DNA of 64,000 nt from Candidatus Hinthialibacter antarcticus. GTDB taxonomy: Bacteria > Hinthialibacterota > Hinthialibacteria > Hinthialibacterales > Hinthialibacteraceae. The DNA lies in NCBI GenBank assembly GCA_030765645.1, contig JAVCCE010000007.1:62001-126000 (forward strand), in the 5' to 3' direction. Made by a program: the position numbers and the translations under genes. Shown here in pieces: positions 1 to 64,000 of the stretch. The notes below the pieces were generated by a model. That model worked only from the letters and a program-made list of their open reading frames with translations. It had not been told where the DNA came from and made no database searches. Position 1 is the stretch's first letter; each line of letters begins with the position of its first letter.

Positions 1-104
1 AAAACAAAATCGTCAGTACGCCCGCCTACATGCTGGGACCGTCGATTGCGCATGTATCGGAAGGCATCGAAAAACTGATCAACAAAGTATTGGAGATGGC
101 TTAG
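1..104 (+). CDS. elbB: ElbB/ES1 glyoxalase-like protein, C-terminal end only
   Basis: The window opens inside a reading frame (first full codon at base 3) whose last 33 residues include KIVSTPAYMLGPSI and end GIEKLINKVLEMA. That tail matches the C-terminus of the ElbB/ES1 family (DJ-1/PfpI class I glutamine amidotransferase-like fold), where NKIVTTPAYML...I...GI.KLV is typical. ElbB is annotated as an isoprenoid-biosynthesis-associated glyoxalase; its physiological role is not settled. Only the end is visible, so the catalytic Cys cannot be checked. The DinB-like gene follows after 9 bases on the same strand and may be cotranscribed. Confidence 0.75.
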   Translation, partial: NKIVSTPAYMLGPSIAHVSEGIEKLINKVLEMA

Positions 105-113
105 GAAAATTCG

Positions 114-623
114 ATGAACGCAAACGAATTATTTATTCAGCATTCCCGCTGGCGCCTGAAAGACGACTACTGGCCGCGCATCCAAAAATGCGCGGCCTTG
201 CTTTCGGAAGATGAAATGTGGCGCCGCCCCAATGACGCCAGCAACAGCGTCGGTAACATCCTGTTGCATTTATGCGGCAACGTACGCCAGTGGGTCGTAC
301 ATGGACTCGGCGGCGAGACCGATAATCGAAAACGCCAATCGGAATTCGATGAACGCAGTCCCATCCCCAAAGCAGAGTTACTCGCCAAAATGGAGCAGAC
401 CCTCAACGAAGTCGATGCCGTGCTGGCTCAACTTGATCCAAACACCTTAACCGAGCCGCGCAAAATACAAGGCTATGATGAAACCACGCTCACAGCGGTC
501 TATCATATCGTCGAACACTTTTCCTACCACTTAGGGCAGATCGCCTATATCACCAAAGCCTACCAGGCGGTTGATTTGGGATTCTTCAACATTGGGGATG
601 ACGGATACTCGACGAATTCTTGA
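114..623 (+). CDS. DinB-like (DUF1572-type) metal-binding four-helix protein
   Basis: The 169-residue protein has the size and pattern of the DinB/YfiT-like superfamily: an N-terminal helix with WRLKDDYWPRI, a first metal-ligand helix NILLHLCGNVRQWV (His near residue 52) and a second ligand segment VEHFSYHLGQI with two His three to four residues apart. Such proteins are cytoplasmic divalent-metal four-helix bundles; some are thiol (bacillithiol or mycothiol) S-transferases, but many have no known substrate, so no reaction is claimed. AGGAAA lies upstream of the ATG. The gene follows elbB by 9 bases. Confidence 0.75.
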   Translation: MNANELFIQHSRWRLKDDYWPRIQKCAALLSEDEMWRRPNDASNSVGNILLHLCGNVRQWVVHGLGGETDNRKRQSEFDERSPIPKAELLAKMEQTLNEVDAVLAQLDPNTLTEPRKIQGYDETTLTAVYHIVEHFSYHLGQIAYITKAYQAVDLGFFNIGDDGYSTNS

Positions 624-656
624 GCGCTTGATTGCCAGCGGCCTCCACGAGAGAAC

Positions 657-763
657 GTGGGGAGGGCGAGTCTCCCGACGAGCCGCGTTGCATCAAAACG
701 TTTCCTGATTTCCGCGGCTCACCAGGAGCCAGCCTGCGGCAGGCAGGGTTCGCCCTCTCCGCT
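657..763. repeat. Dispersed GGGAGGGCGAG-type palindromic repeat pair
   Basis: A unit beginning GGGGAGGGCGAGTCTCCCG and running to GAGCCG (about 657-687) is followed by an inverted counterpart (about 716-763) containing GGCTCACCAGGAG and TTCGCCCTCTCC. The same units recur at about 30649-30684, 30820-30846 and 47156-47182, always between genes. The pair can fold back on itself. Open frames across this stretch are produced by the repeats and are not called as genes. Confidence 0.65.
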
Positions 764-821
764 CAACAATATCTCATCACGAAAAAGTACCCAGACATTT
801 CAAAAACCTCAAACCAATTCT

Positions 822-901
822 GGCATGGGTGCAACTCTGGGAGCGCCTGTGCAAAAGGGCCTGAAAGCCCGCACTGAAGCAAGCAGAGTTGTACCCATGC
901 C
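822..901. repeat. 80-bp palindromic dispersed repeat, copy A
   Basis: The outer arms GGCATGGGTGCAACTCTG and CAGAGTTGTACCCATGCC are inverted repeats (17 of 18 positions), with an inner GGGC..GCCC hairpin. The reverse complement of this 80-bp unit matches 41427-41506 with only a handful of differences. Shorter relatives lie at 47700-47745 and 6959-7003. No transposase or other coding sequence is present, so it looks like a non-autonomous palindromic element or a structured intergenic unit. Confidence 0.8.
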
Positions 902-951
902 AAACGCCAGACGCAGCGAAACAATCAGTATTTTTTTGAGATGGTTTCTAA

Positions 952-1926
952 TTAAACGCTTGATTCCACATTAAACGCTTCTTCAACGGCGTAGGTCTTC
1001 TTGCGCTGGCTTTCGTGATAAACGCGGGTAAGAAGTTCAGCGAGCAGGCCCAACATCAACATTTGGATTCCAACCAGCCCCATTAAGATTCCCACCAAAA
1101 AAAGTGGGTTGCGGTGGACTTTATTGTTGACGACGTCTTGCAGTTTGTCGTATATCACCAGCAGCCAGCAAAATACGCCGAGTAAAATCGAAACCAGCCC
1201 CGCGCCTCCGAATAAATGCATGGGGCGGGTCAGATAACTGCCCAGCAAAATCAACACGGGCAAATCCAGTATGACTTTGAATGTTTTCGCGATCGAATAT
1301 TTTGACTTCCCATGCTTGCGGGCATGATGCGAAACCTCGGCCTCACCCACTTTGGCGCCCACCCAATGACCATAGATGGTGATAAAACGGTGCATCTCTC
1401 CATAGAGCGATAGTTCGTTCAAAATCGTCCGGCGGTACGCCTTGAGGGTGCAGCCGTGGTCATGCAGTTTTAATCCTGTGGCGAAGGCAATCAGCCAATT
1501 CGCCAATTTGGATGGAAGCACTTTGGTGAAGAACGGGTCTTTGCGGCTGCGGCGCCATCCGCTGACAATGTCATAGCCCTCATTGAGTTTTTCTATCAAT
1601 GCGGGGATATCGTGAGGATCGTTTTGGCCGTCAGCGTCCATCAAGACCACCACGTCGCCGCTGGCATGATCGACCCCCGCCGTAATGGCGGCGGTTTGGC
1701 CAAAATTGCGGCGTAATAACACGCCCTTGATGCGCGGATCGCGGCTGGCCCATTCGCGAATCATGTCGCGGGTCCCGTCCTGGCTGCCGTCGTCGCATAA
1801 CACGATCTCATACGAGCATTCAATCTGTTCCAATACGACCGCGAGTTCTTCCAACAGCGACGGCAGGCTCTCGGCCTCGTTATAGACGGGCATTATGACA
1901 GACAGGTCAAGCGAAGGTTGGTTCAT
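952..1926 (-). CDS. GtrB/DPM-like polyprenyl-phosphate glycosyltransferase (GT2)
   Basis: A 324-residue GT2 enzyme. The N-terminus SVIMPVYNEAESLP and the DDGS motif start the GT-A fold, and LMDADGQNDP carries the metal-binding D-x-D. Family members transfer a sugar from a nucleotide donor to undecaprenyl or dolichyl phosphate on the cytoplasmic face of the membrane. Two hydrophobic segments near residues 235-265 and 280-310 match the two C-terminal membrane helices of GtrB/ArnC/DPM1-type proteins. The sugar cannot be told from the sequence. The ATG lies within 150 bases of the divergent TPR gene, so the promoters probably share that gap. No partner flippase gene is adjacent. Confidence 0.85.
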   Translation of the reverse strand: MNQPSLDLSVIMPVYNEAESLPSLLEELAVVLEQIECSYEIVLCDDGSQDGTRDMIREWASRDPRIKGVLLRRNFGQTAAITAGVDHASGDVVVLMDADGQNDPHDIPALIEKLNEGYDIVSGWRRSRKDPFFTKVLPSKLANWLIAFATGLKLHDHGCTLKAYRRTILNELSLYGEMHRFITIYGHWVGAKVGEAEVSHHARKHGKSKYSIAKTFKVILDLPVLILLGSYLTRPMHLFGGAGLVSILLGVFCWLLVIYDKLQDVVNNKVHRNPLFLVGILMGLVGIQMLMLGLLAELLTRVYHESQRKKTYAVEEAFNVESSV

Positions 1927-2073
1927 CAGAGTCCATTCCCATTTTCTTTCCCGTACTCTAGGGCGCGAAAATCAGGCGGTCAATCCAACCTAAGGACAAG
2001 AAGCACTTTACCACAAGCTGAAGCCCGATATGATGTACAGTCTGATTGGACAAATTACTCACTGAGGTCAATT

Positions 2074-2517
2074 ATGAATACCGAAGAATCCGTCGATCTG
2101 TATGAATTTGAAATCGACCGCTTTCAAAGCCTATTGGCTGAAGACTCAAACTACGCCTACCGCCGCTACGGCCTGACGCTGTTCTATAGCCTGCCGCCCG
2201 AAGATACATTCAAAATGAAAACCGAAATGGGCTGGAAAGGCGAAGAGGCTTTAGATTATTATAACCAAGGCACCGTCGAAGCGCTCGAAGGCCGCTACGC
2301 CGAAGCGCTTAAGTTGTTTGAAAAATCAGAATCGCTGAAATGCGACCGCGCAGAACTCTACTACAACATCGCCGTGATTCACGAAGAAGAAGAACGCGCA
2401 GCGCAAGCCAAAGAGTATTTTCAGAAATATGTTGACGCCGTCGAATCGCTCGATTTTATCCCCAAAGCGCTGCAAGATGATTTGGATGAAGTTAGAGAAC
2501 ACGTTAAAGAACTATAA
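2074..2517 (+). CDS. Small TPR-repeat protein
   Basis: A 147-residue acidic protein without signal peptide. The frame stays open upstream to 1918, but ATG 2074 has a GAGG Shine-Dalgarno about 7 bases upstream and the upstream part overlaps the divergent gene, so 2074 is chosen. Two tetratricopeptide-like helix pairs are visible around residues 60-125 (YYNQGTVEALEGRYAEALKLF and the following AELYYNIAVIHEEEE stretch). TPRs are protein-binding scaffolds; the partner is unknown. A rho-independent terminator follows directly, so the gene appears monocistronic. Confidence 0.75.
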   Translation: MNTEESVDLYEFEIDRFQSLLAEDSNYAYRRYGLTLFYSLPPEDTFKMKTEMGWKGEEALDYYNQGTVEALEGRYAEALKLFEKSESLKCDRAELYYNIAVIHEEEERAAQAKEYFQKYVDAVESLDFIPKALQDDLDEVREHVKEL

Positions 2518-2539
2518 TTCACACACTGATTGCACTTCT

Positions 2540-2570
2540 AAAAAGACCGGCGGCCGCTGGTCTTTTTTTT
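2540..2570 (+). terminator. Rho-independent terminator after the TPR gene
   Basis: AAAAAGACC pairs with GGTCTTTTT around the GC-rich loop GGCGGCCGCT, followed by an extended T run. It starts about 20 bases after the TPR stop codon. Confidence 0.85.
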
Positions 2571-2883
2571 GTTTTTTAAGGTAATTCTTAGCATAGATAT
2601 AAATGTGCGGTTTATTTCTTATATGGAGCCGAAGAGTTTTATATCTACGAAAGCATCGCCATGATTAGAATGTGCTAATATTTTGTTAGCGCTTACCGAT
2701 ATAGTTTTATAGAGCCAAGTATTAGGCTGTTTATCAATCGGCAAGACATAAGCGTCGATTCGGTAGCATTTTAGTATTGCGCGAGCCCAAAAAAGGTGCT
2801 AGGGTAACTCTTAAATTGCCTATTATGTTATTTTCTACTGTAAGGGTTGGATCGAATTCATATTGAAAGATGGAGGCCGACGA
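2571..2883. other. AT-rich intergenic region before the amidase gene
   Basis: About 310 bases without a credible gene. It is AT-rich and must hold the promoter of the amidase gene. I looked for c-di-GMP riboswitch-like and T-box-like conserved segments and saw none. Only the GGAGG at about 2872 is clearly functional, as ribosome binding site of the GTG start at 2884. Confidence 0.5.
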
Positions 2884-4716
2884 GTGAAATTCGGTTCATT
2901 CTACCTACTCTTTATAAGAAACACGCTGAAACTCATTGTTTGCATTCTCATTGCTGCCAGTGCGTTGCATTCCCATGCAATTGAAGCAATTCGGACCGCA
3001 GACTACGTAAACTATACCCAAATCGTGTTTGAACTGTCCCGCAGTTCCTACCGCAGCCAGGTCATCCCCAGCGATGTCGGCGGCGCCAAAATGCTGGAGA
3101 TCAAACTCAAAGACGTTAACGCTGCGCAATTTGGCTCAAACTACCAACTTGATAGCAAATATTGCCCCAAGGCGTCCTTTACCAAAGCGGCGGCGGGCTG
3201 GGTGCAAATTACCATCCCCCTTCATGAAGACGTCGATATAAGCGGCATCCGTTGGCATAACTGGAGCACGATGTTAACGGTGAGCCTCCCGCTCATGCGC
3301 CCCAATTACGACCATGCGCCCTCCGATGAATTTCTACGCGATTTTCGGGCGCCAAAAGGAAACCAACCCGGCGGCAAAGTGGTTGTTATTGATCCAGGCC
3401 ACGGCGGCTTCAACCACGGCGGCACAGGCGGGCGCTATACCGGCGCAACCAACCAGCGGCAAAAAGAGAAAGACGTAACCTTTGATTTAGCGCTGCGTCT
3501 GAAAGCCTTGTTTGATAAAGACCCTCAGTTTATCGCCGTCTTAACGCGCCAGGGCGACTATCTGCCAGCGCCGTTTGAATTTGACAAAGACATGAAAACG
3601 CGCGAACACTTACGCCGCGCGTCTCTCTTGCACCGGGTCAAACTGGCGAAAGAATATCACGGCGATATCTACCTCTCGCTTCACCTGAATGCGCCGCCCC
3701 GCGTCAGCCAACAGAAGCGATCGCATGGATTCGAGATTTATTATTTTGGCGAACAACACGCCGAATCGCTCTACAACAATGTCAACAAAGATATTGAAGA
3801 ATTAGAAACGCTTGGCATCGACCGCAGCAACGACGACAACGCGTTTCTCTCGACCGTGATGAAAGATTGGATTCCACAGCGCAGCAAAGAACTGGCAGCG
3901 TCAATCGCCCAACAAATGAAAGGCTTGGTGGCGCTGCGCGACCCGTATTTGAAATCAAACCGTTTCAAAGTCATTTCTCAACTCAACATGCCCTCGGCGT
4001 TGATCGAGTATATGTTTATCACCAACCCCAAAGAGCATGAATGGGTGAAATCATCAAGCAACCGCTCTAAATTGGCCGAGGCCACCTACAAAGGCGTTCG
4101 CGACTACTTCTTCGCCGTAGACCAATCCGTCGAATATAGTTATGACGATCTAGTCAAAGCCAGCATCGAACCAAGCGCCCCCAAAAAAACGTCCGCCCCG
4201 GTCTATAAAACAACAACGTATCGCGTACGTTCCGGCGACACGGTATCAACCATTGCCAAGAAGTTTGGAACGAGCGCCTCACAGCTCCGTTCAATGAACA
4301 AAGGCGTCATTGGCAGCCGCGACCGTATTTATGCGGGCCAGAAACTTACCGTTCCCTCTTCATCGAACACCGGCTCCAGTGCGCCCTCGTCCGGCGCTCA
4401 GATTAGTTATGTAGTCAAGCGCGGCGACTCGCTCGATAAAATAGCCAACCGCTATAACACATCTATTACAGCGATCCGAAGTTTGAATAACCTTCGCGGG
4501 TCATTGATTTATCCCGGTCAAACATTGAAAATCCAACCAGGCGCACAGCGCATCAGTTATGCGGCTTCAAGCCCGGTACGTTACAAGGTTCGCTCAGGAG
4601 ACACCTTGTATGACATTGCCGAAGCGCACGGCGTCTCGCATCTATCCATCAAGAGATACAACAACCTGAGAAGCAACACCATTCACGCAGGCCAATTGAT
4701 TACCATCCCCAAATAA
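2884..4716 (+). CDS. Secreted N-acetylmuramoyl-L-alanine amidase with three LysM domains
   Basis: The 610-residue protein starts with GTG 7 bases after GGAGG; a TTG 21 bases upstream is the alternative. A signal peptide (hydrophobic IVCILIAASALHSHA) is followed by an AMIN-like beta-rich region to about residue 140. The Amidase_3 domain covers about residues 165-415: IDPGHGG gives zinc ligand H173, the KEKDV Glu is E195, SLHLNA gives H267 and LIEYMF the catalytic E375. Three LysM modules follow at about 445-492, 505-550 and 565-610 (each RVRSGDT/VKRGDS-like). The enzyme would cleave the stem peptide from MurNAc in periplasmic peptidoglycan, with LysM anchoring it to glycan, as in AmiC-type daughter-cell separation. 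Three C-terminal LysM units are more than in most AmiB/C proteins. Confidence 0.9.
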   Translation: MKFGSFYLLFIRNTLKLIVCILIAASALHSHAIEAIRTADYVNYTQIVFELSRSSYRSQVIPSDVGGAKMLEIKLKDVNAAQFGSNYQLDSKYCPKASFTKAAAGWVQITIPLHEDVDISGIRWHNWSTMLTVSLPLMRPNYDHAPSDEFLRDFRAPKGNQPGGKVVVIDPGHGGFNHGGTGGRYTGATNQRQKEKDVTFDLALRLKALFDKDPQFIAVLTRQGDYLPAPFEFDKDMKTREHLRRASLLHRVKLAKEYHGDIYLSLHLNAPPRVSQQKRSHGFEIYYFGEQHAESLYNNVNKDIEELETLGIDRSNDDNAFLSTVMKDWIPQRSKELAASIAQQMKGLVALRDPYLKSNRFKVISQLNMPSALIEYMFITNPKEHEWVKSSSNRSKLAEATYKGVRDYFFAVDQSVEYSYDDLVKASIEPSAPKKTSAPVYKTTTYRVRSGDTVSTIAKKFGTSASQLRSMNKGVIGSRDRIYAGQKLTVPSSSNTGSSAPSSGAQISYVVKRGDSLDKIANRYNTSITAIRSLNNLRGSLIYPGQTLKIQPGAQRISYAASSPVRYKVRSGDTLYDIAEAHGVSHLSIKRYNNLRSNTIHAGQLITIPK

Positions 4717-4832
4717 GGCGGACAAACGACCCAGCGTTGTTTGACCGTCTGAGCACCAGCGTTGTTTGCTCCCAAAAGCCTAGCGCTGATGCTATAGTTT
4801 CTCCCGACTCAAATCTAAATTGTGAAATCCAA

Positions 4833-5909
4833 ATGTATATTACGAAACCAAAACTTCGCTACTTACTGTTTTATGTAACCTCGCGCTGCAACTTGCGCTG
4901 CAAACACTGTTTTTACCTGGACGAATTGAACAAGCACGACGAAATGTCGTTGGAAGAGATCGAAAAGGTCGCCAAAAGCCTTTATCCGCTCAATTTTGTC
5001 CGCATGACTGGCGGGGAGCCGTTTCTGCGAAAAGACCTGCCGGAAGTCGTCCATGCGTTTTATGAACAGGCAGGCGTACGCCGCATGGGGTTAATCAGCA
5101 ATGGAACACGCCCTGAGTGGGCGGAAAAGGCCGTACGGCGCACGTTTGAACTTAACCCCGACGTCACCCTCGATGTTGGCATCTCCGTCGACGGACTCGA
5201 ACCAGACCACGATGAAATTCGCGGATTGAAAGGCTCTTACGCAAACGCCAAGCAAACCGCAGAAACCTTAGTCCGGCTGCGCGATGAATTTCCCAATTTG
5301 CTTACGTCCCTGGTGATGACGGTCACTTCGAAAAACGAAAACTCGCTGGACGAATTTTATGATGAGGTTTCGTCTTGGGGCGTGGACCGCCTTTCGGTCA
5401 ATCACGTGCGGGGAAAGGTGCATGAAACCTCGCTGCTTGAAGTCTCATTTGAGCGCTATCAAGAATTCGCCCAGCGCTGTGAAAACTACCACCTTGAACA
5501 TGACCGCAGCTGGAAAGCCAGCGTACAACGCGCCAAAAACCGCGTGGCGCAAAACGCCATCGCTGAAGTGGTCGGCGGAGATAACTCACGCGTCTCGTGT
5601 TTGGCGGGTTCAGCCATCGGGGTTTTGTATTCCGACGGCGAAGTCAACGTCTGTGAGATGTTAGAGGGCGAATTGGAAGCAGTCGAAGGCATCCCTACCC
5701 CGAATTCCGCATTGGGCAACATTCGCGACGTTGACCATGATTTCTACCGAATCTGGCATTCAGAAAACGCCGAACGCTGCCGCCAGTGGATCAAAGCAAC
5801 CAATTGCTCATGCAGCCATGAGTGCTTTTTGACCGCCAGCATTCTATTCAACCCAAAAAACTACCCCCGCCTCGCCGGAGAATGGCTCAAACTAGCCGTT
5901 TCTAAGTAA
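4833..5909 (+). CDS. Radical SAM protein with SPASM-type C-terminus
   Basis: The open frame begins at 4737, but ATG 4833 begins the conserved core, giving 358 residues; no clear Shine-Dalgarno marks either start. CNLRCKHC (C19, C23, C26) binds the SAM [4Fe-4S] cluster and MTGGEPF is the usual GGEP motif. The C-terminus has further Cys (SCLAGSAIG, NVCEML, and a Cys-rich CSCSHEC segment), as in SPASM/twitch proteins that hold auxiliary clusters and often modify peptides or sugars. No precursor peptide gene is evident next to it, so the substrate is unknown. Confidence 0.85.
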   Translation: MYITKPKLRYLLFYVTSRCNLRCKHCFYLDELNKHDEMSLEEIEKVAKSLYPLNFVRMTGGEPFLRKDLPEVVHAFYEQAGVRRMGLISNGTRPEWAEKAVRRTFELNPDVTLDVGISVDGLEPDHDEIRGLKGSYANAKQTAETLVRLRDEFPNLLTSLVMTVTSKNENSLDEFYDEVSSWGVDRLSVNHVRGKVHETSLLEVSFERYQEFAQRCENYHLEHDRSWKASVQRAKNRVAQNAIAEVVGGDNSRVSCLAGSAIGVLYSDGEVNVCEMLEGELEAVEGIPTPNSALGNIRDVDHDFYRIWHSENAERCRQWIKATNCSCSHECFLTASILFNPKNYPRLAGEWLKLAVSK

Positions 5910-5946
5910 GTAAAGATTATTGGCGGCTCCAGTCTCCCCCCCATTC

Positions 5947-5966
5947 GGGCGCAGCACGTTGCGCCC
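5947..5966. repeat. GGGCGCA-NNNNNN-TGCGCCC palindromic repeat
   Basis: GGGCGCAGCACGTTGCGCCC is a near-perfect 20-bp palindrome preceded by CCCCCCATTC. A perfect form (GGGCGCAACGCGTTGCGCCC) lies at 30912-30931, also preceded by a GGGGGGATTC box. It stands between two plus-strand genes and is part of the dispersed intergenic repeat set. Confidence 0.65.
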
Positions 5967-6152
5967 CTATTTTCTTATTACAGACACAAACGGCATAGCG
6001 TTTGCGCTTAAGGAAAATACTGATTTTTTTTATGTCGCGTTCGTTCTGAGGGCAAATCGAGACTTTTCTGCATGTTGTGTGGCGACGCTGCGTGGACTGC
6101 CGTATTACTTGCGGCAGAATTTGCAGTATTTATACACGGAGGTACGCAGAAA

Positions 6153-6365
6153 ATGCCGCGTTCTTTGCAACGAAAAAAGTTACAACGTATGGCCGATCAG
6201 TTTCAAAAAGCATTTACCATGGCCGGGTTGGCGGAAACGTCGTTTATTAGTTCCGCCCGCTTCAAAGGATTTTCGATTGACTTAATCTATCAGACCGCAG
6301 CATCCTATTGGCCGGGAGGCTACGCGGCTGGACTGTCTCATGACGACTGGTGCGTCCCGGCATAA
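6153..6365 (+). CDS. Possible small hypothetical protein (70 aa)
   Basis: An ATG 10 bases after GGAGG opens a 70-residue frame with a basic N-terminus (RSLQRKKLQRM) and a helix-like QFQKAFTMAGLAE stretch. I do not recognise the sequence. It occupies an otherwise empty gap (5910-6493). Support is the Shine-Dalgarno alone; it could also be non-coding. Confidence 0.3.
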   Translation: MPRSLQRKKLQRMADQFQKAFTMAGLAETSFISSARFKGFSIDLIYQTAASYWPGGYAAGLSHDDWCVPA

Positions 6366-6493
6366 GACGACCCTGACGGCGATGAGGGAGTCTCGTCTTG
6401 GTCGAATACGCGGCGCCGCTTTCCAGCCCACTTTGCCCGCTAAATGCAGTAGGCTAGCATATAGCGCCAGCATATTGGGAAGGATAATTCTGC

Positions 6494-6928
6494 GTGAAAC
6501 CCAAACTCACCCATATTGGACTCTGCGTTGAAAACATTGAAACCTCGGCGGCGTTTTATAAACGCTACGTCGATTTAGACGTTATTTCTCAACGGCAAGA
6601 AAACGAAATGCGGGTCGCCTGGCTGGGTAACCCCGCAGTCAATTCTACGTTTATTATTGTGTTGCTCGAGATGGAGCACCAGCAATCTGAATCGCCGAGC
6701 TTTCACCACTTGGGCTTGCAGGTTGAAAGCAAAGAAGAAGTTGACGCCATCGCGCAAACGGCCAAACAAGACGGCATCCTGATCGAAGACCCCGCCGACC
6801 ACGGCCCCGTAGCAGGGTATCTGTGCATCGTTCGCGACCCGGACGGCAACGGCGTTGAATTTTCTTATGGGCAGGAAGTGTTTAAGGCGCTCAGTTCTTC
6901 CGGTGCGCCGTCATCAAGCCAAACCTAG
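6494..6928 (+). CDS. VOC (glyoxalase/bleomycin-resistance fold) protein
   Basis: A 144-residue single-module pair of beta-alpha-beta-beta-beta units: LTHIGLCVENIETSAAFYKRY at the start and FHHLGLQVESKEEVD in the second half, ending RDPDGNGVEF. His in each half and the Glu of VEFSY are the usual metal ligands of VOC enzymes. This length and pattern fit lactoylglutathione lyase-like or methylmalonyl-CoA epimerase-like proteins, but the substrate cannot be assigned. GTG start with AAGGA about 9 bases upstream. Confidence 0.85.
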   Translation: MKPKLTHIGLCVENIETSAAFYKRYVDLDVISQRQENEMRVAWLGNPAVNSTFIIVLLEMEHQQSESPSFHHLGLQVESKEEVDAIAQTAKQDGILIEDPADHGPVAGYLCIVRDPDGNGVEFSYGQEVFKALSSSGAPSSSQT

Positions 6929-6958
6929 TCCTCTTATCAAAAACATCGTTCTACACAG

Positions 6959-7003
6959 CGCGGGTACATCTCTCTTCGCTTTGGTGCGGGCTTTCAGGCC
7001 GTT
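6959..7003. repeat. Degenerate partial copy D of the 80-bp palindromic repeat
   Basis: GCGCGGGTACATCTCTCTTCG followed by TGCGGGCTTTCAGGCCGTTTTG resembles the first half of copy B at 41427 (GGCATGGGTACAACTCTGC...GTGCGGGCTTTCAGGCC). The distal arm is missing or unrecognisable. Confidence 0.5.
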
Positions 7004-7052
7004 TTGAATGCCTTCTATAGTGGTTACCAGAATTATGTGCGGATTGAGGTCG

Positions 7053-7140
7053 GTAGGGTGGGCTCGCGAAGCAGCCCACCGGAAATTTTGATCACATTGC
7101 ATGGTGGGCTAAATTGCTTTGCAATTTGAGCCCACTCTAC
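7053..7140. repeat. Composite inverted repeat (GTAGGGTGGGCT...AGCCCACTCTAC)
   Basis: Imperfect 12-bp outer arms enclose two smaller hairpins: GTGGGCT-CGCGAAGC-AGCCCAC and a second one whose GTGGGCT and AGCCCAC arms flank AAATTGCTTTGCAATTTG. It lies just downstream of the minus-strand IspG-like gene and could attenuate or terminate it. A related small hairpin (GGTGGGTTCTTAACCCACC) lies at 24992-25010. Confidence 0.6.
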
Positions 7141-7146
7141 CTCAGG

Positions 7147-7848
7147 CTAAGAAGCAGTCGCTTTTTCGGCTTCCATTTCTGCTTTCAGAATATCAATTTC
7201 TTTGAGCAACACGTCGGCGGCTTCTTCGATGGAGACCACGCGGACTTTCTCGCCTTTTTTGAAGAGCATTCCCTTCTGGTCGCCGAAGGCGATGCCGATG
7301 TCAGCCGCCTTGGCTTCACCGGGGCCGTTGACCTCGCAGCCCATCACGGCGACATCGAGCGGCGCTTCCATTTGCTCTAAGCGGCCTTCAATCGAACGAA
7401 CCATTTCAGGAAAATCAGTGCGACATCGCGCACAGGTCGGGCAGGAGATGATGCGAATGCCGCGTGAACGCAGTTCCAGCGAACGCAGTAAATCGGCGAA
7501 CGATGGCAAGTAATCTTTGGCGTCTACCTGGTCAGGCAAAATCACCACTAGGTCTTCTCCCGTCCAGCGGTAAAGCACCGGGGAAAGATACACCAACAAA
7601 CGCGGTAACTCGCGTTCGGTGAATCCACGCAGGTCAAGCAGGATGCGCTTGGCGGAAATGTCGCCTACCGTTTCCATCAGTTTTAATACGTCTTGGAATG
7701 ATAAAACGCGCAGCTCGTTGATGGGCAGCGCCATGGGGTCCGGCAATGATTCATAGCCGTCGCACAGCGTCGGCGACACCTCATTGCGCATTTGGTTGGC
7801 GCGTTCGTCTTCCGCAGCAACTTTCAGATTTACAGAATACAGCGACAT
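7147..7848 (-). CDS. Stand-alone IspG-like [4Fe-4S] domain protein
   Basis: The last hundred of 233 residues match the C-terminal cluster-binding domain of IspG/GcpE (4-hydroxy-3-methylbut-2-enyl diphosphate synthase, MEP pathway). All cluster ligands are present: C136 and C139 in SCPTCARC, C171 and E178 in MGCEVNGPGE, followed by the usual IGIAFG and LFKKGE. The N-terminal (about 130 residues) has no recognisable IspG TIM barrel; it may be a remnant of the extra A* domain found in three-domain IspG. AGCGAGGACG lies before the ATG, so the short start looks genuine, and the upstream gene ends only 20 bases earlier, leaving no room for a frameshifted barrel. It may be a reductase or electron-transfer module, or a partner of an IspG encoded elsewhere. 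It lies downstream of a radical SAM gene. Confidence 0.75.
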   Translation of the reverse strand: MSLYSVNLKVAAEDERANQMRNEVSPTLCDGYESLPDPMALPINELRVLSFQDVLKLMETVGDISAKRILLDLRGFTERELPRLLVYLSPVLYRWTGEDLVVILPDQVDAKDYLPSFADLLRSLELRSRGIRIISCPTCARCRTDFPEMVRSIEGRLEQMEAPLDVAVMGCEVNGPGEAKAADIGIAFGDQKGMLFKKGEKVRVVSIEEAADVLLKEIDILKAEMEAEKATAS

Positions 7849-7868
7849 AGCGTCCTCGCTTTGAATGG

Positions 7869-9359
7869 TTAAGCCGCTTTCGACGCTGGCTCAACATTTG
7901 ATTTGGTTTCAGATTTTGAACCCGAGCGCCAAGTAAGACTTAGCAGATTTCGCGCACGTTGCATGGCGGCGCTCAGGTAATTCAACGCTTTGCCGGGCGA
8001 ACCAGCGTTGCGAAGCGTACGTATAATATAGTGCGGTCTCAGGTACATCGTCCAGAGCGCTTTACGGCGCCAGCGCTCTAACTGGTCGGGCGAGAGCGAT
8101 TCGGTCGATACCGCACCCACCGCATACCCGCCGTTGCTGAGGCGCTCACGGATCACCAGATTCTTCTCGCCGACGATCTTATCGAGTTCCGTCCCTGGAA
8201 GCGGGAACACCATATTAAAATCAAAGAAGTCCGGGTCGAGTTCTGAGGCGAACTGAATGAGTTCGCGAATGGTCTCGTCGGTGTCCCACGGATAGCCGAA
8301 CGTCAAAAACGCATGAGAGCGCACATTCAATTTTCGGCACAGGGCCACTGCTTCACGGGCCTGGGCGCCAGTCGCGCTTTTTTTGATCGACTTGAGATGC
8401 TCGTCATTGCCGGTTTCGACGCCGAAGCCAATCACCCAACAGCCAGCGCGTTTCATCCAGATAAGGCGCTCTTCGTCGAGGGTATCAACGCGGCTGTTGC
8501 ATCCCCAACGGATATCCAATTTTTTCTGGACAATCAATTGGCACAAGCGGATCACCCAATTTTTGTTGAGCGTAAAGGTGTCGGCGTGAAAGAGAAATTC
8601 GTGAATGCCGTGCTCGCTCATACAATGCTCTAACTCCGCGACCACGCTCTCCGGCGTTCGGTAGCGGACGTTTGTCCCGGTCATGGCGGGAACCGAGCAG
8701 AAAATACACTTGAACGGGCAGCCCAACGAGGTAACGACCGTCGTCAGTTGGTTTCTGGATTCCGGGCTGCGATACAAAGTCACGTCCGTCAGATGGCGCG
8801 CGGGAAACGGAAGTTCGTCTAAATTCAAGACGGCGTTTTCTGATGAGGTACGGACAACCTCGCCGTCGCGCAAGAAGGTCAATCCAGGCAATGACGCCCA
8901 ATCGCTTCCATCGACAAAGCGCTCGATATACGCCTCGACCTCGCCGCGTAGAACCGCATCGAGTTCGGGGTTGCGCTTGATGATCTCTTCATCCATGTAA
9001 TGCAGCGGTTCGCCCTTGGCGGCGGTGACGGCGTTCGGACACAGTTCTTTGATTAAACGCGCGGCTTGCAGGTCATTGTCGAGAGTAGCGATTGTCGCGG
9101 TGAATATCGCATAGTCGGGCTGAAATTCGCGGACATCATTTTCGAGATGATGAAAGTCCGCGTTCATAGCGGGGTAGTCGCGTACGCGAACTTCGCAGCC
9201 CGCGTTTTCTAAAATTGAAGCGTTATACAGCAATTCCATCGGGGGGAAGACCACGTTGACCGTCTGATCTTCCACCTTGTTTTGGCAGCGATTATCGCGC
9301 CGGTACAGCCCCGACGGCGGATTGAATAATAAAATACGCTTCATATTTTTGTTGAGCAA
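7869..9359 (-). CDS. B12-binding-domain radical SAM protein
   Basis: About 496 residues. An N-terminal Rossmann-like region (KRILLFNPPSGLYRR, residues about 7-150) resembles the cobalamin-binding domain of B12-radical SAM enzymes, and CPFKCIFC (C214, C218, C221) is the SAM cluster motif. GFGVETGN and HAFLTFGYP follow in the SAM barrel. Members methylate, ring-contract or build C-C bonds in lipids and natural products (HpnJ-like, BchE-like). The frame's first start is a TTG 4 bases after GAGG that overlaps the upstream stop region; ATG 9344 is equally possible. It sits between a TPR lipoprotein gene and the IspG-like gene, suggesting one transcript. Confidence 0.85.
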   Translation of the reverse strand: MLNKNMKRILLFNPPSGLYRRDNRCQNKVEDQTVNVVFPPMELLYNASILENAGCEVRVRDYPAMNADFHHLENDVREFQPDYAIFTATIATLDNDLQAARLIKELCPNAVTAAKGEPLHYMDEEIIKRNPELDAVLRGEVEAYIERFVDGSDWASLPGLTFLRDGEVVRTSSENAVLNLDELPFPARHLTDVTLYRSPESRNQLTTVVTSLGCPFKCIFCSVPAMTGTNVRYRTPESVVAELEHCMSEHGIHEFLFHADTFTLNKNWVIRLCQLIVQKKLDIRWGCNSRVDTLDEERLIWMKRAGCWVIGFGVETGNDEHLKSIKKSATGAQAREAVALCRKLNVRSHAFLTFGYPWDTDETIRELIQFASELDPDFFDFNMVFPLPGTELDKIVGEKNLVIRERLSNGGYAVGAVSTESLSPDQLERWRRKALWTMYLRPHYIIRTLRNAGSPGKALNYLSAAMQRARNLLSLTWRSGSKSETKSNVEPASKAA

Positions 9360-9365
9360 TTCGCC

Positions 9366-10622
9366 TCATTCTTCTTTTTCAGCAGGTTGTTCGGCCTGGG
9401 CTTTTTTGCTCTCGACTAATTGTACCAGCCGCTGCACTTCCTGCATGGCTTGCGGGACGTCGGAGTATGTCAGTTTGATTCGGTCGAGCGTCTGATTGGC
9501 GTCGTCCCAGCGTTCCATCTTGATATAGGCGTCGACGATTTGAAACATCGCCAGAACAGGGCGTTCAACCGAGGGCGGTTCGGCGATGATTTTTTCAAAG
9601 CGCTCAACGGCTTCATTGAGATATTGGTTCGCGACTTCCGGCGTTGAATCTTTGACTAAACGGGCAATCTCCACCCGCGCGCTGGTGCCGTAATCGGTGT
9701 TGTCGTAGTTATCAATTAAGCGTTGATGTTCGTGCACCAACACCGCAATTTCTTCGGGCTCGTATTCGGATTTATTGCCTAACATGCTGCGTAGGCTTTC
9801 GATTTTCCAGACAACCAACTGCGGTTTGATCGAGTCTTGAATGTACTCATTGTTTTGCAAATGATCATAAATGGTCGCGGCGGTAATGAAGTCATTGGCG
9901 AACGCATAAGTATGCGCCCATTTTAATACTGCCGATTGGCGCGCTTCGGTCACGCCGGGAATCCCGGTCGCCGACTTCGCCACATCAAGGCTTTTACGAT
10001 ACGCACCGCGCGCTTCTTCAAATTGCTGGCTCGCTTGATAGATAAGGCCCGACCGCTCATAGGCTGATATTTTGAGGCCATAGGCTTGGGTCACATCTTC
10101 GACTTCCGTATCGGCGATTGTAACAATCTTCTCAAAATACTCTTTCGCCGCATCGGTTTCTTTGGCGCTGCCATAGGCTTCGGCAGTGCGCCAGTTTGCA
10201 TTCACGCGCCAGCTGACGTTGTCTGTTGCATCAATCACGCCTTGAAAGGCCGCCACCGCCATCGGCAGGTTGCCCTCGCTTGCGTAGGTGGTTCCGATCT
10301 GCATCGAGCAATTATAAATAATGTCCGCTTCGGCGTAGTTCGCCGCAATATCTTGAAACACGCCGCGCGCACTGCCGAAGTCGCGCATTTGCAAGTAGGA
10401 ATTCGCCAAGAGGCCATAGGCGTCGAGTGTGCGTTCGTCTTCGGGAAACTTGGTAATGAAATCATCCAGGTAGATGGAAGCGGCGATCATATCGCCTTCC
10501 TGATAGTGTTTGACTCCCCGGTTAAACACTGCTTCCGGCGTATTCTGAGAACACCCCATCGCACCGGCAATAATGACGCCGATTATCAAACAAAGATTGG
10601 CAAATCGCATTTTTTGAACCAT
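9366..10622 (-). CDS. TPR-containing lipoprotein (BamD/YbgF-like organisation)
   Basis: The 418-residue product from ATG 10622 (the frame also allows TTG 10637) has a short basic start, a hydrophobic helix and the lipobox GAMGC, so it should be lipidated and sorted to a membrane facing the periplasm. Multiple TPR pairs follow throughout, for example GVKHYQEGDMIAASIYLDDF and AYGLLANSYLQMRDFGSARG. The acidic Lys/Glu-rich tail ends EKEE. The repeat layout resembles BamD and tol-pal-associated YbgF proteins but is longer than either; the specific role is unknown. Its stop overlaps the next gene's start region, suggesting coupling. Confidence 0.8.
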   Translation of the reverse strand: MVQKMRFANLCLIIGVIIAGAMGCSQNTPEAVFNRGVKHYQEGDMIAASIYLDDFITKFPEDERTLDAYGLLANSYLQMRDFGSARGVFQDIAANYAEADIIYNCSMQIGTTYASEGNLPMAVAAFQGVIDATDNVSWRVNANWRTAEAYGSAKETDAAKEYFEKIVTIADTEVEDVTQAYGLKISAYERSGLIYQASQQFEEARGAYRKSLDVAKSATGIPGVTEARQSAVLKWAHTYAFANDFITAATIYDHLQNNEYIQDSIKPQLVVWKIESLRSMLGNKSEYEPEEIAVLVHEHQRLIDNYDNTDYGTSARVEIARLVKDSTPEVANQYLNEAVERFEKIIAEPPSVERPVLAMFQIVDAYIKMERWDDANQTLDRIKLTYSDVPQAMQEVQRLVQLVESKKAQAEQPAEKEE

Positions 10623-10739
10623 TTGACTCGATCTCAACTCGTATTTTCTTTGGCTTCGCCGAACCAGCCAGCCGAAAGATTATTGCTTATTTTAACGGAA
10701 ACGGAAGTGAACACGCGACTACCGTAATGTAAAAAGTTG

Positions 10740-11990
10740 TCACGATTGAGTTTCCGGCATATCTATATATCCAGCAGTTTGATGTTCGACAACCGCCGCG
10801 CCGACGGAGTCGCCCCAGATATTCACCGCCGTACGGAAGCGGTCCAAGAACCAATCGACCGGAAAAATCAACGCGATGCCTTCAATCGGCAGCCCTAATG
10901 CGCTCAAAACCAACACCATCGTAATCAGCCCCGCGTGAGGGATGGCGGCGGCGCCGATTGACGCCAAAACCGCCGTCAAAATCAAGACCATTTGTTGACC
11001 AAACGCCAAATCAAATCCATACGCGCTGGCGATAAACAATACGCCCGCCGCTTCGTAGAACGCGGTACCGTCCATGTTGATGGTTGCGCCTAAGGGCAAG
11101 ACAAATCCTGAAACCTGGGGATTCACATTATTATTTTCTTCCACGCATCGCATGGTCAGCGGCAAGGTCGCCGCGCTGGACGCCGTCGAAAACGCCGTCA
11201 TCACCGCACTGAGCATATTCATGAAGTAGGTGATTGGATTTCGTTTTGCAAACACATACAACAACGTCGGGATCACAACAAAGGCATGTACAAACAGCCC
11301 CGTCAAAACTGTGGCGACAAACCAGCCCAGGCTTTTGAGAACCGTCCACACCGCCTCGCCGCCGCCGTACTTGCCCAGCGTCGCCGCGATGAGCGCGAAA
11401 ACGCCAATGGGCGCAAACCACATTATGATGACCACGATCTTCATCATGGCGGCGTCAAGGCCCTCAAAAAAAGCGAGGACAGGTTTGCCCTTTTCGCCGA
11501 GCGTGGTCAACACGCCGCCGAACAGCAGCGTACTAATAATCAATGGAAGAATTTGTCCTTCTGCCATGCTTTGGAAAATATTCGACGGAACGAACCCCAT
11601 AATGAGGTCGATGAAACTAAATTCCTTGCCGCGAATGGCCTCGGGCAGTTCCATCGCGCCGAACTGGATGCCTTCGCCGGGGTTAAAAATTTTTATCATA
11701 ATCACGCCGAGAACAACTGCGATGGTGGTTGTCGTCAAATAGTAGAGCACCGTTACGCCGCCGAGCCGGCCCAACTTTCTCAAGTCGCCCAGGCTGGCCA
11801 CGCCAACGATCATCGACGCCATGATGAGGGGAATCATTACCGCTTTGAGCGCGTTCATAAACATATCGCCGATGAATGCAACGGCTAACATTTTTTCGCC
11901 GAACACGGCGCCGCAGACGATGCCCAACACAACGCCGATCACGATGCCAATCAATAATAGGTTTTCTGAAAAACGGTTCGTCCCCGACAT
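10740..11990 (-). CDS. Dicarboxylate/amino acid:cation symporter (DAACS family)
   Basis: The 416-residue membrane protein has the DAACS/SLC1 hallmarks: a serine-rich re-entrant loop (FSTASSAATLPLT), the NMDGTAFYEAAGVLFIA motif and the HP2 region with PHAGLITM. Family members (GltP, DctA) use Na+ or H+ to take up glutamate, aspartate or C4-dicarboxylates; which substrate applies here is not decided by what I can see. Start ATG has AGGAG 6 bases upstream. It follows acpS by 21 bases in the aroA-cmk-acpS series. Confidence 0.9.
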   Translation of the reverse strand: MSGTNRFSENLLLIGIVIGVVLGIVCGAVFGEKMLAVAFIGDMFMNALKAVMIPLIMASMIVGVASLGDLRKLGRLGGVTVLYYLTTTTIAVVLGVIMIKIFNPGEGIQFGAMELPEAIRGKEFSFIDLIMGFVPSNIFQSMAEGQILPLIISTLLFGGVLTTLGEKGKPVLAFFEGLDAAMMKIVVIIMWFAPIGVFALIAATLGKYGGGEAVWTVLKSLGWFVATVLTGLFVHAFVVIPTLLYVFAKRNPITYFMNMLSAVMTAFSTASSAATLPLTMRCVEENNNVNPQVSGFVLPLGATINMDGTAFYEAAGVLFIASAYGFDLAFGQQMVLILTAVLASIGAAAIPHAGLITMVLVLSALGLPIEGIALIFPVDWFLDRFRTAVNIWGDSVGAAVVEHQTAGYIDMPETQS

Positions 11991-12011
11991 GGCGTCTCCT
12001 TAAACCTCTAG

Positions 12012-12392
12012 TTAATCTTCTAAAATCACTACAGCGGCAGCCACATCGCCGTCATGGGTAATGGTCACATGATAGCGGTTTGCTCCCTTTTCGTCCGCCA
12101 GCGCTTTGGCGCGGCCTTCGAAATGCAAGACGGGCTTGCCCGTACGTTCGTGGGTAATAAAAATTTCTGACCAGGGGATGCCGCGTCCAGGAAAATCACC
12201 AAAGGCTTTGAGAGCGGCCTCTTTGACAGCGAAACATCCAGCGAGATATTCGGCGTTTTTCTTACGCGTATTGGCGAGCCGTACCTCATAATCGTGAAAT
12301 ACGCGGCGGGTAAAGCGCTCACCGTGACGAATTAATGTCTGTTCGATCCGTGAAATTTGGATCAAATCCATGCCTAAGCCAATAATTGACAT
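12012..12392 (-). CDS. acpS: Holo-[acyl-carrier-protein] synthase
   Basis: A 126-residue AcpS-type phosphopantetheinyl transferase, moving 4'-phosphopantetheine from CoA to the ACP serine for fatty-acid synthesis. The magnesium ligands D9 (IGLGMDLI) and E58 (FAVKEAALKAFG) and the C-terminal VTITHDGDVAAAV are in place, and the length is normal. It lies 32 bases after cmk and upstream of the symporter gene on the same strand. Confidence 0.95.
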   Translation of the reverse strand: MSIIGLGMDLIQISRIEQTLIRHGERFTRRVFHDYEVRLANTRKKNAEYLAGCFAVKEAALKAFGDFPGRGIPWSEIFITHERTGKPVLHFEGRAKALADEKGANRYHVTITHDGDVAAAVVILED

Positions 12393-12424
12393 ATCATCCT
12401 ACAGATCAAAGCGCCTGGATGCCG

Positions 12425-13120
12425 TCAGCAAAAATGTGATGATGCGCTGGGATGTGAAATCACTACATTGTAGAGTTGTTCGATTACTTGTTCCTGGTTC
12501 AATTTGCTTGAATCAAACTCAATGGCGCCGTCCGCCATTTTTAACGCGCCCACAGGCCGCATCGCGTCGCGGCGGTCGCGCTCGATTAAATCCTGATAGG
12601 TGGATTCAAAATCAGCGGGTTTGCCTTTTTCGACCAACTGTCGATAGCGGCGGTCCGCGCGGACTTTTGGATCGGCGTTGAGATAAATTTTGATCTCTGC
12701 GTCGGGAAATACAACCGTGCCGATATCGCGGCCTTCCATCACAACGCCGCCTTCGCGCCCCAACGCTTGCTGCATGGCGACCAGGCATTCGCGCACTTTC
12801 ACGTTGTCTGCGACAGGTGAAGTTCCGCGACTGACTTCCGGCGCGCGGATCGCTTCGGACACGTCTTCGCCGTCGCACAGAATTCGCAAGTCGCTTTGCT
12901 CTCGTACAAAACGCAACTCAATGGTCTGCGCCAACGCGGCAACGGCCTCTTGATTTTCAAGGTTGATGTTTTGTCGCAACGCCTTTAAGGTCACGGCGCG
13001 ATACATGGCGCCCGTATCAATATAAACAAAGCCTAAGCGTTTCGCCAACAACGCCGCGACGGAACTTTTGCCGACGCCCACCGGGCCGTCAATCGCGACA
13101 ATCGGTTTGCGCGCGCTCAC
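12425..13120 (-). CDS. cmk: Cytidylate kinase
   Basis: A 231-residue (d)CMP kinase. The P-loop GPVGVGKSS begins near residue 15, YIDTGAMYRAVT is the CMP-site motif and VMEGRDIGTVVFPDA is conserved in the family; the LID region carries RRYRQL and ERDRRD. It phosphorylates CMP/dCMP to the diphosphate. The GTG start overlaps the aroA stop by four bases (GTGA), so the two are translationally coupled, as in many aroA-cmk(-rpsA) operons. Confidence 0.95.
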   Translation of the reverse strand: MSARKPIVAIDGPVGVGKSSVAALLAKRLGFVYIDTGAMYRAVTLKALRQNINLENQEAVAALAQTIELRFVREQSDLRILCDGEDVSEAIRAPEVSRGTSPVADNVKVRECLVAMQQALGREGGVVMEGRDIGTVVFPDAEIKIYLNADPKVRADRRYRQLVEKGKPADFESTYQDLIERDRRDAMRPVGALKMADGAIEFDSSKLNQEQVIEQLYNVVISHPSASSHFC

Positions 13121-14448
13121 TGTTTCACCTCGACGCAGCCATCTTGCAGCGAATTCATCAATTCGAAAAAGTTGGGGAACGAAGTCGCGACCGGCGCCGT
13201 ACCCTGTATTTTGGTCTCGCCCTGCGCCGCGAGCGCCGCGACGACCGCTGACATGGCGATGCGATGATCGCCCAGCGACATCACTTCCGCGCCGCGCAAA
13301 CCGCCGCCGCCTTTGACGGTGAATCCATCGGGTGTTTCTTGTAAGTCGGCGCCCATGCGCTTGAGTTGGTTCACGACAGCCGTGATGCGGTCGGACTCTT
13401 TCACGCGCAACTCTTCGGCGCCTTCTACGACCGACTCAGATGTCGCATACGCCGCCGCAACCGCGAAGATGGGGAACTCGTCAATCATGCGGACCACGGT
13501 TTCGCCGGAAACGCGTACGCCGCGTAGTTCGGAATGACGGACGCGAATATCCGCAACCGGTTCGGCGCCCATCATGCGTTCGTTTTGAATTGAGATATCC
13601 GCGCCCATTTCTTGCAGCACTTCAAGAATTCCCGTCCGGGTCGGGTTCACGCCGACGCCCTCGATCAATAAATCAGAATCGGGCAATATCGCGGCGGCGA
13701 CCATAAAGAACGCCGCAGACGAAATATCACCGGGCACATCAATGGTATGACCTTTTAAAATTTGGTTGCCTTGTAGTGCAACCAAACCCGGTTCACATTT
13801 CACTTCAACGCCGAACGATTGTAACATGCGCTCGGTATGGTCGCGTGAGGGGCCGGGTTCATGAACGGCGGTCTCGCCTTCCGCGAACAAGCCCGCCAAT
13901 AAGATCGCGGATTTAATCTGTGCGCTGGCGACGGGAGATTTGTATTGTATCCCCTTTAACTTGCCGCCTTGTACGGTCAGCGGCAGGAGAGTTCCATTCT
14001 TCCGCCCCATAAAGCAGGCGCCCATTTCACTCAATGGATTGGTCACCCGCGCCATTGGGCGAGAGCGCAATGAAGAGTCGCCCGTCAACACTGCGGTAAA
14101 CGGCTGCCCGGCGAGAACACCCAGCAACAAACGCGACCCTGTGCCGGAATTTCCCATATCGAGCACGTTGTCGGGTTCTTGCAGCCCCGCAGCGCCAGCG
14201 CCCTGAATGAGAAAATCGCCGCCGTCGCGCGCCGCAAGAACACCCATGCGTTCAAAGGCCTTCAGCGTCGCGATGCAATCTTCGCTTTCGAGAAAACCGT
14301 GGATCGTCGTCTTGCCATGCGCCAAGCCGCCCAACATCACGGCGCGATGAGAAATGGATTTATCGCCGGGGACGCGGATTACGCCGTTCAACGCGCCGCT
14401 GGGGCGTACGATACATACGCCGTGTTCAAGAGAATGGTTTGATTTCAT
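13117..14448 (-). CDS. aroA: 3-phosphoshikimate 1-carboxyvinyltransferase (EPSP synthase)
   Basis: A 443-residue EPSP synthase of the shikimate pathway, joining PEP to shikimate-3-phosphate. Conserved segments seen: PGDKSISHRAVMLGGLA at the N-terminus, GNSGTGSRLLLG, SAQIKSAILLAGL, DEFPIFAVAAAYA and KESDRI, then GDHRIAMS near the end. GNSGTGSR with its following residues resembles class II (glyphosate-tolerant) enzymes more than class I GNAGTAMR, but I cannot test this. It leads the aroA-cmk-acpS run. Confidence 0.95.
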   Translation of the reverse strand: MKSNHSLEHGVCIVRPSGALNGVIRVPGDKSISHRAVMLGGLAHGKTTIHGFLESEDCIATLKAFERMGVLAARDGGDFLIQGAGAAGLQEPDNVLDMGNSGTGSRLLLGVLAGQPFTAVLTGDSSLRSRPMARVTNPLSEMGACFMGRKNGTLLPLTVQGGKLKGIQYKSPVASAQIKSAILLAGLFAEGETAVHEPGPSRDHTERMLQSFGVEVKCEPGLVALQGNQILKGHTIDVPGDISSAAFFMVAAAILPDSDLLIEGVGVNPTRTGILEVLQEMGADISIQNERMMGAEPVADIRVRHSELRGVRVSGETVVRMIDEFPIFAVAAAYATSESVVEGAEELRVKESDRITAVVNQLKRMGADLQETPDGFTVKGGGGLRGAEVMSLGDHRIAMSAVVAALAAQGETKIQGTAPVATSFPNFFELMNSLQDGCVEVKQ

Positions 14449-14556
14449 TCGGTCCGTACATGCCTGGAAAATAGGTTAATTCGTTGGTTGACTCTAGCAG
14501 GAAGGAGCAGAAAAACGAAGAATCGCGACCGGGAGAGCGTTTCGGTTTGAGAGACG

Positions 14557-15756
14557 TTACTTCAATTGTTTTTTGGCGTATTCAAATACGAATTTCTTGC
14601 CCATTGATTCTTCGACTTTTTTGAAGCGGTTGTAACCGGTTCCATAGGGACGGTCGCGGCGGTCTTCTAATTTTTCTAACGACATCGAGAAGCCTTTGTC
14701 CTTCAACAATTGCGCGGCGACCCACTGGGCGAAGCCTTCTTTTAACTCAATGGACTGCTTGGGCGGACAGTTTTCAGTCTGCCAGGCGTGGGCGTACTCA
14801 TGCGCGGCAGTTTCGTAAATCATCTCAATGGGAATGCCGTACAACAAAAACACATCCGCCTTACCGGCTTTGTAGCGATATAAACCCAACTCAGAACCGC
14901 TTAACGGACTGGCTTGGTTCAAGCCCTCTTTGGCGCGCCGCGCAGACGCAAACGAATTTGCATTCAGCGGCTTGATATTCAGCGTCAGCGGATGCGTCAC
15001 GTTCATGCCCAACCTCCGCTGCAAGTGTTCGGTCACTTCACGCCAAATTTTGCGGATGGTTTCTTCATCGGTGACGGCGCGTTCATGGCAGGTATTACAG
15101 ATTGCGCGACCATCGTCGAATTTCCAATAGGTCGAACCGACGGGAACGCCGCAAGTATAACAAGCGGGTTTGGTGCGTTTACATTTTTCGCAGAAGCGCC
15201 CTTCGGCGTGTTCAATTTCAAAATAGCGCCCCGTGATCGCCACGCCGCACGAATCGCAATGATGTAGTTTCGGCAGGCAATCAATACAGGCGCCCGACGC
15301 CAAGTCGATGCGGCTGCGCGGGGTAGGCCGGTTGCAAACTTTGCATTTGGGTGCGCGGGAATAGCAGCTGGCGCAATAAAACTGCTCTGCGTTCGGCTTG
15401 TTGGCTTCGCCCTCTTTCGTGGGTTCCGCGAACGTATAATACCGGCCTTGGATGCGCTTTTGACAGATTGTGCAATATTTGGCTTCGGCGGCGCAGGGGC
15501 GACACAGGCGTTCACCGCGTTGCAACAGAATGTCTTTATGAACATGAGGCAGTTTGCAGGCTTCGCACTTGGGATATTTTTTATCGCAATCCGAGCAAAC
15601 CACTAAACGCTTACTCGACGACTTATATACCATGTAGCGGCCTTGGATTTCTTCGCTACAAAAATGACAGGTCGTCGCAGAGAGCGCCCGTCGGCTTGCG
15701 GTCAGACCCAAACCAAAACAAAGCAATCGAAGAACAGCGCTGCGTCTTAAAATCAT
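14557..15756 (-). CDS. Secreted protein: twelve CxxC zinc-finger pairs plus DA1-like metallopeptidase
   Basis: The 399-residue product from ATG 15756 starts with a signal peptide (LRRSAVLRLLCFGLGLTAS..ALSA). Residues 30-223 hold twelve CxxC pairs in a regular array (C30/33, 54/57, 64/67, 85/88, 95/98, 128/131, 138/141, 157/160, 167/170, 189/192, 199/202, 220/223). Six residues separate every second pair, and GRY recurs after the first of the pairs. This implies up to six four-Cys zinc sites, LIM-like or zinc-ribbon-like. Residues about 240-399 match the DA1-like (PF12315-type) peptidase domain: AAHEYAHAWQ gives the HExxH zinc motif (H319, E320, H323) and LKEGFAQWVA supplies E340 as third ligand. 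In plants DA1 is a cytosolic ubiquitin-activated LIM-peptidase; here the protein is predicted exported. Substrate unknown. Confidence 0.8.
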   Translation of the reverse strand: MILRRSAVLRLLCFGLGLTASRRALSATTCHFCSEEIQGRYMVYKSSSKRLVVCSDCDKKYPKCEACKLPHVHKDILLQRGERLCRPCAAEAKYCTICQKRIQGRYYTFAEPTKEGEANKPNAEQFYCASCYSRAPKCKVCNRPTPRSRIDLASGACIDCLPKLHHCDSCGVAITGRYFEIEHAEGRFCEKCKRTKPACYTCGVPVGSTYWKFDDGRAICNTCHERAVTDEETIRKIWREVTEHLQRRLGMNVTHPLTLNIKPLNANSFASARRAKEGLNQASPLSGSELGLYRYKAGKADVFLLYGIPIEMIYETAAHEYAHAWQTENCPPKQSIELKEGFAQWVAAQLLKDKGFSMSLEKLEDRRDRPYGTGYNRFKKVEESMGKKFVFEYAKKQLK

Positions 15757-15903
15757 AGTCGGGTTCCCATCTAGAGACGCCGAGTCAGCCGGAATGTTTC
15801 CGGTTTCTACTATGTAAGACGCGCGGGAATGAAGCTTTTCACACATTTCTCTAGTATTGTATCTGTTTTGTATAAAAAAACCTAATCCGTTGATAGAGGC
15901 TTG

Positions 15904-15993
15904 CCAGTATAACTGCATCCATAATAGGTCTTGCGCATCCACGCGCCCGTCTCCATTGATATCGGTGCGAGCAGAAAGAGACGGTGTGGGCGT
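15904..15993 (-). pseudogene. Dockerin type I-like relic
   Basis: The minus strand encodes TPTPSLSART followed by DINGDGRVDAQDLLWMQLYW, a Ca-binding EF-hand-like dockerin half repeat (D-x-N-x-D-G-x-V-D-x-x-D) with a TP-rich linker. It lies between the MerA-like stop codon and the DA1-like gene, in frame with the latter but upstream of its signal peptide, so it cannot be its dockerin. There is no start codon with a signal peptide for it. Most likely it is the tail of a lost secreted protein. Confidence 0.55.
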
Positions 15994-16027
15994 GACCGCG
16001 TGACGGAGGTTGAAAAAAGATGAAATT

Positions 16028-17554
16028 CTAACGCATCCAGCGCCAAATTTTTGACAGCATTCGTTTTTTGCCCGGCGTTAGTTTGGTTTTGTTATACAAA
16101 TCGCCGCACTGCCGAATCGCCTCAGCCTTGGTTGGATAGGGGTGGATGACGCCAGCGATTGATCCCAGGCTGATCTTCTTTTTCATCGCCAGGGTAATTT
16201 CGTTAATCATGTCGCCTGCATGGTTCGCAACGATAACGCCGCCAAGAATTTTGTCTGAACCTTTTTGCGTGATGATTTTCACAAAGCCTTCGGTTTCACC
16301 GTCCGCCAGAGCGCGGTCGACGTCTTTGAACGATTTTTGATAGACATCGTATTCAATTCCCTTCTCTATCGCCTCATTTTCACCCAGACCCACATGCGCA
16401 ATTTCAGGCCGCGTGTAGGTGCACCAGGGGATAATCAGGTCTGTCCATTTTTGTTTGGTCGGCAAGAAAGAAAACAGCCCGTTGCGAATCACGATTCGCG
16501 CCGCAAAATCGGCGGTGTGAGTAAACTGATAGGGCAAGCAAATATCGCCGCAAGCGTAAATCGACGGGTTGGTCGTGCGCAGGGTTTCATCGACTTTGAC
16601 GCCGCGACGGTCATACTCAACTCCTACGCTTTCGAGGTTGAGGCCTTCGACGTTGGGGCGCCGACCGACCGCGAGCAAGATCGCATCGACTTCGATGGTT
16701 TCTTTCTGGCCATCTTTTTCAAGTTCGACCATTTTGGCGCCGTTGTCGTTCCATGCTTTAGAAAACTTACTTCCAAAACGAATGTCGACGCCGCTGTTTT
16801 GCATCGCCTGGGTCAAGACGGCGGCGGCGTCCGGGTCTTCGCGTCCCAATAAATTAGATGACGCCTCAACGAGGGTGATCTCTGAACCGAGCGCATGAAA
16901 CGCCTGCGCCAATTCACAGCCAATCGGGCCGCCGCCGACCACTAACATGCGGCGGGGACGTTCGGTCAAGTTAAACACGGTCTCGTTGGTGAGATAGCCG
17001 GTTTCCTCTAAACCAGGGAGCGGCGGGACAAACGCGCGCGCACCGGAAGCGATGACTGCTTTCTTAAACCGCAGGGTCTGTCCGCCAACGGAAACCGTAT
17101 CGGAACCGCTAAAAGACGCCTCGCCCAAAAATACATCGACGCCCAAATCCCGAAACCGCGCGGCGGAATCATGCGGGCTAATGTCGCTGCGCACCCGGCG
17201 CATCCGTTGCATAACCGCGCCGAAATCCACATCAATATTCCCTTCGATGCGAACGCCCAGCGTTTTTGCGGCTTCAATATCCTGTACGGCATGAGCGGCG
17301 CGCAGCAGCGCCTTGGATGGGACGCAGCCGACGTTTAGACAATCGCCGCCCAGCATATTTTTTTCGATCAACGCGACTTTCGCGCCCAGGCCAGCGCAGG
17401 CGGCGGCAGTGACAAGCCCCGCCGTTCCCGCGCCAATCACAACCATGTTGTAGCGGCCCGACGGCGTTGGATTCACCCAATCAGCGGGCTTTACGTTTTC
17501 AATCCACTTTTGGTTGTGTTCATCTTGTGGCCATTCATGAAAAAAGTTCGCCAT
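16028..17554 (-). CDS. MerA/Lpd-like FAD pyridine nucleotide-disulfide oxidoreductase
   Basis: A 508-residue flavoprotein disulfide reductase. The FAD-binding VVIGAGTAGLVTA begins near residue 38, the redox pair is GGDCLNVGC (C72, C77), VVGGGPIGCELAQ binds NAD(P)H and SIYACGDI contacts FAD. HPYPTKAE near the end gives the His-Glu dyad of the dimer interface. It lacks the C-terminal Cys pair and heavy-metal domain of true mercuric reductase, and carries an N-terminal extension of about 35 residues before the FAD site. It is the last gene of arsS-DUF547-TVP38-MerA-like; related proteins often accompany or fuse with TVP38 proteins. The substrate is unknown. Confidence 0.85.
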   Translation of the reverse strand: MANFFHEWPQDEHNQKWIENVKPADWVNPTPSGRYNMVVIGAGTAGLVTAAACAGLGAKVALIEKNMLGGDCLNVGCVPSKALLRAAHAVQDIEAAKTLGVRIEGNIDVDFGAVMQRMRRVRSDISPHDSAARFRDLGVDVFLGEASFSGSDTVSVGGQTLRFKKAVIASGARAFVPPLPGLEETGYLTNETVFNLTERPRRMLVVGGGPIGCELAQAFHALGSEITLVEASSNLLGREDPDAAAVLTQAMQNSGVDIRFGSKFSKAWNDNGAKMVELEKDGQKETIEVDAILLAVGRRPNVEGLNLESVGVEYDRRGVKVDETLRTTNPSIYACGDICLPYQFTHTADFAARIVIRNGLFSFLPTKQKWTDLIIPWCTYTRPEIAHVGLGENEAIEKGIEYDVYQKSFKDVDRALADGETEGFVKIITQKGSDKILGGVIVANHAGDMINEITLAMKKKISLGSIAGVIHPYPTKAEAIRQCGDLYNKTKLTPGKKRMLSKIWRWMR

Positions 17555-17624
17555 GGTTTTCTCCGATTTGAATTAAGATGGACTGCAAATCCACTCTGCC
17601 AGGGGGGATCAAAGACAACATCGC

Positions 17625-18365
17625 TTAACTCGCTGAATCGGCGTCGCCTGTTTTCGCTAATCGTTTTTTGGCTTTGCGGATGATAGCGGTCATGATGACC
17701 AGCACTGCGGCGACCACGAATAGCAACGCCCAGGGTACAGTTCCATCTTGAATCGCCTGAACAATTGCATCTGAGCCAACAACGTACACCACAGTAAACG
17801 GTAACATGCACAGCCATGACCACAATACATACGTTTTGAAATCCACCCGCGTGAGCCCGAATCCATAATTCAAAACGTTAAAAGGAAATATCGGAATCAA
17901 ACGTGTAATCATCACAATGATGTCGCCTTCTTTTTCGGTGAGTTTATCTAGTTTTTGAAAGCGCTCGTTTCCTTCTAACCACCCTTTAATTGAATCGCGG
18001 GCAAGATAACGGGCGATGAGAAAACAGATTGAAGCGCCGATCGTTGATCCGATGCTGACGAGAATTGTCCCTAAAACAGAGCCGAATAATGCGCCGCCCA
18101 TGAAGGTCATGATTGTGCCTGGCAAACAGGCGACAGTGGCGCCAATGTAGAGCAAGACATAAACAACCGGCCCCCAAGCGCCCAGGCCTTCGATCCACCC
18201 TCGGGCTGATTCGAGCCACTCGCCGACCCCCAAGGCTTTTAGCGCCCAGGTAGCGGCAATGACTGCAATCAATAATCCAATGGGTTTGATCAGCGCGGCT
18301 ATGGATTTCTTTTTGAGTTGAGAGGGTTTCTCTATGACATCAGGCGTTGGTTCATTGGTATCCAT
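17625..18365 (-). CDS. TVP38/TMEM64 family membrane protein
   Basis: The 246-residue protein has about six hydrophobic segments and the SNARE-associated (PF09335, DedA-like) core: LPGTIMTFMGGALFG, then GASICFLIARYLAR and PIFPFNVLNYGFGLT. These proteins sit in the inner membrane; DedA relatives have been linked to lipid scrambling and proton-driven transport, but no activity is certain here. It lies 9 bases after the DUF547 gene and 70 before the MerA-like gene, in one four-gene set. Confidence 0.85.
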   Translation of the reverse strand: MDTNEPTPDVIEKPSQLKKKSIAALIKPIGLLIAVIAATWALKALGVGEWLESARGWIEGLGAWGPVVYVLLYIGATVACLPGTIMTFMGGALFGSVLGTILVSIGSTIGASICFLIARYLARDSIKGWLEGNERFQKLDKLTEKEGDIIVMITRLIPIFPFNVLNYGFGLTRVDFKTYVLWSWLCMLPFTVVYVVGSDAIVQAIQDGTVPWALLFVVAAVLVIMTAIIRKAKKRLAKTGDADSAS

Positions 18366-18374
18366 TGTTTTTCC

Positions 18375-19220
18375 TTATTGTTCGTTCAACGACCAGTCAT
18401 ATTCGAGAAACGAGACGGATATTGGTTTGGCTTTCATTGAGGCCTGCTGCGGTTCATTCAAATACGGCCACAGAAAATTTATCACGCCGCGTTGTTCCGG
18501 GTTCAGCAATTTCAATTCTTCGCGCGGTTCTTCGTATTGAACGAAGTCGCCTGCATACCATTTCAATATCATCGACAGTTTGACAACGCCCGTGTTGGAA
18601 TCATATTGAAAATCAAATGGACGAGCGACAAAGCGACGCACCTGCGCGTCTAACTGTTCATCCAAGCGCTCGCCCAGATATGGTTCGTTCAACAAAACGG
18701 GACACCCCATCGAAGCGCAATTCACCGCGAAATGGATGCGCGGCTCATTGAAATGCTTACGCAACATGCCATGCTCGATCCCGTCGAGCGTTTCCATTTT
18801 ACCCATGAGATTCCATTGTAGTTTGTCCCACACGCCGCTAATTTGGCGAATGCTGTTCGCGGGAAAACGCAATCGGCCAAATAGCGATGATTGAATTGGA
18901 TAATGGTCAATGAGGGCTTTGAGAGTACAAGCGTTGTAGACGTTAATGAGAAACGCAATGCGGTCCGGCTCCGCCCATTTTTCGTATTGCGATGCATCTA
19001 ACGAAGCAACCGCATCGAGAAACGAATTGAGCGTCCCTGCGTCCTGTTTCAACCCGGCGTAATCAACCAGCCCCTGGTCAGAAACAGATCGCGCCAATAC
19101 TGACTGATAATCCACATAATCAAACGTAGAGACAGATTCCTCCATCGCATATAACGGCCCCAAAACGGACAATGCAACAACAACGATTACGCAAATCTTC
19201 CTCTTTCTGGAGCGCAGCAT
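18375..19220 (-). CDS. Secreted DUF547 protein
   Basis: A 281-residue product with an N-terminal signal peptide (VVVALSVLGPLYA) and the DUF547 domain: AFLINVYNACTLKALIDHYP and the region around IHFAVNCASMGCPVL, which carries the two conserved Cys (NCAS..GCP) and conserved His. The Asn/Cys/His set recalls a thiol-protease-like or transglutaminase-like fold, though no reaction is established. It is second in the arsS operon and is the only member predicted to be fully exported. Confidence 0.85.
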   Translation of the reverse strand: MLRSRKRKICVIVVVALSVLGPLYAMEESVSTFDYVDYQSVLARSVSDQGLVDYAGLKQDAGTLNSFLDAVASLDASQYEKWAEPDRIAFLINVYNACTLKALIDHYPIQSSLFGRLRFPANSIRQISGVWDKLQWNLMGKMETLDGIEHGMLRKHFNEPRIHFAVNCASMGCPVLLNEPYLGERLDEQLDAQVRRFVARPFDFQYDSNTGVVKLSMILKWYAGDFVQYEEPREELKLLNPEQRGVINFLWPYLNEPQQASMKAKPISVSFLEYDWSLNEQ

Positions 19221-19273
19221 GGCCCAGTCCCTTCAAAATCAAAATGTGTTTGTATCAAATCAGAGGCGTGAAA

Positions 19274-20230
19274 TTAAGGCAATACGGCGCCGCTGCAAGA
19301 AGACCCGCACCCGGCGGTGCAACCAAAACAATGCTCGCCGGTTTCGATGCGCCGCGTCGCCAATACGGCAGGATCAAAGTTTTTGATATGGTTGGGCGCG
19401 CCGTGATTCACAGGAATTTTTAGAGCGAGATTAAAATCGCAGTCATACAACACGCCGTCCCAATCGACGTTGACTTGATGACGACACATCAAGCCATCGA
19501 CCGTGGCGTTGTTAAACGCGCCGACGAGCATGTCCATATAATCTTTGTCTTTCTTTTGACGGCGCAGGTCGGTTTGAAAGCGTCCGATGGGCATGTTGGT
19601 AATGGTCAGCAGTTGGGTGAATGATACGCCGAAGCGGTCGCGGAGTTCCCGCCGATAGTCTTGTTCCAGCGTCGCTTGGTTGGGCGGCAGATACGGCCCC
19701 AGCGGGTTATAAACCAGATTGAGTTGCATGTCCGGCCCGACGCCATAGCCGATTTCGTTCAATCGTTGCAATGCTTTGACGCTGCCTTCATAGACGCCGT
19801 CGCCGCGCTGCTTATCGACATTCTCTTGCAAATAACACGGCAGCGACGCCACCAAATGAACATTCTGTTCTTTGAAAAATTCGGGAAAGTCGGTATAGCC
19901 GTCTTCAAGAAGAATGGTCAGATTGGTGCGTACTTGCACTTCAAAACCGTGACTGCGAAGCGACTGAATAAAGCGTTTTAAATGAGGATGGATTTCCGGT
20001 GCGCCGCCTGTGATATCCACCAAACGTGAATTGGCGCGACGCGCCGCATCAATGACTTGTCGCATGGTTTCCCACGTCATCATTTCTTTGCGGCTGGGCG
20101 ATGATTTGACATGGCAATGAACGCAGGCCTGATTGCACTTTAAACCAACATTGACTTGAAACACGTCGATGCTGGCGCCGTGCATCGGCTGACCAAACAG
20201 CTCAATAATTTTCTGGTCAAACAAATTCAT
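19274..20230 (-). CDS. arsS: Arsenosugar-biosynthesis-type radical SAM protein ArsS
   Basis: The 318-residue protein has CNQACVHC (C32, C36, C39) for the SAM cluster, then VDITGGAPE in place of the usual GGEP, and a DUF3641-type C-terminus with HCFGCTAGCGSSC. This combination is the signature of ArsS, which is held to add a 5'-deoxyadenosyl group to a methylated arsenical on the route to arsenosugars. Its usual partner, the methyltransferase ArsM, is not in the window. AGGAG precedes the ATG. It leads a four-gene minus-strand operon with DUF547, TVP38 and MerA-like genes. Confidence 0.85.
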   Translation of the reverse strand: MNLFDQKIIELFGQPMHGASIDVFQVNVGLKCNQACVHCHVKSSPSRKEMMTWETMRQVIDAARRANSRLVDITGGAPEIHPHLKRFIQSLRSHGFEVQVRTNLTILLEDGYTDFPEFFKEQNVHLVASLPCYLQENVDKQRGDGVYEGSVKALQRLNEIGYGVGPDMQLNLVYNPLGPYLPPNQATLEQDYRRELRDRFGVSFTQLLTITNMPIGRFQTDLRRQKKDKDYMDMLVGAFNNATVDGLMCRHQVNVDWDGVLYDCDFNLALKIPVNHGAPNHIKNFDPAVLATRRIETGEHCFGCTAGCGSSCSGAVLP

Positions 20231-20360
20231 GCCTGCATTCTCCTAAACATTCAATTGTTCAAATATTAATATACGTCAAAAAATAACTTACAAACCCATT
20301 GTACAAAAAGGACGCGAGGAAAGAAATAATAATTCAATTATTTTTGCCCCTCGGCCCGTG

Positions 20361-20394
20361 AACAAAATCAGGCGGACGAAATCGCCCGCCTGAT
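20361..20394 (-). terminator. Rho-independent terminator after pntB
   Basis: Read on the minus strand, ATCAGGCGG pairs with CCGCCTGAT around a nine- to ten-base loop and is followed by TTTTGTTC. It is 40 bases past the pntB stop and separates pnt from arsS. Confidence 0.75.
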
Positions 20395-20436
20395 GGTACT
20401 TTATCTTTTATCAAACAATACGCATTAATGAGATGC

Positions 20437-21822
20437 TTATCCTTCTTTCAACGCCGTCGCCAGATCGAGCATGGCTTTTTTGCCGTCGCCGAAGAGCATC
20501 AGGCAGTTGTCCATCTTGAATAATGGATTATGCAATCCCGCGAAGCCTGGACTGAGGCTGCGTTTCACGACAACCACGGTGCGCGATTTATCGACGTCTA
20601 AAATCGGCATGCCCGCGATTGGACTATCAGGGTCCGTACGAGCCAACGGATTGACAACGTCGTTGGCGCCGATGACGAGCGTCACGTCGGTGTTGGCGAA
20701 ACTGGGGTTGATCTCGTCCATCTCTTTCAGTTTGTCATACGGAATATCCGCTTCAGCCAAGAGGACGTTCATGTGGCCCGGCATACGCCCCGCGACCGGG
20801 TGAATAGCAAACTCGACGACCGCGCCGCGCGCTTCGAGCAGGTTGGTGATGTCTCGCACCGCGTGTTGCGCTTGCGCCACCGCCATGCCGTAGCCGGGAA
20901 CGATCACCACGCGCTGGGCGGTTTCCATCAACATCGCGACTTCGTCCGCCGAGGTCGCTTTGACTTTGCCTTCATAATATTCATCGCGGTCCATCGTCTG
21001 TCCGCCGCCGTCGCCCATACCAACGAAGAAGACATTCGCCAGCGAGCGGTTCATCGCCTTGCACATAATCGCGGTCAGAATCACGCCGGACGCGCCAACC
21101 AGCGAACCGGAGACAATCAACACATTATTGTTGAGCACAAACCCGGTCGCCGCAGCCGCAAGGCCGGAGCAGGAATTCAAAAACGCAATAATAACTGGCA
21201 TGTCGGCGCCGCCAACCGGCAAAACGAACAAGACGCCCAATATCGATGCGGCAATAACAACAATCCAATAATACTGAAAAACTGATTCCGCATTCGGCAT
21301 CGCCATCAAGACGGTCAAAGCGATACAGAGGACCAGTAAAGCGAGGTTCACAAATTGAACGCCGGGAAAACGGATCGGCTTGCCCGGCAAAAGTTCCTGC
21401 AATTTAGCGAACGCAATCAGGCTCCCAGTAAAAGTCACGGCGCCAATGGTTCCTGACAACGCTGTAGAAACCGTCATCTGCATACTGGTCGCGCCCAGCA
21501 TCATCAGTGCGCCGCCCGCCACAAACACGGACGCGCCGCCTCCGAAGCCATTGAATAACGCCACTAATTGCGGCATGGCCGTCATCTGAATTTTAACTGC
21601 GAGCACAGCGCCAATGACGCTGCCAACGATCACGCCAGCGATGATGACTTCAAAATTCACCACGCTGCGGTCAAATAACGTAACCACAATTGCGAGTAAC
21701 ATTCCCAACGAGCCAAGAATGTTGCCGCGTACGGCGGTGCGGGGGTGGGTCAGCCCTTTCAGGCCCATAATAAAAAGAATGGATGCCAGCAAATAGGCAA
21801 GATTGATGATTGATTCGCGCAT
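20437..21822 (-). CDS. pntB: NAD(P) transhydrogenase subunit beta
   Basis: A 461-residue PntB. The first two-thirds contain eight to nine membrane helices (for example SVIGAVLAVKI, FNGFGGGASVFVAGG), and the C-terminal domain III binds NADP(H) with VPGYGMAVAQAQ, HPVAGRMPGHMNVLLAEA and VIGANDVVNP. With PntAA and PntAB it couples proton entry to hydride transfer from NADH to NADP+. It is the last gene of the pntAA-pntAB-pntB operon. Confidence 0.95.
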   Translation of the reverse strand: MRESIINLAYLLASILFIMGLKGLTHPRTAVRGNILGSLGMLLAIVVTLFDRSVVNFEVIIAGVIVGSVIGAVLAVKIQMTAMPQLVALFNGFGGGASVFVAGGALMMLGATSMQMTVSTALSGTIGAVTFTGSLIAFAKLQELLPGKPIRFPGVQFVNLALLVLCIALTVLMAMPNAESVFQYYWIVVIAASILGVLFVLPVGGADMPVIIAFLNSCSGLAAAATGFVLNNNVLIVSGSLVGASGVILTAIMCKAMNRSLANVFFVGMGDGGGQTMDRDEYYEGKVKATSADEVAMLMETAQRVVIVPGYGMAVAQAQHAVRDITNLLEARGAVVEFAIHPVAGRMPGHMNVLLAEADIPYDKLKEMDEINPSFANTDVTLVIGANDVVNPLARTDPDSPIAGMPILDVDKSRTVVVVKRSLSPGFAGLHNPLFKMDNCLMLFGDGKKAMLDLATALKEG

Positions 21823-21852
21823 AGTAATTATCCTATGGTAGTTCGACGCTGA

Positions 21853-22131
21853 TTATTTTCGTTTAAACATCTCGAGCATACGGTGGGTGACCCAAAATCC
21901 GCCGACCACGTTGATGGTCGCGAACACAACAGCAAAAAAACCAAGCACCGTCGTCAATAACTCATGCTCGCCGCCGGACGCCAAAATGGCGCCGATCAAT
22001 GTGATTCCTGAAATGGCGTTTGAGCCTGACATGAGCGGCGTATGCAGCGTTGGAGGCACTTTGGTGATAATTTCAAATCCAATAAAAATGGCTAAAACGA
22101 AAATGGTGAGTCCAGTTACGAGAATTTCCAT
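21853..22131 (-). CDS. pntAB: NAD(P) transhydrogenase subunit alpha part 2
   Basis: A 92-residue, three- to four-helix membrane subunit. The FEIITKVPPTLHTPLMSGSNAISG motif region is characteristic of the small split alpha subunit. It immediately follows pntAA with no gap and lies 30 bases before pntB. The split form is typical of Rhodospirillum-type enzymes rather than E. coli. Confidence 0.93.
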   Translation of the reverse strand: MEILVTGLTIFVLAIFIGFEIITKVPPTLHTPLMSGSNAISGITLIGAILASGGEHELLTTVLGFFAVVFATINVVGGFWVTHRMLEMFKRK

Positions 22132-23325
22132 TTAGGTTTCGCTCCCTTCTGTGGAAAGGCCCAGCAATTCACGAAGCCGCGCATGAGGCACGTCGCCGTT
22201 TTGCGCGATTAAGGTTTCGCGGGTAATTTCATCTTCGAGATCGAGTTGCAACGCGCCGTCTTTGATTAAGTGCTTTAAGAACGTCGCGACGTTTTTTCCA
22301 AACATCTTGCTGGCGTGGTATGGAATGGTTGATGAAAGATTGAGCGGCCCCATCAACGAAACGCCGTTAATATCAACCGTCTGTCCCGGCTCGGCGCCTT
22401 CGCAGTTGCCGCCGCGTTCCGCCGCCAAGTCGATAATCACTGAACCAGGCGCCATGCCCTCAATCATATCGCGAGTGACGAGAATCGGCGCCTTGCGTCC
22501 GGGAATCGCCGCCGTGGTAATCACCACGTCATTACGCACCACGACGTCTTTCATCATCTGCTGTTGTTTCTGATAAAATTCTTCGCTCTGCGCTTTGGCG
22601 TAGCCGCCCTTGTCTTCGGAGCCTTCGGTTTCAAGGTCAAACTCCACAAAGGTAGCGCCGAGGCTTTTGACTTGATCTTTGACCGCCGGGCGAACGTCGT
22701 ACGCTTCAACCACCGCGCCTAAACGCTTGGCGGTTGCAATCGCCTGCAACCCCGCCACGCCGACGCCGACAATAAACACCTTGGCGGGCGTAACGGTTCC
22801 GGCGGCGGTCATCATCATGGGAAACATTTTGGGCAGATGGTTGGCCGCCATCAACACCGCTTTGTATCCTGCGACCGTCGCCATCGACGAAAGGATGTCC
22901 ATGCTTTGGGCGCGGGTAATGCGCGGCATAAGTTCCAATGCAAACGCGTTGACGCCTTTGCCCGCCAAATCTTTTGCGGCGTTGGGTTCAGACAGCGGGT
23001 CCATCATTCCGATGATAGTTTGTCCGCTGCGCATTTTATCCAAGTCGCTGCGGCCCGCTTCTAAATTCGCGCCCAAAGAACGCACCTGCGCGATCACATC
23101 CGCTTGGGCGAACACGTCGTCGCGGTTCGCGGCGATCTTCGCGCCTTTTTCTTCAAATTCAGCGTCGGAGAATCCCGCTGCGGTCCCCGCGCCGGATTCA
23201 ATCAAAATAGACGCGCCGGATTTAATGAGAGAAGGCAAAACGTCAGGCGTAAGCGCAACGCGCTTTTCTTCGGGGAAGGTTTCGTGCACAACGCCGATGA
23301 CGACGCTGGCGTTTGACTCATTCAT
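22132..23325 (-). CDS. pntAA: NAD(P) transhydrogenase subunit alpha part 1
   Basis: A 397-residue soluble domain I that binds NAD(H). Seen: VVHETFPEEKRVALTPD at the N-terminus, VGVGVAGLQAIATAKRLGA as the dinucleotide fold and AYDVRPAVKDQVKSLGA after it. ATG 23325 has AGGGGGTG at the right spacing; a GTG nine bases upstream overlaps this site, so the ATG is preferred. It resembles alanine dehydrogenase in fold, but the adjoining pntAB and pntB settle its role. Confidence 0.93.
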   Translation of the reverse strand: MNESNASVVIGVVHETFPEEKRVALTPDVLPSLIKSGASILIESGAGTAAGFSDAEFEEKGAKIAANRDDVFAQADVIAQVRSLGANLEAGRSDLDKMRSGQTIIGMMDPLSEPNAAKDLAGKGVNAFALELMPRITRAQSMDILSSMATVAGYKAVLMAANHLPKMFPMMMTAAGTVTPAKVFIVGVGVAGLQAIATAKRLGAVVEAYDVRPAVKDQVKSLGATFVEFDLETEGSEDKGGYAKAQSEEFYQKQQQMMKDVVVRNDVVITTAAIPGRKAPILVTRDMIEGMAPGSVIIDLAAERGGNCEGAEPGQTVDINGVSLMGPLNLSSTIPYHASKMFGKNVATFLKHLIKDGALQLDLEDEITRETLIAQNGDVPHARLRELLGLSTEGSET

Positions 23326-23541
23326 ACAAAGCACCCCCTACGGTACAGGTGAGTTACGAACGATGATTTTATCTATTATGCAAACTCGATTGAATGACGG
23401 AAGCGAAAGCGAGCAAAATAGGCAAAAAATAGATCGCTAAAAATTTATCCATGCATCGTCGCATTTTTTATTCTCAAATAGCCTTTCGGTTCAATTCAAT
23501 TCTTGTTATGAATATACCATCACGATTAGGGAGACCTTTGT

Positions 23542-24960
23542 ATGGCAATCAACCAAATGCGCAGAACCTTTATCAAGCAAAGTTTGGCGGCGTCCGCCGC
23601 TCTTTGTTCTCCCGCACTTTTCGCCGCAGAAACCAAGCGCCCTAATCTGGTTTTCATTCTCACAGACGACCAGCGCTTTGATATGCTGGGCTGCATGGGC
23701 AACCCGGTCATTCAGACGCCTACCATTGATGCACTGGCTTCACGCGGTGCATTGTTCACCAATAACTTTTGCACCACCTCGATTTGTATGAGCAGCCGGG
23801 CGTCGATTCTGACAGGGCTGTACGAACGCTCGCACGCCATTACCGACTTCAGCAAACCCATGCCGAATGAGAAATTCCGTTGGTCTTACCCCGCCCTGTT
23901 GCGCAAGAGCGGTTACTACACGGCGTTCATCGGCAAGTGGGGACTCGGCGGCGCCTTGCCTGAAAGCGAGTTTGATTTCTTCAATGGATTTCCCGGGCAA
24001 GGAAAATATGAACACGTTGTCGATGGAAAACCGCGCCATCTGACCAGTATGATCGGCGACGATGCGGTCGATTTCATCAGCAACGCGTCGCAAGAAAAAC
24101 CGCTGTGTCTCGCGATCAGCACCAAAGCGCCGCATGTGTTAGACAGCCAACCGAACCCGTTTCGCTCCGACCCGGCCTATGACGATTTATATAAATACGA
24201 TGTGATCTTAAAGCCTGAAACAGGGACGCCCGATCATTTTAAAAAGTTGCCGAAATTTTTGCAGGCGGAACACACCGAAGGCGTTATGCGGTGGAAGCGG
24301 CGCTTCTCGACCAATGCACTGTATCAAGAAAATGTCAAAGACTATTATCGCCTCATTACCGGCGTCGACCGCACAGTGGGACGCGTAATGGAGGCATTGA
24401 AAAAACAAGGACTGGCAGACAACACGGTCATTATCTTCACGTCTGATAATGGGTTCTTTCTTGGCGAAAAAGGGCTTGCAGGCAAATGGTTAATGTACGA
24501 GGAGTCGATCCGAACGCCGCTGTTGATCTTTGATCCGCGCAAGCCAAAGCAACAGCGCATCGAAGCCATGTCGCTGAACATCGACATTATGCCAACGCTG
24601 TTGGATTACGCTGGCGTTGAGATACCGTCGTTCGTTCAAGGGCGTAGTTTGAAGCAGTTGGTTCATAATCCCAAATCGCCCTGGCGCAAGGATTGGTTTT
24701 ATGAACACGCATACACCCACAAAGGACGCATCGCGGATACGATGGGCGTTCGGTTTAATAACTGGAAATACACCCGATACGTTTCAGATGAATATGAAGA
24801 AGTATTTGACCTCAGCAGGGATCCACAAGAGTCTCACAACCTTGCATTAAAGAACGATACGCTTCTGTTAAAAGCAGGACGCAAGCGCACCCAGCAATGG
24901 ACCGACGCCCTTACCGACTGGCGCCACGACCCTGGGTATCAATGGCAAGACCCGGCGTGA
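23542..24960 (+). CDS. Secreted sulfatase with Tat-like leader
   Basis: The 472-residue arylsulfatase-type enzyme begins with a twin-arginine-like leader (MRRTFIKQSLAASAA). Metal ligands appear in LTDDQRFD (D42, D43) and FTSDNGFFLGE. The catalytic-Cys signature is ICMSSRASILTG (C82-M-S-S-R86): a CxSxR variant of the usual CxPxR needed for formylglycine formation. Its maturation would need a formylglycine-generating enzyme, not in this window. The substrate (sulfated polysaccharide or other ester) is unknown. AGGGAG lies 8 bases before ATG. Divergent from pntAA. Confidence 0.9.
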   Translation: MAINQMRRTFIKQSLAASAALCSPALFAAETKRPNLVFILTDDQRFDMLGCMGNPVIQTPTIDALASRGALFTNNFCTTSICMSSRASILTGLYERSHAITDFSKPMPNEKFRWSYPALLRKSGYYTAFIGKWGLGGALPESEFDFFNGFPGQGKYEHVVDGKPRHLTSMIGDDAVDFISNASQEKPLCLAISTKAPHVLDSQPNPFRSDPAYDDLYKYDVILKPETGTPDHFKKLPKFLQAEHTEGVMRWKRRFSTNALYQENVKDYYRLITGVDRTVGRVMEALKKQGLADNTVIIFTSDNGFFLGEKGLAGKWLMYEESIRTPLLIFDPRKPKQQRIEAMSLNIDIMPTLLDYAGVEIPSFVQGRSLKQLVHNPKSPWRKDWFYEHAYTHKGRIADTMGVRFNNWKYTRYVSDEYEEVFDLSRDPQESHNLALKNDTLLLKAGRKRTQQWTDALTDWRHDPGYQWQDPA

Positions 24961-24991
24961 GGGAATTAATTCCAAAAGCGCGGAGTTGTAG

Positions 24992-25010
24992 GGTGGGTTC
25001 TTAACCCACC
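24992..25010. repeat. GGTGGGTT-AACCCACC hairpin repeat
   Basis: GGTGGGTTCTTAACCCACC forms an 8-bp stem with a CTT loop between convergent genes. It is similar to the GTGGGCT/AGCCCAC hairpins at 7053-7140. Confidence 0.5.
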
Positions 25011-25065
25011 GTTTTCAATGTTGGATGACCAATGCGGTTGTGATGTTACGTCTTTACATTTTGAC

Positions 25066-27099
25066 TCACGACCGTGGCGGGCGGGGTTTATATTCGAGTT
25101 TTAATTCTCCGCCCTGGCGGGACGAGATCGGGCCTTGCAGCACAAACGAACCGATCAGGCACTGCCCCTGGTTGTCGTCGCGGCAATAGAAAAACGTGAC
25201 AGCGGCCTCCAGCAGCTCGGCGCCGTCTACGTTGGCGTAATCCACAATAAACTCGAGCGAATCTCCACGAACGTTCGCTTCCATCGAAGGGCTGACCCAT
25301 TCGCTATTGCGGCCCGTGACCCGCAGTTGCACCATCGGCTTGGCGAGAGAATTGAAATGGAATTTCTCAGGAAACTCAAACGCAATTTCAACGCGCCCGT
25401 CTTTGCCCAAGGTCTTCGCGTCATAGACAACCACTTCGGGTTTGCCAAATACTTCAAATTCGGGCTTGACCTGCTTGCTCATCCAATCGGAAAGATTGAG
25501 GTTCAGCGTCGCGACCTGCCGCGTGTTTAAATCGACCACGCGCACGGAATGATTGTTGGTATCAGCGACGAACAGTTTGTCGCCGGCGATGCTAACGCCG
25601 CTGGGCTCATAAAACTGCGGCTGGTTGATGTCACCCACGCCGGGAACGCCGGTTCCAGCAAATGTGTCTAAGCGCTTGGACGCGAGGTCGGCGACTTTGA
25701 TTTTATGATTATATGTATCGGCGACGTAGACCTTGCCGTCTTTGTAAGCGACGCCCAACACATGCTGCAAGCGGGCTTTGCTAAATGGTCCGTCGATGTC
25801 GCCAAAGTCAAACAGCCCGGTCCCAATGAGCGTCTCGACGCGCGGCGGCGCGGTTTGCATGTTCACTTTGCGCAACGCGCTAACCTCGCTGTCGGCGAAA
25901 TAGAGATTGACGCCGTCAGTGGTCATGCCGCTGGGCTGCGCCAGTTCGCTGCTGGATATCACGCCGTCGACAATGCCCTCGCGTCCGGTCCCTGCGAATG
26001 GATTCACCGTTTGCTTGGCGAGATCGAGCACCCACAGCTGATGCGGCCCCGCCATCGCAATATAAATCGGCCCGCCGGGTTTGCGCTGCACCAGCGCCCA
26101 GGGTGAATTCAAGCCCGTCTTTAACGCATCGCCGCCGCGTCGCGCATAAACCTGCTTGCCAACGCCCGCAACGGTTTCCACTGTTCGCGCATCAAAGTCG
26201 ATTTTTCGTATGGCGTGATTTTCCGTATCGGCGACGTACAGCGCGTTGCCGTCCAGCGCCATGCCTTGTGGATGATTAAACTGCGCATCTTGAAACCCGC
26301 CGTCTTTCAAACCGGGTTCGCCGCCGCCGACGATATCAAGCACTTTTCCTGCGAGAGTTGAAACCACGATGCGATTGTGGTTCGAGTCGGAAATAAACAA
26401 GCGTTGGCTCTGTTCGTCCGCCAACACCTTACCGGGGAACTCCAACACCGTCGGCGCTTTTTTATCTTTTTCGAGCGAGACGGGAAACGGCTGAGTATTA
26501 ATAATGTCTTTATGATTGCGAATCAGTCCACTGATAATTTCATCCAGCAAATCGTAATGCCCTTCGCCGGACAGCGTACCGACGATTTTGCCTTCGGGAT
26601 CGACGACAGTAAGATGGGGCCAACCGCGCGCACCGTACTTCGTCCAGATTTTGAACTGCGCGTCGTTGACGACGGGGTGTTCGATGCCATAGCGTAAAAC
26701 CGCCTGACGGATGTTTTCTGAATCTTGTTCATTTTTGAATTTAGCGGAATGGACGCCGACCACGACCAGTTCGTTGGGGTATTTTTTTTCGAGTTTTTGC
26801 AGGTCGGGGATTACGTGCAAACAGTTGATGCAGCAGTACGTCCAAAAGTCGATCAAGACCACTTTGCCCTTGAGGTCATTGATGCTGACGGGTTTGTCAA
26901 CATTGAGCCAACCCAGGCCGCCGTCGAGTTCGGGCGCGTCAAGTTTTCCGCTCAAGTCCATTGCGCCCGCCATGGCGACGCCGCCAAACCCCATGTTAAA
27001 TAGCCAGCGATTCATCAGGGTCGCGCTGGCGTATAGAACCGCAACACTCAGCAACATAAAAAGCCCAATTCGCATCCAACGCGGCGTTGAAGACGCCAT
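25066..27099 (-). CDS. NHLRC2-like membrane-anchored thioredoxin/NHL-repeat protein
   Basis: The 677-residue protein from ATG 27099 (GAGGTGA upstream; the frame is open to 27186) has a membrane anchor at about residues 10-30. A thioredoxin-like domain (about 45-210) follows, with FWTYCCINC (redox pair C90-x-x-C93). Then comes an NHL beta-propeller with repeats such as LYVADTENHAIRKID, VYVADTYNHKIKV and LFVADTNNHSVRVV. A beta-rich C-terminal domain (about 560-677) completes the trx-NHL-C-terminal architecture of NHLRC2. The active site should face the periplasm. The role is unknown; redox handling of envelope proteins is a reasonable guess. Confidence 0.85.
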   Translation of the reverse strand: MASSTPRWMRIGLFMLLSVAVLYASATLMNRWLFNMGFGGVAMAGAMDLSGKLDAPELDGGLGWLNVDKPVSINDLKGKVVLIDFWTYCCINCLHVIPDLQKLEKKYPNELVVVGVHSAKFKNEQDSENIRQAVLRYGIEHPVVNDAQFKIWTKYGARGWPHLTVVDPEGKIVGTLSGEGHYDLLDEIISGLIRNHKDIINTQPFPVSLEKDKKAPTVLEFPGKVLADEQSQRLFISDSNHNRIVVSTLAGKVLDIVGGGEPGLKDGGFQDAQFNHPQGMALDGNALYVADTENHAIRKIDFDARTVETVAGVGKQVYARRGGDALKTGLNSPWALVQRKPGGPIYIAMAGPHQLWVLDLAKQTVNPFAGTGREGIVDGVISSSELAQPSGMTTDGVNLYFADSEVSALRKVNMQTAPPRVETLIGTGLFDFGDIDGPFSKARLQHVLGVAYKDGKVYVADTYNHKIKVADLASKRLDTFAGTGVPGVGDINQPQFYEPSGVSIAGDKLFVADTNNHSVRVVDLNTRQVATLNLNLSDWMSKQVKPEFEVFGKPEVVVYDAKTLGKDGRVEIAFEFPEKFHFNSLAKPMVQLRVTGRNSEWVSPSMEANVRGDSLEFIVDYANVDGAELLEAAVTFFYCRDDNQGQCLIGSFVLQGPISSRQGGELKLEYKPRPPRS

Positions 27100-27219
27100 A
27101 ACACTCACCTCGAAAGCCCCTGTCGGGGCGGATTCCTGCATTGTATCGAAGATGTTCAATTGGCAAAAAAATAGCTGCGGCGCCAACTATGCGAGATGCG
27201 AATTCAGGATGCGGTCAAA

Positions 27220-28029
27220 CTATTTTGCCTTATTTGCCTTATATGCTTTCAAAAAGTCATGCAGTTCTGGAATATGATCGGTGTTGATTAAATCAACGCC
27301 CGCTTCCATCGCGAGGCGCCAATACACCGGTTTGTCAGGGACGCCGTAAAAACGCACTTTTCGTCCCTTCGCGTGCATGTCATCGACAACGGTTTGAAGT
27401 TTTTCGCGCTCATCCGCAGGGATAGGCCCGTTGCCTGTCCATTTGAAAAGACGCCCCCACGACACCGCATACCACATCCAACCGTTATCCGCTATCGGAT
27501 CATCAACGCTGTAGTAATTGCTGTCTCGGCAGGCTTTGCGCGAAGGCAACGTCACATATTTTTCTTTGAATTTCGCATCGCCGGTCAAGACAATCGTGAC
27601 CGGGCCTTGCTTGGCGCCGTTGTCCGTGTAGGACGAGAGCATTGAATACGGTTCCAACATTTTTTGCAGCGCGGTTTGAAACGCATCGCCGCCGCGCTTC
27701 ACGTCAAGCCACAAGAGAAAGGTCTTGCCGTCGCCGTGCACGGAGCCGTTTTCATCAACGCGCTTTTGCAATACGTCGAGATAATCCTTCTTCAGCGTGG
27801 CTTCGAAATCGGGCAGATCATGTGTCACGATGATTTCGCCATCCACCAGATAAATATCCGCCTCGACGCTGTAGAATTGACTGTCCAGCGCATCCAGCAA
27901 GGGGCGCTCATGTACATAATCATTATGCGAATGCGCATGAATCAGGTTCTCAAGGCCATCGACATAAACGGCGCCGGACAGCATGAATGCGAGTGGGAGA
28001 ATACAATACTTTATATGCAGGTTCATCAT
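27220..28029 (-). CDS. Exported PI-PLC/GDPD-like phosphodiesterase
   Basis: A 269-residue protein with a signal peptide (IKYCILPLAFMLSGAVYV). HAHSHNDYVHERPLLDAL contains the first catalytic His set, VEADIYLVDGEIIVTHD supplies the E-x-D metal ligands and second His, and LWLDVKRG adds a further conserved segment. This fits the phosphatidylinositol-PLC-like/GDPD superfamily, close to AIM6-type proteins. The substrate is unknown. Either of two adjacent ATGs may be used; the second is better placed for AAGGTG. It is followed by the NHLRC2-like gene. Confidence 0.75.
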   Translation of the reverse strand: MMNLHIKYCILPLAFMLSGAVYVDGLENLIHAHSHNDYVHERPLLDALDSQFYSVEADIYLVDGEIIVTHDLPDFEATLKKDYLDVLQKRVDENGSVHGDGKTFLLWLDVKRGGDAFQTALQKMLEPYSMLSSYTDNGAKQGPVTIVLTGDAKFKEKYVTLPSRKACRDSNYYSVDDPIADNGWMWYAVSWGRLFKWTGNGPIPADEREKLQTVVDDMHAKGRKVRFYGVPDKPVYWRLAMEAGVDLINTDHIPELHDFLKAYKANKAK

Positions 28030-28046
28030 TCACCTTTTAAGTTTAC

Positions 28047-28622
28047 TTAAAAATAGTCCGGCTCGTTGCCGGGATGCCACTTGATGTTGCAGCCTGCGCT
28101 GGGGCGCTGATCGACCAGCGGTTCGTTACCCGCCAAGGCAGCATCTAACGCAGCGCGCAAATCGGCGCCGGTGACAGCCTGGTCGTTGCCGGGTCGGCTA
28201 TCGTCGAGTTGACCACGGTACGTCAATTTCTGACCGCCGTCGAACACATAAAAATCAGGAGTACACGCAGCGCGAAATACTTTGGCGACGTCTTGGGTTT
28301 CGTCATATAAATACGGGAACGTGTAGCCCACCGCCGCTTTTTCTTCGTTCATCTTGTCCGGCCCGTCTTGCGGATGGGTCTGGATGCTGTTCGCTGAAAC
28401 GCCAACGACCGCGACGCCCTTCGCTTGGTATTGTTCCGCAATTTGCTTGATCTCATCGCGGACATGAACCACATAGGGGCAATGATTGCAGATAAACATC
28501 ACCAGCACGGCTTTCGCATCGAGAAAATCACCCGCCGAGACATATTCGCCGTCGGTGTCTTGCAGCGAAAAGTCGGGCATCAGCGTCCCCAAAGGCAGCA
28601 TCGTCGAATTTTTAAGCGCCAT
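28047..28622 (-). CDS. Thioredoxin-fold redoxin (AhpC/TSA-like)
   Basis: A 191-residue thioredoxin-like protein of a common bacterial family. ICNHCPYVVHV holds C45-x-x-C48, VAVVGVSANS and KVFRAACTPDFYVFD follow, and the GQLDDSRPG motif is typical. The cis-Pro is in CTPDF. It lacks a signal peptide and probably reduces disulfides or peroxides in the cytosol. AGGAGG precedes the ATG. It lies 17 bases before the phosphodiesterase gene and probably shares its transcript. Confidence 0.85.
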   Translation of the reverse strand: MALKNSTMLPLGTLMPDFSLQDTDGEYVSAGDFLDAKAVLVMFICNHCPYVVHVRDEIKQIAEQYQAKGVAVVGVSANSIQTHPQDGPDKMNEEKAAVGYTFPYLYDETQDVAKVFRAACTPDFYVFDGGQKLTYRGQLDDSRPGNDQAVTGADLRAALDAALAGNEPLVDQRPSAGCNIKWHPGNEPDYF

Positions 28623-28754
28623 CTTTCAACCTCCTTCCAAATTCAATGCAATCGTTTAATTCGCAAAGATTTGGAATCTATTATGTGTCGGATTCTATAT
28701 GTTTTTCTTACAATTTATTTATGAAACATGCAAGTTGAACTTATCGAAGGCGGC

Positions 28755-30308
28755 TTATCGTTTTCTTCGAACCAGTTTGAGAAGTTCATCATGGAACAGC
28801 AGCCACCCCAAGCCAAAGAACGTGATGACGCCCAACCCGCAACCAATGAGCGTACGCACAAGATACATCAAAAATTTGGCTTCAGCGGGAGGAAACATCT
28901 GGCAAAAGAGCCAACAAACCCCTGCCATGCCAATCGAAGCCGTAAGCGACTTCATACCGAAGAAAACAAGCGGCGTATAACGCAAGGTCGGCATTTTGCG
29001 CCGAATCAAAATCAGCAGCAAGGTCACGTTAATCATACTCGCCAATGATGACGCCAGCGCCATCGACCACAACCCAAGAAACGTCGAAAAATAGGCGCAC
29101 AGGGCAATGTTCGCCGCCACGCCGATCGAACCGGTTATCACTGGCGTGCGAAAATCGTGGTGCGCTTGAAAGGTGCGAACCATCACGCCGAAGGTCGCGT
29201 AAAAAAACAATCCGCTGCAATAAAAAATCAACAGTTCGTAGGTTGGCGTCAATAAGCCATTGGATAAAAATTCGATGCGGTTAAAGATCACGCCGATAAT
29301 ATCTTGTCCCATCACGATCAACCCCGCCGCCGCTGGAAGCATCAATAATAGCAAATATTTCAACACATCTGTTAACGTCCGCGCCGCGTCTTCGCTTCGG
29401 TCCTGTTCGAGATATTGGGCAATGCGCGGAAACGAAGCCGTCGCCAATGCAACGCCGACAAGACCTAGCGGAAATTGAATCAAGCGGTGCGCATAGGTGA
29501 TGGAACTAATCCCGACATCGCCGTACTTTGAAGCAAAATAGGTTTGCGTAATCAAGGCGTTAAATTGATAAATCGCCAAACCAAAAATGCTCGGCGCCAA
29601 GTTTCTTAAAAATTGCAGCACGGCAGGATGAAACGGCGAGATACCCCTCGGCGGAAAATAACCGAGTTTCCAACAGGGGCCCATTTGTACTGCGTACTGC
29701 AAAAACCCTCCGATGATAACGGAACCGCCAAGCACGGCAATCGTATTTACCTGTCCATGATATCGCCACGCGATCAACGCGCCAGTTATTACACTGATAT
29801 TAAAAAACGCCGACGCCAACGCAGGGACAAAAAAAACGCGATACGTGTTTAACACGCCCATCGACCACGCAGACATCGCAATAAAAATCAGAAACGGAAA
29901 CATAATGCGCGTCGCCTGCACCGCCTGCGCATCTTTTGACGGGTCTTGCCCAGGAAAATCGAGAAACAACGGAACAAAATAGGGCGCAAGAACGATGCAC
30001 GCCAACGTCACCAACGTAACCACCATCGAGAGCAAGTTAAATACGGCAAAACTCACTTCCCGGGCTTTTTCTTCGCCTTCTCTCTCTCGAACGCGGGTCA
30101 GCAGTGGAATAAACGCAGCAGAAAGCGCCCCTTCGGCGAACAATTGGCGAAACGTGCTGGGGATGCGAAACCCAATCCAAAACGCGGCCTGTACTGAAAG
30201 CGGGAAAAAATTTGAAATACACGCATCGCGAACCAAACCGAGAATGCGGCTGATAAAGGTCGCGATACTAAATAAACTGGTTGAGCGGAGTAAGGAGTCT
30301 TGTTTCAT
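28755..30308 (-). CDS. murJ: Lipid II flippase MurJ
   Basis: The 517-residue, roughly 14-helix MOP-superfamily protein has the MurJ signature: SLFSIATFISRILGLVRDACIS at the start, GFRIPSTFRQLFAEGALSAAFIP, then LPAAAGLIVMG in the second half. The conserved Arg residues R18 (ISRILG), R24 (LVRD) and R52 (FRQLFAEG) match the E. coli cavity arginines. It exports lipid II for peptidoglycan synthesis. Transcribed from a start near the repeat-rich region; no Shine-Dalgarno is clear. Confidence 0.93.
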   Translation of the reverse strand: MKQDSLLRSTSLFSIATFISRILGLVRDACISNFFPLSVQAAFWIGFRIPSTFRQLFAEGALSAAFIPLLTRVREREGEEKAREVSFAVFNLLSMVVTLVTLACIVLAPYFVPLFLDFPGQDPSKDAQAVQATRIMFPFLIFIAMSAWSMGVLNTYRVFFVPALASAFFNISVITGALIAWRYHGQVNTIAVLGGSVIIGGFLQYAVQMGPCWKLGYFPPRGISPFHPAVLQFLRNLAPSIFGLAIYQFNALITQTYFASKYGDVGISSITYAHRLIQFPLGLVGVALATASFPRIAQYLEQDRSEDAARTLTDVLKYLLLLMLPAAAGLIVMGQDIIGVIFNRIEFLSNGLLTPTYELLIFYCSGLFFYATFGVMVRTFQAHHDFRTPVITGSIGVAANIALCAYFSTFLGLWSMALASSLASMINVTLLLILIRRKMPTLRYTPLVFFGMKSLTASIGMAGVCWLFCQMFPPAEAKFLMYLVRTLIGCGLGVITFFGLGWLLFHDELLKLVRRKR

Positions 30309-30578
30309 TCTGGTTGGAATTGTAGGCGAGTTGCGGCTGGGTTTGTATGCTCACGGCTTGTTATTCCAAAGCGCCTTCGGAGCGCGCGCGTCCATACGCG
30401 CATACATTGCCGTTGTGGACAACGGCGTTCCATTAACACGGCATTATATTTTGAATATCCTTTCATCCTGAAAATCCAGATTCAGACAACAATTCGGTGG
30501 GCTGCTGGCGCGAGCCAAACTATAGGGCTGCCGTGATCCCCCCAGGTGATTATGAAACCAATGCCGTCGAGGTAAACG
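30309..30578. other. Intergenic stretch before the repeat mosaic
   Basis: No credible gene in about 270 bases upstream of murJ. It should contain the murJ promoter (minus strand). Open frames here run into the repeat block that follows. Confidence 0.4.
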
Positions 30579-30943
30579 CCCCCCTTATTAAGGGGGGAGG
30601 CGTCAAAGACGCCGGGGGGATTCGAGACAAGAAAATCTCGGCGCGGGCGGGGAGGGCGAGGCTCCCGCCGAGCCGTCCACAATGCGCCGCAACATATCCC
30701 TTCTCCCTCTGGGAGAAGGCTAGGATGAGGGTTTAATTTTTGCATTATAAAAACGATATCCAAGCCCTCACCCCAACCCTCTCCCAGTGGGGAGAGGGAG
30801 CAAACTTTCGGTATTATCCGGCTCACCAGGAGGTTCGCCCTCCCCATGACCAATGAAGTTTATGCCCCCCTTTACATTAAGGGGGTGGCGTCTTTGGCGC
30901 CGGGGGGATTCGGGCGCAACGCGTTGCGCCCCTACATAACTGA
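30579..30943. repeat. Mosaic of palindromic intergenic repeats
   Basis: In order: the hairpin CCCCCC-TTATTAA-GGGGGG (30579-30597) with AGGCGTCAAAGACGCC and a GGGGGGATTCG box; the GGGAGGGCGAG unit (about 30649-30684); a TCCCTCTGGGAGAAGG unit; CCCTCACCCCAACCCTCTCC and GTGGGGAGAGGG; the inverted GGCTCACCAGGAGGTTCGCCCTCC (about 30820-30846); a second CTTTACATTAAGGGGG, TGGCGTCTTTGGCGCC and GGGGGGATTCG set; and the perfect palindrome GGGCGCAACGCGTTGCGCCC at 30912-30931. Apparent frames in this block are made of repeats. Confidence 0.75.
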
Positions 30944-30994
30944 TATATGAATTCCTGTTTGAATCCTCTACTATGGTTGGAGGAGAAAATCACC

Positions 30995-32020
30995 ATGTTC
31001 AATCGACGCTCATTTCTACATTCACTTACAGCAATGACATCAGCGCTTTCATTGCCCCAAAAGGCAAATGCTCAAGATTCTGACATACTGGGCGACCTTC
31101 TGCCTCAACGGCGCCTGGGCAAGACCGATGAATACGTCACCATGTTGGGGCTGGGCGGCGCCCACGTTGACTCGCAATTTAATGAAAGCGGCGCCCAAGA
31201 GATTATCGAGACAAGCCTGGCGGGCGGCGTACGCTTCTTTGACACCGCCCATTCCTATGGCGGTGGCAGAAGCGAAGAACGATACGGACGCTTCCTCACT
31301 CCGAAATACCGCGAACACGTCTTCATCATGTCAAAGGCCGAACTCAATACCGCCGCCAAAGTACGCCAACAACTCGAAGACACGCTTCGGCGGCTGAATA
31401 CCGACTACCTCGATCTGTGGCAGATGCACCAGGTGATGTCCGCCGACGACGCCGACGACCGCATCGCTCACGGCGTGTTAGAGGAATTCGTTAAAGCGAA
31501 AGATGAAGGCAAGGTTCGATACATCGGATTTACTGGACACCGAGATCCCGCCGCCCACCTGCGCGTACTCGGTGAGACCGACATATTTCAAACCTGCCAA
31601 ATGCCGATCAATTGCGCCGACCCGAGTTACGGTAGTTTTATCCGAAGCGTCCTGCCCGAACTGGTCCCCCGCGATTTTGGCGTCATCGCCATGAAGACGC
31701 TGGCCTGCGGCGGCTTTTTTGGTGGAACCACCTGGTTCCAAAACGGGCCGAAACCCAAGATATGCCCGACGCGCATGAGTGTTCAAGAGGCGATCCATTT
31801 TGTGTGGTCAATGCCGGTCAGCGTGTTAGTAACCGGGCCGAATTCGGTAGAACAAATGCAGGAGAAAATTGACCTCGCCCGTTCCTATACCGGAATGAGC
31901 GAAGACGAGCGTCAGCAACTGATCGACAAGGTCGTTGATCTAACGCCTGACAGCGGCGTCGAATTCTACAAAGCCGACGGCTTGCAAACCAGCGCCGATT
32001 GGCAAAACCATTGCGATTAG
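30995..32020 (+). CDS. Tat-type secreted aldo/keto reductase
   Basis: The 341-residue product from ATG 30995 (GGAGGAGAAA upstream) starts FNRRSFLHSLTAMTSALSL, a twin-arginine RRxFL leader ending near ANAQ. The AKR barrel carries the catalytic set: FDTAHSYGGG (Asp, Tyr), IMSKAEL (Lys) and WQMHQV (His). VSVLVTGPNSVEQM lies near the C-terminal cofactor region. It probably reduces or oxidises a sugar or aldehyde with NADP(H), although a secreted AKR must obtain its cofactor preloaded, as Tat allows. A Gfo/Idh/MocA oxidoreductase with a similar leader follows 130 bases later. Confidence 0.88.
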   Translation: MFNRRSFLHSLTAMTSALSLPQKANAQDSDILGDLLPQRRLGKTDEYVTMLGLGGAHVDSQFNESGAQEIIETSLAGGVRFFDTAHSYGGGRSEERYGRFLTPKYREHVFIMSKAELNTAAKVRQQLEDTLRRLNTDYLDLWQMHQVMSADDADDRIAHGVLEEFVKAKDEGKVRYIGFTGHRDPAAHLRVLGETDIFQTCQMPINCADPSYGSFIRSVLPELVPRDFGVIAMKTLACGGFFGGTTWFQNGPKPKICPTRMSVQEAIHFVWSMPVSVLVTGPNSVEQMQEKIDLARSYTGMSEDERQQLIDKVVDLTPDSGVEFYKADGLQTSADWQNHCD

Positions 32021-32150
32021 GCGTGTGGAAGCGGTTCGCCTACCTTACTCACAAGTAGCCGCTTCTGTATAATTGGTTTCAGCTCATACGACTTGCCTTA
32101 CGATACTCTCCGTAGGGAAACATCATACGAAATTTATTGGGAGAAATAGA

Positions 32151-33596
32151 ATGTCTGACTCGAATTTAACCCGGCGCGAATTTTTCAACAAATCCGGTAA
32201 GATTTCAGCCGTCGCCAGCGCTGCGGCGATTGCCGGCCCCGCCATCAATGTGATGGGCGCCAACGACGTCATCCGCATCGGCGTGATCGGCCCCGGCCAG
32301 CGCGGCAGTTACTTAATGCAGATGCTGACAGAAGTCGCCATGCGCGAAGAACTGCCCATCCAATACACTGCAGCGGCGGATATTTTTAAAGGCTGGCGCG
32401 AACGCGCTGCACTCAAGGGCGAACAAATGAATGAAGACGCCTTTGATCGCGCAGGCAAAGTCGCTCAATACGACCACCACAAAAAATTATTAGAAGATAA
32501 GAACGTCGACGCGGTCATCATCGCCACCCCCGAACACCAACACGCGGTGCAATTGATTGACGCCGTCCAAGCGGGTAAAGACGTTTATTGCGAAAAGCCG
32601 ATGGTGCAGAACATCGCCCAAGGCGTAAAAGTTTTGAACGCCTGCAAAGGCAGCAAACAAGTCGTCCAGGTTGGCACCCAACGCCGCAGCGTGCCTCTGT
32701 TTTATGACGCCCGCGATATGATTAAAAACGGCGACATTGGCGACGTCACGTACTGTGAAGGCTGGTGGCACCGCAACTTCCGCCCCGACCAAGTCGGTCA
32801 CGCCTGGCGCTATGCGATCCCCGAAGACGCCTCGCCCGACTCGATCAACTGGGACGAGTTCCACTATGACGCCAAGAAACACGACTTCGACAAAGAACGC
32901 TACTTCCAATGGCGCTGCTACTTCGATTACTCGAACGGCATCGGCAGCGACTTGATGGTTCACCAAGTCGACGCCATCTGCTGCACCATGGACGTTGGCA
33001 TCCCCAAAACATTGGTCGCGTCTGGCGGCATCTACCGCTGGGACGATGGGCGCACCACGCCTGACACCTGGAGTTCCGTCATGGAATTCGAGGAAGGCTT
33101 CCAGTTGAACTACAACTCGCGCTTCAGCAACATTGGCCGCCACGACCTCAAGATGGCCATGAACTACCGCATTGATAATCTTGACGAAGACGACCAGGGC
33201 GACGCCCTCGACGCGCTCGACATTATGGACGAAATGAAGTTGTTAGGTGAACCTATTGACGACTACGGCGTTCGCTTCTGCGGCGTAAAGGGCGCCATCG
33301 AAGTCATCACTCATCACCGCCTGCACGTCTGGCCCGAACCAACGCATATCTGGCCTGATAACGAATTGACCTATAAGGAAATGAAATTTGGCCGCAACGT
33401 CGGCGACGCAGTCAACCTCGCCGTCCGTACCCACATGCAAAACTGGGTCGAGTGCATGCAAACCCGCGAAACCCCGAACTGCACCGTGCAGCACGGCTTC
33501 GACGGCGCGGTCATCTCAAACATGGGCACCGTCTCATTTACCACCGGACGCCGCGTGGAGTGGGACAAAGCCAACATGAAGATCAAAGACGTTTAG
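32151..33596 (+). CDS. Tat-type Gfo/Idh/MocA family oxidoreductase
   Basis: A 481-residue product from ATG 32151 (GGGAGAAA upstream; the frame is open to 32073). The leader NLTRREFFNKSGKISAVASAAA is twin-arginine. The N-terminal Rossmann fold shows RIGVIGPGQRGSYL, and YCEKPMVQN contains the E-K-P motif typical of the family. The second domain ends with VEWDKANMKI. Such exported, cofactor-preloaded oxidoreductases are abundant in PVC and related lineages and are thought to act on sugars; the substrate is not known. A rho-independent terminator follows. Confidence 0.9.
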   Translation: MSDSNLTRREFFNKSGKISAVASAAAIAGPAINVMGANDVIRIGVIGPGQRGSYLMQMLTEVAMREELPIQYTAAADIFKGWRERAALKGEQMNEDAFDRAGKVAQYDHHKKLLEDKNVDAVIIATPEHQHAVQLIDAVQAGKDVYCEKPMVQNIAQGVKVLNACKGSKQVVQVGTQRRSVPLFYDARDMIKNGDIGDVTYCEGWWHRNFRPDQVGHAWRYAIPEDASPDSINWDEFHYDAKKHDFDKERYFQWRCYFDYSNGIGSDLMVHQVDAICCTMDVGIPKTLVASGGIYRWDDGRTTPDTWSSVMEFEEGFQLNYNSRFSNIGRHDLKMAMNYRIDNLDEDDQGDALDALDIMDEMKLLGEPIDDYGVRFCGVKGAIEVITHHRLHVWPEPTHIWPDNELTYKEMKFGRNVGDAVNLAVRTHMQNWVECMQTRETPNCTVQHGFDGAVISNMGTVSFTTGRRVEWDKANMKIKDV

Positions 33597-33719
33597 TGTG
33601 TAACGTAGCGACCTGTCCTGACTCAGACATTAATCGTATTTATCGCTGAGCCACTTCGGGCGCGCTGAACCGATCAGATGTAAAGGCGTAAAAGTAATAC
33701 ACATAAGTAAGAATCTCAG

Positions 33720-33756
33720 CCGACTGTGTTCTATATGAATGCAGTCGGTTTTTCTT
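33720..33756 (+). terminator. Rho-independent terminator after the Gfo/Idh/MocA gene
   Basis: CCGACTG pairs with CAGTCGG around a 15-base loop and is followed by TTTTTCTTTG. It ends the aldo/keto-Gfo pair about 125 bases past the stop. Confidence 0.75.
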
Positions 33757-33894
33757 TGTGTTCAAACATAACAACTAAACTTAGTTAAACTATTCTGATT
33801 CAATAAACACAGAAAAATGGGCCTTATTTTCTCTTAACACCTTCATTTTCAAGACTCTACTGGGTAGACTAAGTTGGTCTTAAGGGAGAGATGG

Positions 33895-34137
33895 ATGAAA
33901 ATTTCAAATATTCACGCGGCGAAAACGCACTTATCGAAACTACTTGTCGATGTTGAAAACGGCGAAGAAATTATCATTGCAAAAGCCGGAAAACCCGTCG
34001 CCAAATTGGTTCCCTACTCTGACGGCCCAACCGAACCTCGCAAGCCCGGACGCTTAAAAGGGAAAATCGTGATTAAAGACAACCGCGATGAACCCGAAGA
34101 TGAACGCCAAAACGTATTTCAGGGGATCGAATGGTGA
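33895..34137 (+). CDS. Phd/YefM-family antitoxin
   Basis: An 80-residue protein from ATG 33895, with AGGGAG upstream (an in-frame start at 33874 is less favourable). ISNIHAAKTHLSKLLVDVENGEEIIIAKAGKPVAKLVP is the conserved DNA-binding core of Phd-type antitoxins, and the acidic C-terminus (DNRDEPEDERQNVFQGIEW) should mask the toxin. It overlaps the PIN-domain toxin start. Antitoxin and toxin would form a complex that represses their own promoter. Confidence 0.88.
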   Translation: MKISNIHAAKTHLSKLLVDVENGEEIIIAKAGKPVAKLVPYSDGPTEPRKPGRLKGKIVIKDNRDEPEDERQNVFQGIEW

Positions 34138-34508
34138 AACTGTTACTCGACACGCAAGTGTATCTCTGGTGGTTAATGGACGACCCGCAATTGTCAGATC
34201 AAGCCAAGGCGGAAATTCGCAAAAGCCATAACGTCGTCTTTATCAGCGCGGCGACCATCTGGGAGATTTCCATCAATCGCAAGACGGGCAAGATCAAGAT
34301 TCCTGACAGTTATTCGGATATCGAAGCTGAACAATTTTTGCCGTTGCCCGTCACCTCGGAACACGCGGTTGCGGCGGGAGCGATTTCGGGCATGGACAAC
34401 GCCCAGTTTGAACGGATGCTGGTTGCGCAAGCCCAATGCGAAAACTTAACGCTGGTTTCTCACAACACAAAACTCGCCAAGTTCAAAATCAATACGATTC
34501 CCGCTTAG
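34131..34508 (+). CDS. VapC-like PIN-domain toxin with altered acidic motif
   Basis: A 125-residue PIN protein whose ATG overlaps the antitoxin stop by seven bases. LLLDTQVYLWWL supplies D7, AATIWEISI supplies E45, and GKIKIP and LTLVS match the COG3744 group. In that group the later acidic sites are FDR and TxD (DPFDRMLIAQA...LVTxD). Here they read QFERMLVAQA (E94) and VSHN (N112). Asp-to-Glu and Asp-to-Asn changes may weaken metal binding, so nuclease activity is uncertain. The gene may be a weakened, but retained, toxin. Confidence 0.85.
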   Translation: MVKLLLDTQVYLWWLMDDPQLSDQAKAEIRKSHNVVFISAATIWEISINRKTGKIKIPDSYSDIEAEQFLPLPVTSEHAVAAGAISGMDNAQFERMLVAQAQCENLTLVSHNTKLAKFKINTIPA

Positions 34509-34611
34509 AGCGTTTGATAAAATACTGTGCGTTAAGCGCACCCGTAGGGCTCAGCGATAGATACAGTTATGAAAACTCAACCCGCACAGGATTCTGGCAA
34601 CCACTATAAAA

Positions 34612-34642
34612 CAAAAACCGCCCGTTCGATTAGAGCGGGCGG
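34612..34642 (-). terminator. Rho-independent terminator after the cold-shock gene
   Basis: Read on the minus strand, CCGCCCG and CGGGCGG pair around an 11-base loop, followed by TTTTTGTTTTAT. It is 31 bases past the cold-shock stop. Confidence 0.8.
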
Positions 34643-34672
34643 CTAAATATGCAATGGAAGAAAAGTAGTAGG

Positions 34673-34879
34673 TTACTCGCCAGTGATGGAGACGTTTACC
34701 GCCTTGGGGCCTTTGTCTCCATCTTCGATTTCAAACTCTACGGTTTGGCCTTCATACAGGTTTTTAAAACCATCCCCTGATATTCCGGTGTGATGAACGA
34801 AAAGGTCTTTTCCGCCATCATGCTCAATAAACCCATACCCTTTTTGCTCGTTAAACCACTTGACTCGACCGGTCACCAT
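34673..34879 (-). CDS. Cold-shock domain protein
   Basis: A 68-residue CspA-type OB-fold protein. [20 protein letters not shown] contains RNP1 (KGYGFI) and [10 protein letters not shown] contains RNP2 (LFVHH). It should bind single-stranded RNA or DNA and act as an RNA chaperone. AAGGAG lies 8 bases before the ATG. The frame is open 144 bases further upstream, but that part lacks the conserved domain. A terminator follows. Confidence 0.92.
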
Positions 34880-35274
34880 TGCACGGTCTCCTTTCAAACA
34901 AACTGTCTGATTTTGGGGCGCCCTCAGATCCTGTCTCTCCGGCGCTTTTCCAGACCATGCAGGTTGTTTGGGGAAATGCGAATCCGGCGTAATCAGGTAC
35001 TTCGGTCCTGCCTCTTCCGGCATATATTACACTATTTTTGGGCGGCGCCTATAGAAAATGTAAAAAAAACGCGAGTCCGATATTCGGATTCAGATGAATG
35101 ATAATATTGGTACTATCCTTAATTAAGTTTCTCTTTATAAAGCATTTACAAAAAAATCCCCAAGTAATGCCCTACAAGATGATGGCTGTTTTGGATTGGC
35201 GTAGTTCCATTAGAGTTCTATATCAGGAATCTCTGACGGCGGTTAACATATCAAATAGAAAAGCCCGGTCGTCT
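34880..35274. other. Leader and intergenic region upstream of the cold-shock gene
   Basis: About 395 bases without a gene. The 150 bases nearest the cold-shock ATG (to about 35030) lack in-frame stops but encode nothing recognisable; they may be a long untranslated leader as in cspA, which is inference. Farther on it is AT-rich and ends before the MNT gene. No conserved cold-box was identified. Confidence 0.4.
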
Positions 35275-35574
35275 TTATTCGGAGGCATGAATCAGCCTCC
35301 GGTTCTGCGCAATGGCGCGTCGCACGAATGGATTTCGAACTCCATCAGCTGATACCAGATCGACCGGGCGACCGAATAGGTTTTCTAACTCGTCAGTCAT
35401 GTCCTGCCATTCATACAGTCCGATGCCTTCATAGTCTCTCATTTTGACCAGCACATCGACATCGCTGTCAGAATGAAAGTCATCACGAAGAACGGAGCCG
35501 AATAAATAGAGCGATTTGATATGCCACTTATCGCAGAAATGTTTAATTTTGTCTTGATCAATTGTAAGATTCAT
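35275..35574 (-). CDS. MNT-type minimal nucleotidyltransferase
   Basis: A 99-residue protein from ATG 35574 (GAGGT upstream; an in-frame ATG at 35589 is an alternative). SLYLFGSVLRDDF and DSDVDVLV give the GS-x(n)-DxD polymerase-beta-like core (G26, S27, D38, D40). MNT proteins often pair with a HEPN-domain toxin, where the MNT antitoxin AMPylates the toxin. No HEPN gene is adjacent, so it is an orphan. Confidence 0.8.
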   Translation of the reverse strand: MNLTIDQDKIKHFCDKWHIKSLYLFGSVLRDDFHSDSDVDVLVKMRDYEGIGLYEWQDMTDELENLFGRPVDLVSADGVRNPFVRRAIAQNRRLIHASE

Positions 35575-35659
35575 CGAATGACCTCGCATGTCAACAGAAC
35601 AGGCTTTTACTGTACCAGCATGGGTTCAATAAAAAGAAGGCCTATTCATAGTTTAGATG

Positions 35660-38175
<2,516 letters not shown>

Positions 38176-38616
38176 ATGATCGGCGCATCGGGCAACGGAA
38201 CTAATGTCGTGTATCGGTTTGATGCAGCAATCAACGCATCAATCCACATCAATGGCACACAGATTCCACCAATCGACGTGCAAGGGCGGATAATTAATTT
38301 CAGCCTGAATATGTTGCATTTTGAATGCGACCGCAGAATCCCCATTCCTGCGCGCGGCAAGTTGATTTTCATTTTGCGCGGCAGCGAAGACCCGCTTGAG
38401 ATTCCTGTTGATATTGTTTCCCGGGCGGAAATGAAAAAGGGCTTTTGGAGTTGGTCCCGCTCAGAACGGTTTGAATTTCGTCTTGCCATCCGCTCCACCA
38501 ACCATGAAGAGATGGAACGCTATCAACGGCACATGCACCGTCTCATCTTTGGTGAAGCGCATGTTCAGGGAATCAACAACGGCGCAAGCACTCCGCAAGA
38601 CGACACCTGGTCATAA
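38176..38616 (+). CDS. PilZ-like small protein (tentative)
   Basis: A 146-residue protein after ATGGAGGTAAACC (GGAGG Shine-Dalgarno). A beta-rich middle (about residues 25-105, with GRIINFSLNMLHFECDRRI) recalls the PilZ barrel, but the RxxxR c-di-GMP-binding motif is not obvious. A helical tail HEEMERYQRHMHRLIFGE follows. I cannot assign a function. It lies 18 bases before mutM, which is on the other strand. Confidence 0.6.
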   Translation: MIGASGNGTNVVYRFDAAINASIHINGTQIPPIDVQGRIINFSLNMLHFECDRRIPIPARGKLIFILRGSEDPLEIPVDIVSRAEMKKGFWSWSRSERFEFRLAIRSTNHEEMERYQRHMHRLIFGEAHVQGINNGASTPQDDTWS

Positions 38617-38634
38617 TCTCCCCCTTTTTTCAAT

Positions 38635-39450
38635 CTATTTTTGACAAGAGGGGCAGAAGTGCGTTCCGCGACCACCTAAAACGACTTTATGTATCTCCTT
38701 TCTACAGTTCAAACACGGCTGGCCTTGCCTTCCATAAACGCGATGCGCATGTTGGAACTCGCCGAAGCGCCCATCCAATTGTTGAAAATCATTGGTTGTT
38801 GATCCTCCTGCACGGATCGACTCTTTTAATACCTGCTTGAGCGAACGTAAAAGCAATTTGCTTTCGGTTTCGCTAACATCACCAGCCCTCCGGGTCGGTA
38901 AAATGTTTGCGCGAAACAACCCCTCATCAACATAGATATTGCCCAGCCCGGCAATTCGCCGCTGGTTTAGCAATACGTTTTTGATTGGCGCTGTTCGTCC
39001 ATGCAGAATTTTCTGAAATATATTGAGGCGGATTTCCAGCGCATCCGGACCAAGACAGCTCCAGGAATCAAACATCTCTAACTGCCCCGGCTGAAAAATC
39101 GCTGCAAACCCGAACCGGCGCGGGTCGCGCTGCCGGAACTCAGAGCCCCCATCATCAAGCCCTATGCGCAAATGGGTGTGCGTCTCAATCGGTGTTTTAG
39201 TTGGAACATGGAGAAAACGCCCGCTCATCCCCAAATGGTGCATCAACACATAACCTCTGTCCAATACAATTGATAGAAATTTTCCCCGGCGCACAACGGC
39301 GGTAATCTTTGCGCCTTTGAGTTTTGATGCAAACTCCGCGCCCTGCTGAAAATAATCTGCCCGCATGACTTTGTAATATGCGATGGTACGCCCCAACGCA
39401 AGGCGTTCGACAGCGAGACGCACCGTTTCGATTTCGGGTAATTCAGGCAT
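38635..39450 (-). CDS. mutM: Formamidopyrimidine-DNA glycosylase
   Basis: A 271-residue Fpg. PELPEIETVR gives catalytic P2 and E3, RRGKFL gives K57, and the C-terminal zinc finger is CLNCRKEIHKVVL..GTHFCPSC. The helix-two-turn-helix region IAGLGNIYVDEGLF is intact. It excises oxidised purines (8-oxoG). Lysine and zinc ligands are all present, so it should be active. Confidence 0.95.
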   Translation of the reverse strand: MPELPEIETVRLAVERLALGRTIAYYKVMRADYFQQGAEFASKLKGAKITAVVRRGKFLSIVLDRGYVLMHHLGMSGRFLHVPTKTPIETHTHLRIGLDDGGSEFRQRDPRRFGFAAIFQPGQLEMFDSWSCLGPDALEIRLNIFQKILHGRTAPIKNVLLNQRRIAGLGNIYVDEGLFRANILPTRRAGDVSETESKLLLRSLKQVLKESIRAGGSTTNDFQQLDGRFGEFQHAHRVYGRQGQPCLNCRKEIHKVVLGGRGTHFCPSCQK

Positions 39451-39605
39451 AACAACGTAGAAGTTCCTTCCCTTTTCCTTGACTCTCTAACGAAAGCAGC
39501 GAGAATGTTATAACACCCTATGATATAGCATCATAACGCATTTCGATTCCACCGTTCCAACTGAGGATATCGAAGATCATTTTTGAGTAAGGGCCGACCA
39601 ATTTT

Positions 39606-40700
39606 ATGAGTTCGACCATTCCTGCTTATTCGGATGGGACGTCCCAATCGACCGAAATTTCGATTCAACAGATTTGTTCGCCGATTCAATCCGAATTAGA
39701 CCTGACCAAGAATTTATACGAAAACACGATACTCGCGACCTCTGAACGAAATTTGTTAGAAAAACTGGTCAGTGGTGACGGGCGTTTATTTATTCCTGAA
39801 CCGTTTCGCGTTTCGGTGGTAGATGCAATTTCTGAACACTTGCTCAAAGGCGAAGGCAAATGGGTGCGGGCCGCAATGGCGTTATTGAGCGCGAGCTCGT
39901 TCGGCATTGAAAATGAATCCGCCCGGCAGATCGCAACCGGCGTCGAACTGGTACACCTCGCGACTCTTGTACATGACGATATTATCGACGAAGCCCCCAT
40001 GCGGCGCGGCGTTGAAACAGTTTCAAATAATTGGGGCAACTCAATTGCCGTGCTTCTCGGCGACTTTTTATTTTGCAAAGCATTCAAGTTGCTGCTCGCC
40101 AGCAAGTGCATCCAGGCGCAAACCATGTTGACTCATGCCACCGGGCAGATGTGTTTAGGCGAGATTCGCGAGTTAGAATATTCCTACCATAACGGCGTCA
40201 ATGAAGCCGATTATTTAGAAATGATTTCCTGCAAAACGGCTTCGCTGATGGCAGCGGCGACCGCCTCCGGCGCGGAGTTAGCCGAACTGGACGAAGAGAC
40301 CGTCGAACACATGCACGGCTACGGCCACTGCATCGGCATGGCGTTTCAGATCACGGACGACGTGCTGGATTATACCGCCCATCTCTCGACCCTTGGCAAA
40401 GAACAAGGCGTTGATGTTCGCAACGGCAAGGCGACGTTGCCATTAATTCACCTCTTCGAACGTGAAAGCCAAAAAGCGGAAGCCATCCTGGATGGCGACG
40501 CCAGCGTCGAAGAAAAACGCGAAGCGCTGTTGGGTTTAATGAACGAGTTGGGTTCAATTGAGTATGCTTATTCCGTTGGACGCAAATACGGCGACTTGGC
40601 GTCAGAACATTTAAACGCAGTTGCGCCGCACGTTAAATCACCGGAATGCATACAATCATTGCAGATGTTAATTGACTTTATTCTTCGTCGGGATTGCTAA
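39606..40700 (+). CDS. Long-chain polyprenyl diphosphate synthase
   Basis: A 364-residue trans-prenyltransferase. The first Asp-rich motif HDDIIDEAPMRRG (D124, D125, D128) and second QITDDVLDYTA (D251, D252, D255) are intact. It elongates allylic diphosphates with IPP; the residues before the first motif (VHLATLV) are small, so the product is probably C40 or longer, as used in quinone or other tail synthesis. It is longer than typical IspB (about 320), with an N-terminal extension of about 40 residues. Its 3' end overlaps engB by 23 bases. Confidence 0.85.
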   Translation: MSSTIPAYSDGTSQSTEISIQQICSPIQSELDLTKNLYENTILATSERNLLEKLVSGDGRLFIPEPFRVSVVDAISEHLLKGEGKWVRAAMALLSASSFGIENESARQIATGVELVHLATLVHDDIIDEAPMRRGVETVSNNWGNSIAVLLGDFLFCKAFKLLLASKCIQAQTMLTHATGQMCLGEIRELEYSYHNGVNEADYLEMISCKTASLMAAATASGAELAELDEETVEHMHGYGHCIGMAFQITDDVLDYTAHLSTLGKEQGVDVRNGKATLPLIHLFERESQKAEAILDGDASVEEKREALLGLMNELGSIEYAYSVGRKYGDLASEHLNAVAPHVKSPECIQSLQMLIDFILRRDC

Positions 40701-41322
40701 TACGGCCCTCGGGTACGGACTCAACCAATTCGCCAATCATCACGCTGAGCTCTTTAAGTCCGTCTTTTTTGACGGCGGATGTTGTGATCCAGCGTTCATT
40801 CTCCCCAAACAACAATAACTTTTCCATACGTTTGATCTGTTGATTCAACGCGCCGCGTTTGAGTTTGTCCGCTTTTGTGAAAACCGTTATCGGAACCAAA
40901 CCAGTCGTGAGAATCCAATCTCTCATTTGCACGTCCTGTTTGGATGGGTCGTGTCGGCAATCAATCAGATGGATGACGGAAACCAATGGTTCGCGGCGGT
41001 GCAGGAAATCCGCCATGGATTTCCCCCATTCACCCTGCTCGCTTTTGGAGACTTTCGCATAGCCGTATCCAGGCAGATCAACCAGATAGAATTTCATCGA
41101 GCCAGGCTCTATGCGCAGACTAAAATAATTGATGGCGCGCGTCTTGCCTGGAGTGCCGGAGGTTTTAGCCAGCGACTTGTGGTTGCACAGCGCGTTAATC
41201 AAACTGGATTTCCCGACGTTTGAACGCCCCGCAACCGCGATTTCGACGCGGTCGGCGGGCGGACAAAATTTCATCGTCGGCGCCGTGGTTACAAAGGATG
41301 CTTCAACAATTCGATAGCTCAT
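40678..41322 (-). CDS. engB: Ribosome-biogenesis GTPase EngB/YsxC
   Basis: A 214-residue GTPase with G1 GRSNVGKSSLINAL, G2/G3 around SGTPGKTRAINYF and DLPGYGYAKV, and G4 TKADKL. It assists late 50S assembly. Its stop lies inside the polyprenyl synthase gene on the opposite strand; the two run tail to tail and overlap by 23 bases. Confidence 0.95.
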   Translation of the reverse strand: MSYRIVEASFVTTAPTMKFCPPADRVEIAVAGRSNVGKSSLINALCNHKSLAKTSGTPGKTRAINYFSLRIEPGSMKFYLVDLPGYGYAKVSKSEQGEWGKSMADFLHRREPLVSVIHLIDCRHDPSKQDVQMRDWILTTGLVPITVFTKADKLKRGALNQQIKRMEKLLLFGENERWITTSAVKKDGLKELSVMIGELVESVPEGRISNPDEE

Positions 41323-41426
41323 AATTAGGTTTACTTTAGGTTCTTCCGGTATTTGGATACTTTATCACAAATTGAATTGCGTTTTTTTGACGCTTTTTCG
41401 TAAATCCTTGATCTTTCGCTGTATCA

Positions 41427-41506
41427 GGCATGGGTACAACTCTGCTCGCTTCAGTGCGGGCTTTCAGGCCCTTATGCACAGGCGCTCCCAGAGTTCCACC
41501 CACGCC
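41427..41506. repeat. 80-bp palindromic dispersed repeat, copy B
   Basis: GGCATGGGTACAACTCTG to GAGTTCCACCCACGCC is nearly the reverse complement of copy A at 822-901. It stands between murB and engB, both on the minus strand. Its flank GATTGGTTTGTC also matches copy A's ACAAACC-like flank, so similarity extends slightly past the arms. Confidence 0.8.
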
Positions 41507-41600
41507 TGATTGGTTTGTCAATTTATGAAATGCCGGAGCCTGTTTCTGAATCAATATTATGCCCATCCATCAATGTAAGTACTCACTTACCGGATGAACC

Positions 41601-42536
41601 TTACTTTAGGTATTGAACTTCGCGTTCGAGTTTGATGTTAAATTTTTCGTTGACCCGCTCAGCCATTTGCTGCGCCAGTTGGTTCACGTCGTCACAGGTC
41701 GCCCCGCCTAAATTGATGATGATATTGGCGTGTTTGTCGAACACGCCCGCATTGCCGACGCGCATTCCCTTCACGCCCGCTTCATCTAAATACTTGCCTG
41801 CGGGGGTTCTCCATCCGCCGGGTTCGGCGGGCGGTAAGTTCTTAAAAAACGACCCAGCGGACGGCTCATCGACGCCAGGGTGTTTGACTTCGCGCTGCTC
41901 TTTGATTTTCTTAATGTTTTCAAGCAGCGCCTCATCGTCGCCGGATTCAAATTTCCCCAAATAAGCCCCGAGCAAAATATCGCCGCGTTTGCGCGCTTCA
42001 CTGTTACGATAGGTAATTCCCAACGACTCAACGGGGACATTCTCAATGCCGCCGTCCTTACGAAGTACGCGGGCTTCCAGCACAAATTCATGTACCAGGT
42101 TTCCAAACGCGCCCGCGCCGCCGACAATGGCGCCGCCGATCGAACCGGGGATGCCCGCCGCAAATGTAATATCCGCCCAACCGCGCTGCGATGCGTCGGT
42201 GACAAACTGGTCGAGATTGTAGCCACCGTCTACATGGACGGTGAAATCATCATGCCAATGAATTTCTTGCGTCTTATTCACGACGACCAGGCCCTTGAGC
42301 CCTGCGTCATCAATCAACACGTTGGAACAGCCCGCCAGAAAAATAAAGCGAAGCCCTAACTCATTCGCCGCCCGATAGGCCGCGATCAGTTGGTCTTGCG
42401 AAGTCGCTTCCAAAAAGAACTCCGCCGGGCCGCCAATTTGCAACGTCGTGTACGGGGCGAGCGGAACCTGGGTTCGCAGGCCGTCTCCCAACGCGTCGCG
42501 TAATGTTTGTTCGATAGAAGAAACGCAATCGGTCAT
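41601..42536 (-). CDS. murB: UDP-N-acetylenolpyruvoylglucosamine reductase
   Basis: A 311-residue type II MurB from ATG 42536; the frame also opens at 42557. YTTLQIGGPAEFF is the FAD-binding start, AGIPGSIGGAIVGGAGAFG is conserved, and SFFKN has the catalytic Ser. It reduces the enolpyruvyl group of UDP-GlcNAc-enolpyruvate to MurNAc. The ATG overlaps the previous gene's stop (ATGA), so translation is probably coupled. Confidence 0.94.
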   Translation of the reverse strand: MTDCVSSIEQTLRDALGDGLRTQVPLAPYTTLQIGGPAEFFLEATSQDQLIAAYRAANELGLRFIFLAGCSNVLIDDAGLKGLVVVNKTQEIHWHDDFTVHVDGGYNLDQFVTDASQRGWADITFAAGIPGSIGGAIVGGAGAFGNLVHEFVLEARVLRKDGGIENVPVESLGITYRNSEARKRGDILLGAYLGKFESGDDEALLENIKKIKEQREVKHPGVDEPSAGSFFKNLPPAEPGGWRTPAGKYLDEAGVKGMRVGNAGVFDKHANIIINLGGATCDDVNQLAQQMAERVNEKFNIKLEREVQYLK

Positions 42537-43096
42537 TCTAAACTCAAGCGCAGCCACGAGCCGTCATAGACGTCGTGCTGGTCATACAGCATCCCTTTCG
42601 GCGACTGCTTTATTTCTTCGACCAGCGCCGTCAGCTCAGCCTGTTTGTCTTTGAAGTCGCGAAACGCCAGTTGAATCGCGCCCACAGCTACAGAGGTCAC
42701 CAACAACGGAACCGGCAGTCGGAGTTTATTGGAGTGGATCACCAAGTACCCAGGCGCGGCGTTCGCATCTTTAGGAAGATTTTTTTTCACAACTTCGAGC
42801 CGGTATTTTTCAGATTCGTTTTCAATGGAATCATCAACGCGAAGCGACTCGACCAAAGTTGTAATCGTCGCCAAATCGAATCCGCTGTCTTTGATTTCCG
42901 CGCTCCATTTATCGGGCATTGCGTTGACAAAGGCTTTGGCGAGAGCAACCGTCATCGTGGCGTGAGACACAATAGGCGAAGCCGAGTTGATTTCTTCAAA
43001 TGAAACGAGAAGCTGCGACGTAGGGGTTTCCTGCGCCGCAGCAATAAATGAACTAGTGCAAAATACGACGAGACAAAGCCAAAAGCGAATCTTCAT
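42533..43096 (-). CDS. Exported protein of unknown function
   Basis: A 187-residue protein from ATG 43096, with signal peptide IRFWLCLVVFCTSSFIAAAQ. No domain is recognised; the mature part has SHATMTVALAKAFVNAMP and a LVTSVAVGAIQLAFRDF segment. Its stop overlaps the murB start by four bases. It lies between adk and murB on the same strand. Confidence 0.75.
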   Translation of the reverse strand: MKIRFWLCLVVFCTSSFIAAAQETPTSQLLVSFEEINSASPIVSHATMTVALAKAFVNAMPDKWSAEIKDSGFDLATITTLVESLRVDDSIENESEKYRLEVVKKNLPKDANAAPGYLVIHSNKLRLPVPLLVTSVAVGAIQLAFRDFKDKQAELTALVEEIKQSPKGMLYDQHDVYDGSWLRLSLE

Positions 43097-43168
43097 AAGC
43101 GCCTGCGTTCTATTCGAATCGTTACGGGAATTACTTATTATAGACGAAATCAAACGCCGCGCATGGCG

Positions 43169-43786
43169 TTAGGCTAACTTGGCGTTTTCCACCATGATTG
43201 GTTTCAAGCGGCCGAATACGTCTTCCGGTGATCCAACGCCGTCAAATGAAAACAGGTTGCCGTGTTTTTTGTAGTAATCTTCTAGCGGGAAGGTTTTTTC
43301 TTTCCACACGCGCATACGTTCACGGATCACGTCTTCGTTGTCGTCGGGGCGTTTTTCGGCGCCTTGTCCGCGCTTGAGCAAGCGTTCGATGAGCAATGAT
43401 TCGGGAACTTCCAGGTTTAACATGCCGACGAAATACAAACCAAGGTCTGAAAGTAGATCGTCCATCATTTCCGCCTGGCCAACCGTACGGGGGAACCCGT
43501 CTAACAAGACGCCCTTGGGTTTGCCCGCTTCACGAAGAACATCTTGCAACTCATCGTGAACCATCGTTTTAATCATTTCATCAGGAACCAGTTCGCCGCG
43601 TTGCATCAAATCTTGGGCGGCGGCGGCGTTCTCGTCGCCGCGGGCCAGCGCATGACGAAAAATGTCGCCCGAACTCACATGCAAAAACCCCAAATCGGAT
43701 TTGATGAATTCAGCCTGAGTGCCTTTACCGCACCCCGGAGGTCCAAGGATGGAAAATGTCGGAATAGATTGGGATGTATCTGTCAT
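43169..43786 (-). CDS. adk: Adenylate kinase
   Basis: A 205-residue short-LID adenylate kinase: P-loop ILGPPGCGKGTQ near residue 13, SSGDIFRHALARG, LLDGFPRTVGQAE and the RPDDNEDVIRERMRVW region. It equilibrates ATP, AMP and ADP. The LID is of the short type without the four-Cys zinc site. AAAGGACG precedes the ATG. Confidence 0.94.
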   Translation of the reverse strand: MTDTSQSIPTFSILGPPGCGKGTQAEFIKSDLGFLHVSSGDIFRHALARGDENAAAAQDLMQRGELVPDEMIKTMVHDELQDVLREAGKPKGVLLDGFPRTVGQAEMMDDLLSDLGLYFVGMLNLEVPESLLIERLLKRGQGAEKRPDDNEDVIRERMRVWKEKTFPLEDYYKKHGNLFSFDGVGSPEDVFGRLKPIMVENAKLA

Positions 43787-44003
43787 GGGTGTTCGTCCTT
43801 TCGTGGAATGTCACGATGATTGATTACGATTTTCTTTGATCGAGTCAGAAAATCGCTATTATGCATTATTCTATTATAAGCCTACACATTGTAAGAATTT
43901 GGGCCAATTTTCAAAGGGATTCGTTCATCATTTTTTGAATTGAAATTAAAGGCTTCGTAGGCGCAGTCGAAAACGATACAGTATTTGCCGGGAGATTTTT
44001 TGT

Positions 44004-44948
44004 ATGGACCAGCATTCGCAGTCTGAGTTTTCTTATACCGGGTCAGTCGAAGGCCGCGCCATGTTGCTGTCTTTATTTATGGCGGTGATAATTATTTTTA
44101 TCAAAGGCGCGGCTTACTTCCAATCAGGATCGCTCGCCATTTTTTCGGATTTCATCGAATCCGCCATCCAACTCCCCGTTATCGTATTCGCCGCTTATTC
44201 ACTCTCATTAAAACACCGCCCGCCGGATGAAAACCACTTGTACGGCCATGGAAAAATTCAATTTATATCGGCCGCGCTTGAAGGCGGACTCGTCATTGCG
44301 GCGGCGATGTTAATCTGGTATGAAACAGGAGTAGCCATCGCGCACGGCTATGAATTAGACGACATGAAGCTCGCAGCCGTGTTTTCTATCATCGCGGCAG
44401 GCTTGAATGGCTTTGTCGGGTGGTATTTGATCCGTACCGGCAAGCGGGTGAATTCCTTCATTCTGATTGCTGACGGCAAGCATATTCTCTCCGATTTCGT
44501 TACCACCGCCGCCACGCTCACTGGCGCCGTCTGCGCCTGGCTGACGGGATGGATCGTCCTAGACACGTTGGCCGCGATTCTTGCAGGCGCGTATATCCTG
44601 ACCGTCGGGCTAAAGCTTGTACGTCAATCGGTCGGCGGCCTGCTTGATGAGGCTGATTCAGATGTTGACCGCATCGTACGCAAAGTTCTTAAAGTCGAGT
44701 CGGAAGAACACAGTTGGGATTACCACGCGCTGCGGCACCGCTCAGAAGGCGACAAACATTGGGTAGAGTTGCATCTCGTCTTCAAGCCGGATGTCTCGCT
44801 TGATGAGGCGCACGACGAAGCCAGCCATTTAGAAGATGAACTTCGCCAAGCACTCGACCAACCCGTTACGGTAACAACGCACCTCGAGCCAGAAGGCAAA
44901 GAAGCCGATAAAGACCCGCACGCCGAAATCAAGGAGACGCCGTCATGA
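44004..44948 (+). CDS. Cation diffusion facilitator-type transporter
   Basis: The 314-residue membrane protein has about six helices and the CDF pattern: FSDFIESAIQLP in helix II and DGKHILSDFV in helix V, giving the D/H metal ligands, and a C-terminal cytoplasmic domain (about 215-300) with HHALRHRSEGD-like His. Members export Zn, Mn, Co or Fe by proton antiport. The ligands here read D-x-x-E and H-x-x-x-D; the metal cannot be assigned. The stop overlaps the cupin start (ATGA). Confidence 0.85.
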   Translation: MDQHSQSEFSYTGSVEGRAMLLSLFMAVIIIFIKGAAYFQSGSLAIFSDFIESAIQLPVIVFAAYSLSLKHRPPDENHLYGHGKIQFISAALEGGLVIAAAMLIWYETGVAIAHGYELDDMKLAAVFSIIAAGLNGFVGWYLIRTGKRVNSFILIADGKHILSDFVTTAATLTGAVCAWLTGWIVLDTLAAILAGAYILTVGLKLVRQSVGGLLDEADSDVDRIVRKVLKVESEEHSWDYHALRHRSEGDKHWVELHLVFKPDVSLDEAHDEASHLEDELRQALDQPVTVTTHLEPEGKEADKDPHAEIKETPS

Positions 44949-45307
44949 CAACGGAAAATAAGCGATTTATGGTTCGATATGAAGAAGAAGTCGAAACCGA
45001 AAAAAGCACCTGCGGCTGGCGAAAGCGACTGGTTTCACGAGAAGATAAAACGCCAGCGTACCTACACACCGTTCATATTAATGGCTCAAAGGCGCATTAC
45101 CACAATCGGGCGACTGAATTCTATTATGTGTTAAATGGCGAAGGCTCCATCACATTGGATGGGGCCTCGTTTCCATTAAAAAAAGGGATGTTGATTCAAA
45201 TTGATCCGGGTTGCGTCCATTCATCCGAAGGCGACCATGAAGTGCTGGTAATCGGCATTCCTGACATCGCTGAGGATGATATCTTCTTTACGGACGACGC
45301 CTCTTAA
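44945..45307 (+). CDS. Single-domain cupin protein
   Basis: A 120-residue cupin: KAHYHNRATEFYYVLNGEGSI gives the H-x-H and Glu of motif 1, and IDPGCVHSSEGDHEVLVIG gives the His of motif 2. The fold binds a metal or sugar; the substrate is unknown. It overlaps the CDF gene by four bases and so is translated with it. It converges with the pilin gene, their last four bases overlapping. Confidence 0.8.
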   Translation: MTTENKRFMVRYEEEVETEKSTCGWRKRLVSREDKTPAYLHTVHINGSKAHYHNRATEFYYVLNGEGSITLDGASFPLKKGMLIQIDPGCVHSSEGDHEVLVIGIPDIAEDDIFFTDDAS

Positions 45308-45933
45308 AATCCCCAAGGATTGTCGCGGAAATACTGGTCGTAGTATTTTTCGCCCTGGCTGTTGCTCGAATCGCGGAACTTCCAGACATGCCACATGTCG
45401 CCATTGCTGGCGACCCCGTTAGACGCATTATACGCAATCGACAATAGGTCAGGGTGCCAGTCGCCGCTGTCAAAATCCGGTCCCGCTGCGGCTAAGAGTC
45501 CAAACACGCCATTGGGAGAATTGGCGCATCCCCAATCTTCATACGAATAAAAAACGCCATTGCCGAATGGATCAATAGGTATTGATCCCATATAATTGAC
45601 TGGCGTTGTCAATGGCAGATATATTTGTCCATTGAAGTGGTTATCGCCTTTCAATACAGACAGCCCGGCGTCAATTGGCTTTTTCCCGAAGAATGAGCCT
45701 TCAAAACAACATTCGTCTTCGCCGCCGCAGTCATTGCCATCAACCAGCCATAAGTTGGTATCGAGGTTCCTCATTCGCACCACATCACGCAATGAACGTA
45801 TGTCGGATTGAGAACGTGCAATCTTGGCCCGGACTTGAGCATTGAGGAAATTCGGCACGGCAATCGCCGCCAAAATTCCAATGATTGCAACAACGATCAA
45901 CAGTTCAATTAATGTAAATCCACGTGTTTTCAT
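45304..45933 (-). CDS. Type II/IV pseudopilin-like protein
   Basis: A 209-residue protein with a class III leader (KTRG/FTLIELLIVVAIIGILAAIAVP), cleaved after Gly by a prepilin peptidase with the first mature residue F. The C-terminal region contains LTTPVNYMGSIPIDPFG, the motif typical of a large family in Hydrogenedentota/Sumerlaeota-like and PVC genomes, and DFDSGDWHPDL. A Cys-rich insert CGGEDECC follows the helix. It probably joins a secretion or pilus system. The ATG follows GAGGGTGA. Confidence 0.85.
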   Translation of the reverse strand: MKTRGFTLIELLIVVAIIGILAAIAVPNFLNAQVRAKIARSQSDIRSLRDVVRMRNLDTNLWLVDGNDCGGEDECCFEGSFFGKKPIDAGLSVLKGDNHFNGQIYLPLTTPVNYMGSIPIDPFGNGVFYSYEDWGCANSPNGVFGLLAAAGPDFDSGDWHPDLLSIAYNASNGVASNGDMWHVWKFRDSSNSQGEKYYDQYFRDNPWGF

Positions 45934-46136
45934 TTCACCCTCACATTAGAAACCGGTTTGATTTGTTTTGGAAAATTCATGATGAGGAGAAACTATAAAG
46001 AACTTTTGTTAGGCCTACATTACAATGAATCACAAATAAATTCTACAAAAAATATAAACTTTCGATTGATTTTTTGGCACAGAATCTGCTTTTTATCCTC
46101 TCGACAGTACCTTTATTGATATGAGGAGCGGTAAAA

Positions 46137-47087
46137 ATGGGTGATTCAAGCTATCCAATCGGGCAAAATGTTCCTGCGGGAAGTTATAGCTCGTATCCGG
46201 CGCGGGCGACCAGAGCCCAAATTAATTCTCAGGCGGCTTCGTTTCAGTCGATATTGAGCCAGCAACAGCAACCGACAAACAGCGCCCCGACATCAACGAT
46301 CGCACAGTCATCCGCCCCCATCTCCAGCGCACTGCCGCCTCAGTTTCAAAAAGAAACGCTGGAACTGATGGAAAACATGCCGCACCGGATGCAGCCGGGA
46401 GAGAATTTTCAAGACAAAATTCTACAAAGCCAACGCGAATACCAAAGCATGAAGGCCGCGAAATCTGAGCCGCAGCCAGCAACACAACAACCAACCGCGC
46501 CGCAGCAGATCGCCAGCGGCCCGACCTCCGCGTTTAATTCCGCGTTTGGGCAATCGTTCTCCGCTGCGCCGATTGGGTCGTCGCCTTTGCCTGCGGAGAC
46601 GCTCTATTCCCAGCCGATGCAAGGCCAATTACAACCCGTGATCGAACCGGCCCGAAACGATAATCCTTTGCTCAACTCGAATACAACAGCGCCCAGCCGC
46701 GTGATGTGGTCAGAGGATTCGGCTTCTATCACGACGCAAGCCAGCCAAGCGCAAACCAGCGCGACAGGAAATGAAAAAGGCGTGAGTGAATCGTTCTTCG
46801 GCTTCTTTAAAAACGTCGCCAGTTTTGCGACGCTGGGATTCTACCGCCCGAATAACGAGCCAGCGCCAAGCGGATTGATGCGCGCAGCGTATCCATTCAA
46901 AAAATTATTGTGGGATGCGCCCAAGTCATTGATTGTTGATACGCCGACCAGCATTGCCAACAGCGTAACCAACAGCATGAACGCCAAGCAGCCCGATCAA
47001 CCACAATTCGCGCAAGCGACGGAAACCAGCAGCCGTTCGAGCCGCCGTTATGCGTCATCGAAGCCATGGATGCACGCGCGGGCATAA
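46137..47087 (+). CDS. Low-complexity Gln/Pro/Ser-rich protein of unknown function
   Basis: A 316-residue protein after GAGGAG (about 9 bases). The first 225 residues are rich in Q, P, S, A and T with an EKGV/FFGFFKNVASFATLGFY hydrophobic patch near residue 225. I do not recognise it. No signal peptide or membrane helix is evident. Similar low-complexity proteins are seen among flagellar hook-length controllers and surface proteins, but there is no evidence for either here. Confidence 0.6.
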   Translation: MGDSSYPIGQNVPAGSYSSYPARATRAQINSQAASFQSILSQQQQPTNSAPTSTIAQSSAPISSALPPQFQKETLELMENMPHRMQPGENFQDKILQSQREYQSMKAAKSEPQPATQQPTAPQQIASGPTSAFNSAFGQSFSAAPIGSSPLPAETLYSQPMQGQLQPVIEPARNDNPLLNSNTTAPSRVMWSEDSASITTQASQAQTSATGNEKGVSESFFGFFKNVASFATLGFYRPNNEPAPSGLMRAAYPFKKLLWDAPKSLIVDTPTSIANSVTNSMNAKQPDQPQFAQATETSSRSSRRYASSKPWMHARA

Positions 47088-47117
47088 ACAACTCTTTTCA
47101 GCAATACTGCTAGTAAG

Positions 47118-47142
47118 CGCCGTCTAACAACGGCGTTTTTTT
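47118..47142 (+). terminator. Rho-independent terminator after the low-complexity gene
   Basis: CGCCGT pairs with ACGGCG around a six-base loop and is followed by seven T. It lies 31 bases past the stop. Confidence 0.75.
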
Positions 47143-47155
47143 ATTACATCTCAAT

Positions 47156-47182
47156 TTGGGGAGGGCGAGTCTCCGACGAGCC
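47156..47182. repeat. GGGAGGGCGAG-type dispersed repeat
   Basis: GGGGAGGGCGAGTCTCCGACG and GAGCC match the first half of the repeat at 657 and 30649. It directly follows a terminator and precedes YjbQ. Confidence 0.6.
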
Positions 47183-47266
47183 ATTATGAACCTCCATCTT
47201 ACAACGGCGCTTTTCACTTCACTTTATCATGTGTTAAGTTATAGAAACTTCGAAGAAGGGGCAGCC

Positions 47267-47677
47267 ATGAAATCACATACCGAATATCTTTATTTTAGTA
47301 CGCAAAAACGACGCGACTATATCAATATCACTCATACGGTTTCTGAAATTGTGACAAAGAGCGGCGTGCAAGAGGGCTTCGTCATGGTGTCCGCTATGCA
47401 CATTACGGCGTCGGTTTACGTCAACGACGCTGAGAGCGGGCTGATCGAAGATATCGACGAATGGTTGGAGAAACTCGCGCCGTTCGCCGACTACCGCCAT
47501 CACCACACAGGCGAAGACAACGGAGACGCCCACCTGAAAAGCTTGCTGATGCACCATCAGGTGCTGGCGCCCATCACCGAAGGCGCGCTCGACTTCGGCC
47601 CCTGGCAGCAGATTTATTATGCGGAATTTGACGGGCGCCGCCGCAAGCGCGTCATTGTAAAAGTCATTGGCGAGTAG
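47267..47677 (+). CDS. YjbQ-family protein (secondary thiamine-phosphate synthase-like)
   Basis: A 136-residue protein from ATG 47267 (AAGGGG nearby; the frame opens at 47156 but starts inside a repeat). The His-rich [23 protein letters not shown] core and [14 protein letters not shown] are characteristic of YjbQ/UPF0047 proteins, which adopt a single compact domain and have a weak thiamine-phosphate synthase activity in vitro. The physiological role is unsettled. Confidence 0.85.
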
Positions 47678-47699
47678 AAGCCATCCTTTCGCTGCAAGC

Positions 47700-47745
47700 A
47701 GCATGGGTACAACTCTGCTCGCTTCCGTGCGGGCTTTTAGGCCGT
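47700..47745. repeat. 80-bp palindromic dispersed repeat, partial copy C
   Basis: AGCATGGGTACAACTCTGC then TGCGGGCTTTTAGGCCGT repeats the first 46 bases of copy B (41427). The rest of the unit is missing, so it is a truncated copy. Confidence 0.7.
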
Positions 47746-47782
47746 AATTTTCAGACTCAATGTTTTTGAGACGGCTTCTCGA

Positions 47783-48538
47783 TTATTCCCGGCCCAAGAG
47801 GCCTCTTAAGCGGTAGTAGGCGTATTTAATATACTCGTTTTGAACGTCTAGAATCCCATCCACGTCCGTCCACCAATTGCCCGCGCTTAATCCGGGTTCA
47901 GGCGCAGGGACAACTTGTACGCGAATGTCCGTATCCACTAACGCCCGGTCGAACACCCATTGCGCCCGGCTGGATTGAAAATAGCCCGACACAACCAGGG
48001 CGGATTTGGCGGAATTGGATTGCATCCATTGCTTCATGATTTGGGTTTCTTCATACGTGCTAAACACGGGCCGTTCGGTCCAGGCGATGACGCGCTGCGG
48101 CACGTTGTGATAATCAAACACCGCTTTGACCAAGCGTTGCTCCATCAAAAACAAATCACGATAGGGCGTACCGTCAGAAATTGATTGCGGAAGCATAACC
48201 AAAATGCGCGGCGCATAATTTTCCCGGTATAGTTTCGACGCCTGTTCGGCGCGGAAGGTATTTCCGCCCCCCAAAACGATAATCACATCGGCGGGCTGAA
48301 TCTCTGTTTCATAGACGATCGCTTCACCCAAGGTGATGAGTATGGGCTTGCGAAAGGCGTATAATACAACCGTGATTGCCGCGACAACCAATAGCATCCA
48401 CAGAAAAAATTTGAGGCGCGATTTCGAATGAGATGCGGGCGTTCCTTTGCGATACCACGCAAAGGGAGGCAACGGGACGCGATAGCGACCGCGTTTAGCG
48501 GATGGCGTCTGTTTTGGAAGTTTTAACCGCGCATTCAT
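47783..48538 (-). CDS. YdcF/ElyC-like DUF218 protein
   Basis: A 251-residue protein with an N-terminal basic region and one membrane helix (about 43-63), then the DUF218 domain: PADVIIVLGGGNTFRAEQASKLYR, ARFLVMLP-type strand, and FSTYEETQIMKQWM followed by VVSGYFQSSRAQWV. The YdcF/SanA/ElyC family acts at the membrane and is linked to envelope integrity and lipid-carrier metabolism; reaction unknown. Confidence 0.82.
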   Translation of the reverse strand: MNARLKLPKQTPSAKRGRYRVPLPPFAWYRKGTPASHSKSRLKFFLWMLLVVAAITVVLYAFRKPILITLGEAIVYETEIQPADVIIVLGGGNTFRAEQASKLYRENYAPRILVMLPQSISDGTPYRDLFLMEQRLVKAVFDYHNVPQRVIAWTERPVFSTYEETQIMKQWMQSNSAKSALVVSGYFQSSRAQWVFDRALVDTDIRVQVVPAPEPGLSAGNWWTDVDGILDVQNEYIKYAYYRLRGLLGRE

Positions 48539-48742
48539 TATTCAGCCCAAAATTAACGAGAAAAAATGTATGAGTTCAAAAAAATAGAATGACTATTTTT
48601 CAAAGACATCGCCAAAAGCGACTTGATATTTGCGGCGCAATAACTGAATGGGGTTGGTTTTCAACGCCGCAGAGCCGATAATGAATTTAAAGCAATTCTG
48701 TTGCTAAGACGTTTATTATAACGGAAATACGTTAAATACAAC

Positions 48743-50401
48743 ATGAAAAATTCGACCGCAAACGAAAACGTGAATTCTCAACAAAGCGCCTCTCAGTCCG
48801 CATTTCATTTCTGCTCAGAAAAACGCCCAGCGATTTGCCTGTTTATTTTATGCGGCGTTTTGTATTTCACCTGGCTGAACGCGGAGCCGTTGCGGACCCA
48901 CATCGAAGCGAACCGGGTGCAAGCCTCGTGGGAAATGCTGCATAGCGGCGACTGGGTGGTTCCTACATTAAACGGTGAATCGTATCTGGCGAAACCGCCC
49001 CTGCAATATTGGGTGATCTGTCTGCTTGCGCTGCCCTGGGGCGAAGTGACGACCTTCATCGCGCGGAGCCTGTCTGCGCTTTCTATTCTGTTTACGGTCT
49101 GGCTGCTCTTTCATTTAGCCAAGGCGCAACTCAACGCCCGCATCGCCTTTTTCGCCTGCGTGATCTTTGCGCTGTCTCCGCTTATTTTTGAAAAAGGCCC
49201 CCGCGCAGAACTCGAAGCGCCGCTCACCGTCGCCGTCGCAGCCGCTGTCTTCTGTTTGTGGAAAGCCTCTCAATCATCATGGATGCGTTGGACGCTTGCG
49301 TCCGGCCTCGCGCTTGGATGCGCCGCGCTCATCAAAGGGCCGGTTCCCTGGTTGATTTTTGCGACCGCTTGGGCGGGCTTGATGGTCGGGACAAGCAATC
49401 GAAAACAAGCGGCGCTCAGCGGAGCGCTAGCCGTTATCGTCTCCCTGCTCTGTCTGGCTCCGTGGGGGCTGGCGCTGTTATCGCGCTTCGGTTGGGAGCA
49501 ACTGTACGAAACCTTGTATTGGGAAATTTTCGAGCGCACCGTCAGCGAGCGCGAAATTATTCAAGAGCCGTTTTGGTATTACATCAAATCATTGGCCAAA
49601 GGCTTGTTCCCCTGGAGCCTACTCGCGCCGGGGTTGTATTTTCTGCCGTGGCGGTCGCAACAAGGCCGGGCGTTTTTTTGCATGATCGTTGGTTGGGCGA
49701 TTGGTTCAGCGTTATTGTTTAGTTTTTTTTCCGGTAAAGAAACCCGTTACCTGATTTCCACCTACCCCGCCTGGGCGCTTCTCTTGGCGTGGGGTTGGTC
49801 AGCCCTGCCGGCGGAAGGTTGGCCGAACGCCTATCGAAACACCATGGATTTTGCCGCCCAATGGATGCTGCCCGCGATCGTCTACGTAGGCGCACTGATC
49901 GTCATGCTCATTTTTCACCCCGCAACCACCTACGCCATCGCGTATCTATTTTATGGCTTACTCATCATTGGCGTGATGAACATCGGCGTCGCCGTCCGGC
50001 GCAACCGTCCCCGTTGGCTGCTATTCGCTTTATTCATAACGCTGCTCGGCTTCAAAGGCTTCTGGAGCGAGTCCTATATGAATGAACGGCAACACAGTTA
50101 TCCTTACGCCAAAATGGGCCATGAGATCGCCGAGTATCTCAACGAGGGCGAGCCGCTGGTTAGCGTTGGCATCTATCGCGCGTTTGTACAATATCCAATC
50201 AAGCATCCATTTCAGCATGTGAGCGCCTGGGAAGAATTTAAAGCGCTTGAGCAGGATAACAAACTGGAAGGTCGCTATCTGTTAATCACCCAAAAAAAGA
50301 TGCCGCTCGATGCCGTGCACGATTATCCCTTAATGAACCGCTGGCGCACGAAACGCAACGAGTTTCTGTTATTCAAGATTGATGGTTCGGTTGAGCCATA
50401 G
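48743..50401 (+). CDS. GT39/ArnT-like membrane glycosyltransferase
   Basis: A 552-residue polytopic protein. EPLRTHIEANRVQASWEML resembles the first periplasmic loop with catalytic acidic residues of PMT/ArnT proteins, then SYLAKPPLQYWVI, EKGPRAELEAP and TRYLISTYPAWALLL occur in the following helices. These enzymes transfer a sugar from undecaprenyl phosphate to lipid A or protein. The acceptor cannot be identified; no lipid A genes adjoin. Confidence 0.85.
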   Translation: MKNSTANENVNSQQSASQSAFHFCSEKRPAICLFILCGVLYFTWLNAEPLRTHIEANRVQASWEMLHSGDWVVPTLNGESYLAKPPLQYWVICLLALPWGEVTTFIARSLSALSILFTVWLLFHLAKAQLNARIAFFACVIFALSPLIFEKGPRAELEAPLTVAVAAAVFCLWKASQSSWMRWTLASGLALGCAALIKGPVPWLIFATAWAGLMVGTSNRKQAALSGALAVIVSLLCLAPWGLALLSRFGWEQLYETLYWEIFERTVSEREIIQEPFWYYIKSLAKGLFPWSLLAPGLYFLPWRSQQGRAFFCMIVGWAIGSALLFSFFSGKETRYLISTYPAWALLLAWGWSALPAEGWPNAYRNTMDFAAQWMLPAIVYVGALIVMLIFHPATTYAIAYLFYGLLIIGVMNIGVAVRRNRPRWLLFALFITLLGFKGFWSESYMNERQHSYPYAKMGHEIAEYLNEGEPLVSVGIYRAFVQYPIKHPFQHVSAWEEFKALEQDNKLEGRYLLITQKKMPLDAVHDYPLMNRWRTKRNEFLLFKIDGSVEP

Positions 50402-50425
50402 CGCTGGTTTGACGACTCAACCGAG

Positions 50426-50507
50426 GTGTCATTGCGAGTGAGTGAAACGAGCGAAGCAATCTCATTATTCGAAAAACGAGATCGCTTCGCTGCGCTCGCG
50501 ATGACAC
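50426..50507. repeat. GTCATTGCGAG-type long palindromic repeat
   Basis: GTGTCATTGCGAGTGAGTG and CTCGCGATGACAC are the ends of an inverted repeat of about 82 bp with internal GAGCGAAGCAATCTC and GAGATCGCTTCGC. A very similar repeat (TCATTGCGAGCGAAGCAATC-like) is known from many unrelated bacteria. It is close to a terminator hairpin, after GT39 and before the minus-strand gene. Confidence 0.8.
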
Positions 50508-50565
50508 AACCAGGATTATCAAACTACAGCCTTCGCCTTAGAGCGAGAATTATTTTTCCTAAACC

Positions 50566-50602
50566 TGACAAAAGAAATCCCCCAGAGCGAGCGCCCTGGG
50601 GG
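50566..50602 (-). terminator. Rho-independent terminator after the secreted DUF1349-like gene
   Basis: Read on the minus strand, CCCCCAG pairs with CTGGGGG around a 10-base loop, followed by ATTTCTTTTG. It lies 40 bases past the stop. Confidence 0.75.
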
Positions 50603-50641
50603 AAGTTGTTTAACACAATAAAGAATCCAGTTGGTTTGGGT

Positions 50642-52780
50642 TTAGTACAACGCCCAATCCATGACTGGAGTACCGCTATCTGCTGGCAATGCCCAGATGT
50701 CATACAAGTTGAAGCCTGGGTTGCTAGCGCTTCGTGGTGGGTCAGCCAATTCCAATGTAACGGAAACAAGAACTTTGTCTGGATTGACAGGAGCCTTGTC
50801 TTCATTCACAGATGGGTCATTGGAGTTTTGGAAGTTGCTTTCGCCGCCGCCAAGACGATCCATGCCATCGATCAACTGACGTACATCAGCATACTGCCAG
50901 GAACTATCTGCTGGATCACGGAACCAGTCGTCAGCGTGAAGTGCAGTCTCTTCTGAACTGCCGTCATCGAAGTTGAGTGTAGTGATTAACTCACCAAACC
51001 CATTACCAACGGTCGCGGACATACGCAGTTCTCTGTAGTTCCCTGGAGGGACCACATCAAACGTGAAGGGACCGCGCTGTGTATCGTTTAACATGAACTT
51101 GACGGAGTTCTTTAATCCTTGTTCAAGAGCGGCATTGTTGTAAGGACCAAAGACGTGACCGTTCAAACCGCTCATGCGATCTGGCGGCAAACCGTTAGCA
51201 ACAAAGATATTGGTGTTGTCGTCATAAATATAACCAGAAACGACGAGATAGTGGTCGTTGCCTTGGTCATGACCAAAACCAACGACGCCTGTTATACCAT
51301 CTTCATACTTATCGAGGGAAATAACGTCCCAAACGGGTATTGCAGGATCACGATCTGGATTGTTAAAGGTCAAATCGACGCGACCAGCGCCAGCAGGCGG
51401 CAGTGCGGCGTCTGAACTGATCCAGATGTTGTCGAAGAAGGAAGAGCCAGCGGCTCCACCACGACGCAAGCGAAGTTCGGCAATATCAAGAATATCGTCA
51501 TTACCCGGACCGCCTGCTAAATATGTATCCAAACGGTCGGTTTCATCTGGATTGACCCAGAGATAGACGCTGTCGTTTTGACCAGGCGTCGGATCCATAT
51601 CGATACGAACCAGGAAGTGGTTCGGTACGGTATAATCGATATCCGTTAGGCTGTCAGCATCGGATAAATTGCCGATTCCACAGAACTCTGAATTGAAGGG
51701 TTTACCAATGAAACTGGATTCGCCGCCTTCTGAATCGTAAAGGGTCATACCAGACCAATGGTCGGCCGCAGGGCCTGTTTCTTGGTAGACGAACGAGATC
51801 CAAATATCGCCAGCGTTTTCAACTTCTCCTAACATCCGACTAACGCCATCACCTGCATCACCAGCGATTTCGACAGAATAACCGCCTGTGTTTAACTCTG
51901 GCGAGGGTTGATTCACAACAAGACCCGCTTCGAGGATCGTGGTACTCAATGCACTGGGTGAATTCGCGCCGGAAGCTGTCCATTCACTGGCCCAACCGGG
52001 GCCGCCGCCAACAGCAATCGCATCCAGACCCGTACCTTCAGATTCATCTAGATAGGAGAATGTTTCATAGGTATTGAAGGAACGGAAGGCAATACCCACA
52101 TTTTGGAAGTAACCCGTTGCAATTTGACCATCTTCGTGTGAAGTAACGGCCATACCAACATATACAGGGTCTTGCATGTCGGGAACAACGTGGGTTTCGT
52201 GGAGAATTTCTTCTCCTGTTTCTGCGGAAATATAATAATAGTTGAAGGTGTTGCCACGGCGTTCTAACGCCATGGTATAGGTAGCGCCTTCAGCAAAAAA
52301 TTCTTGCATTTGAGCGGCTGGAAGAATTAAATCGTCGCCGCTCGAATTAGCATCAGTGTCCTGCTCATCACGCCACTGCGCCATGTAGTCCAAGTTCGTC
52401 CGTATCAGACCAAAGGCAAAGGCGGAACCAGGGGTCAGGTTATTACGAACCATAAGACCCGCTTTCGCCCAATCTGATGCGCCAGGACCATTGTTAAGAT
52501 CGACGCGACCGAAAATCTTGAAATCGCCTTCGGCTTCCATGTAGACATAATGAAATTCGTCAGCCGTTCCCCAGATATCCGCGCCGCTGGCTTGGATCTC
52601 ATACTCATAAACCGCCGCATCGAAATCCCCGGGGCCAGTGTTAACTGCTTCGGCCGAACCGGCTGCGCCAACATCACCGATATCCGTACTAACATCGAAA
52701 GCGCCTAATTGAGCAAACGCAGGCGTGGCAATCAATAGAGCAAATGCAAAAACTAAAAAACTAGATTTTCTTTGTAACAT
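50642..52780 (-). CDS. Large secreted protein with DUF1349/LamG-like domains
   Basis: A 712-residue protein from ATG 52780 (GGGAGG upstream; the frame is open to 52912). Signal peptide SSFLVFAFALLIATPAFAQ. The first domain (about 25-235) resembles DUF1349/laminin-G-like beta sandwiches (FKIFGRVDLNNGPGASDWAKAGLMVR, TGYFQNVGIAF). The second (about 245-470) is another beta-sandwich region with FDNIWIS near its end, and a third C-terminal region (about 475-712) is of unknown family. It is exported and possibly surface-associated or carbohydrate-binding. A terminator follows. Confidence 0.8.
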   Translation of the reverse strand: MLQRKSSFLVFAFALLIATPAFAQLGAFDVSTDIGDVGAAGSAEAVNTGPGDFDAAVYEYEIQASGADIWGTADEFHYVYMEAEGDFKIFGRVDLNNGPGASDWAKAGLMVRNNLTPGSAFAFGLIRTNLDYMAQWRDEQDTDANSSGDDLILPAAQMQEFFAEGATYTMALERRGNTFNYYYISAETGEEILHETHVVPDMQDPVYVGMAVTSHEDGQIATGYFQNVGIAFRSFNTYETFSYLDESEGTGLDAIAVGGGPGWASEWTASGANSPSALSTTILEAGLVVNQPSPELNTGGYSVEIAGDAGDGVSRMLGEVENAGDIWISFVYQETGPAADHWSGMTLYDSEGGESSFIGKPFNSEFCGIGNLSDADSLTDIDYTVPNHFLVRIDMDPTPGQNDSVYLWVNPDETDRLDTYLAGGPGNDDILDIAELRLRRGGAAGSSFFDNIWISSDAALPPAGAGRVDLTFNNPDRDPAIPVWDVISLDKYEDGITGVVGFGHDQGNDHYLVVSGYIYDDNTNIFVANGLPPDRMSGLNGHVFGPYNNAALEQGLKNSVKFMLNDTQRGPFTFDVVPPGNYRELRMSATVGNGFGELITTLNFDDGSSEETALHADDWFRDPADSSWQYADVRQLIDGMDRLGGGESNFQNSNDPSVNEDKAPVNPDKVLVSVTLELADPPRSASNPGFNLYDIWALPADSGTPVMDWALY

Positions 52781-53555
52781 AAATGCCTCCCAATGTGTTT
52801 TCCACATTAAATTATTCTGGTGAACAATAGAAATAAGGATGATGTCTATGAGCACAGATAGACATGTTGGGTTTGCATAGATGAAATTCTTAAAATGCTT
52901 GCATTTAAACAATAGATTATGGACTATGACTCATCCTACCCACAAAAAAATTCAAAGATTAATTCTCCCCGATATTCATCACCTCCCGATCACATCAACA
53001 ACCATAGAAATATTCATTAGTAGGAAACTTAGCACATTTTAATATAAAATGCGCAAATAAGTCAAGTAACCATTTAACCGAATGAATTATTTTCCCCCAA
53101 TACGCAGATACAAAACCGATTGATCTAAAAAATCCATCTAGCGATTTTTTTTGAACATTTGACCAAATGTAGCGTGAATTAACCCAAAAGATCGCAGGGA
53201 TAATTCTACGGACGTGGCTATACAGGGATTCATTCGATGAACAGGTTGTCCCCATTGACTTTGGCGTGTTTTTTTTGTAATTTTTTCATGTCTGTATTAT
53301 TTTATGTATGGGGATCTTGGCGGCTTTCTCACTTTTCTACTCTCTCATCAAACAGATCCTAAACATTGGCGTACTTTAATTTGGAGCAATACGTTTTCTT
53401 TTTGCCGTGCATTAGGCGAAGGGAGGTGGAGGCCAGGCTATACACATCTGATAGAAGCAATTCTTTCGTAATCCAATTTATTTGGAGCCATTATTTTTGA
53501 GACCAAAATTTGAAACTGTTTTGTTAGTAAATATATCTTTGGAGGCAGTAAGAAT
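52781..53555. other. Divergent intergenic region between two secreted-protein genes
   Basis: About 775 bases containing the promoters of the DUF1349-like gene (left) and the tandem-domain gene (right). It is AT-rich. I find no RNA motif or convincing reading frame (an 86-codon frame at 52995-53255, minus strand, lacks a Shine-Dalgarno and any recognisable domain). The only clear elements are the GGGAGG and GGAGG ribosome-binding sites at either edge. Confidence 0.5.
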
Positions 53556-54848
53556 ATGAAAAAAGCATTGATAGCCTTATCTGCAATTTTAGTCGTCTCG
53601 TCTGTTGCGACTGCGCAACACTTTGCTCTCGGCCCCGACTGGGTCGCCGGCCAAGGAACCTATGTGATCGTTGATGACGGCGGCAACCGCGTATTGGTTG
53701 GAGCAGCGACCAATGGCGCCGATCCCAAACACGCTTGGGTCAACCAACAATTTGGCAATTCATACACCGTCAAATGCGACGTTCGCATGGACTCTTGGGC
53801 AGATGCACAAGACCTGAGCCGCGCGGGTATCGCCGTTCAGATTACCCCTGACGGCGTTGCAACTGACGGCGGCGGCGATCGCGGCCTCAACTTGTTGCTC
53901 CACGACACTATCGGTAATGTCCAATTTTTGAGTGATAACCGTGCATGGGGTGACAACGCTGCATTCGCGTGGGAAGTTGGCGTGTGGTATACCTTCGAAC
54001 TGTCGATTGACAACGGCGTTCTCAACGGAAGCATTATGACCACAGGCGGCGATGACGCTCTTGTCTTGGATGAATGGGTAGGCTTCGCTGGTGATACAGA
54101 CCGCGTTGATGGATTTGCGGGAATTACGCCCAGCACCAAAGTTGGCTTGATGGCTTCTTATGATAACTTTGAAGTCTCATCCGGCGGCAATGTTGTCTTC
54201 TCAGATGACTTTGAAGGCACCGCACCAGTCAAAAACACGCTCGGCTTGAGCTCGGCCTGGGTCGGCGGCGAAGCGGGTTATTATGTGGTTGACGGCGGCC
54301 AGCTGTATGCCATCGCGACCAATGGCGTAGATCCAAAACACGCTTGGTACAAAGAAGAACTCGCAGGCGGCGCGACGATCACAGCCGATATCAATATGCT
54401 GTCCTGGGATGAAGACAATGACGCCAGCCGCGCTGGCCTCGCAGTCAACATTCAACCGAACGGCACAGCGCTTGACGGCGATCATGACCGCGGCAACAAC
54501 ATTCTGTTCCACCAGACTCTGGGCAGAACGCAATTCTTGAATGACTTACGCGGCTGGGGCCCGGAAGTGGCGATTGAATGGGTAACTGAAACCTCTTATC
54601 CCATGTCAATTTCTACAGACGGAACCAATCTCGTTGGCTCAATTGCTGGCTCAGAGCTGGCCTCATGGCCAATCCCTGATCCGCAAAATCGCGCTGATGG
54701 TTTTGCTGGCGTAACCGCATCAACCTTAACCGGTTTGATCGCGGCGTATGACAACGTCGTAATTAGTGACGCAGCAGGTAATGTGGTCTTTTCTGATGAC
54801 TTCGAAGTGTTCGTTTCTTCTTCGAACGATTGGGAAGTCTACGAATAA
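53556..54848 (+). CDS. Secreted protein with two tandem LamG-like domains
   Basis: A 430-residue protein, signal peptide KALIALSAILVVSSVATA then Q. Residues about 51-220 and 253-420 are copies of one unit: ATNGADPKHAW and ATNGVDPKHAW, FLSDNRAWG and FLNDLRGWG, DGFAGITPSTKVGL and DGFAGVTASTLTGL, and NVVFSDDFE in each. The pattern resembles 3-keto-disaccharide hydrolase/DUF1080- or LamG-like beta-sandwiches. GGAGG lies 9 bases before the ATG, and a terminator follows. The function is unknown; sugar-binding is a guess. Confidence 0.8.
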   Translation: MKKALIALSAILVVSSVATAQHFALGPDWVAGQGTYVIVDDGGNRVLVGAATNGADPKHAWVNQQFGNSYTVKCDVRMDSWADAQDLSRAGIAVQITPDGVATDGGGDRGLNLLLHDTIGNVQFLSDNRAWGDNAAFAWEVGVWYTFELSIDNGVLNGSIMTTGGDDALVLDEWVGFAGDTDRVDGFAGITPSTKVGLMASYDNFEVSSGGNVVFSDDFEGTAPVKNTLGLSSAWVGGEAGYYVVDGGQLYAIATNGVDPKHAWYKEELAGGATITADINMLSWDEDNDASRAGLAVNIQPNGTALDGDHDRGNNILFHQTLGRTQFLNDLRGWGPEVAIEWVTETSYPMSISTDGTNLVGSIAGSELASWPIPDPQNRADGFAGVTASTLTGLIAAYDNVVISDAAGNVVFSDDFEVFVSSSNDWEVYE

Positions 54849-54874
54849 TTTTGTTTCATTCATTGAAACAACAA

Positions 54875-54907
54875 AGGGCGGTTGGAAATCCAACCGCCCT
54901 TTTTCTT
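54875..54907 (+). terminator. Bidirectional rho-independent terminator
   Basis: AGGGCGGTTGGA pairs with TCCAACCGCCCT around AA, followed by TTTTTCTTT. It also ends on T-rich sequence on the other strand, so it can serve the convergent gene at 54926. Confidence 0.88.
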
Positions 54908-54925
54908 TGCTTACATTATTCGATG

Positions 54926-55576
54926 CTATTTTACTTTTTCTACTTTTAAATCATCTATATAAATGGGGCGGCTCGAATAGGGCGTCGCCCAGGCGGTGGG
55001 CCTGCCGGAGATGGGTTCTTCCGTCGCGGCGAATTCAAGCATCCAGGCTTCCGGCTCTTTCTCGCCTTCCATCCAGGCTTTGCCCTGCACGCTCCACTTG
55101 CCGTCCGGCGACTTAAGCAACTGCATCACGATATGCGCCCATGCGCCGGATTTCCATTTGTAGGGCGACTTCGCCACAACGTCGTCTCCGAGATACAATT
55201 CGAGTGAACGCGACGCTTGATTGATGCGCAGTTTGTATCCCATCACGCCGCACAGCCCCACGCCGAAACGGGGATAGCGGCGCTTGACGTTTTCGCTGAG
55301 AAAACGCGCCGAGACGCGGATGTTTTCATATTCAGTCGGGCCGAACAAAAAGCCCATCGTGTTCAACGGCTGCCCTGGAAGCGTCAGCACCCGATTCTCT
55401 TCTTGTTGTTCAACCTGGAAGTCGCCTTCGAGAACCAGAAAATCCATTGGGGAATAACCAAGGTCTTCTTTCTCAAAATTCATCGCATATAACGCATTAT
55501 CTTTTTCTTTCGGCTCCTCCGCCATCAGAGGCGCAGTCGATGCTGCGAGAAGACATAGTCCCGCCATCCATTTCAT
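54926..55576 (-). CDS. Secreted LamG/DUF1080-like protein
   Basis: A 216-residue protein with signal peptide WMAGLCLLAASTAPLMA. The mature protein is one beta-sandwich with DFLVLEGDFQVEQQEENRVL, YENIRVSARFLSEN and YIDDLKVEK, the last being a common closing strand in 3-keto-disaccharide hydrolase-like domains. It follows the ABC permease after 29 bases, so may belong to that operon. AGGAG precedes the ATG. Confidence 0.75.
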   Translation of the reverse strand: MKWMAGLCLLAASTAPLMAEEPKEKDNALYAMNFEKEDLGYSPMDFLVLEGDFQVEQQEENRVLTLPGQPLNTMGFLFGPTEYENIRVSARFLSENVKRRYPRFGVGLCGVMGYKLRINQASRSLELYLGDDVVAKSPYKWKSGAWAHIVMQLLKSPDGKWSVQGKAWMEGEKEPEAWMLEFAATEEPISGRPTAWATPYSSRPIYIDDLKVEKVK

Positions 55577-55605
55577 GGTTTAAGACTCCTTTATCAAATT
55601 GTTTT

Positions 55606-58600
55606 TTATTCGTTTCTTAACGCATTCAAAAACGGGCCGCGCAAAGCGATTCGCGCCGCCAATGCCGTAAAGAAAAATCCAAACAAGAACAGTGCAATCA
55701 CCGTCCCCGCCACAGCGCCAATTGGCGCTGAATTCGATGATGCGTTGAGACTGGGCGCAGCAGCGGTAAATCCCGCGACGGCGCCAATCAACAAACCAAA
55801 CGCCAACAAGGCGCCGTGCTCATAAATCAAAGATGCGCGAACGGTGGATTCACGAAACCCAATCGCCCGTAGCAGCGCAAACTCGCTGCGGCGTTCGAGC
55901 ACGTTACGCAACACGACGACGCCGAGGCCCGCGCTGCCTAACAGCAGACCCAAGGCGCCCAAAGCGAGAAAGATGTTCAAGTAGGTTTGCTCGACGGAAT
56001 TAAACATCGCGAGACGTTCCACTGTATCAATCGCTTCGATGCCCATATCTTGCAGATAGTCATTCATTTTTTGCGCATAGTCAGCGCGTTGCTCAAAGGG
56101 CGCGTCAATCAACAATGCGCGGTAGCCGGTTTCCAGCGGATATTTTTCCAGGAAATGGTTTTCGGCAATGACTACATTTCCTTGAAGAATGGAACGGTCT
56201 AAGGCCGCGACCAAACGAACTTGAAACGGTTCGCCGTCTGCGCCGATGTAAGTCAGCGTATCGCCCAGCGACTTGCCCAGCGCCCACATCATTGAGGTCT
56301 GGTCAACAATCGCCGGGACGGCGCCGTCGTCAAATGGATGATTCAGCAGCGTCCAGGGCGAGGTTTCAGCGTTAATGGTTACGCCATCGAACACGCCCGC
56401 AAAACGAAACGCCTCGCGGCCTGACAATTGGCTGGGATCAACGCCCATCAAACGAGGCGTCTGAGCGCGGTTGAGATTGAGGCAGCTGGCGTCGTCGCCT
56501 TCGCGAACACGCATCGCGACGACTTTCATCTCAGGAACGTCTTCACGCGTGAGCGCATATTCATTCAGCCCGGATTCTTGATTGAGATCATGAACCAGCG
56601 GGATGGCGGTTTCGGCATACACAGCAAAGCCGCCGGTTCCTGAATTGCGCTGGTCGGCGCCTTCGAGCGGGTTCTGACGATTGGCGCCAACGGCGATGAC
56701 CAGAAATGATCCACACGCGAGCAATGCGCCTACGGCAAGGCTACGTCCCGGACGGCGGCTGGCGCCGCGCAGCGAAAATTGCATCATCGACGGTTGGCCT
56801 TGGGAGGTTTGGTTCGCTTGACGAAGCAACCAGACGCGCATCGCCGCAAGGCCGCCGATTAACATCAACGAACCGACGCCAAAGAATACGCCCGCCGCTT
56901 CAGTCGAAGAGTCCGTCTGGACGCCGAACATAAGCGCGACTGCGCCAATCAGACAAAGCGCAGCGATGAGGGATGCGATCCAACCACGCTTGGTTGAAGT
57001 CAACGAAATCGCGCCTGCATCCAACCCCGCATGTAACAATTCGCGCGCGGGCGTATGCGCCTGTTTTCTAACCGCGAAATAAATCGCGATGAGTGAAACG
57101 GCCCAACTCGAAATCAATCCCGCAATGACGGTTCCCGGCTTGATGTATAATTGCACTTCTGCGGAAGCAATCGCTCCGCTCCACACCGACGACAATCCCC
57201 AAAGAACGGCCTTCGTATAAACAATCGCGATCCCGAGTCCGACGAGGCTTCCTAGGATCGAAAAGAACAATCCTTCGACGATATAGAAACGCCGAATTTG
57301 TTTGGGATGCAACCCGATTGCCAGCAGGACGCCGGTTTCGCGCCCGCGCTGTTCGACCGCGAAGGTGAACAACAACGCCGTCAACAACAAGGCGGCAATG
57401 ATGAGAAAGAAACTCAAGCCGATAAACAAGCCGCTAAAATCCATTGCTTGTTTGCTGGCGTTGAGCGCTGTTTCGCGAACGGGTTGGAAGAAAAAGCCAA
57501 ACGAGGCGGGGTTCACTTGCCCGCGCAAGGCGGCGTCTAACGCATCGGCGGAAAATTCACTACTTGGAATTCGTATGCCAGTTAATGCGCCGAAGCGGTT
57601 CGACCATATCTGCTGTCCAGCCTGCAATGAAATCACGGCTTTGGGCGCTCCGCCGTAGTCGTCCCAATAGGCTTCGTCTTTATCGCGTATCGCGTCCAGA
57701 TTGATAATGAATCCAGGGTCCCAATCGCGGCAGTTGTCTTGGTCCGCCAGACCGGGAAATTCAGGCATCAGGCTTTTATCGGCTCCGGGCGACTGCATCG
57801 GCAATATCGAACCGACGGCGAATTTGGAAGAGCGTTCGATCAGACGGCGCATCGGGCCGAAAATAAAATACGTCATCTCAAGCGAATCGCCGGGTTGTAA
57901 ACTCAGGTCATCCGCCAGCCATTGGTTGATATTAACAGCGTCTGAATTGGTCGGCGCCCATTGCGGCGATTGAGCGGTTTCATGCAACGGCCCCACCGCA
58001 GTAACGATTGAATAGGGCGCCCGGGCGCCGCTTGTTGATTCAAGAATATTGACGAGATAACTCAGTACGCCCAGCGATTTGTTCGATAATTTTTTAACGG
58101 CGTCTACGACCGGCGGGTCTATAAAAATGCGCTTGCTGCGTATTTCGACTTGCCCGGTTTCCGGCAAATCAAGGATTTCTAATTCAGCGTCTGCGAGTTG
58201 ATATTTTTTTTGCAGCGTCAAGTTCAGCGCTTCAAAAGATACGCCCGGATTTTCATTCGCGCGGACTAACAACATGTTGGCGCGGTCATAGAGTTCCGCC
58301 CGTTCCTGCAACCATTTCAGTGATACAAACGCATTGTGGGGAGGGATTTGGTTAGCGCGTAAATCGAAGCGCCCCATCTGTGAATCACTCAAAACAGTGC
58401 GAACCGTCATGCGATAAGGGATGGTCTGGTCGGACGCGGTCGATAAGGGCGCGTCCCGCGAGAGGATGCTGGGCTTTTCGATGCGCAGCAACACTACGTC
58501 GCCAACGCTTACACCCAGGTTTTGCGCCATGCGTTGATTGATCGCAACGCCGGGATCGTCACCGTCGAGTTGCGGCGGATCAACGCCATTCATTGACCAG

Positions 58601-58947
58601 AAGCGTTCATCCACGCCCAGCGTCTGTACGCGGTTGACGCGGGCTTTGGTATCGGGTTGGCTGGCGGAAGCGTTCAAACGTAAAAGCGGCGCAGTTGCGA
58701 CTCCGTCGAACGAGACTTGAACATCATCAGCGAGCGCAGAACGGAAGAAACGCTCTTGCGCCTGCATCGCGAAATCAGCCTGACCAATTCGAGACAGCGC
58801 CTGTTGGTGCAACGTCTCATTGATAGAAGAACCGACCAGCAGCGAGCCGATCAACACCGCTGCGCCGATAGCGGCGCCAAGCGCCACGCCGAGTTGCGAA
58901 CGCCAATAGAATTGAAAACTGCGCCATGCCAGCGTCCAAGCGTTCAC
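55606..58947 (-). CDS. MacB/LolC-like ABC transporter permease, two FtsX domains
   Basis: A 1113-residue protein from GTG 58947, which overlaps the ATPase stop by four bases (GTGA) after GGGAGG. It has an N-terminal membrane segment (SQLGVALGAAIGAAVLIGSL), a large periplasmic region, an FtsX-like core of helices at about 470-640, a second periplasmic region and a final FtsX domain at about 1000-1113 (LRAIGFRESTVRASLIYEHG). Two FtsX units in one chain are typical of large type-VII-exporter-like permeases. Substrate unknown; envelope lipid or lipoprotein release is plausible. Confidence 0.85.
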   Translation of the reverse strand: MNAWTLAWRSFQFYWRSQLGVALGAAIGAAVLIGSLLVGSSINETLHQQALSRIGQADFAMQAQERFFRSALADDVQVSFDGVATAPLLRLNASASQPDTKARVNRVQTLGVDERFWSMNGVDPPQLDGDDPGVAINQRMAQNLGVSVGDVVLLRIEKPSILSRDAPLSTASDQTIPYRMTVRTVLSDSQMGRFDLRANQIPPHNAFVSLKWLQERAELYDRANMLLVRANENPGVSFEALNLTLQKKYQLADAELEILDLPETGQVEIRSKRIFIDPPVVDAVKKLSNKSLGVLSYLVNILESTSGARAPYSIVTAVGPLHETAQSPQWAPTNSDAVNINQWLADDLSLQPGDSLEMTYFIFGPMRRLIERSSKFAVGSILPMQSPGADKSLMPEFPGLADQDNCRDWDPGFIINLDAIRDKDEAYWDDYGGAPKAVISLQAGQQIWSNRFGALTGIRIPSSEFSADALDAALRGQVNPASFGFFFQPVRETALNASKQAMDFSGLFIGLSFFLIIAALLLTALLFTFAVEQRGRETGVLLAIGLHPKQIRRFYIVEGLFFSILGSLVGLGIAIVYTKAVLWGLSSVWSGAIASAEVQLYIKPGTVIAGLISSWAVSLIAIYFAVRKQAHTPARELLHAGLDAGAISLTSTKRGWIASLIAALCLIGAVALMFGVQTDSSTEAAGVFFGVGSLMLIGGLAAMRVWLLRQANQTSQGQPSMMQFSLRGASRRPGRSLAVGALLACGSFLVIAVGANRQNPLEGADQRNSGTGGFAVYAETAIPLVHDLNQESGLNEYALTREDVPEMKVVAMRVREGDDASCLNLNRAQTPRLMGVDPSQLSGREAFRFAGVFDGVTINAETSPWTLLNHPFDDGAVPAIVDQTSMMWALGKSLGDTLTYIGADGEPFQVRLVAALDRSILQGNVVIAENHFLEKYPLETGYRALLIDAPFEQRADYAQKMNDYLQDMGIEAIDTVERLAMFNSVEQTYLNIFLALGALGLLLGSAGLGVVVLRNVLERRSEFALLRAIGFRESTVRASLIYEHGALLAFGLLIGAVAGFTAAAPSLNASSNSAPIGAVAGTVIALFLFGFFFTALAARIALRGPFLNALRNE

Positions 58948-59639
58948 TGTGACGCCTCCCACGGCTGCAAACGTCCGTCGCGTAATTCAAGGATGCGCGA
59001 CATGCGCTGCGCCAACGCCTCGGCGTGCGTGACGACTACCAAAGCAACGCCCTCTTCACGGTTGAGTTCTAACAATAATTCGGTAAGAGAATTCGCCGAC
59101 TTGCGGTCAAGCGACCCGGTGGGTTCATCCGCCAGCAGCAATTTGGGTTCGTTGATTAATGCGCGCACCACTGCCGCGCGCTGGCGTTCGCCGCCGGAAA
59201 TCTGACCGGGGCGCGCGTTCTTACGCTCGCCGAGTCCAACCCGGTCGAGCAAGCGGTGCGCCCGCGACTCCGCGTCGGGATGAGGTTGCTTCGACGCAAG
59301 CGTCGGCGTGAGAACATTTTCTAAAACGGTCAATTGCGGCAAGAGAAAATGCAATTGAAAAATAAAGCCGATTTCTTGATTGCGCAGATCGGCAAGTTCG
59401 TCGGTATTCAGTTTCGCAAGGTCGCGCGAAGCGATAGTGAGCGTCCCCGATGTGGGGACGTCTAACGCGCCAATTAAATTCAGCAGCGTGGTTTTGCCGG
59501 AGCCGGACGGCCCAACAATCGCCAGCGACTCGCCCGCATTGATGGTCAGCGAGCAATCGTTCAATACAGGACGCGCGTCAGGCCCATCATATTGTTTGGC
59601 TACGGCGTCTAAGACGACTAAAGGTTGAGAATCATTCAT
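58944..59639 (-). CDS. ABC transporter ATP-binding protein (LolD/MacB-like)
   Basis: A 231-residue ATPase: Walker A GPSGSGKTTLL, Q-loop IGFIFQLHFLLPQLT, signature ISGGERQRAAVVRAL, Walker B LLLADEPTGSLD and H-loop VVVTHAEAL. The family pairs with FtsX-fold permeases, and the permease gene begins in its stop codon. Its ATG lies inside the 3' end of the AMP-ligase gene (8-base overlap). Confidence 0.95.
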   Translation of the reverse strand: MNDSQPLVVLDAVAKQYDGPDARPVLNDCSLTINAGESLAIVGPSGSGKTTLLNLIGALDVPTSGTLTIASRDLAKLNTDELADLRNQEIGFIFQLHFLLPQLTVLENVLTPTLASKQPHPDAESRAHRLLDRVGLGERKNARPGQISGGERQRAAVVRALINEPKLLLADEPTGSLDRKSANSLTELLLELNREEGVALVVVTHAEALAQRMSRILELRDGRLQPWEASQ

Positions 59640-60924
59640 GAGTTCGTATCCACCGTTTGGCTTTCATTTCAAATCGCGGCAACGTCCCCGGCGAGACGGT
59701 CTCGATGGGGATGCGTAAATGATAGGTTTTATACAGTTCAGTCGACAAGCGGTGCGGCAGCGTTTCGGGATGGTCGTAGCCCGCCGCCGGTTCCACCAGA
59801 ATTTTCATTTCTGTCATTGACGCCTTGGCGCAAATTTCTACGCGATACTCCACCGCGTCTCCGCAACGGCGGATGATTTCGTCAATCGCGCTGGGATACA
59901 AATTCACGCCGCGCACAATCACCATATCATCATAACGACCGAGGATGCCGCCGGGAAACGCGGCTTCCGGGCGTCCGTATTTTTTCTGATTGTCCCATGA
60001 AACGCGCACCATGTCGCCTGTTCGATATCGTAGCAGCGGAGACGCGCTGCGTCCCAGCGGGGTCAATATTAACTCGCCGGTTTCGCCGGACTCGACAGGC
60101 TCAAGCGTATCGGGATGCAACACTTCTACCAGGTAGTTTGGTTCTAACGGATGCAAAACGCCGCGATGTTCGAGCGACTCAAATGTCACGGGGCCGACTT
60201 CAGTCATGCCGTGATGATCGAACAATCGCGCGTTCCATTCCGACTCAATGCGCTGACGAACGCTGGGCGTACTGCCGCCCGGCTCGCCCGCAACGATGAT
60301 CTTTTTAACGCCGCATCGGGAGATATCCATACGCTCATCGCGTGCGGACTGCGCCAAACGCAGGGCGTACGTCGGCGTACAACACAATACCGTCGCGTTG
60401 TTGGAAAACATGGTTTGGAGACGGCCCACGCTGCTCATGGCGCCGCCGGGGATACACAGGCAGCCGATTCTTTCAGCCGCGTTAAACGCCGCCCAGAAAC
60501 CTAAGAAAGGGCCAAAGGAAAAAGCAAAAAAAACGCGGTCGGCTGGCGTAACGCCCACTTCTCGAAAAATGTTCATCCAGTTTCCCGCGACCCAATCCCA
60601 ACTCTCCTGGGTATCGAGCCAGCGCATCGGGTAACCGCTGGTACCGCTGGTTTGGCTGTAACGAACGTAATTTTCTATCGGTTCACTGAGGTTGGTTCCA
60701 TAGGGAGGATGATTTTTTTGGTCTTCGACGAGTTCGTGTTTCGTTGTAAACGGCGCATTCGCATAAAACTCATCCAGGCTATTTAGAGGAAACTTGAATC
60801 CCGCGTCTTGATATTTTTTTGTATAAAACTTATTGGTTGGAATGATTGCTTCCAACAACGCATTGAGTTTCTTCAATTGCGCCGCCTGGATATCGGCGCG
60901 CGTACTCAAACAACCATCATTCAT
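59632..60924 (-). CDS. Phenylacetate-CoA ligase-like AMP-dependent ligase
   Basis: A 430-residue ANL-superfamily member. YSQTSGTSGYPMRW is the nucleotide-binding P-loop, FDHHGMTEVGPVTFE is the A5-type motif, YRTGDMVRV holds the conserved Asp, and the small C-terminal domain ends RFEMKAKRWIRT. PaaK-like enzymes activate aryl or acyl acids to CoA thioesters or hand them to carrier proteins. No phenylacetate genes adjoin, so the substrate is open. Start overlaps the EamA stop by four bases. Confidence 0.85.
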   Translation of the reverse strand: MNDGCLSTRADIQAAQLKKLNALLEAIIPTNKFYTKKYQDAGFKFPLNSLDEFYANAPFTTKHELVEDQKNHPPYGTNLSEPIENYVRYSQTSGTSGYPMRWLDTQESWDWVAGNWMNIFREVGVTPADRVFFAFSFGPFLGFWAAFNAAERIGCLCIPGGAMSSVGRLQTMFSNNATVLCCTPTYALRLAQSARDERMDISRCGVKKIIVAGEPGGSTPSVRQRIESEWNARLFDHHGMTEVGPVTFESLEHRGVLHPLEPNYLVEVLHPDTLEPVESGETGELILTPLGRSASPLLRYRTGDMVRVSWDNQKKYGRPEAAFPGGILGRYDDMVIVRGVNLYPSAIDEIIRRCGDAVEYRVEICAKASMTEMKILVEPAAGYDHPETLPHRLSTELYKTYHLRIPIETVSPGTLPRFEMKAKRWIRTHE

Positions 60925-61493
60925 GAGCGAGGCGTCTCCGCAGGCGGCTGCGCGGGTTGCACGATGGCGTGCGCATCGATTGGTTTTTTGGGAGCCGGGT
61001 TGGGTTTATATAATGTCACCATCGTGCCGCCGACGGCTGCAAGCGCGATTCCCATGACAAATTGCCAACGCAACGATATCCACCCGCCTGCGGGCGGATG
61101 CAAAGTTAAAGCGACAATGGCGTTCACGATGGGCGCGCCGGCGAAAATAATCGACATAACAACAGCGGGCGAGCCTTTGGCGCCAAACGCCAATAAGACG
61201 CAGAAGGCGCCGATGGCGCCGACGATGCCCGCCAGCAGCGACCAGACCATGCCCTTCATCGGAAACGTCCAAGCCGCGCCGTTTATCACAAGAATCAGAA
61301 ACGGGGCCAAGACAGCCGTCAGGAAATAAGCCAGACCGACGAACAAAAATGCTTTATAGCGTCCATTGACCGGATCGGCCATGCCCATTTGCCCGGTGTG
61401 TAAAAAGATTCCATACAGCCCCCAACTGGCGACCGTCATTAATGCAAAAATCAGCCAGGTCATTCCGGCTTGTTGAGATGTAGCATCCGCCAT
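60921..61493 (-). CDS. Half-size EamA/DMT-type transporter
   Basis: A 190-residue membrane protein with about five helices (MTWLIFALMTVASWGLYGIF, VGLAYFLTAVLAPFLILVI, IVGAIGAFCVLLAFG, VVMSIIFAGAPIVNAIVAL, FVMGIALAAVGGTMVTLY). The single repeat and Gly/Ala-rich pattern indicate the drug/metabolite transporter superfamily, half the usual ten-helix size, so it may dimerise. A Pro-rich tail follows the last helix. It is between the thioesterase and ligase in the same overlapping operon. Confidence 0.75.
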   Translation of the reverse strand: MADATSQQAGMTWLIFALMTVASWGLYGIFLHTGQMGMADPVNGRYKAFLFVGLAYFLTAVLAPFLILVINGAAWTFPMKGMVWSLLAGIVGAIGAFCVLLAFGAKGSPAVVMSIIFAGAPIVNAIVALTLHPPAGGWISLRWQFVMGIALAAVGGTMVTLYKPNPAPKKPIDAHAIVQPAQPPAETPRS

Positions 61494-61515
61494 GCGAAAA
61501 CTCCTTCAAGAATAT

Positions 61516-61944
61516 TTATTCCGTAAATACTTCGATCTGGCTGATGAAGCGTTCCGGTAATGGAATCGACTTTACCTTGCCGTCTTGAAACGCAACGCAT
61601 ACGACCGTTAATGTTGCGCGGGCGATTTCTTCACGCGGCTCCGGCTCCACACGCTGGAATATGAAATCATAGGTCACGGTTTTTTCTCGAATCTCTTTCA
61701 CGCGCAATTGAATCTCGACTAAATCTTCAAACTGCAATGGGCGTGTATAACGGCAGGTTACTTCGCCGCGCGGCAGCGCAATATAGCGCTCGCCTTCGCG
61801 CATGTGAACGGAGTAATCAATCGAACGGTAAAACGCATGTTCGCATGATTCCATAAACACAAAATAGCGCGACCAATGAACGATGCCCGCCAAGTCGGTG
61901 TCGGAAAATTCGACCCGCCGACGGTGGGTATATTCGCTTACCAT
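61516..61944 (-). CDS. Acyl-CoA thioesterase, 4HBT hotdog family
   Basis: A 142-residue hotdog-fold enzyme. RRRVEFSDTDLAGIVHWSRYFVFMESCEHAF is the 4HBT/YbgC-type active-site segment with the conserved Asp and His around DTDLAGIVHW. It should hydrolyse aryl- or acyl-CoA, or acyl-carrier thioesters. AGGAG-like sequence precedes ATG. It shares the operon with the AMP ligase, which makes thioesters, so the two may act on one substrate. Confidence 0.88.
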   Translation of the reverse strand: MVSEYTHRRRVEFSDTDLAGIVHWSRYFVFMESCEHAFYRSIDYSVHMREGERYIALPRGEVTCRYTRPLQFEDLVEIQLRVKEIREKTVTYDFIFQRVEPEPREEIARATLTVVCVAFQDGKVKSIPLPERFISQIEVFTE

Positions 61945-61965
61945 GATGCAATCTCCATGTTGGAT

Positions 61966-63261
61966 TTAGTTCGATTTCATGCAAACCGATTCATACGCGG
62001 CGGCGACGTCTTTCGCCATCCGTTCAACGGAAAAAAGCGCAAACGCCGATTCACGCGCGATGGCGCCTAATTTTTTCAGATCATCAGCATTCAACAATAA
62101 TGATTGTAACGTATTTTTTAACGATGCCGGATCATCCGGGTCGTACAACCGCCCGCCCGGCGCCGCTTCAAGCAACTCAACAAACCCCGCATGATTGGGC
62201 TGTACGACAGGGACGCCCGCCGCCATCGCCTCAATGACGTATAAGCCAAACGCCTCGCCGTACATGGCAGGGACAGAAAATATCGTAATCGAATGAAGGA
62301 AGTCGATCTTCTCTTCCCGGCTGATGTTGGGCAGAAAGTCTACATCATCGAGTACGCCAGCGGTTTGTAGTTTCGATTTTTGTTCTGCAACAAAATGTTC
62401 ATCGCCCGGGGTCATGGTGCCTGCGATGCGTAGTTTCAAATGTTGGAGGTTCTCATTCTGTTTCAATTCAATAAACGCGTCGATTAACGAATGAAGCCCC
62501 TTGTCTTCGCATTGCCGCGCCAGATAGCCAATCACCAGCGGGTCCATCGGCAGCGAAGGTTCGCGGTAGCCGTCCAGCGAAACGCCGTTGAGAATCATGT
62601 GGACTTTATCATCCGGCAGTTGCAAGCGCCCGCGCATGAGTTCGCCATAATAATGGCTCACGGGAATATAGCCGTCGATGTAGGCTTCGCAGTCGCGCAA
62701 CGCCTGCCAGCATTGTTCATTAAATGGAGGCCGAAGCGAATCAAGGAACCCGTCTTCGCCTTGCAAGGTGCAAAACACCGCGCAGCCGACTTCGTTTTTT
62801 ATCGTCCGCGCAAGCCCGGCTAACAACCCATTGGAAAGGCATATCACATCAGGACGCGGATCTTCTTTGAGCCATTCAACCAGACGTAGCACTTCTTTTT
62901 TTTGATTGCCTTCTTCGCCCTTCAACGTCGAGAGCGTCAGTTCGCCTAAGTCTTCCGCTTTGGTCATGCCCGCTTTTTTTGAAGCTGCCGTCAAGAGCGA
63001 CTTGCTATCGAACCAGCGGTCGATCCAGCGCGGCGTGTAGCGAAAAATAGAACTGATCTGTTGCAGATATACATTCACGCCGCCGAAAAAAATCGGCGCG
63101 TCGGCGGCCACGCTTTCGTCTTCAACCATGATGGGCAAATACAGCGGCAGCATGACCGCATCGTGGCCTTGCGCCCGCAGTGCGCGCACTAGCGCATTGT
63201 CGCGAACGCAATTGCCGCAATAGAACGTACCGGTTCCCGGCGTGATTTGGATAATTCTCAT
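61966..63261 (-). CDS. GT4 glycosyltransferase
   Basis: A 431-residue GT-B enzyme. The N-terminal domain begins MRIIQITPGTGTFYCGNCVRDN, the donor-side domain has IGYLARQCEDKGLHSLIDAF, and VPAMYGEAFGLYVIEAMAAGVPVV is the GT4 EX7E motif. It transfers a sugar from a nucleotide donor to an unknown acceptor. It begins in the stop codon of the flavoprotein gene (four-base overlap). Confidence 0.88.
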   Translation of the reverse strand: MRIIQITPGTGTFYCGNCVRDNALVRALRAQGHDAVMLPLYLPIMVEDESVAADAPIFFGGVNVYLQQISSIFRYTPRWIDRWFDSKSLLTAASKKAGMTKAEDLGELTLSTLKGEEGNQKKEVLRLVEWLKEDPRPDVICLSNGLLAGLARTIKNEVGCAVFCTLQGEDGFLDSLRPPFNEQCWQALRDCEAYIDGYIPVSHYYGELMRGRLQLPDDKVHMILNGVSLDGYREPSLPMDPLVIGYLARQCEDKGLHSLIDAFIELKQNENLQHLKLRIAGTMTPGDEHFVAEQKSKLQTAGVLDDVDFLPNISREEKIDFLHSITIFSVPAMYGEAFGLYVIEAMAAGVPVVQPNHAGFVELLEAAPGGRLYDPDDPASLKNTLQSLLLNADDLKKLGAIARESAFALFSVERMAKDVAAAYESVCMKSN

Positions 63262-64000
63262 GTCGTCGCTGCAATCAACGGCCGCCCATGCGGCAGCGGT
63301 TTGGGCAATTCGACAAATTCAGATACAGCAGAAAATAACGGGTCAAAATCTTTTTCCAGATGCCCAATCAGGCAATCCGTCAAATCGCCGCGCAGATTTG
63401 GATATTTCATTAAGAAATCCTTAAAACGGAAATCTTGATCGTAGAACGCGTACACCAGTTTGCGCATTGCTTCGATCATAACGATGAGTTTCTCGCCATA
63501 TTCTGCGAATTGTTCAGCGGAAACGTCATTGCGTTCGAGCGCTTTGTGAATGGCTTCGCCCGCAAGTTCGCCGCTGAGCAACGCTAACAAAACGCCAGAT
63601 GAAAACACCGGGTCTAAAAACGCAAACGCGTCGCCGGTTAAGACCAAGCCATCCGATGCGCAATATTCGGAACGATAGGAATATTCACCCGTCGCCCAAT
63701 AGTCAGTGCAGCGCTCGCCAACAGACAGGTGGTCTTCGATCCAGGGATTGCTTTTGATTTCCCGTTGAAAAATCGTATCCAAGTCGCGACTGTCGCGGTA
63801 AAGATATTCACGCTCGGCGACCAGACCCACACTGACAATATCGTCAGGCAAGGGGATATACCAGAACCAGCCGTTGTCAGGGATATACGCAACTGTGGTC
63901 GCGCCTTCGTCTTTGCCTTCGTCGCGCTTGGCGCCTTTATATCGGGTCCAGATAGACGTTTTGTTAAGTTTCGGGTCCATTTTGCGCCAGCGGTTTCGCG
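63258..64000 (-). CDS. Halogenase-like FAD-dependent oxidoreductase, C-terminal part
   Basis: The frame runs off the right edge; the first ATG seen (63980) is internal, because the frame stays open to 64000. The visible 247 residues contain GWFWYIPLPDDIVSVGLV and LTGDAFAFLDPVFSSGVLLALLSG, both hallmarks of flavin-dependent halogenase-like and related FAD monooxygenases (CndH/tryptophan-halogenase-like). The FAD Rossmann motif and the halogenase WxWxIP-type Lys are outside the window, so halogenation cannot be checked. It is the first visible gene of the operon down to 54926. Confidence 0.8.
   Translation of the reverse strand, partial: RNRWRKMDPKLNKTSIWTRYKGAKRDEGKDEGATTVAYIPDNGWFWYIPLPDDIVSVGLVAEREYLYRDSRDLDTIFQREIKSNPWIEDHLSVGERCTDYWATGEYSYRSEYCASDGLVLTGDAFAFLDPVFSSGVLLALLSGELAGEAIHKALERNDVSAEQFAEYGEKLIVMIEAMRKLVYAFYDQDFRFKDFLMKYPNLRGDLTDCLIGHLEKDFDPLFSAVSEFVELPKPLPHGRPLIAATT

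What the first reader, a model, noticed from the sequence alone, without database searches (positions are those of the whole stretch)
7147..7848. Orphan IspG-like [4Fe-4S] domain lacking the substrate-binding barrel
The protein keeps the three cluster Cys (C136, C139, C171) and E178 of IspG, but the TIM barrel that binds the cyclodiphosphate substrate is absent and the upstream gene leaves no space for it. It sits next to a B12-type radical SAM gene. It could form a split IspG with a barrel encoded elsewhere, or a repurposed redox module serving the radical SAM enzyme.
Basis: partly seen in the sequence, partly recalled or inferred. Interest (0 to 1): 0.55.

Follow-up and report, generated by a model that had tools for sequence, protein, structure and literature searches.

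The report
IspG enzyme split into two genes
In one lineage of uncultured bacteria an isoprenoid enzyme that is normally a single protein appears to be encoded as two proteins by two separate genes, one with the substrate-binding half and one with the iron-sulphur half; I did not find this described in the papers I could search.

Summary
In detail: window 7147-7848(-) encodes an IspG [4Fe-4S] domain (C136, C139, C171, E178) without the substrate-binding barrel. It is not an orphan. The same genome has the other half as a separate gene on another contig (G000:C24, about 11.8-12.7 kb): a stand-alone IspG TIM barrel that stops where the Fe-S domain would begin. Ten of 14 genomes of the class (three families) have this arrangement; three have one-piece IspG and one has no match. 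Near-invariant IspG residues divide between the two proteins: six substrate/catalytic residues in the barrel, four cluster ligands in the other. The window's genome has Dxs, Dxr, IspF and IspH matches and no HMG-CoA reductase match, so the two halves are its only IspG candidates. Best explanation: a two-subunit IspG with an inter-subunit active site. The neighbouring radical SAM gene accompanies the Fe-S gene in one family only (6 of 6), not seen in the other two (0 of 4, partly short contigs). Residues 1-117 are a conserved alpha/beta domain of unknown origin, without detectable sequence match to the barrel. Assembly and activity are untested.

The parts
7147..7848 (-). Gene for the Fe-S subunit of a two-gene IspG (233 aa plus stop)
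   Evidence: ATG start shared in register with the relatives
7498..7848 (-). Residues 1-117: conserved N-terminal alpha/beta domain of unknown origin, predicted as four beta-alpha units in the full-length model
   Evidence: model, mean pLDDT 78.0; this part about 36-85 by blocks of ten; alone, mean pLDDT 59.2, second strand not seen; no Pfam match; no sequence match to the barrel
7192..7497 (-). Residues 118-219: IspG [4Fe-4S] domain
   Evidence: Pfam GcpE 241-342; Aquifex IspG 3noy, E 3.2e-26 over residues 86-221
7432..7443 (-). C136-P-T-C139: first two cluster cysteines
   Evidence: Invariant in the ten aligned Fe-S proteins and in 104 of 104 one-piece IspGs
7336..7338 (-). C171: third cluster cysteine
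7315..7317 (-). E178: glutamate ligand of the cluster
   Evidence: role in the family from PMC11218510 passages
7869..9359 (-). Context only, not claimed as a part of the enzyme: B12-binding radical SAM gene directly upstream
   Evidence: Pfam Radical_SAM and B12-binding; adjacent in the six f1 genomes only

Best explanation
The gene encodes one subunit of a two-protein IspG (HMBPP synthase, MEP pathway). The other subunit is a stand-alone IspG TIM barrel encoded on another contig. Shown by sequence: both halves exist, each as an intact conserved ORF, in ten genomes, and the conserved IspG residues are divided between them without loss of the substrate-binding or cluster residues. Inferred: the Fe-S subunit docks over the open end of the barrel, MEcPP bound in the barrel coordinates the cluster by displacing E178, and reductive ring opening proceeds as in ordinary IspG. 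In ordinary dimeric IspG (recalled from the crystal-structure papers, which I could not open) the Fe-S domain of one chain covers the barrel of the other chain, so the catalytic contact is already between chains and splitting the chain need not disturb it. The N-terminal domain of the Fe-S subunit probably replaces contacts that the missing second barrel would have made (inference).
For: Own genome holds two PF04551 genes and no more: barrel (profile 1-251, in two pieces of one frame) and window ORF (241-342). Ten of 14 genomes of the class have the same pair, on different contigs in each. All 43 genomes outside the class with a match have a frame that carries barrel and Fe-S parts together. 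Of 41 near-invariant barrel columns (>=93% of 104 one-piece IspGs), 35 are kept in 10 of 10 barrel proteins, and of 19 Fe-S columns 18 are kept in 10 of 10 Fe-S proteins. Residues equivalent to T. thermophilus R56, R110, R141, K204, E232 and R260 (roles from passages of PMC11218510) are R94, R140, R167, K215, E243, R271 of the window genome's barrel. Dxs, Dxr, IspF and IspH are matched in the window's genome and HMG-CoA reductase in 0 of 14 genomes. Both parts of the Fe-S protein change mostly at synonymous sites where this can be measured.
Against: No expression, interaction or activity data. The two genes are not neighbours in any of the ten genomes. IspH was not found in G009, nor IspF and Dxs in G007 (fragmented assemblies). 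IspD and IspE were not searched. In the Fe-S tree (112 columns) the f3 protein does not group with the other nine, so one origin for the Fe-S half is not shown. I could not model the complex: the barrel came from the genome search, whose sequences the structure tool does not accept.
Confidence: 0.88

Rival explanations
1. The Fe-S protein has left IspG and serves another partner, such as the adjacent B12 radical SAM enzyme, and the barrel works with something else or is unused.
For: Adjacent, same strand, 20-base gap in the window; the adjacency holds in 6 of 6 f1 genomes. A relative of this radical SAM lies about 4 kb from the barrel gene in G006.
Against: The radical SAM is not beside the Fe-S gene in the four f2/f3 genomes, as far as their contigs reach. 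All cluster ligands and the surrounding IspG motif are kept, and no other IspG Fe-S domain exists in the genome.
Confidence: 0.05
2. Both halves are decaying leftovers and the lineage makes isoprenoids another way.
For: None found.
Against: No HMG-CoA reductase match in 14 of 14 genomes, IspH matched in 12 and IspF in 13 of 14; intact ORFs with catalytic residues kept across three families; mostly synonymous change in the pairs that are not saturated.
Confidence: 0.03
3. A one-piece ispG is present but was missed in assembly, and the two short genes are extra.
For: All are draft assemblies (the window's genome: 78 contigs, 96.49% complete).
Against: It would have to be missed in ten of ten genomes of the three families, while it was found in three of the other four genomes of the class.
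Confidence: 0.03
4. The two products are joined after translation (split intein) or their messages are trans-spliced.
For: A sub-threshold Pfam Hint-domain hit (PF14623, E 0.033, 14.4 bits against a cut-off of 27) in the barrel ORF.
Against: That hit lies inside the ordinary first part of the barrel and is far below cut-off; neither short ORF has room for an intein; the two halves overlap at the end of the barrel's last helix (both keep an L..L.LR segment) rather than abutting.
Confidence: 0.01

Closest known systems
Two-domain IspG/GcpE (Aquifex aeolicus 3noy, Thermus thermophilus 4g9p/2y0f, E. coli)
   Same: Barrel and Fe-S sequences, substrate-binding residues, three Cys and one Glu cluster ligands; NCBIfam two-domain model PRK00366 is the best model for both halves, though below its whole-protein cut-off; 3noy is the best solved relative of both.
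   Different: Two genes on different contigs instead of one; a 28-residue insertion after the first barrel unit (41 residues where 104 of 104 one-piece IspGs have 13); an extra N-terminal domain of about 117 residues on the Fe-S protein.
Three-domain IspG, A-A*-B (Bacteroidota, Chlorobi, Verrucomicrobia, Chlamydiae; PMC10663253 section 3.5 read)
   Same: An additional alpha/beta domain stands in front of the Fe-S domain; A* is described as a TIM-barrel fold of unclear role.
   Different: Here barrel and Fe-S domain are on separate chains, and the extra domain is about half the size recalled for A*. The NCBIfam three-domain models match only the Fe-S part of the window protein (residues 119-216 and 120-225).

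Membership tests
IspG (HMBPP synthase) | [4Fe-4S] ligands: three Cys and one Glu | tested here: met
   C136, C139, C171, E178 invariant in ten Fe-S proteins
IspG (HMBPP synthase) | TIM barrel with substrate-binding Arg/Lys and catalytic Glu | tested here: met
   Met by the partner protein, not by the window protein: all six residues kept in 10 of 10 barrel proteins from nine genomes
IspG (HMBPP synthase) | Barrel and Fe-S domain on one polypeptide (known two- and three-domain forms) | tested here: not met
   Separate ORFs on different contigs in ten of ten genomes
IspG (HMBPP synthase) | MEP pathway context | tested here: met
   Dxs, Dxr, IspF, IspH matched in the window's genome; HMG-CoA reductase in 0 of 14 genomes; IspD and IspE not tested
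IspG (HMBPP synthase) | Conversion of MEcPP to HMBPP; barrel of one chain covered by Fe-S domain of another | not testable with these tools
   Needs biochemistry or a structure of the complex
Three-domain IspG | A* domain in front of the Fe-S domain | tested here: inconclusive
   Three-domain models match only the Fe-S part; residues 1-117 predicted as beta-alpha units but with no sequence match to the barrel and no convincing fold match alone

The most novel reading that the evidence does not exclude
An obligate heteromeric IspG that arose by duplication of a one-piece gene and complementary loss: one copy kept the barrel, the other kept the Fe-S domain on a shrunken, non-catalytic half-barrel. 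It would then be a second, independent route to the 'catalytic barrel plus helper barrel plus Fe-S domain' layout of three-domain IspG, and it would fix which parts of the homodimer are dispensable.
Probability: 0.3. Interest if true: 0.7.

Novelty: new variant of a known kind. Interest (0 to 1): 0.6.

Why it matters
A 2023 survey of 4,400 bacterial species called IspG evolutionarily rigid and recognised only two-domain and three-domain forms (PMC10663253; passages and section 3.5 read). A two-gene form held across three families is a third architecture. It separates the substrate-binding and redox halves of the enzyme naturally, so the docking of the Fe-S domain on the barrel, electron delivery and cluster loading could each be studied on separate proteins. 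For annotation: each half alone scores below the whole-protein cut-offs of the NCBIfam IspG models, so such genomes could be reported as lacking IspG.

Tried and rejected
Assembly error or frameshift: rejected, since the arrangement recurs in ten genomes and the stops are in place. G003's barrel gene is cut by a contig break (pieces on C26 and C176); I left it out of the barrel alignment and did not join the pieces. G008 has two barrel copies, both kept.

Other stand-alone Fe-S domains: of the 80 best loci of the genome-contig scan (a capped list, 486 relatives in all), three are split, and by contig name and length they are G006, G007 and G009 of this same set; 74 have the CPxC motif at least 232 residues into the frame; L066 only looks short because of a run of N in the scaffold; L071 and L089 escaped the motif scan but have the barrel directly upstream. 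In 290 genomes searched with the Fe-S alignment, 259 match; of 150 rows printed, the ten split ones (which built the model) score 266-374 bits and the next 155; 139 of the other 140 printed rows lie in frames of at least 333 aa, one is an 86-aa piece (G287:C121); further rows were not printed. So rarity is shown only for what was listed.

Residues 1-117 as a remnant of the barrel: tested and not supported by sequence. Profile alignment runs on to residue 83 but shuffling columns 1-117 leaves the score unchanged (315.8 against 315.7 +/- 1.7, 60 shuffles). The full model gives four beta-alpha units and aligns to IspG throughout (4g9p Z 14.9, rmsd 3.9, 223 aligned), but alignment rows of one-piece IspGs from about residue 83 on were in that prediction. 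The domain alone is poorly predicted (mean pLDDT 59.2) and its matches are weak and mixed (Foldseek: none at E<=0.001; best VIA Z 6.3, rmsd 3.3, 101 aligned, an aminopeptidase). Half-barrel therefore stays a hypothesis.

Fe-S tree: 112 columns, mostly unresolved; the ten Fe-S proteins need two changes on it, not one.

Literature: searches gave no description of a split IspG in the listings seen; the library lacks most subscription papers, including the IspG structure papers.

Full report
Observation. The ORF at 7147-7848(-) encodes 233 aa. Pfam GcpE matches residues 118-219 at profile positions 241-342 of 343 (118.6 bits, cut-off 32). C136, C139, C171 and E178 are present and invariant in the ten relatives aligned. 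There is no barrel upstream: 14 codons of open frame precede the ATG, then the B12-binding radical SAM gene 20 bases away.

The other half exists. A search of the window's own genome (5.15 Mb, 78 contigs, 96.49% complete) with PF04551 gave three matches: one in the window ORF and two in a single frame on contig C24 that covers profile positions 1-251. From its ATG that protein has 301 aa and ends ...LGLPRFAFKP-stop, just after the last barrel helix. The two genes lie on different contigs; by their positions in C7 (146,064 bases) and C24 (33,995 bases) at least about 81 kb separates them.

It is a fixed trait of a lineage. In one search, G000-G009 (families f1, f2, f3; ten genomes) each have a barrel-only frame and a short Fe-S frame on different contigs. 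In the same class G010, G011 and G012 have one-piece IspG and G013 (84% complete) has no match. Outside the class 43 of 47 genomes have a match, each with a frame that carries the barrel together with the Fe-S part; two of these (G039, G046) have long frames (582 and 671 aa) with two matches, as expected of the three-domain form. That is the depositors' label; I did not establish the window's taxon.

Division of the active site. I aligned 104 one-piece IspGs (104 of 111 candidate loci passed a motif and length filter), ten barrel proteins (nine genomes; G008 gives two, G003 is cut by a contig break and left out) and ten Fe-S proteins. Of 61 columns conserved in at least 93% of the one-piece proteins, 41 lie in the barrel, 19 in the Fe-S domain and one at the junction. 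The ten barrel proteins all keep 35 of the 41; the six that differ are mostly conservative or lie next to the insertion. The ten Fe-S proteins all keep 18 of 19. T. thermophilus R56, R110, R141, K204, R260 (substrate) and E232 (catalysis), as named in passages of PMC11218510, correspond to R94, R140, R167, K215, R271 and E243 of the barrel protein; the numbering agrees with the 2y0f alignment. The cluster ligands are in the Fe-S protein.

Need for an IspG. In the 14 genomes of the class: IspH in 12, IspF in 13, Dxr in 14, Dxs (N-terminal domain) in 13, HMG-CoA reductase in 0. The window's genome has the first four. Among the ten split genomes IspH was not found in G009, nor IspF and Dxs in G007. 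IspD and IspE were not searched.

Lineage-specific changes. All ten barrel proteins have 41 residues where 104 of 104 one-piece IspGs have 13, a 28-residue insertion after the first barrel unit. In the barrel tree (90 rows: 10 plus 80 of the 104) the split barrels form one clade (SH-aLRT 99) with f1, f2 and f3 branching as their families do, and the one-piece IspGs of the same class lie elsewhere (quick method). The Fe-S tree (112 columns) does not unite all ten: the f3 protein stands apart, next to one-piece rows, with weak support. So a single, vertically inherited split is supported for the barrel and unresolved for the Fe-S half.

The N-terminal domain of the Fe-S protein. Residues 1-117 have no Pfam match (three proteins tested, E<=10). 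Profile comparison aligns residues 83-135 with the end of the barrel (E 1.4e-5), but the signal comes from residues 118 on: shuffling columns 1-117 leaves the score at 315.7 +/- 1.7 against 315.8. The AlphaFold2 model of the whole protein (mean pLDDT 78.0, pTM 0.62) shows strand-helix four times before the Fe-S domain; all nine Foldseek matches at E<=0.001 are IspG, and VIA-align gives 4g9p Z 14.9, rmsd 3.9, 223 aligned, then Fe-S domains of sulfite/nitrite reductases at Z 9.6 or less over residues 127-232. Predicted alone, the domain has low confidence (59.2) and weak mixed matches. Four beta-alpha units would fit half a TIM barrel, but a remnant of the IspG barrel is not shown. Between-species change in this part is mostly synonymous in the three pairs that are not saturated (dN/dS about 0.09, 0.46 and 0.17; the 0.46 pair is nearly identical), against 0.04-0.19 for the Fe-S part in five pairs; two of the five N-terminal pairs are saturated at synonymous sites.

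Neighbourhoods. The radical SAM gene is next to the Fe-S gene in the six f1 genomes and was not found beside it in G006-G009, whose fetched stretches are 16.0, 11.4, 10.0 and 8.2 kb. Against a clean dismissal: a relative of it lies about 4 kb from the barrel gene in G006. The barrel gene starts within or at the stop codon of an upstream gene of about 600 aa in nine of ten genomes; that gene is an O-antigen ligase with TPR repeats by Pfam in the two tested (G000, G006). In G000 dxr is on the same contig as the barrel gene (C24:2961-3338).

Mechanism. Most likely the two proteins together are the cell's IspG. In ordinary dimeric IspG the Fe-S domain of one chain covers the barrel of the other (recalled; the structure papers were not available), so the active site is already formed between chains. 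The split enzyme would use one barrel subunit and one Fe-S subunit per active site, and the N-terminal domain of the latter would hold the pair together. The first statement rests on the sequence evidence above; docking, stoichiometry and the role of the N-terminal domain are inference.

Novelty. Two-domain and three-domain IspG are known (PMC10663253 section 3.5), and that survey calls IspG evolutionarily rigid (passages). I found no account of a split form in six full-text searches or in the passages read of PMC13001223, PMC12648460 and PMC9919496. I class it as a new variant of a known kind.

Noticed in passing
window 6943-7005, 41413-41475, 47686-47748: A 63-base interspersed repeat in three copies (71-100% identity to the reference copy), one of them just beyond the 3' end of the Fe-S gene.
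   Followed up: no
G000:C75:32956-33981 and relatives: The IspH match spans about 1,015-1,030 bases in the six f1 genomes but about 815 in the three f2 genomes, so IspH also seems to differ between the families.
   Followed up: no
G000:C24, L044:6824-9531: The barrel gene begins at the stop codon of an O-antigen-ligase/TPR gene, an arrangement seen in nine of ten split genomes; next upstream in G000 is a BatA-domain protein.
   Followed up: partly
window 4737-5909: A radical SAM/SPASM gene, below the cut-off of every NCBIfam model shown in the listing.
   Followed up: no
L053 and L054 (G008): Two closely similar barrel genes in one genome bin of 8% contamination; duplication or a second strain.
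   Followed up: no
L051:12839-14299 (G006): A B12-type radical SAM relative of the window's 7869-9359 gene lies about 4 kb from the barrel gene, in a family where the Fe-S gene has no such neighbour.
   Followed up: no

Follow-up and report, generated by a model that had tools for sequence, protein, structure and literature searches.

DA1 is a central regulator of organ size in plants, and it is not understood why its activity requires the LIM-like domain. Plant DA1 and DAR proteins (PF12315) are clan MA zinc peptidases with LIM and LIM-like fingers in front of the catalytic domain, and they carry ubiquitin-interacting motifs and are activated inside the cell by ubiquitylation. The active-site motif of DA1 is HEMMH-x15-EE, and C274Y in the DA1 LIM-like domain abolishes both DA1 ubiquitylation and peptidase activity (PMC5322733). 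The DA1 LIM region also binds the DA1 substrate WUS in yeast (PMC11143343). Bacterial relatives are already on record: a passage of Dong et al. 2017 (PMC5322733), citing Burroughs et al. 2011, describes Roseiflexus proteins that have four CxxC pairs and are similar to DA1.

P0001 is the label we use for the product of a minus-strand open reading frame (15756..14557, 399 aa plus stop) in the window, by which we mean the whole 64,000-nucleotide stretch of DNA that was analysed. Judged from its sequence, P0001 is probably an exported relative of DA1, a zinc protease preceded by three paired zinc-finger units. Its ligand spacing is that of plant DA1/DAR, but unlike those proteins it has a signal-like N-terminus, no canonical LIM domain and no ubiquitin-interacting motif. 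The motif was absent among the Pfam matches of P0001 up to E=1 (it is short, and a profile test for it is weak alone), and the signal, fingers and peptidase leave no further segment of the protein to hold one. A search with one ubiquitin E2 family was silent, as was its control, and an exported protein would not meet cytosolic ubiquitylation. The DA1-like proteins of Chloroflexota (L036, L041 and L043, found by homology to P0001) have, as P0001 does, a LIM-like double finger directly before a HEYAH-x16-E peptidase, but unlike it they have a single LIM-like unit, or two in Anaerolineae, lack a signal peptide and have other gene neighbours. The features of the locus, each with the evidence for it, are:

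14557..15756, minus strand: whole gene, 399 aa, with a signal-like N-terminus, three LIM-like double zinc-finger units and a DA1-like peptidase (sequence, alignment)
15673..15756, minus strand: signal-like N-terminus, residues 1-28, with one twin arginine in the n-region and another in the c-region; looks Tat-like on inspection (sequence; hydrophobic N-terminus conserved in homologues)
15493..15669, minus strand: LIM-like unit 1, residues 30-88, CxxC pairs 1-4 (cysteine pattern, predicted structure, conservation)
15277..15474, minus strand: LIM-like unit 2, residues 95-160, CxxC pairs 5-8 (cysteine pattern, predicted structure, conservation)
15088..15258, minus strand: LIM-like unit 3, residues 167-223, CxxC pairs 9-12, retained in one-unit relatives (alignment, cysteine pattern)
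14560..15084, minus strand: DA1-like gluzincin peptidase domain, residues 225-399 (Pfam match, relatives, alignment)
14788..14802, minus strand: HEYAH zinc-binding and catalytic motif, residues 319-323 (sequence, alignment)
14737..14739, minus strand: E340 in KEGFAQ, predicted third zinc ligand, invariant in the alignment (alignment)
15913..15999, minus strand: dockerin-type tail, in frame upstream of the peptidase gene, the rest of its own gene missing (comparison with relatives)

Kinship of the peptidase domain to DA1

The first-pass annotation had described P0001 as a CxxC array followed by HEYAH and a KEGFAQ glutamate, and this layout is real, with 12 pairs, HEYAH at residues 319-323 and the glutamate at E340. 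Its assignment of the domain to the DA1-like peptidases was also supported. Scored against the Pfam DA1-like profile (PF12315), which has a curated cut-off of 25 bits, P0001 reaches 21.1 bits (E 2.3e-4) and so stays under the cut-off, while 30 of the 32 aligned relatives have a DA1-like match. Two of the relatives, L041 (27 bits) and L031 (26 bits), clear this cut-off and the LIM cut-off too, and further scores above it belong to L102 (27.4), L108 (29.5), L107 (35) and L106 (76.6), the last of which is reached by the P0001 family profile at E 1e-39. A sequence search of the PDB with P0001 gave no significant match, and the family profile found no DA1 chain there, returning M1 aminopeptidases and LIM proteins at weak E-values. 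Foldseek with the P0001 peptidase domain alone gave weak zincin matches (M61 and SprT-like), none of them with E <0.001. Neither of the two outcomes that the first-pass annotation had listed as counting against its reading was seen, though the relation to DA1 holds at the level of the family, where it is carried by sequence profiles and not by a structural match.

The HExxH-x16-E spacing is found in 66 of 70 homologues, and the HEYAH-x16-E of P0001 agrees with the HEMMH-x15-EE of DA1, whose second glutamate sits at x16. H319, E320, H323 and E340 are invariant in every aligned relative, which argues against the first half of a rival reading that we consider very unlikely, namely that the catalytic domain does not work as a peptidase, or else that translation starts upstream so that the protein is not exported.

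The zinc-finger array

There are 26 cysteines in P0001, and 24 of them fall in 12 CxxC pairs that all lie ahead of the peptidase. The pairs form six CxxC-x15-29-CxxC fingers, with an inter-finger spacer of 6 residues in 5 of 5 cases. All 24 finger cysteines are invariant across nine 12-pair homologues, a pattern far beyond chance, and this result and the conserved HExxH-x16-E spacing bear out the earlier statement that the zinc ligands are intact. Odd-numbered fingers carry a GRY-type motif and even-numbered fingers a CxxCxxP-type motif, and because of this alternation we read the array as three copies of a two-finger unit. The likeness of unit 1 to units 2 and 3 was unmatched by cysteine-preserving shuffles (0 of 1000), and the likeness of unit 2 to unit 3 is weaker (8 of 1000).

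In a canonical LIM domain a two-residue linker joins the two fingers, whereas the linker in the units of P0001 has six residues every time. The Pfam LIM profile (PF00412) has no match in P0001 up to E=1 and none in its genome; at E up to 0.01 it matches 18 of the 32 aligned relatives. Since P0001 lacks a Pfam LIM match and has these six-residue linkers, we call its units LIM-like and not canonical LIM. The full-length structure was predicted with a mean pLDDT of 93.4 and a pTM of 0.80, and the best PDB match of the predicted array in Foldseek is PINCH1 LIM4-LIM5 (7d2t; E 8.7e-4, probability 0.99), with low TM-scores that are due to the length of the array and the partial matches. The comparison of the finger region with LIM folds that had been proposed for this protein ended on LIM repeats. 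PINCH1 is like the P0001 array in structure but differs in being an animal cytosolic adaptor without a peptidase. Taken on cysteine pattern and predicted structure, the fingers of P0001 can be read as three two-finger LIM-like units.

Within the window's order, identity at non-cysteine positions is 34, 39, 47 and 60% for units 1, 2 and 3 and the catalytic core, respectively; among the units, conservation is highest in unit 3 and lowest in the outer two. The array is always colinear with the peptidase, and in P0001 unit 3 (167-223) directly precedes the peptidase (225-399). Given that conservation rises toward the peptidase, and that relatives with a single unit have kept unit 3, we infer a coupling between this unit and the active site. 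An inhibitory or sensory array, as the first-pass annotation had suggested, would keep the peptidase silent until its fingers lose zinc or have their thiols oxidised in the envelope and so open. It would also be consistent with the constant colinearity and the conservation of unit 3, and DA1 itself has been called a latent peptidase that relies on the LIM-like domain for its activity (PMC5322733). The same idea could draw on C330 (given as 14727-14729, minus strand), a lone cysteine 7 residues past HEYAH, at a position where 54 of 70 relatives have a cysteine. However, mutation of the DA1 finger abolishes activity rather than releasing it, which is the opposite of simple inhibition (PMC5322733), and cytoplasmic relatives with the same last unit are outside any oxidising compartment, so we regard such gating as unlikely.

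It is also possible to see the array as a scaffold or anchor, in which the LIM-like units fix the peptidase to a surface or envelope protein and take no part in substrate choice, and for this speak the range of 0 to 4 units among relatives whose peptidases differ little, the low conservation of the outer units and the fact that the nearest fold match, PINCH1, is an adaptor. We hold this to be improbable, given that the LIM region of DA1 binds a substrate (PMC11143343) and that no gene for a conserved envelope partner came to light; the dockerin-tailed neighbour described below is limited to one family and has no intact copy here.

Start codon, export and gene neighbourhood

P0001 has a hydrophobic N-terminal core that recurs in close homologues. 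In-frame stops lie 2 and 6 codons before the corresponding start in L020 and L005, respectively, which fixes the signal-bearing start in those two. The frame in the window stays open for 108 codons upstream of the start at 15756, which means that this start is inferred by homology, and there is no clear ribosome-binding site ahead of the chosen ATG. Both points would suit an upstream start and a protein that is not exported, but the open frame consists of the dockerin remnant and non-conserved sequence, and the stops in L020 and L005 are just ahead of the same start. The signal peptide and export put forward in the first-pass annotation are supported by homology, through the hydrophobic N-termini and the starts of these two relatives, and stand as predictions.

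In the window protein and in L003, a twin arginine precedes the hydrophobic core and another is near the likely cleavage site, and by inspection the P0001 leader appears to resemble a Sec-avoiding Tat signal. The genome of P0001 has a gene for TatC. Against a Tat reading, the leaders of most other relatives in the window's order look Sec-type. Signal-like N-termini occur in the window's class, in Acidobacteria, in L062 and in several other lineages, and are missing in the Chloroflexota forms.

The gene sits between a pyridine-nucleotide disulphide oxidoreductase gene and aroA-cmk; aroA and cmk are housekeeping neighbours conserved within the family and give no functional clue. Directly upstream of the peptidase gene in three relatives, G004, G005 and G002, lies a gene for an exported protein whose C-terminal domain is a dockerin. 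About 29 codons of a dockerin tail are left at this place in the window (15913-15999, in frame with the peptidase gene), and no intact copy of the dockerin-tailed neighbour was found in the window's genome. With ten dockerin matches in all in that genome, the position of the tail is unlikely to be accidental, and it is probably the remnant of a lost dockerin-tailed gene that is intact at the same place in G004, G005 and G002. The dockerin-tailed neighbour was considered as a substrate or partner of the peptidase and set aside, as it is absent from G000 and the rest of the order and lies ~15 kb off in G001.

A different setting is seen in Anaerolineae (L025, L026, L027, L029 and L067, e.g., L027:86-9604), where the gene for a cytoplasmic DA1-like protein with two units belongs to a conserved row, together with genes for a PP2C phosphatase, a Ser/Thr kinase, two VWA proteins and an FHA-ABC transporter protein that has a zinc ribbon. 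L029 begins at a contig edge and covers the downstream half of this row only.

Relatives and a proposed role

All nine genomes searched in its order have the gene (six from its own family, three from elsewhere in the order), indicating that it is maintained, and shorter or diverged forms occur in most of the class sampled. Matches were found in 31 of 386 genomes sampled across bacteria and archaea, and the record labels of the named relatives are Candidatus Omnitrophota, Acidobacteria, Chloroflexota and Bacillota. Relatives are predicted from their N-termini to be exported in some cases and cytoplasmic in others, and their unit number runs from 0 to 4:

0 units: L017, L018, L062
1 unit: Chloroflexales
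2 units: Anaerolineae; Acidobacteria L022, L023
3 units: the window's order
4 units: L024

Among the finger-less DA1-like peptidases, L018 (G005:C127) has an N-terminal membrane segment and L062 and L017 have signal-like N-termini.

Two further bacterial proteins, L106 (L106:1411-2457) and L107 (L107:1369-2427), share with P0001 a signal-like N-terminus, fingers and a DA1-like peptidase. They differ from it in having canonical LIM matches that pass the Pfam cut-off, at 70.4 and 66.9 bits, respectively, as well as the stronger DA1-like scores given above, and both are nearer to plant DA1 than the window protein is.

We favour, with about an even chance of being right, a role for P0001 as an exported DA1-like processing peptidase of the envelope or the extracellular space, with the LIM-like arm docking its substrate. 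The three tandem LIM-like double units, with six predicted zinc sites, would serve as an arm that binds the substrate, a protein or a peptide, and holds it out to the predicted C-terminal gluzincin site (H319, E320, H323 and E340). Unit 3 would be structurally coupled to the catalytic domain and required for its activity, and units 1 and 2 would extend the docking surface. Export here would probably follow the Tat route, and the fingers could then be zinc-loaded before they exit the cytoplasm. Several observations count against this proposal. The finger-less, signal-bearing L017 and L062 indicate that the peptidase can stand without fingers, and the many cytoplasmic relatives in Chloroflexota mean that the envelope is not the sole setting. 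P0001 alone is under the DA1 cut-off and without a LIM match, and the one exported neighbour that recurs is not intact anywhere in this genome.

The view of this design as isolated, taken in the first-pass annotation, was not supported. LIM-like fingers with a DA1-like peptidase are published for bacteria in the passage on Roseiflexus (PMC5322733), and exported versions occur in several lineages, so P0001 belongs to a known kind of protein, of which it is a longer and exported version. The present analysis adds a three-unit exported form conserved across an order, the series from 0 to 4 units, the exported canonical LIM-DA1 proteins L106 and L107, and the Anaerolineae signalling operon. A broader and rather doubtful possibility is that exported LIM-DA1 proteins are a widespread bacterial class of envelope processing enzymes in which unit number sets substrate reach, and that plant DA1 descended from them and came under ubiquitin control only afterwards. 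The relatives in bacteria, which have 0, 1, 2, 3 or 4 units and no ubiquitin control, would offer simple models for the role of the fingers, whether in substrate binding, as a switch or as an anchor. The exported three-unit form also raises the question of how a protein with six predicted zinc sites crosses the membrane intact.

Two relatives, L110 and L111, have eight CxxC pairs and a C-terminal region that aligns to the DA1 family without HExxH, and are possibly inactive. In the peptidase-domain tree, in which the deeper branches are long and unsure, the two-unit Acidobacteria proteins L022 and L023 fall inside the window's clade (100/89), a placement that suggests horizontal transfer and the loss of one unit.
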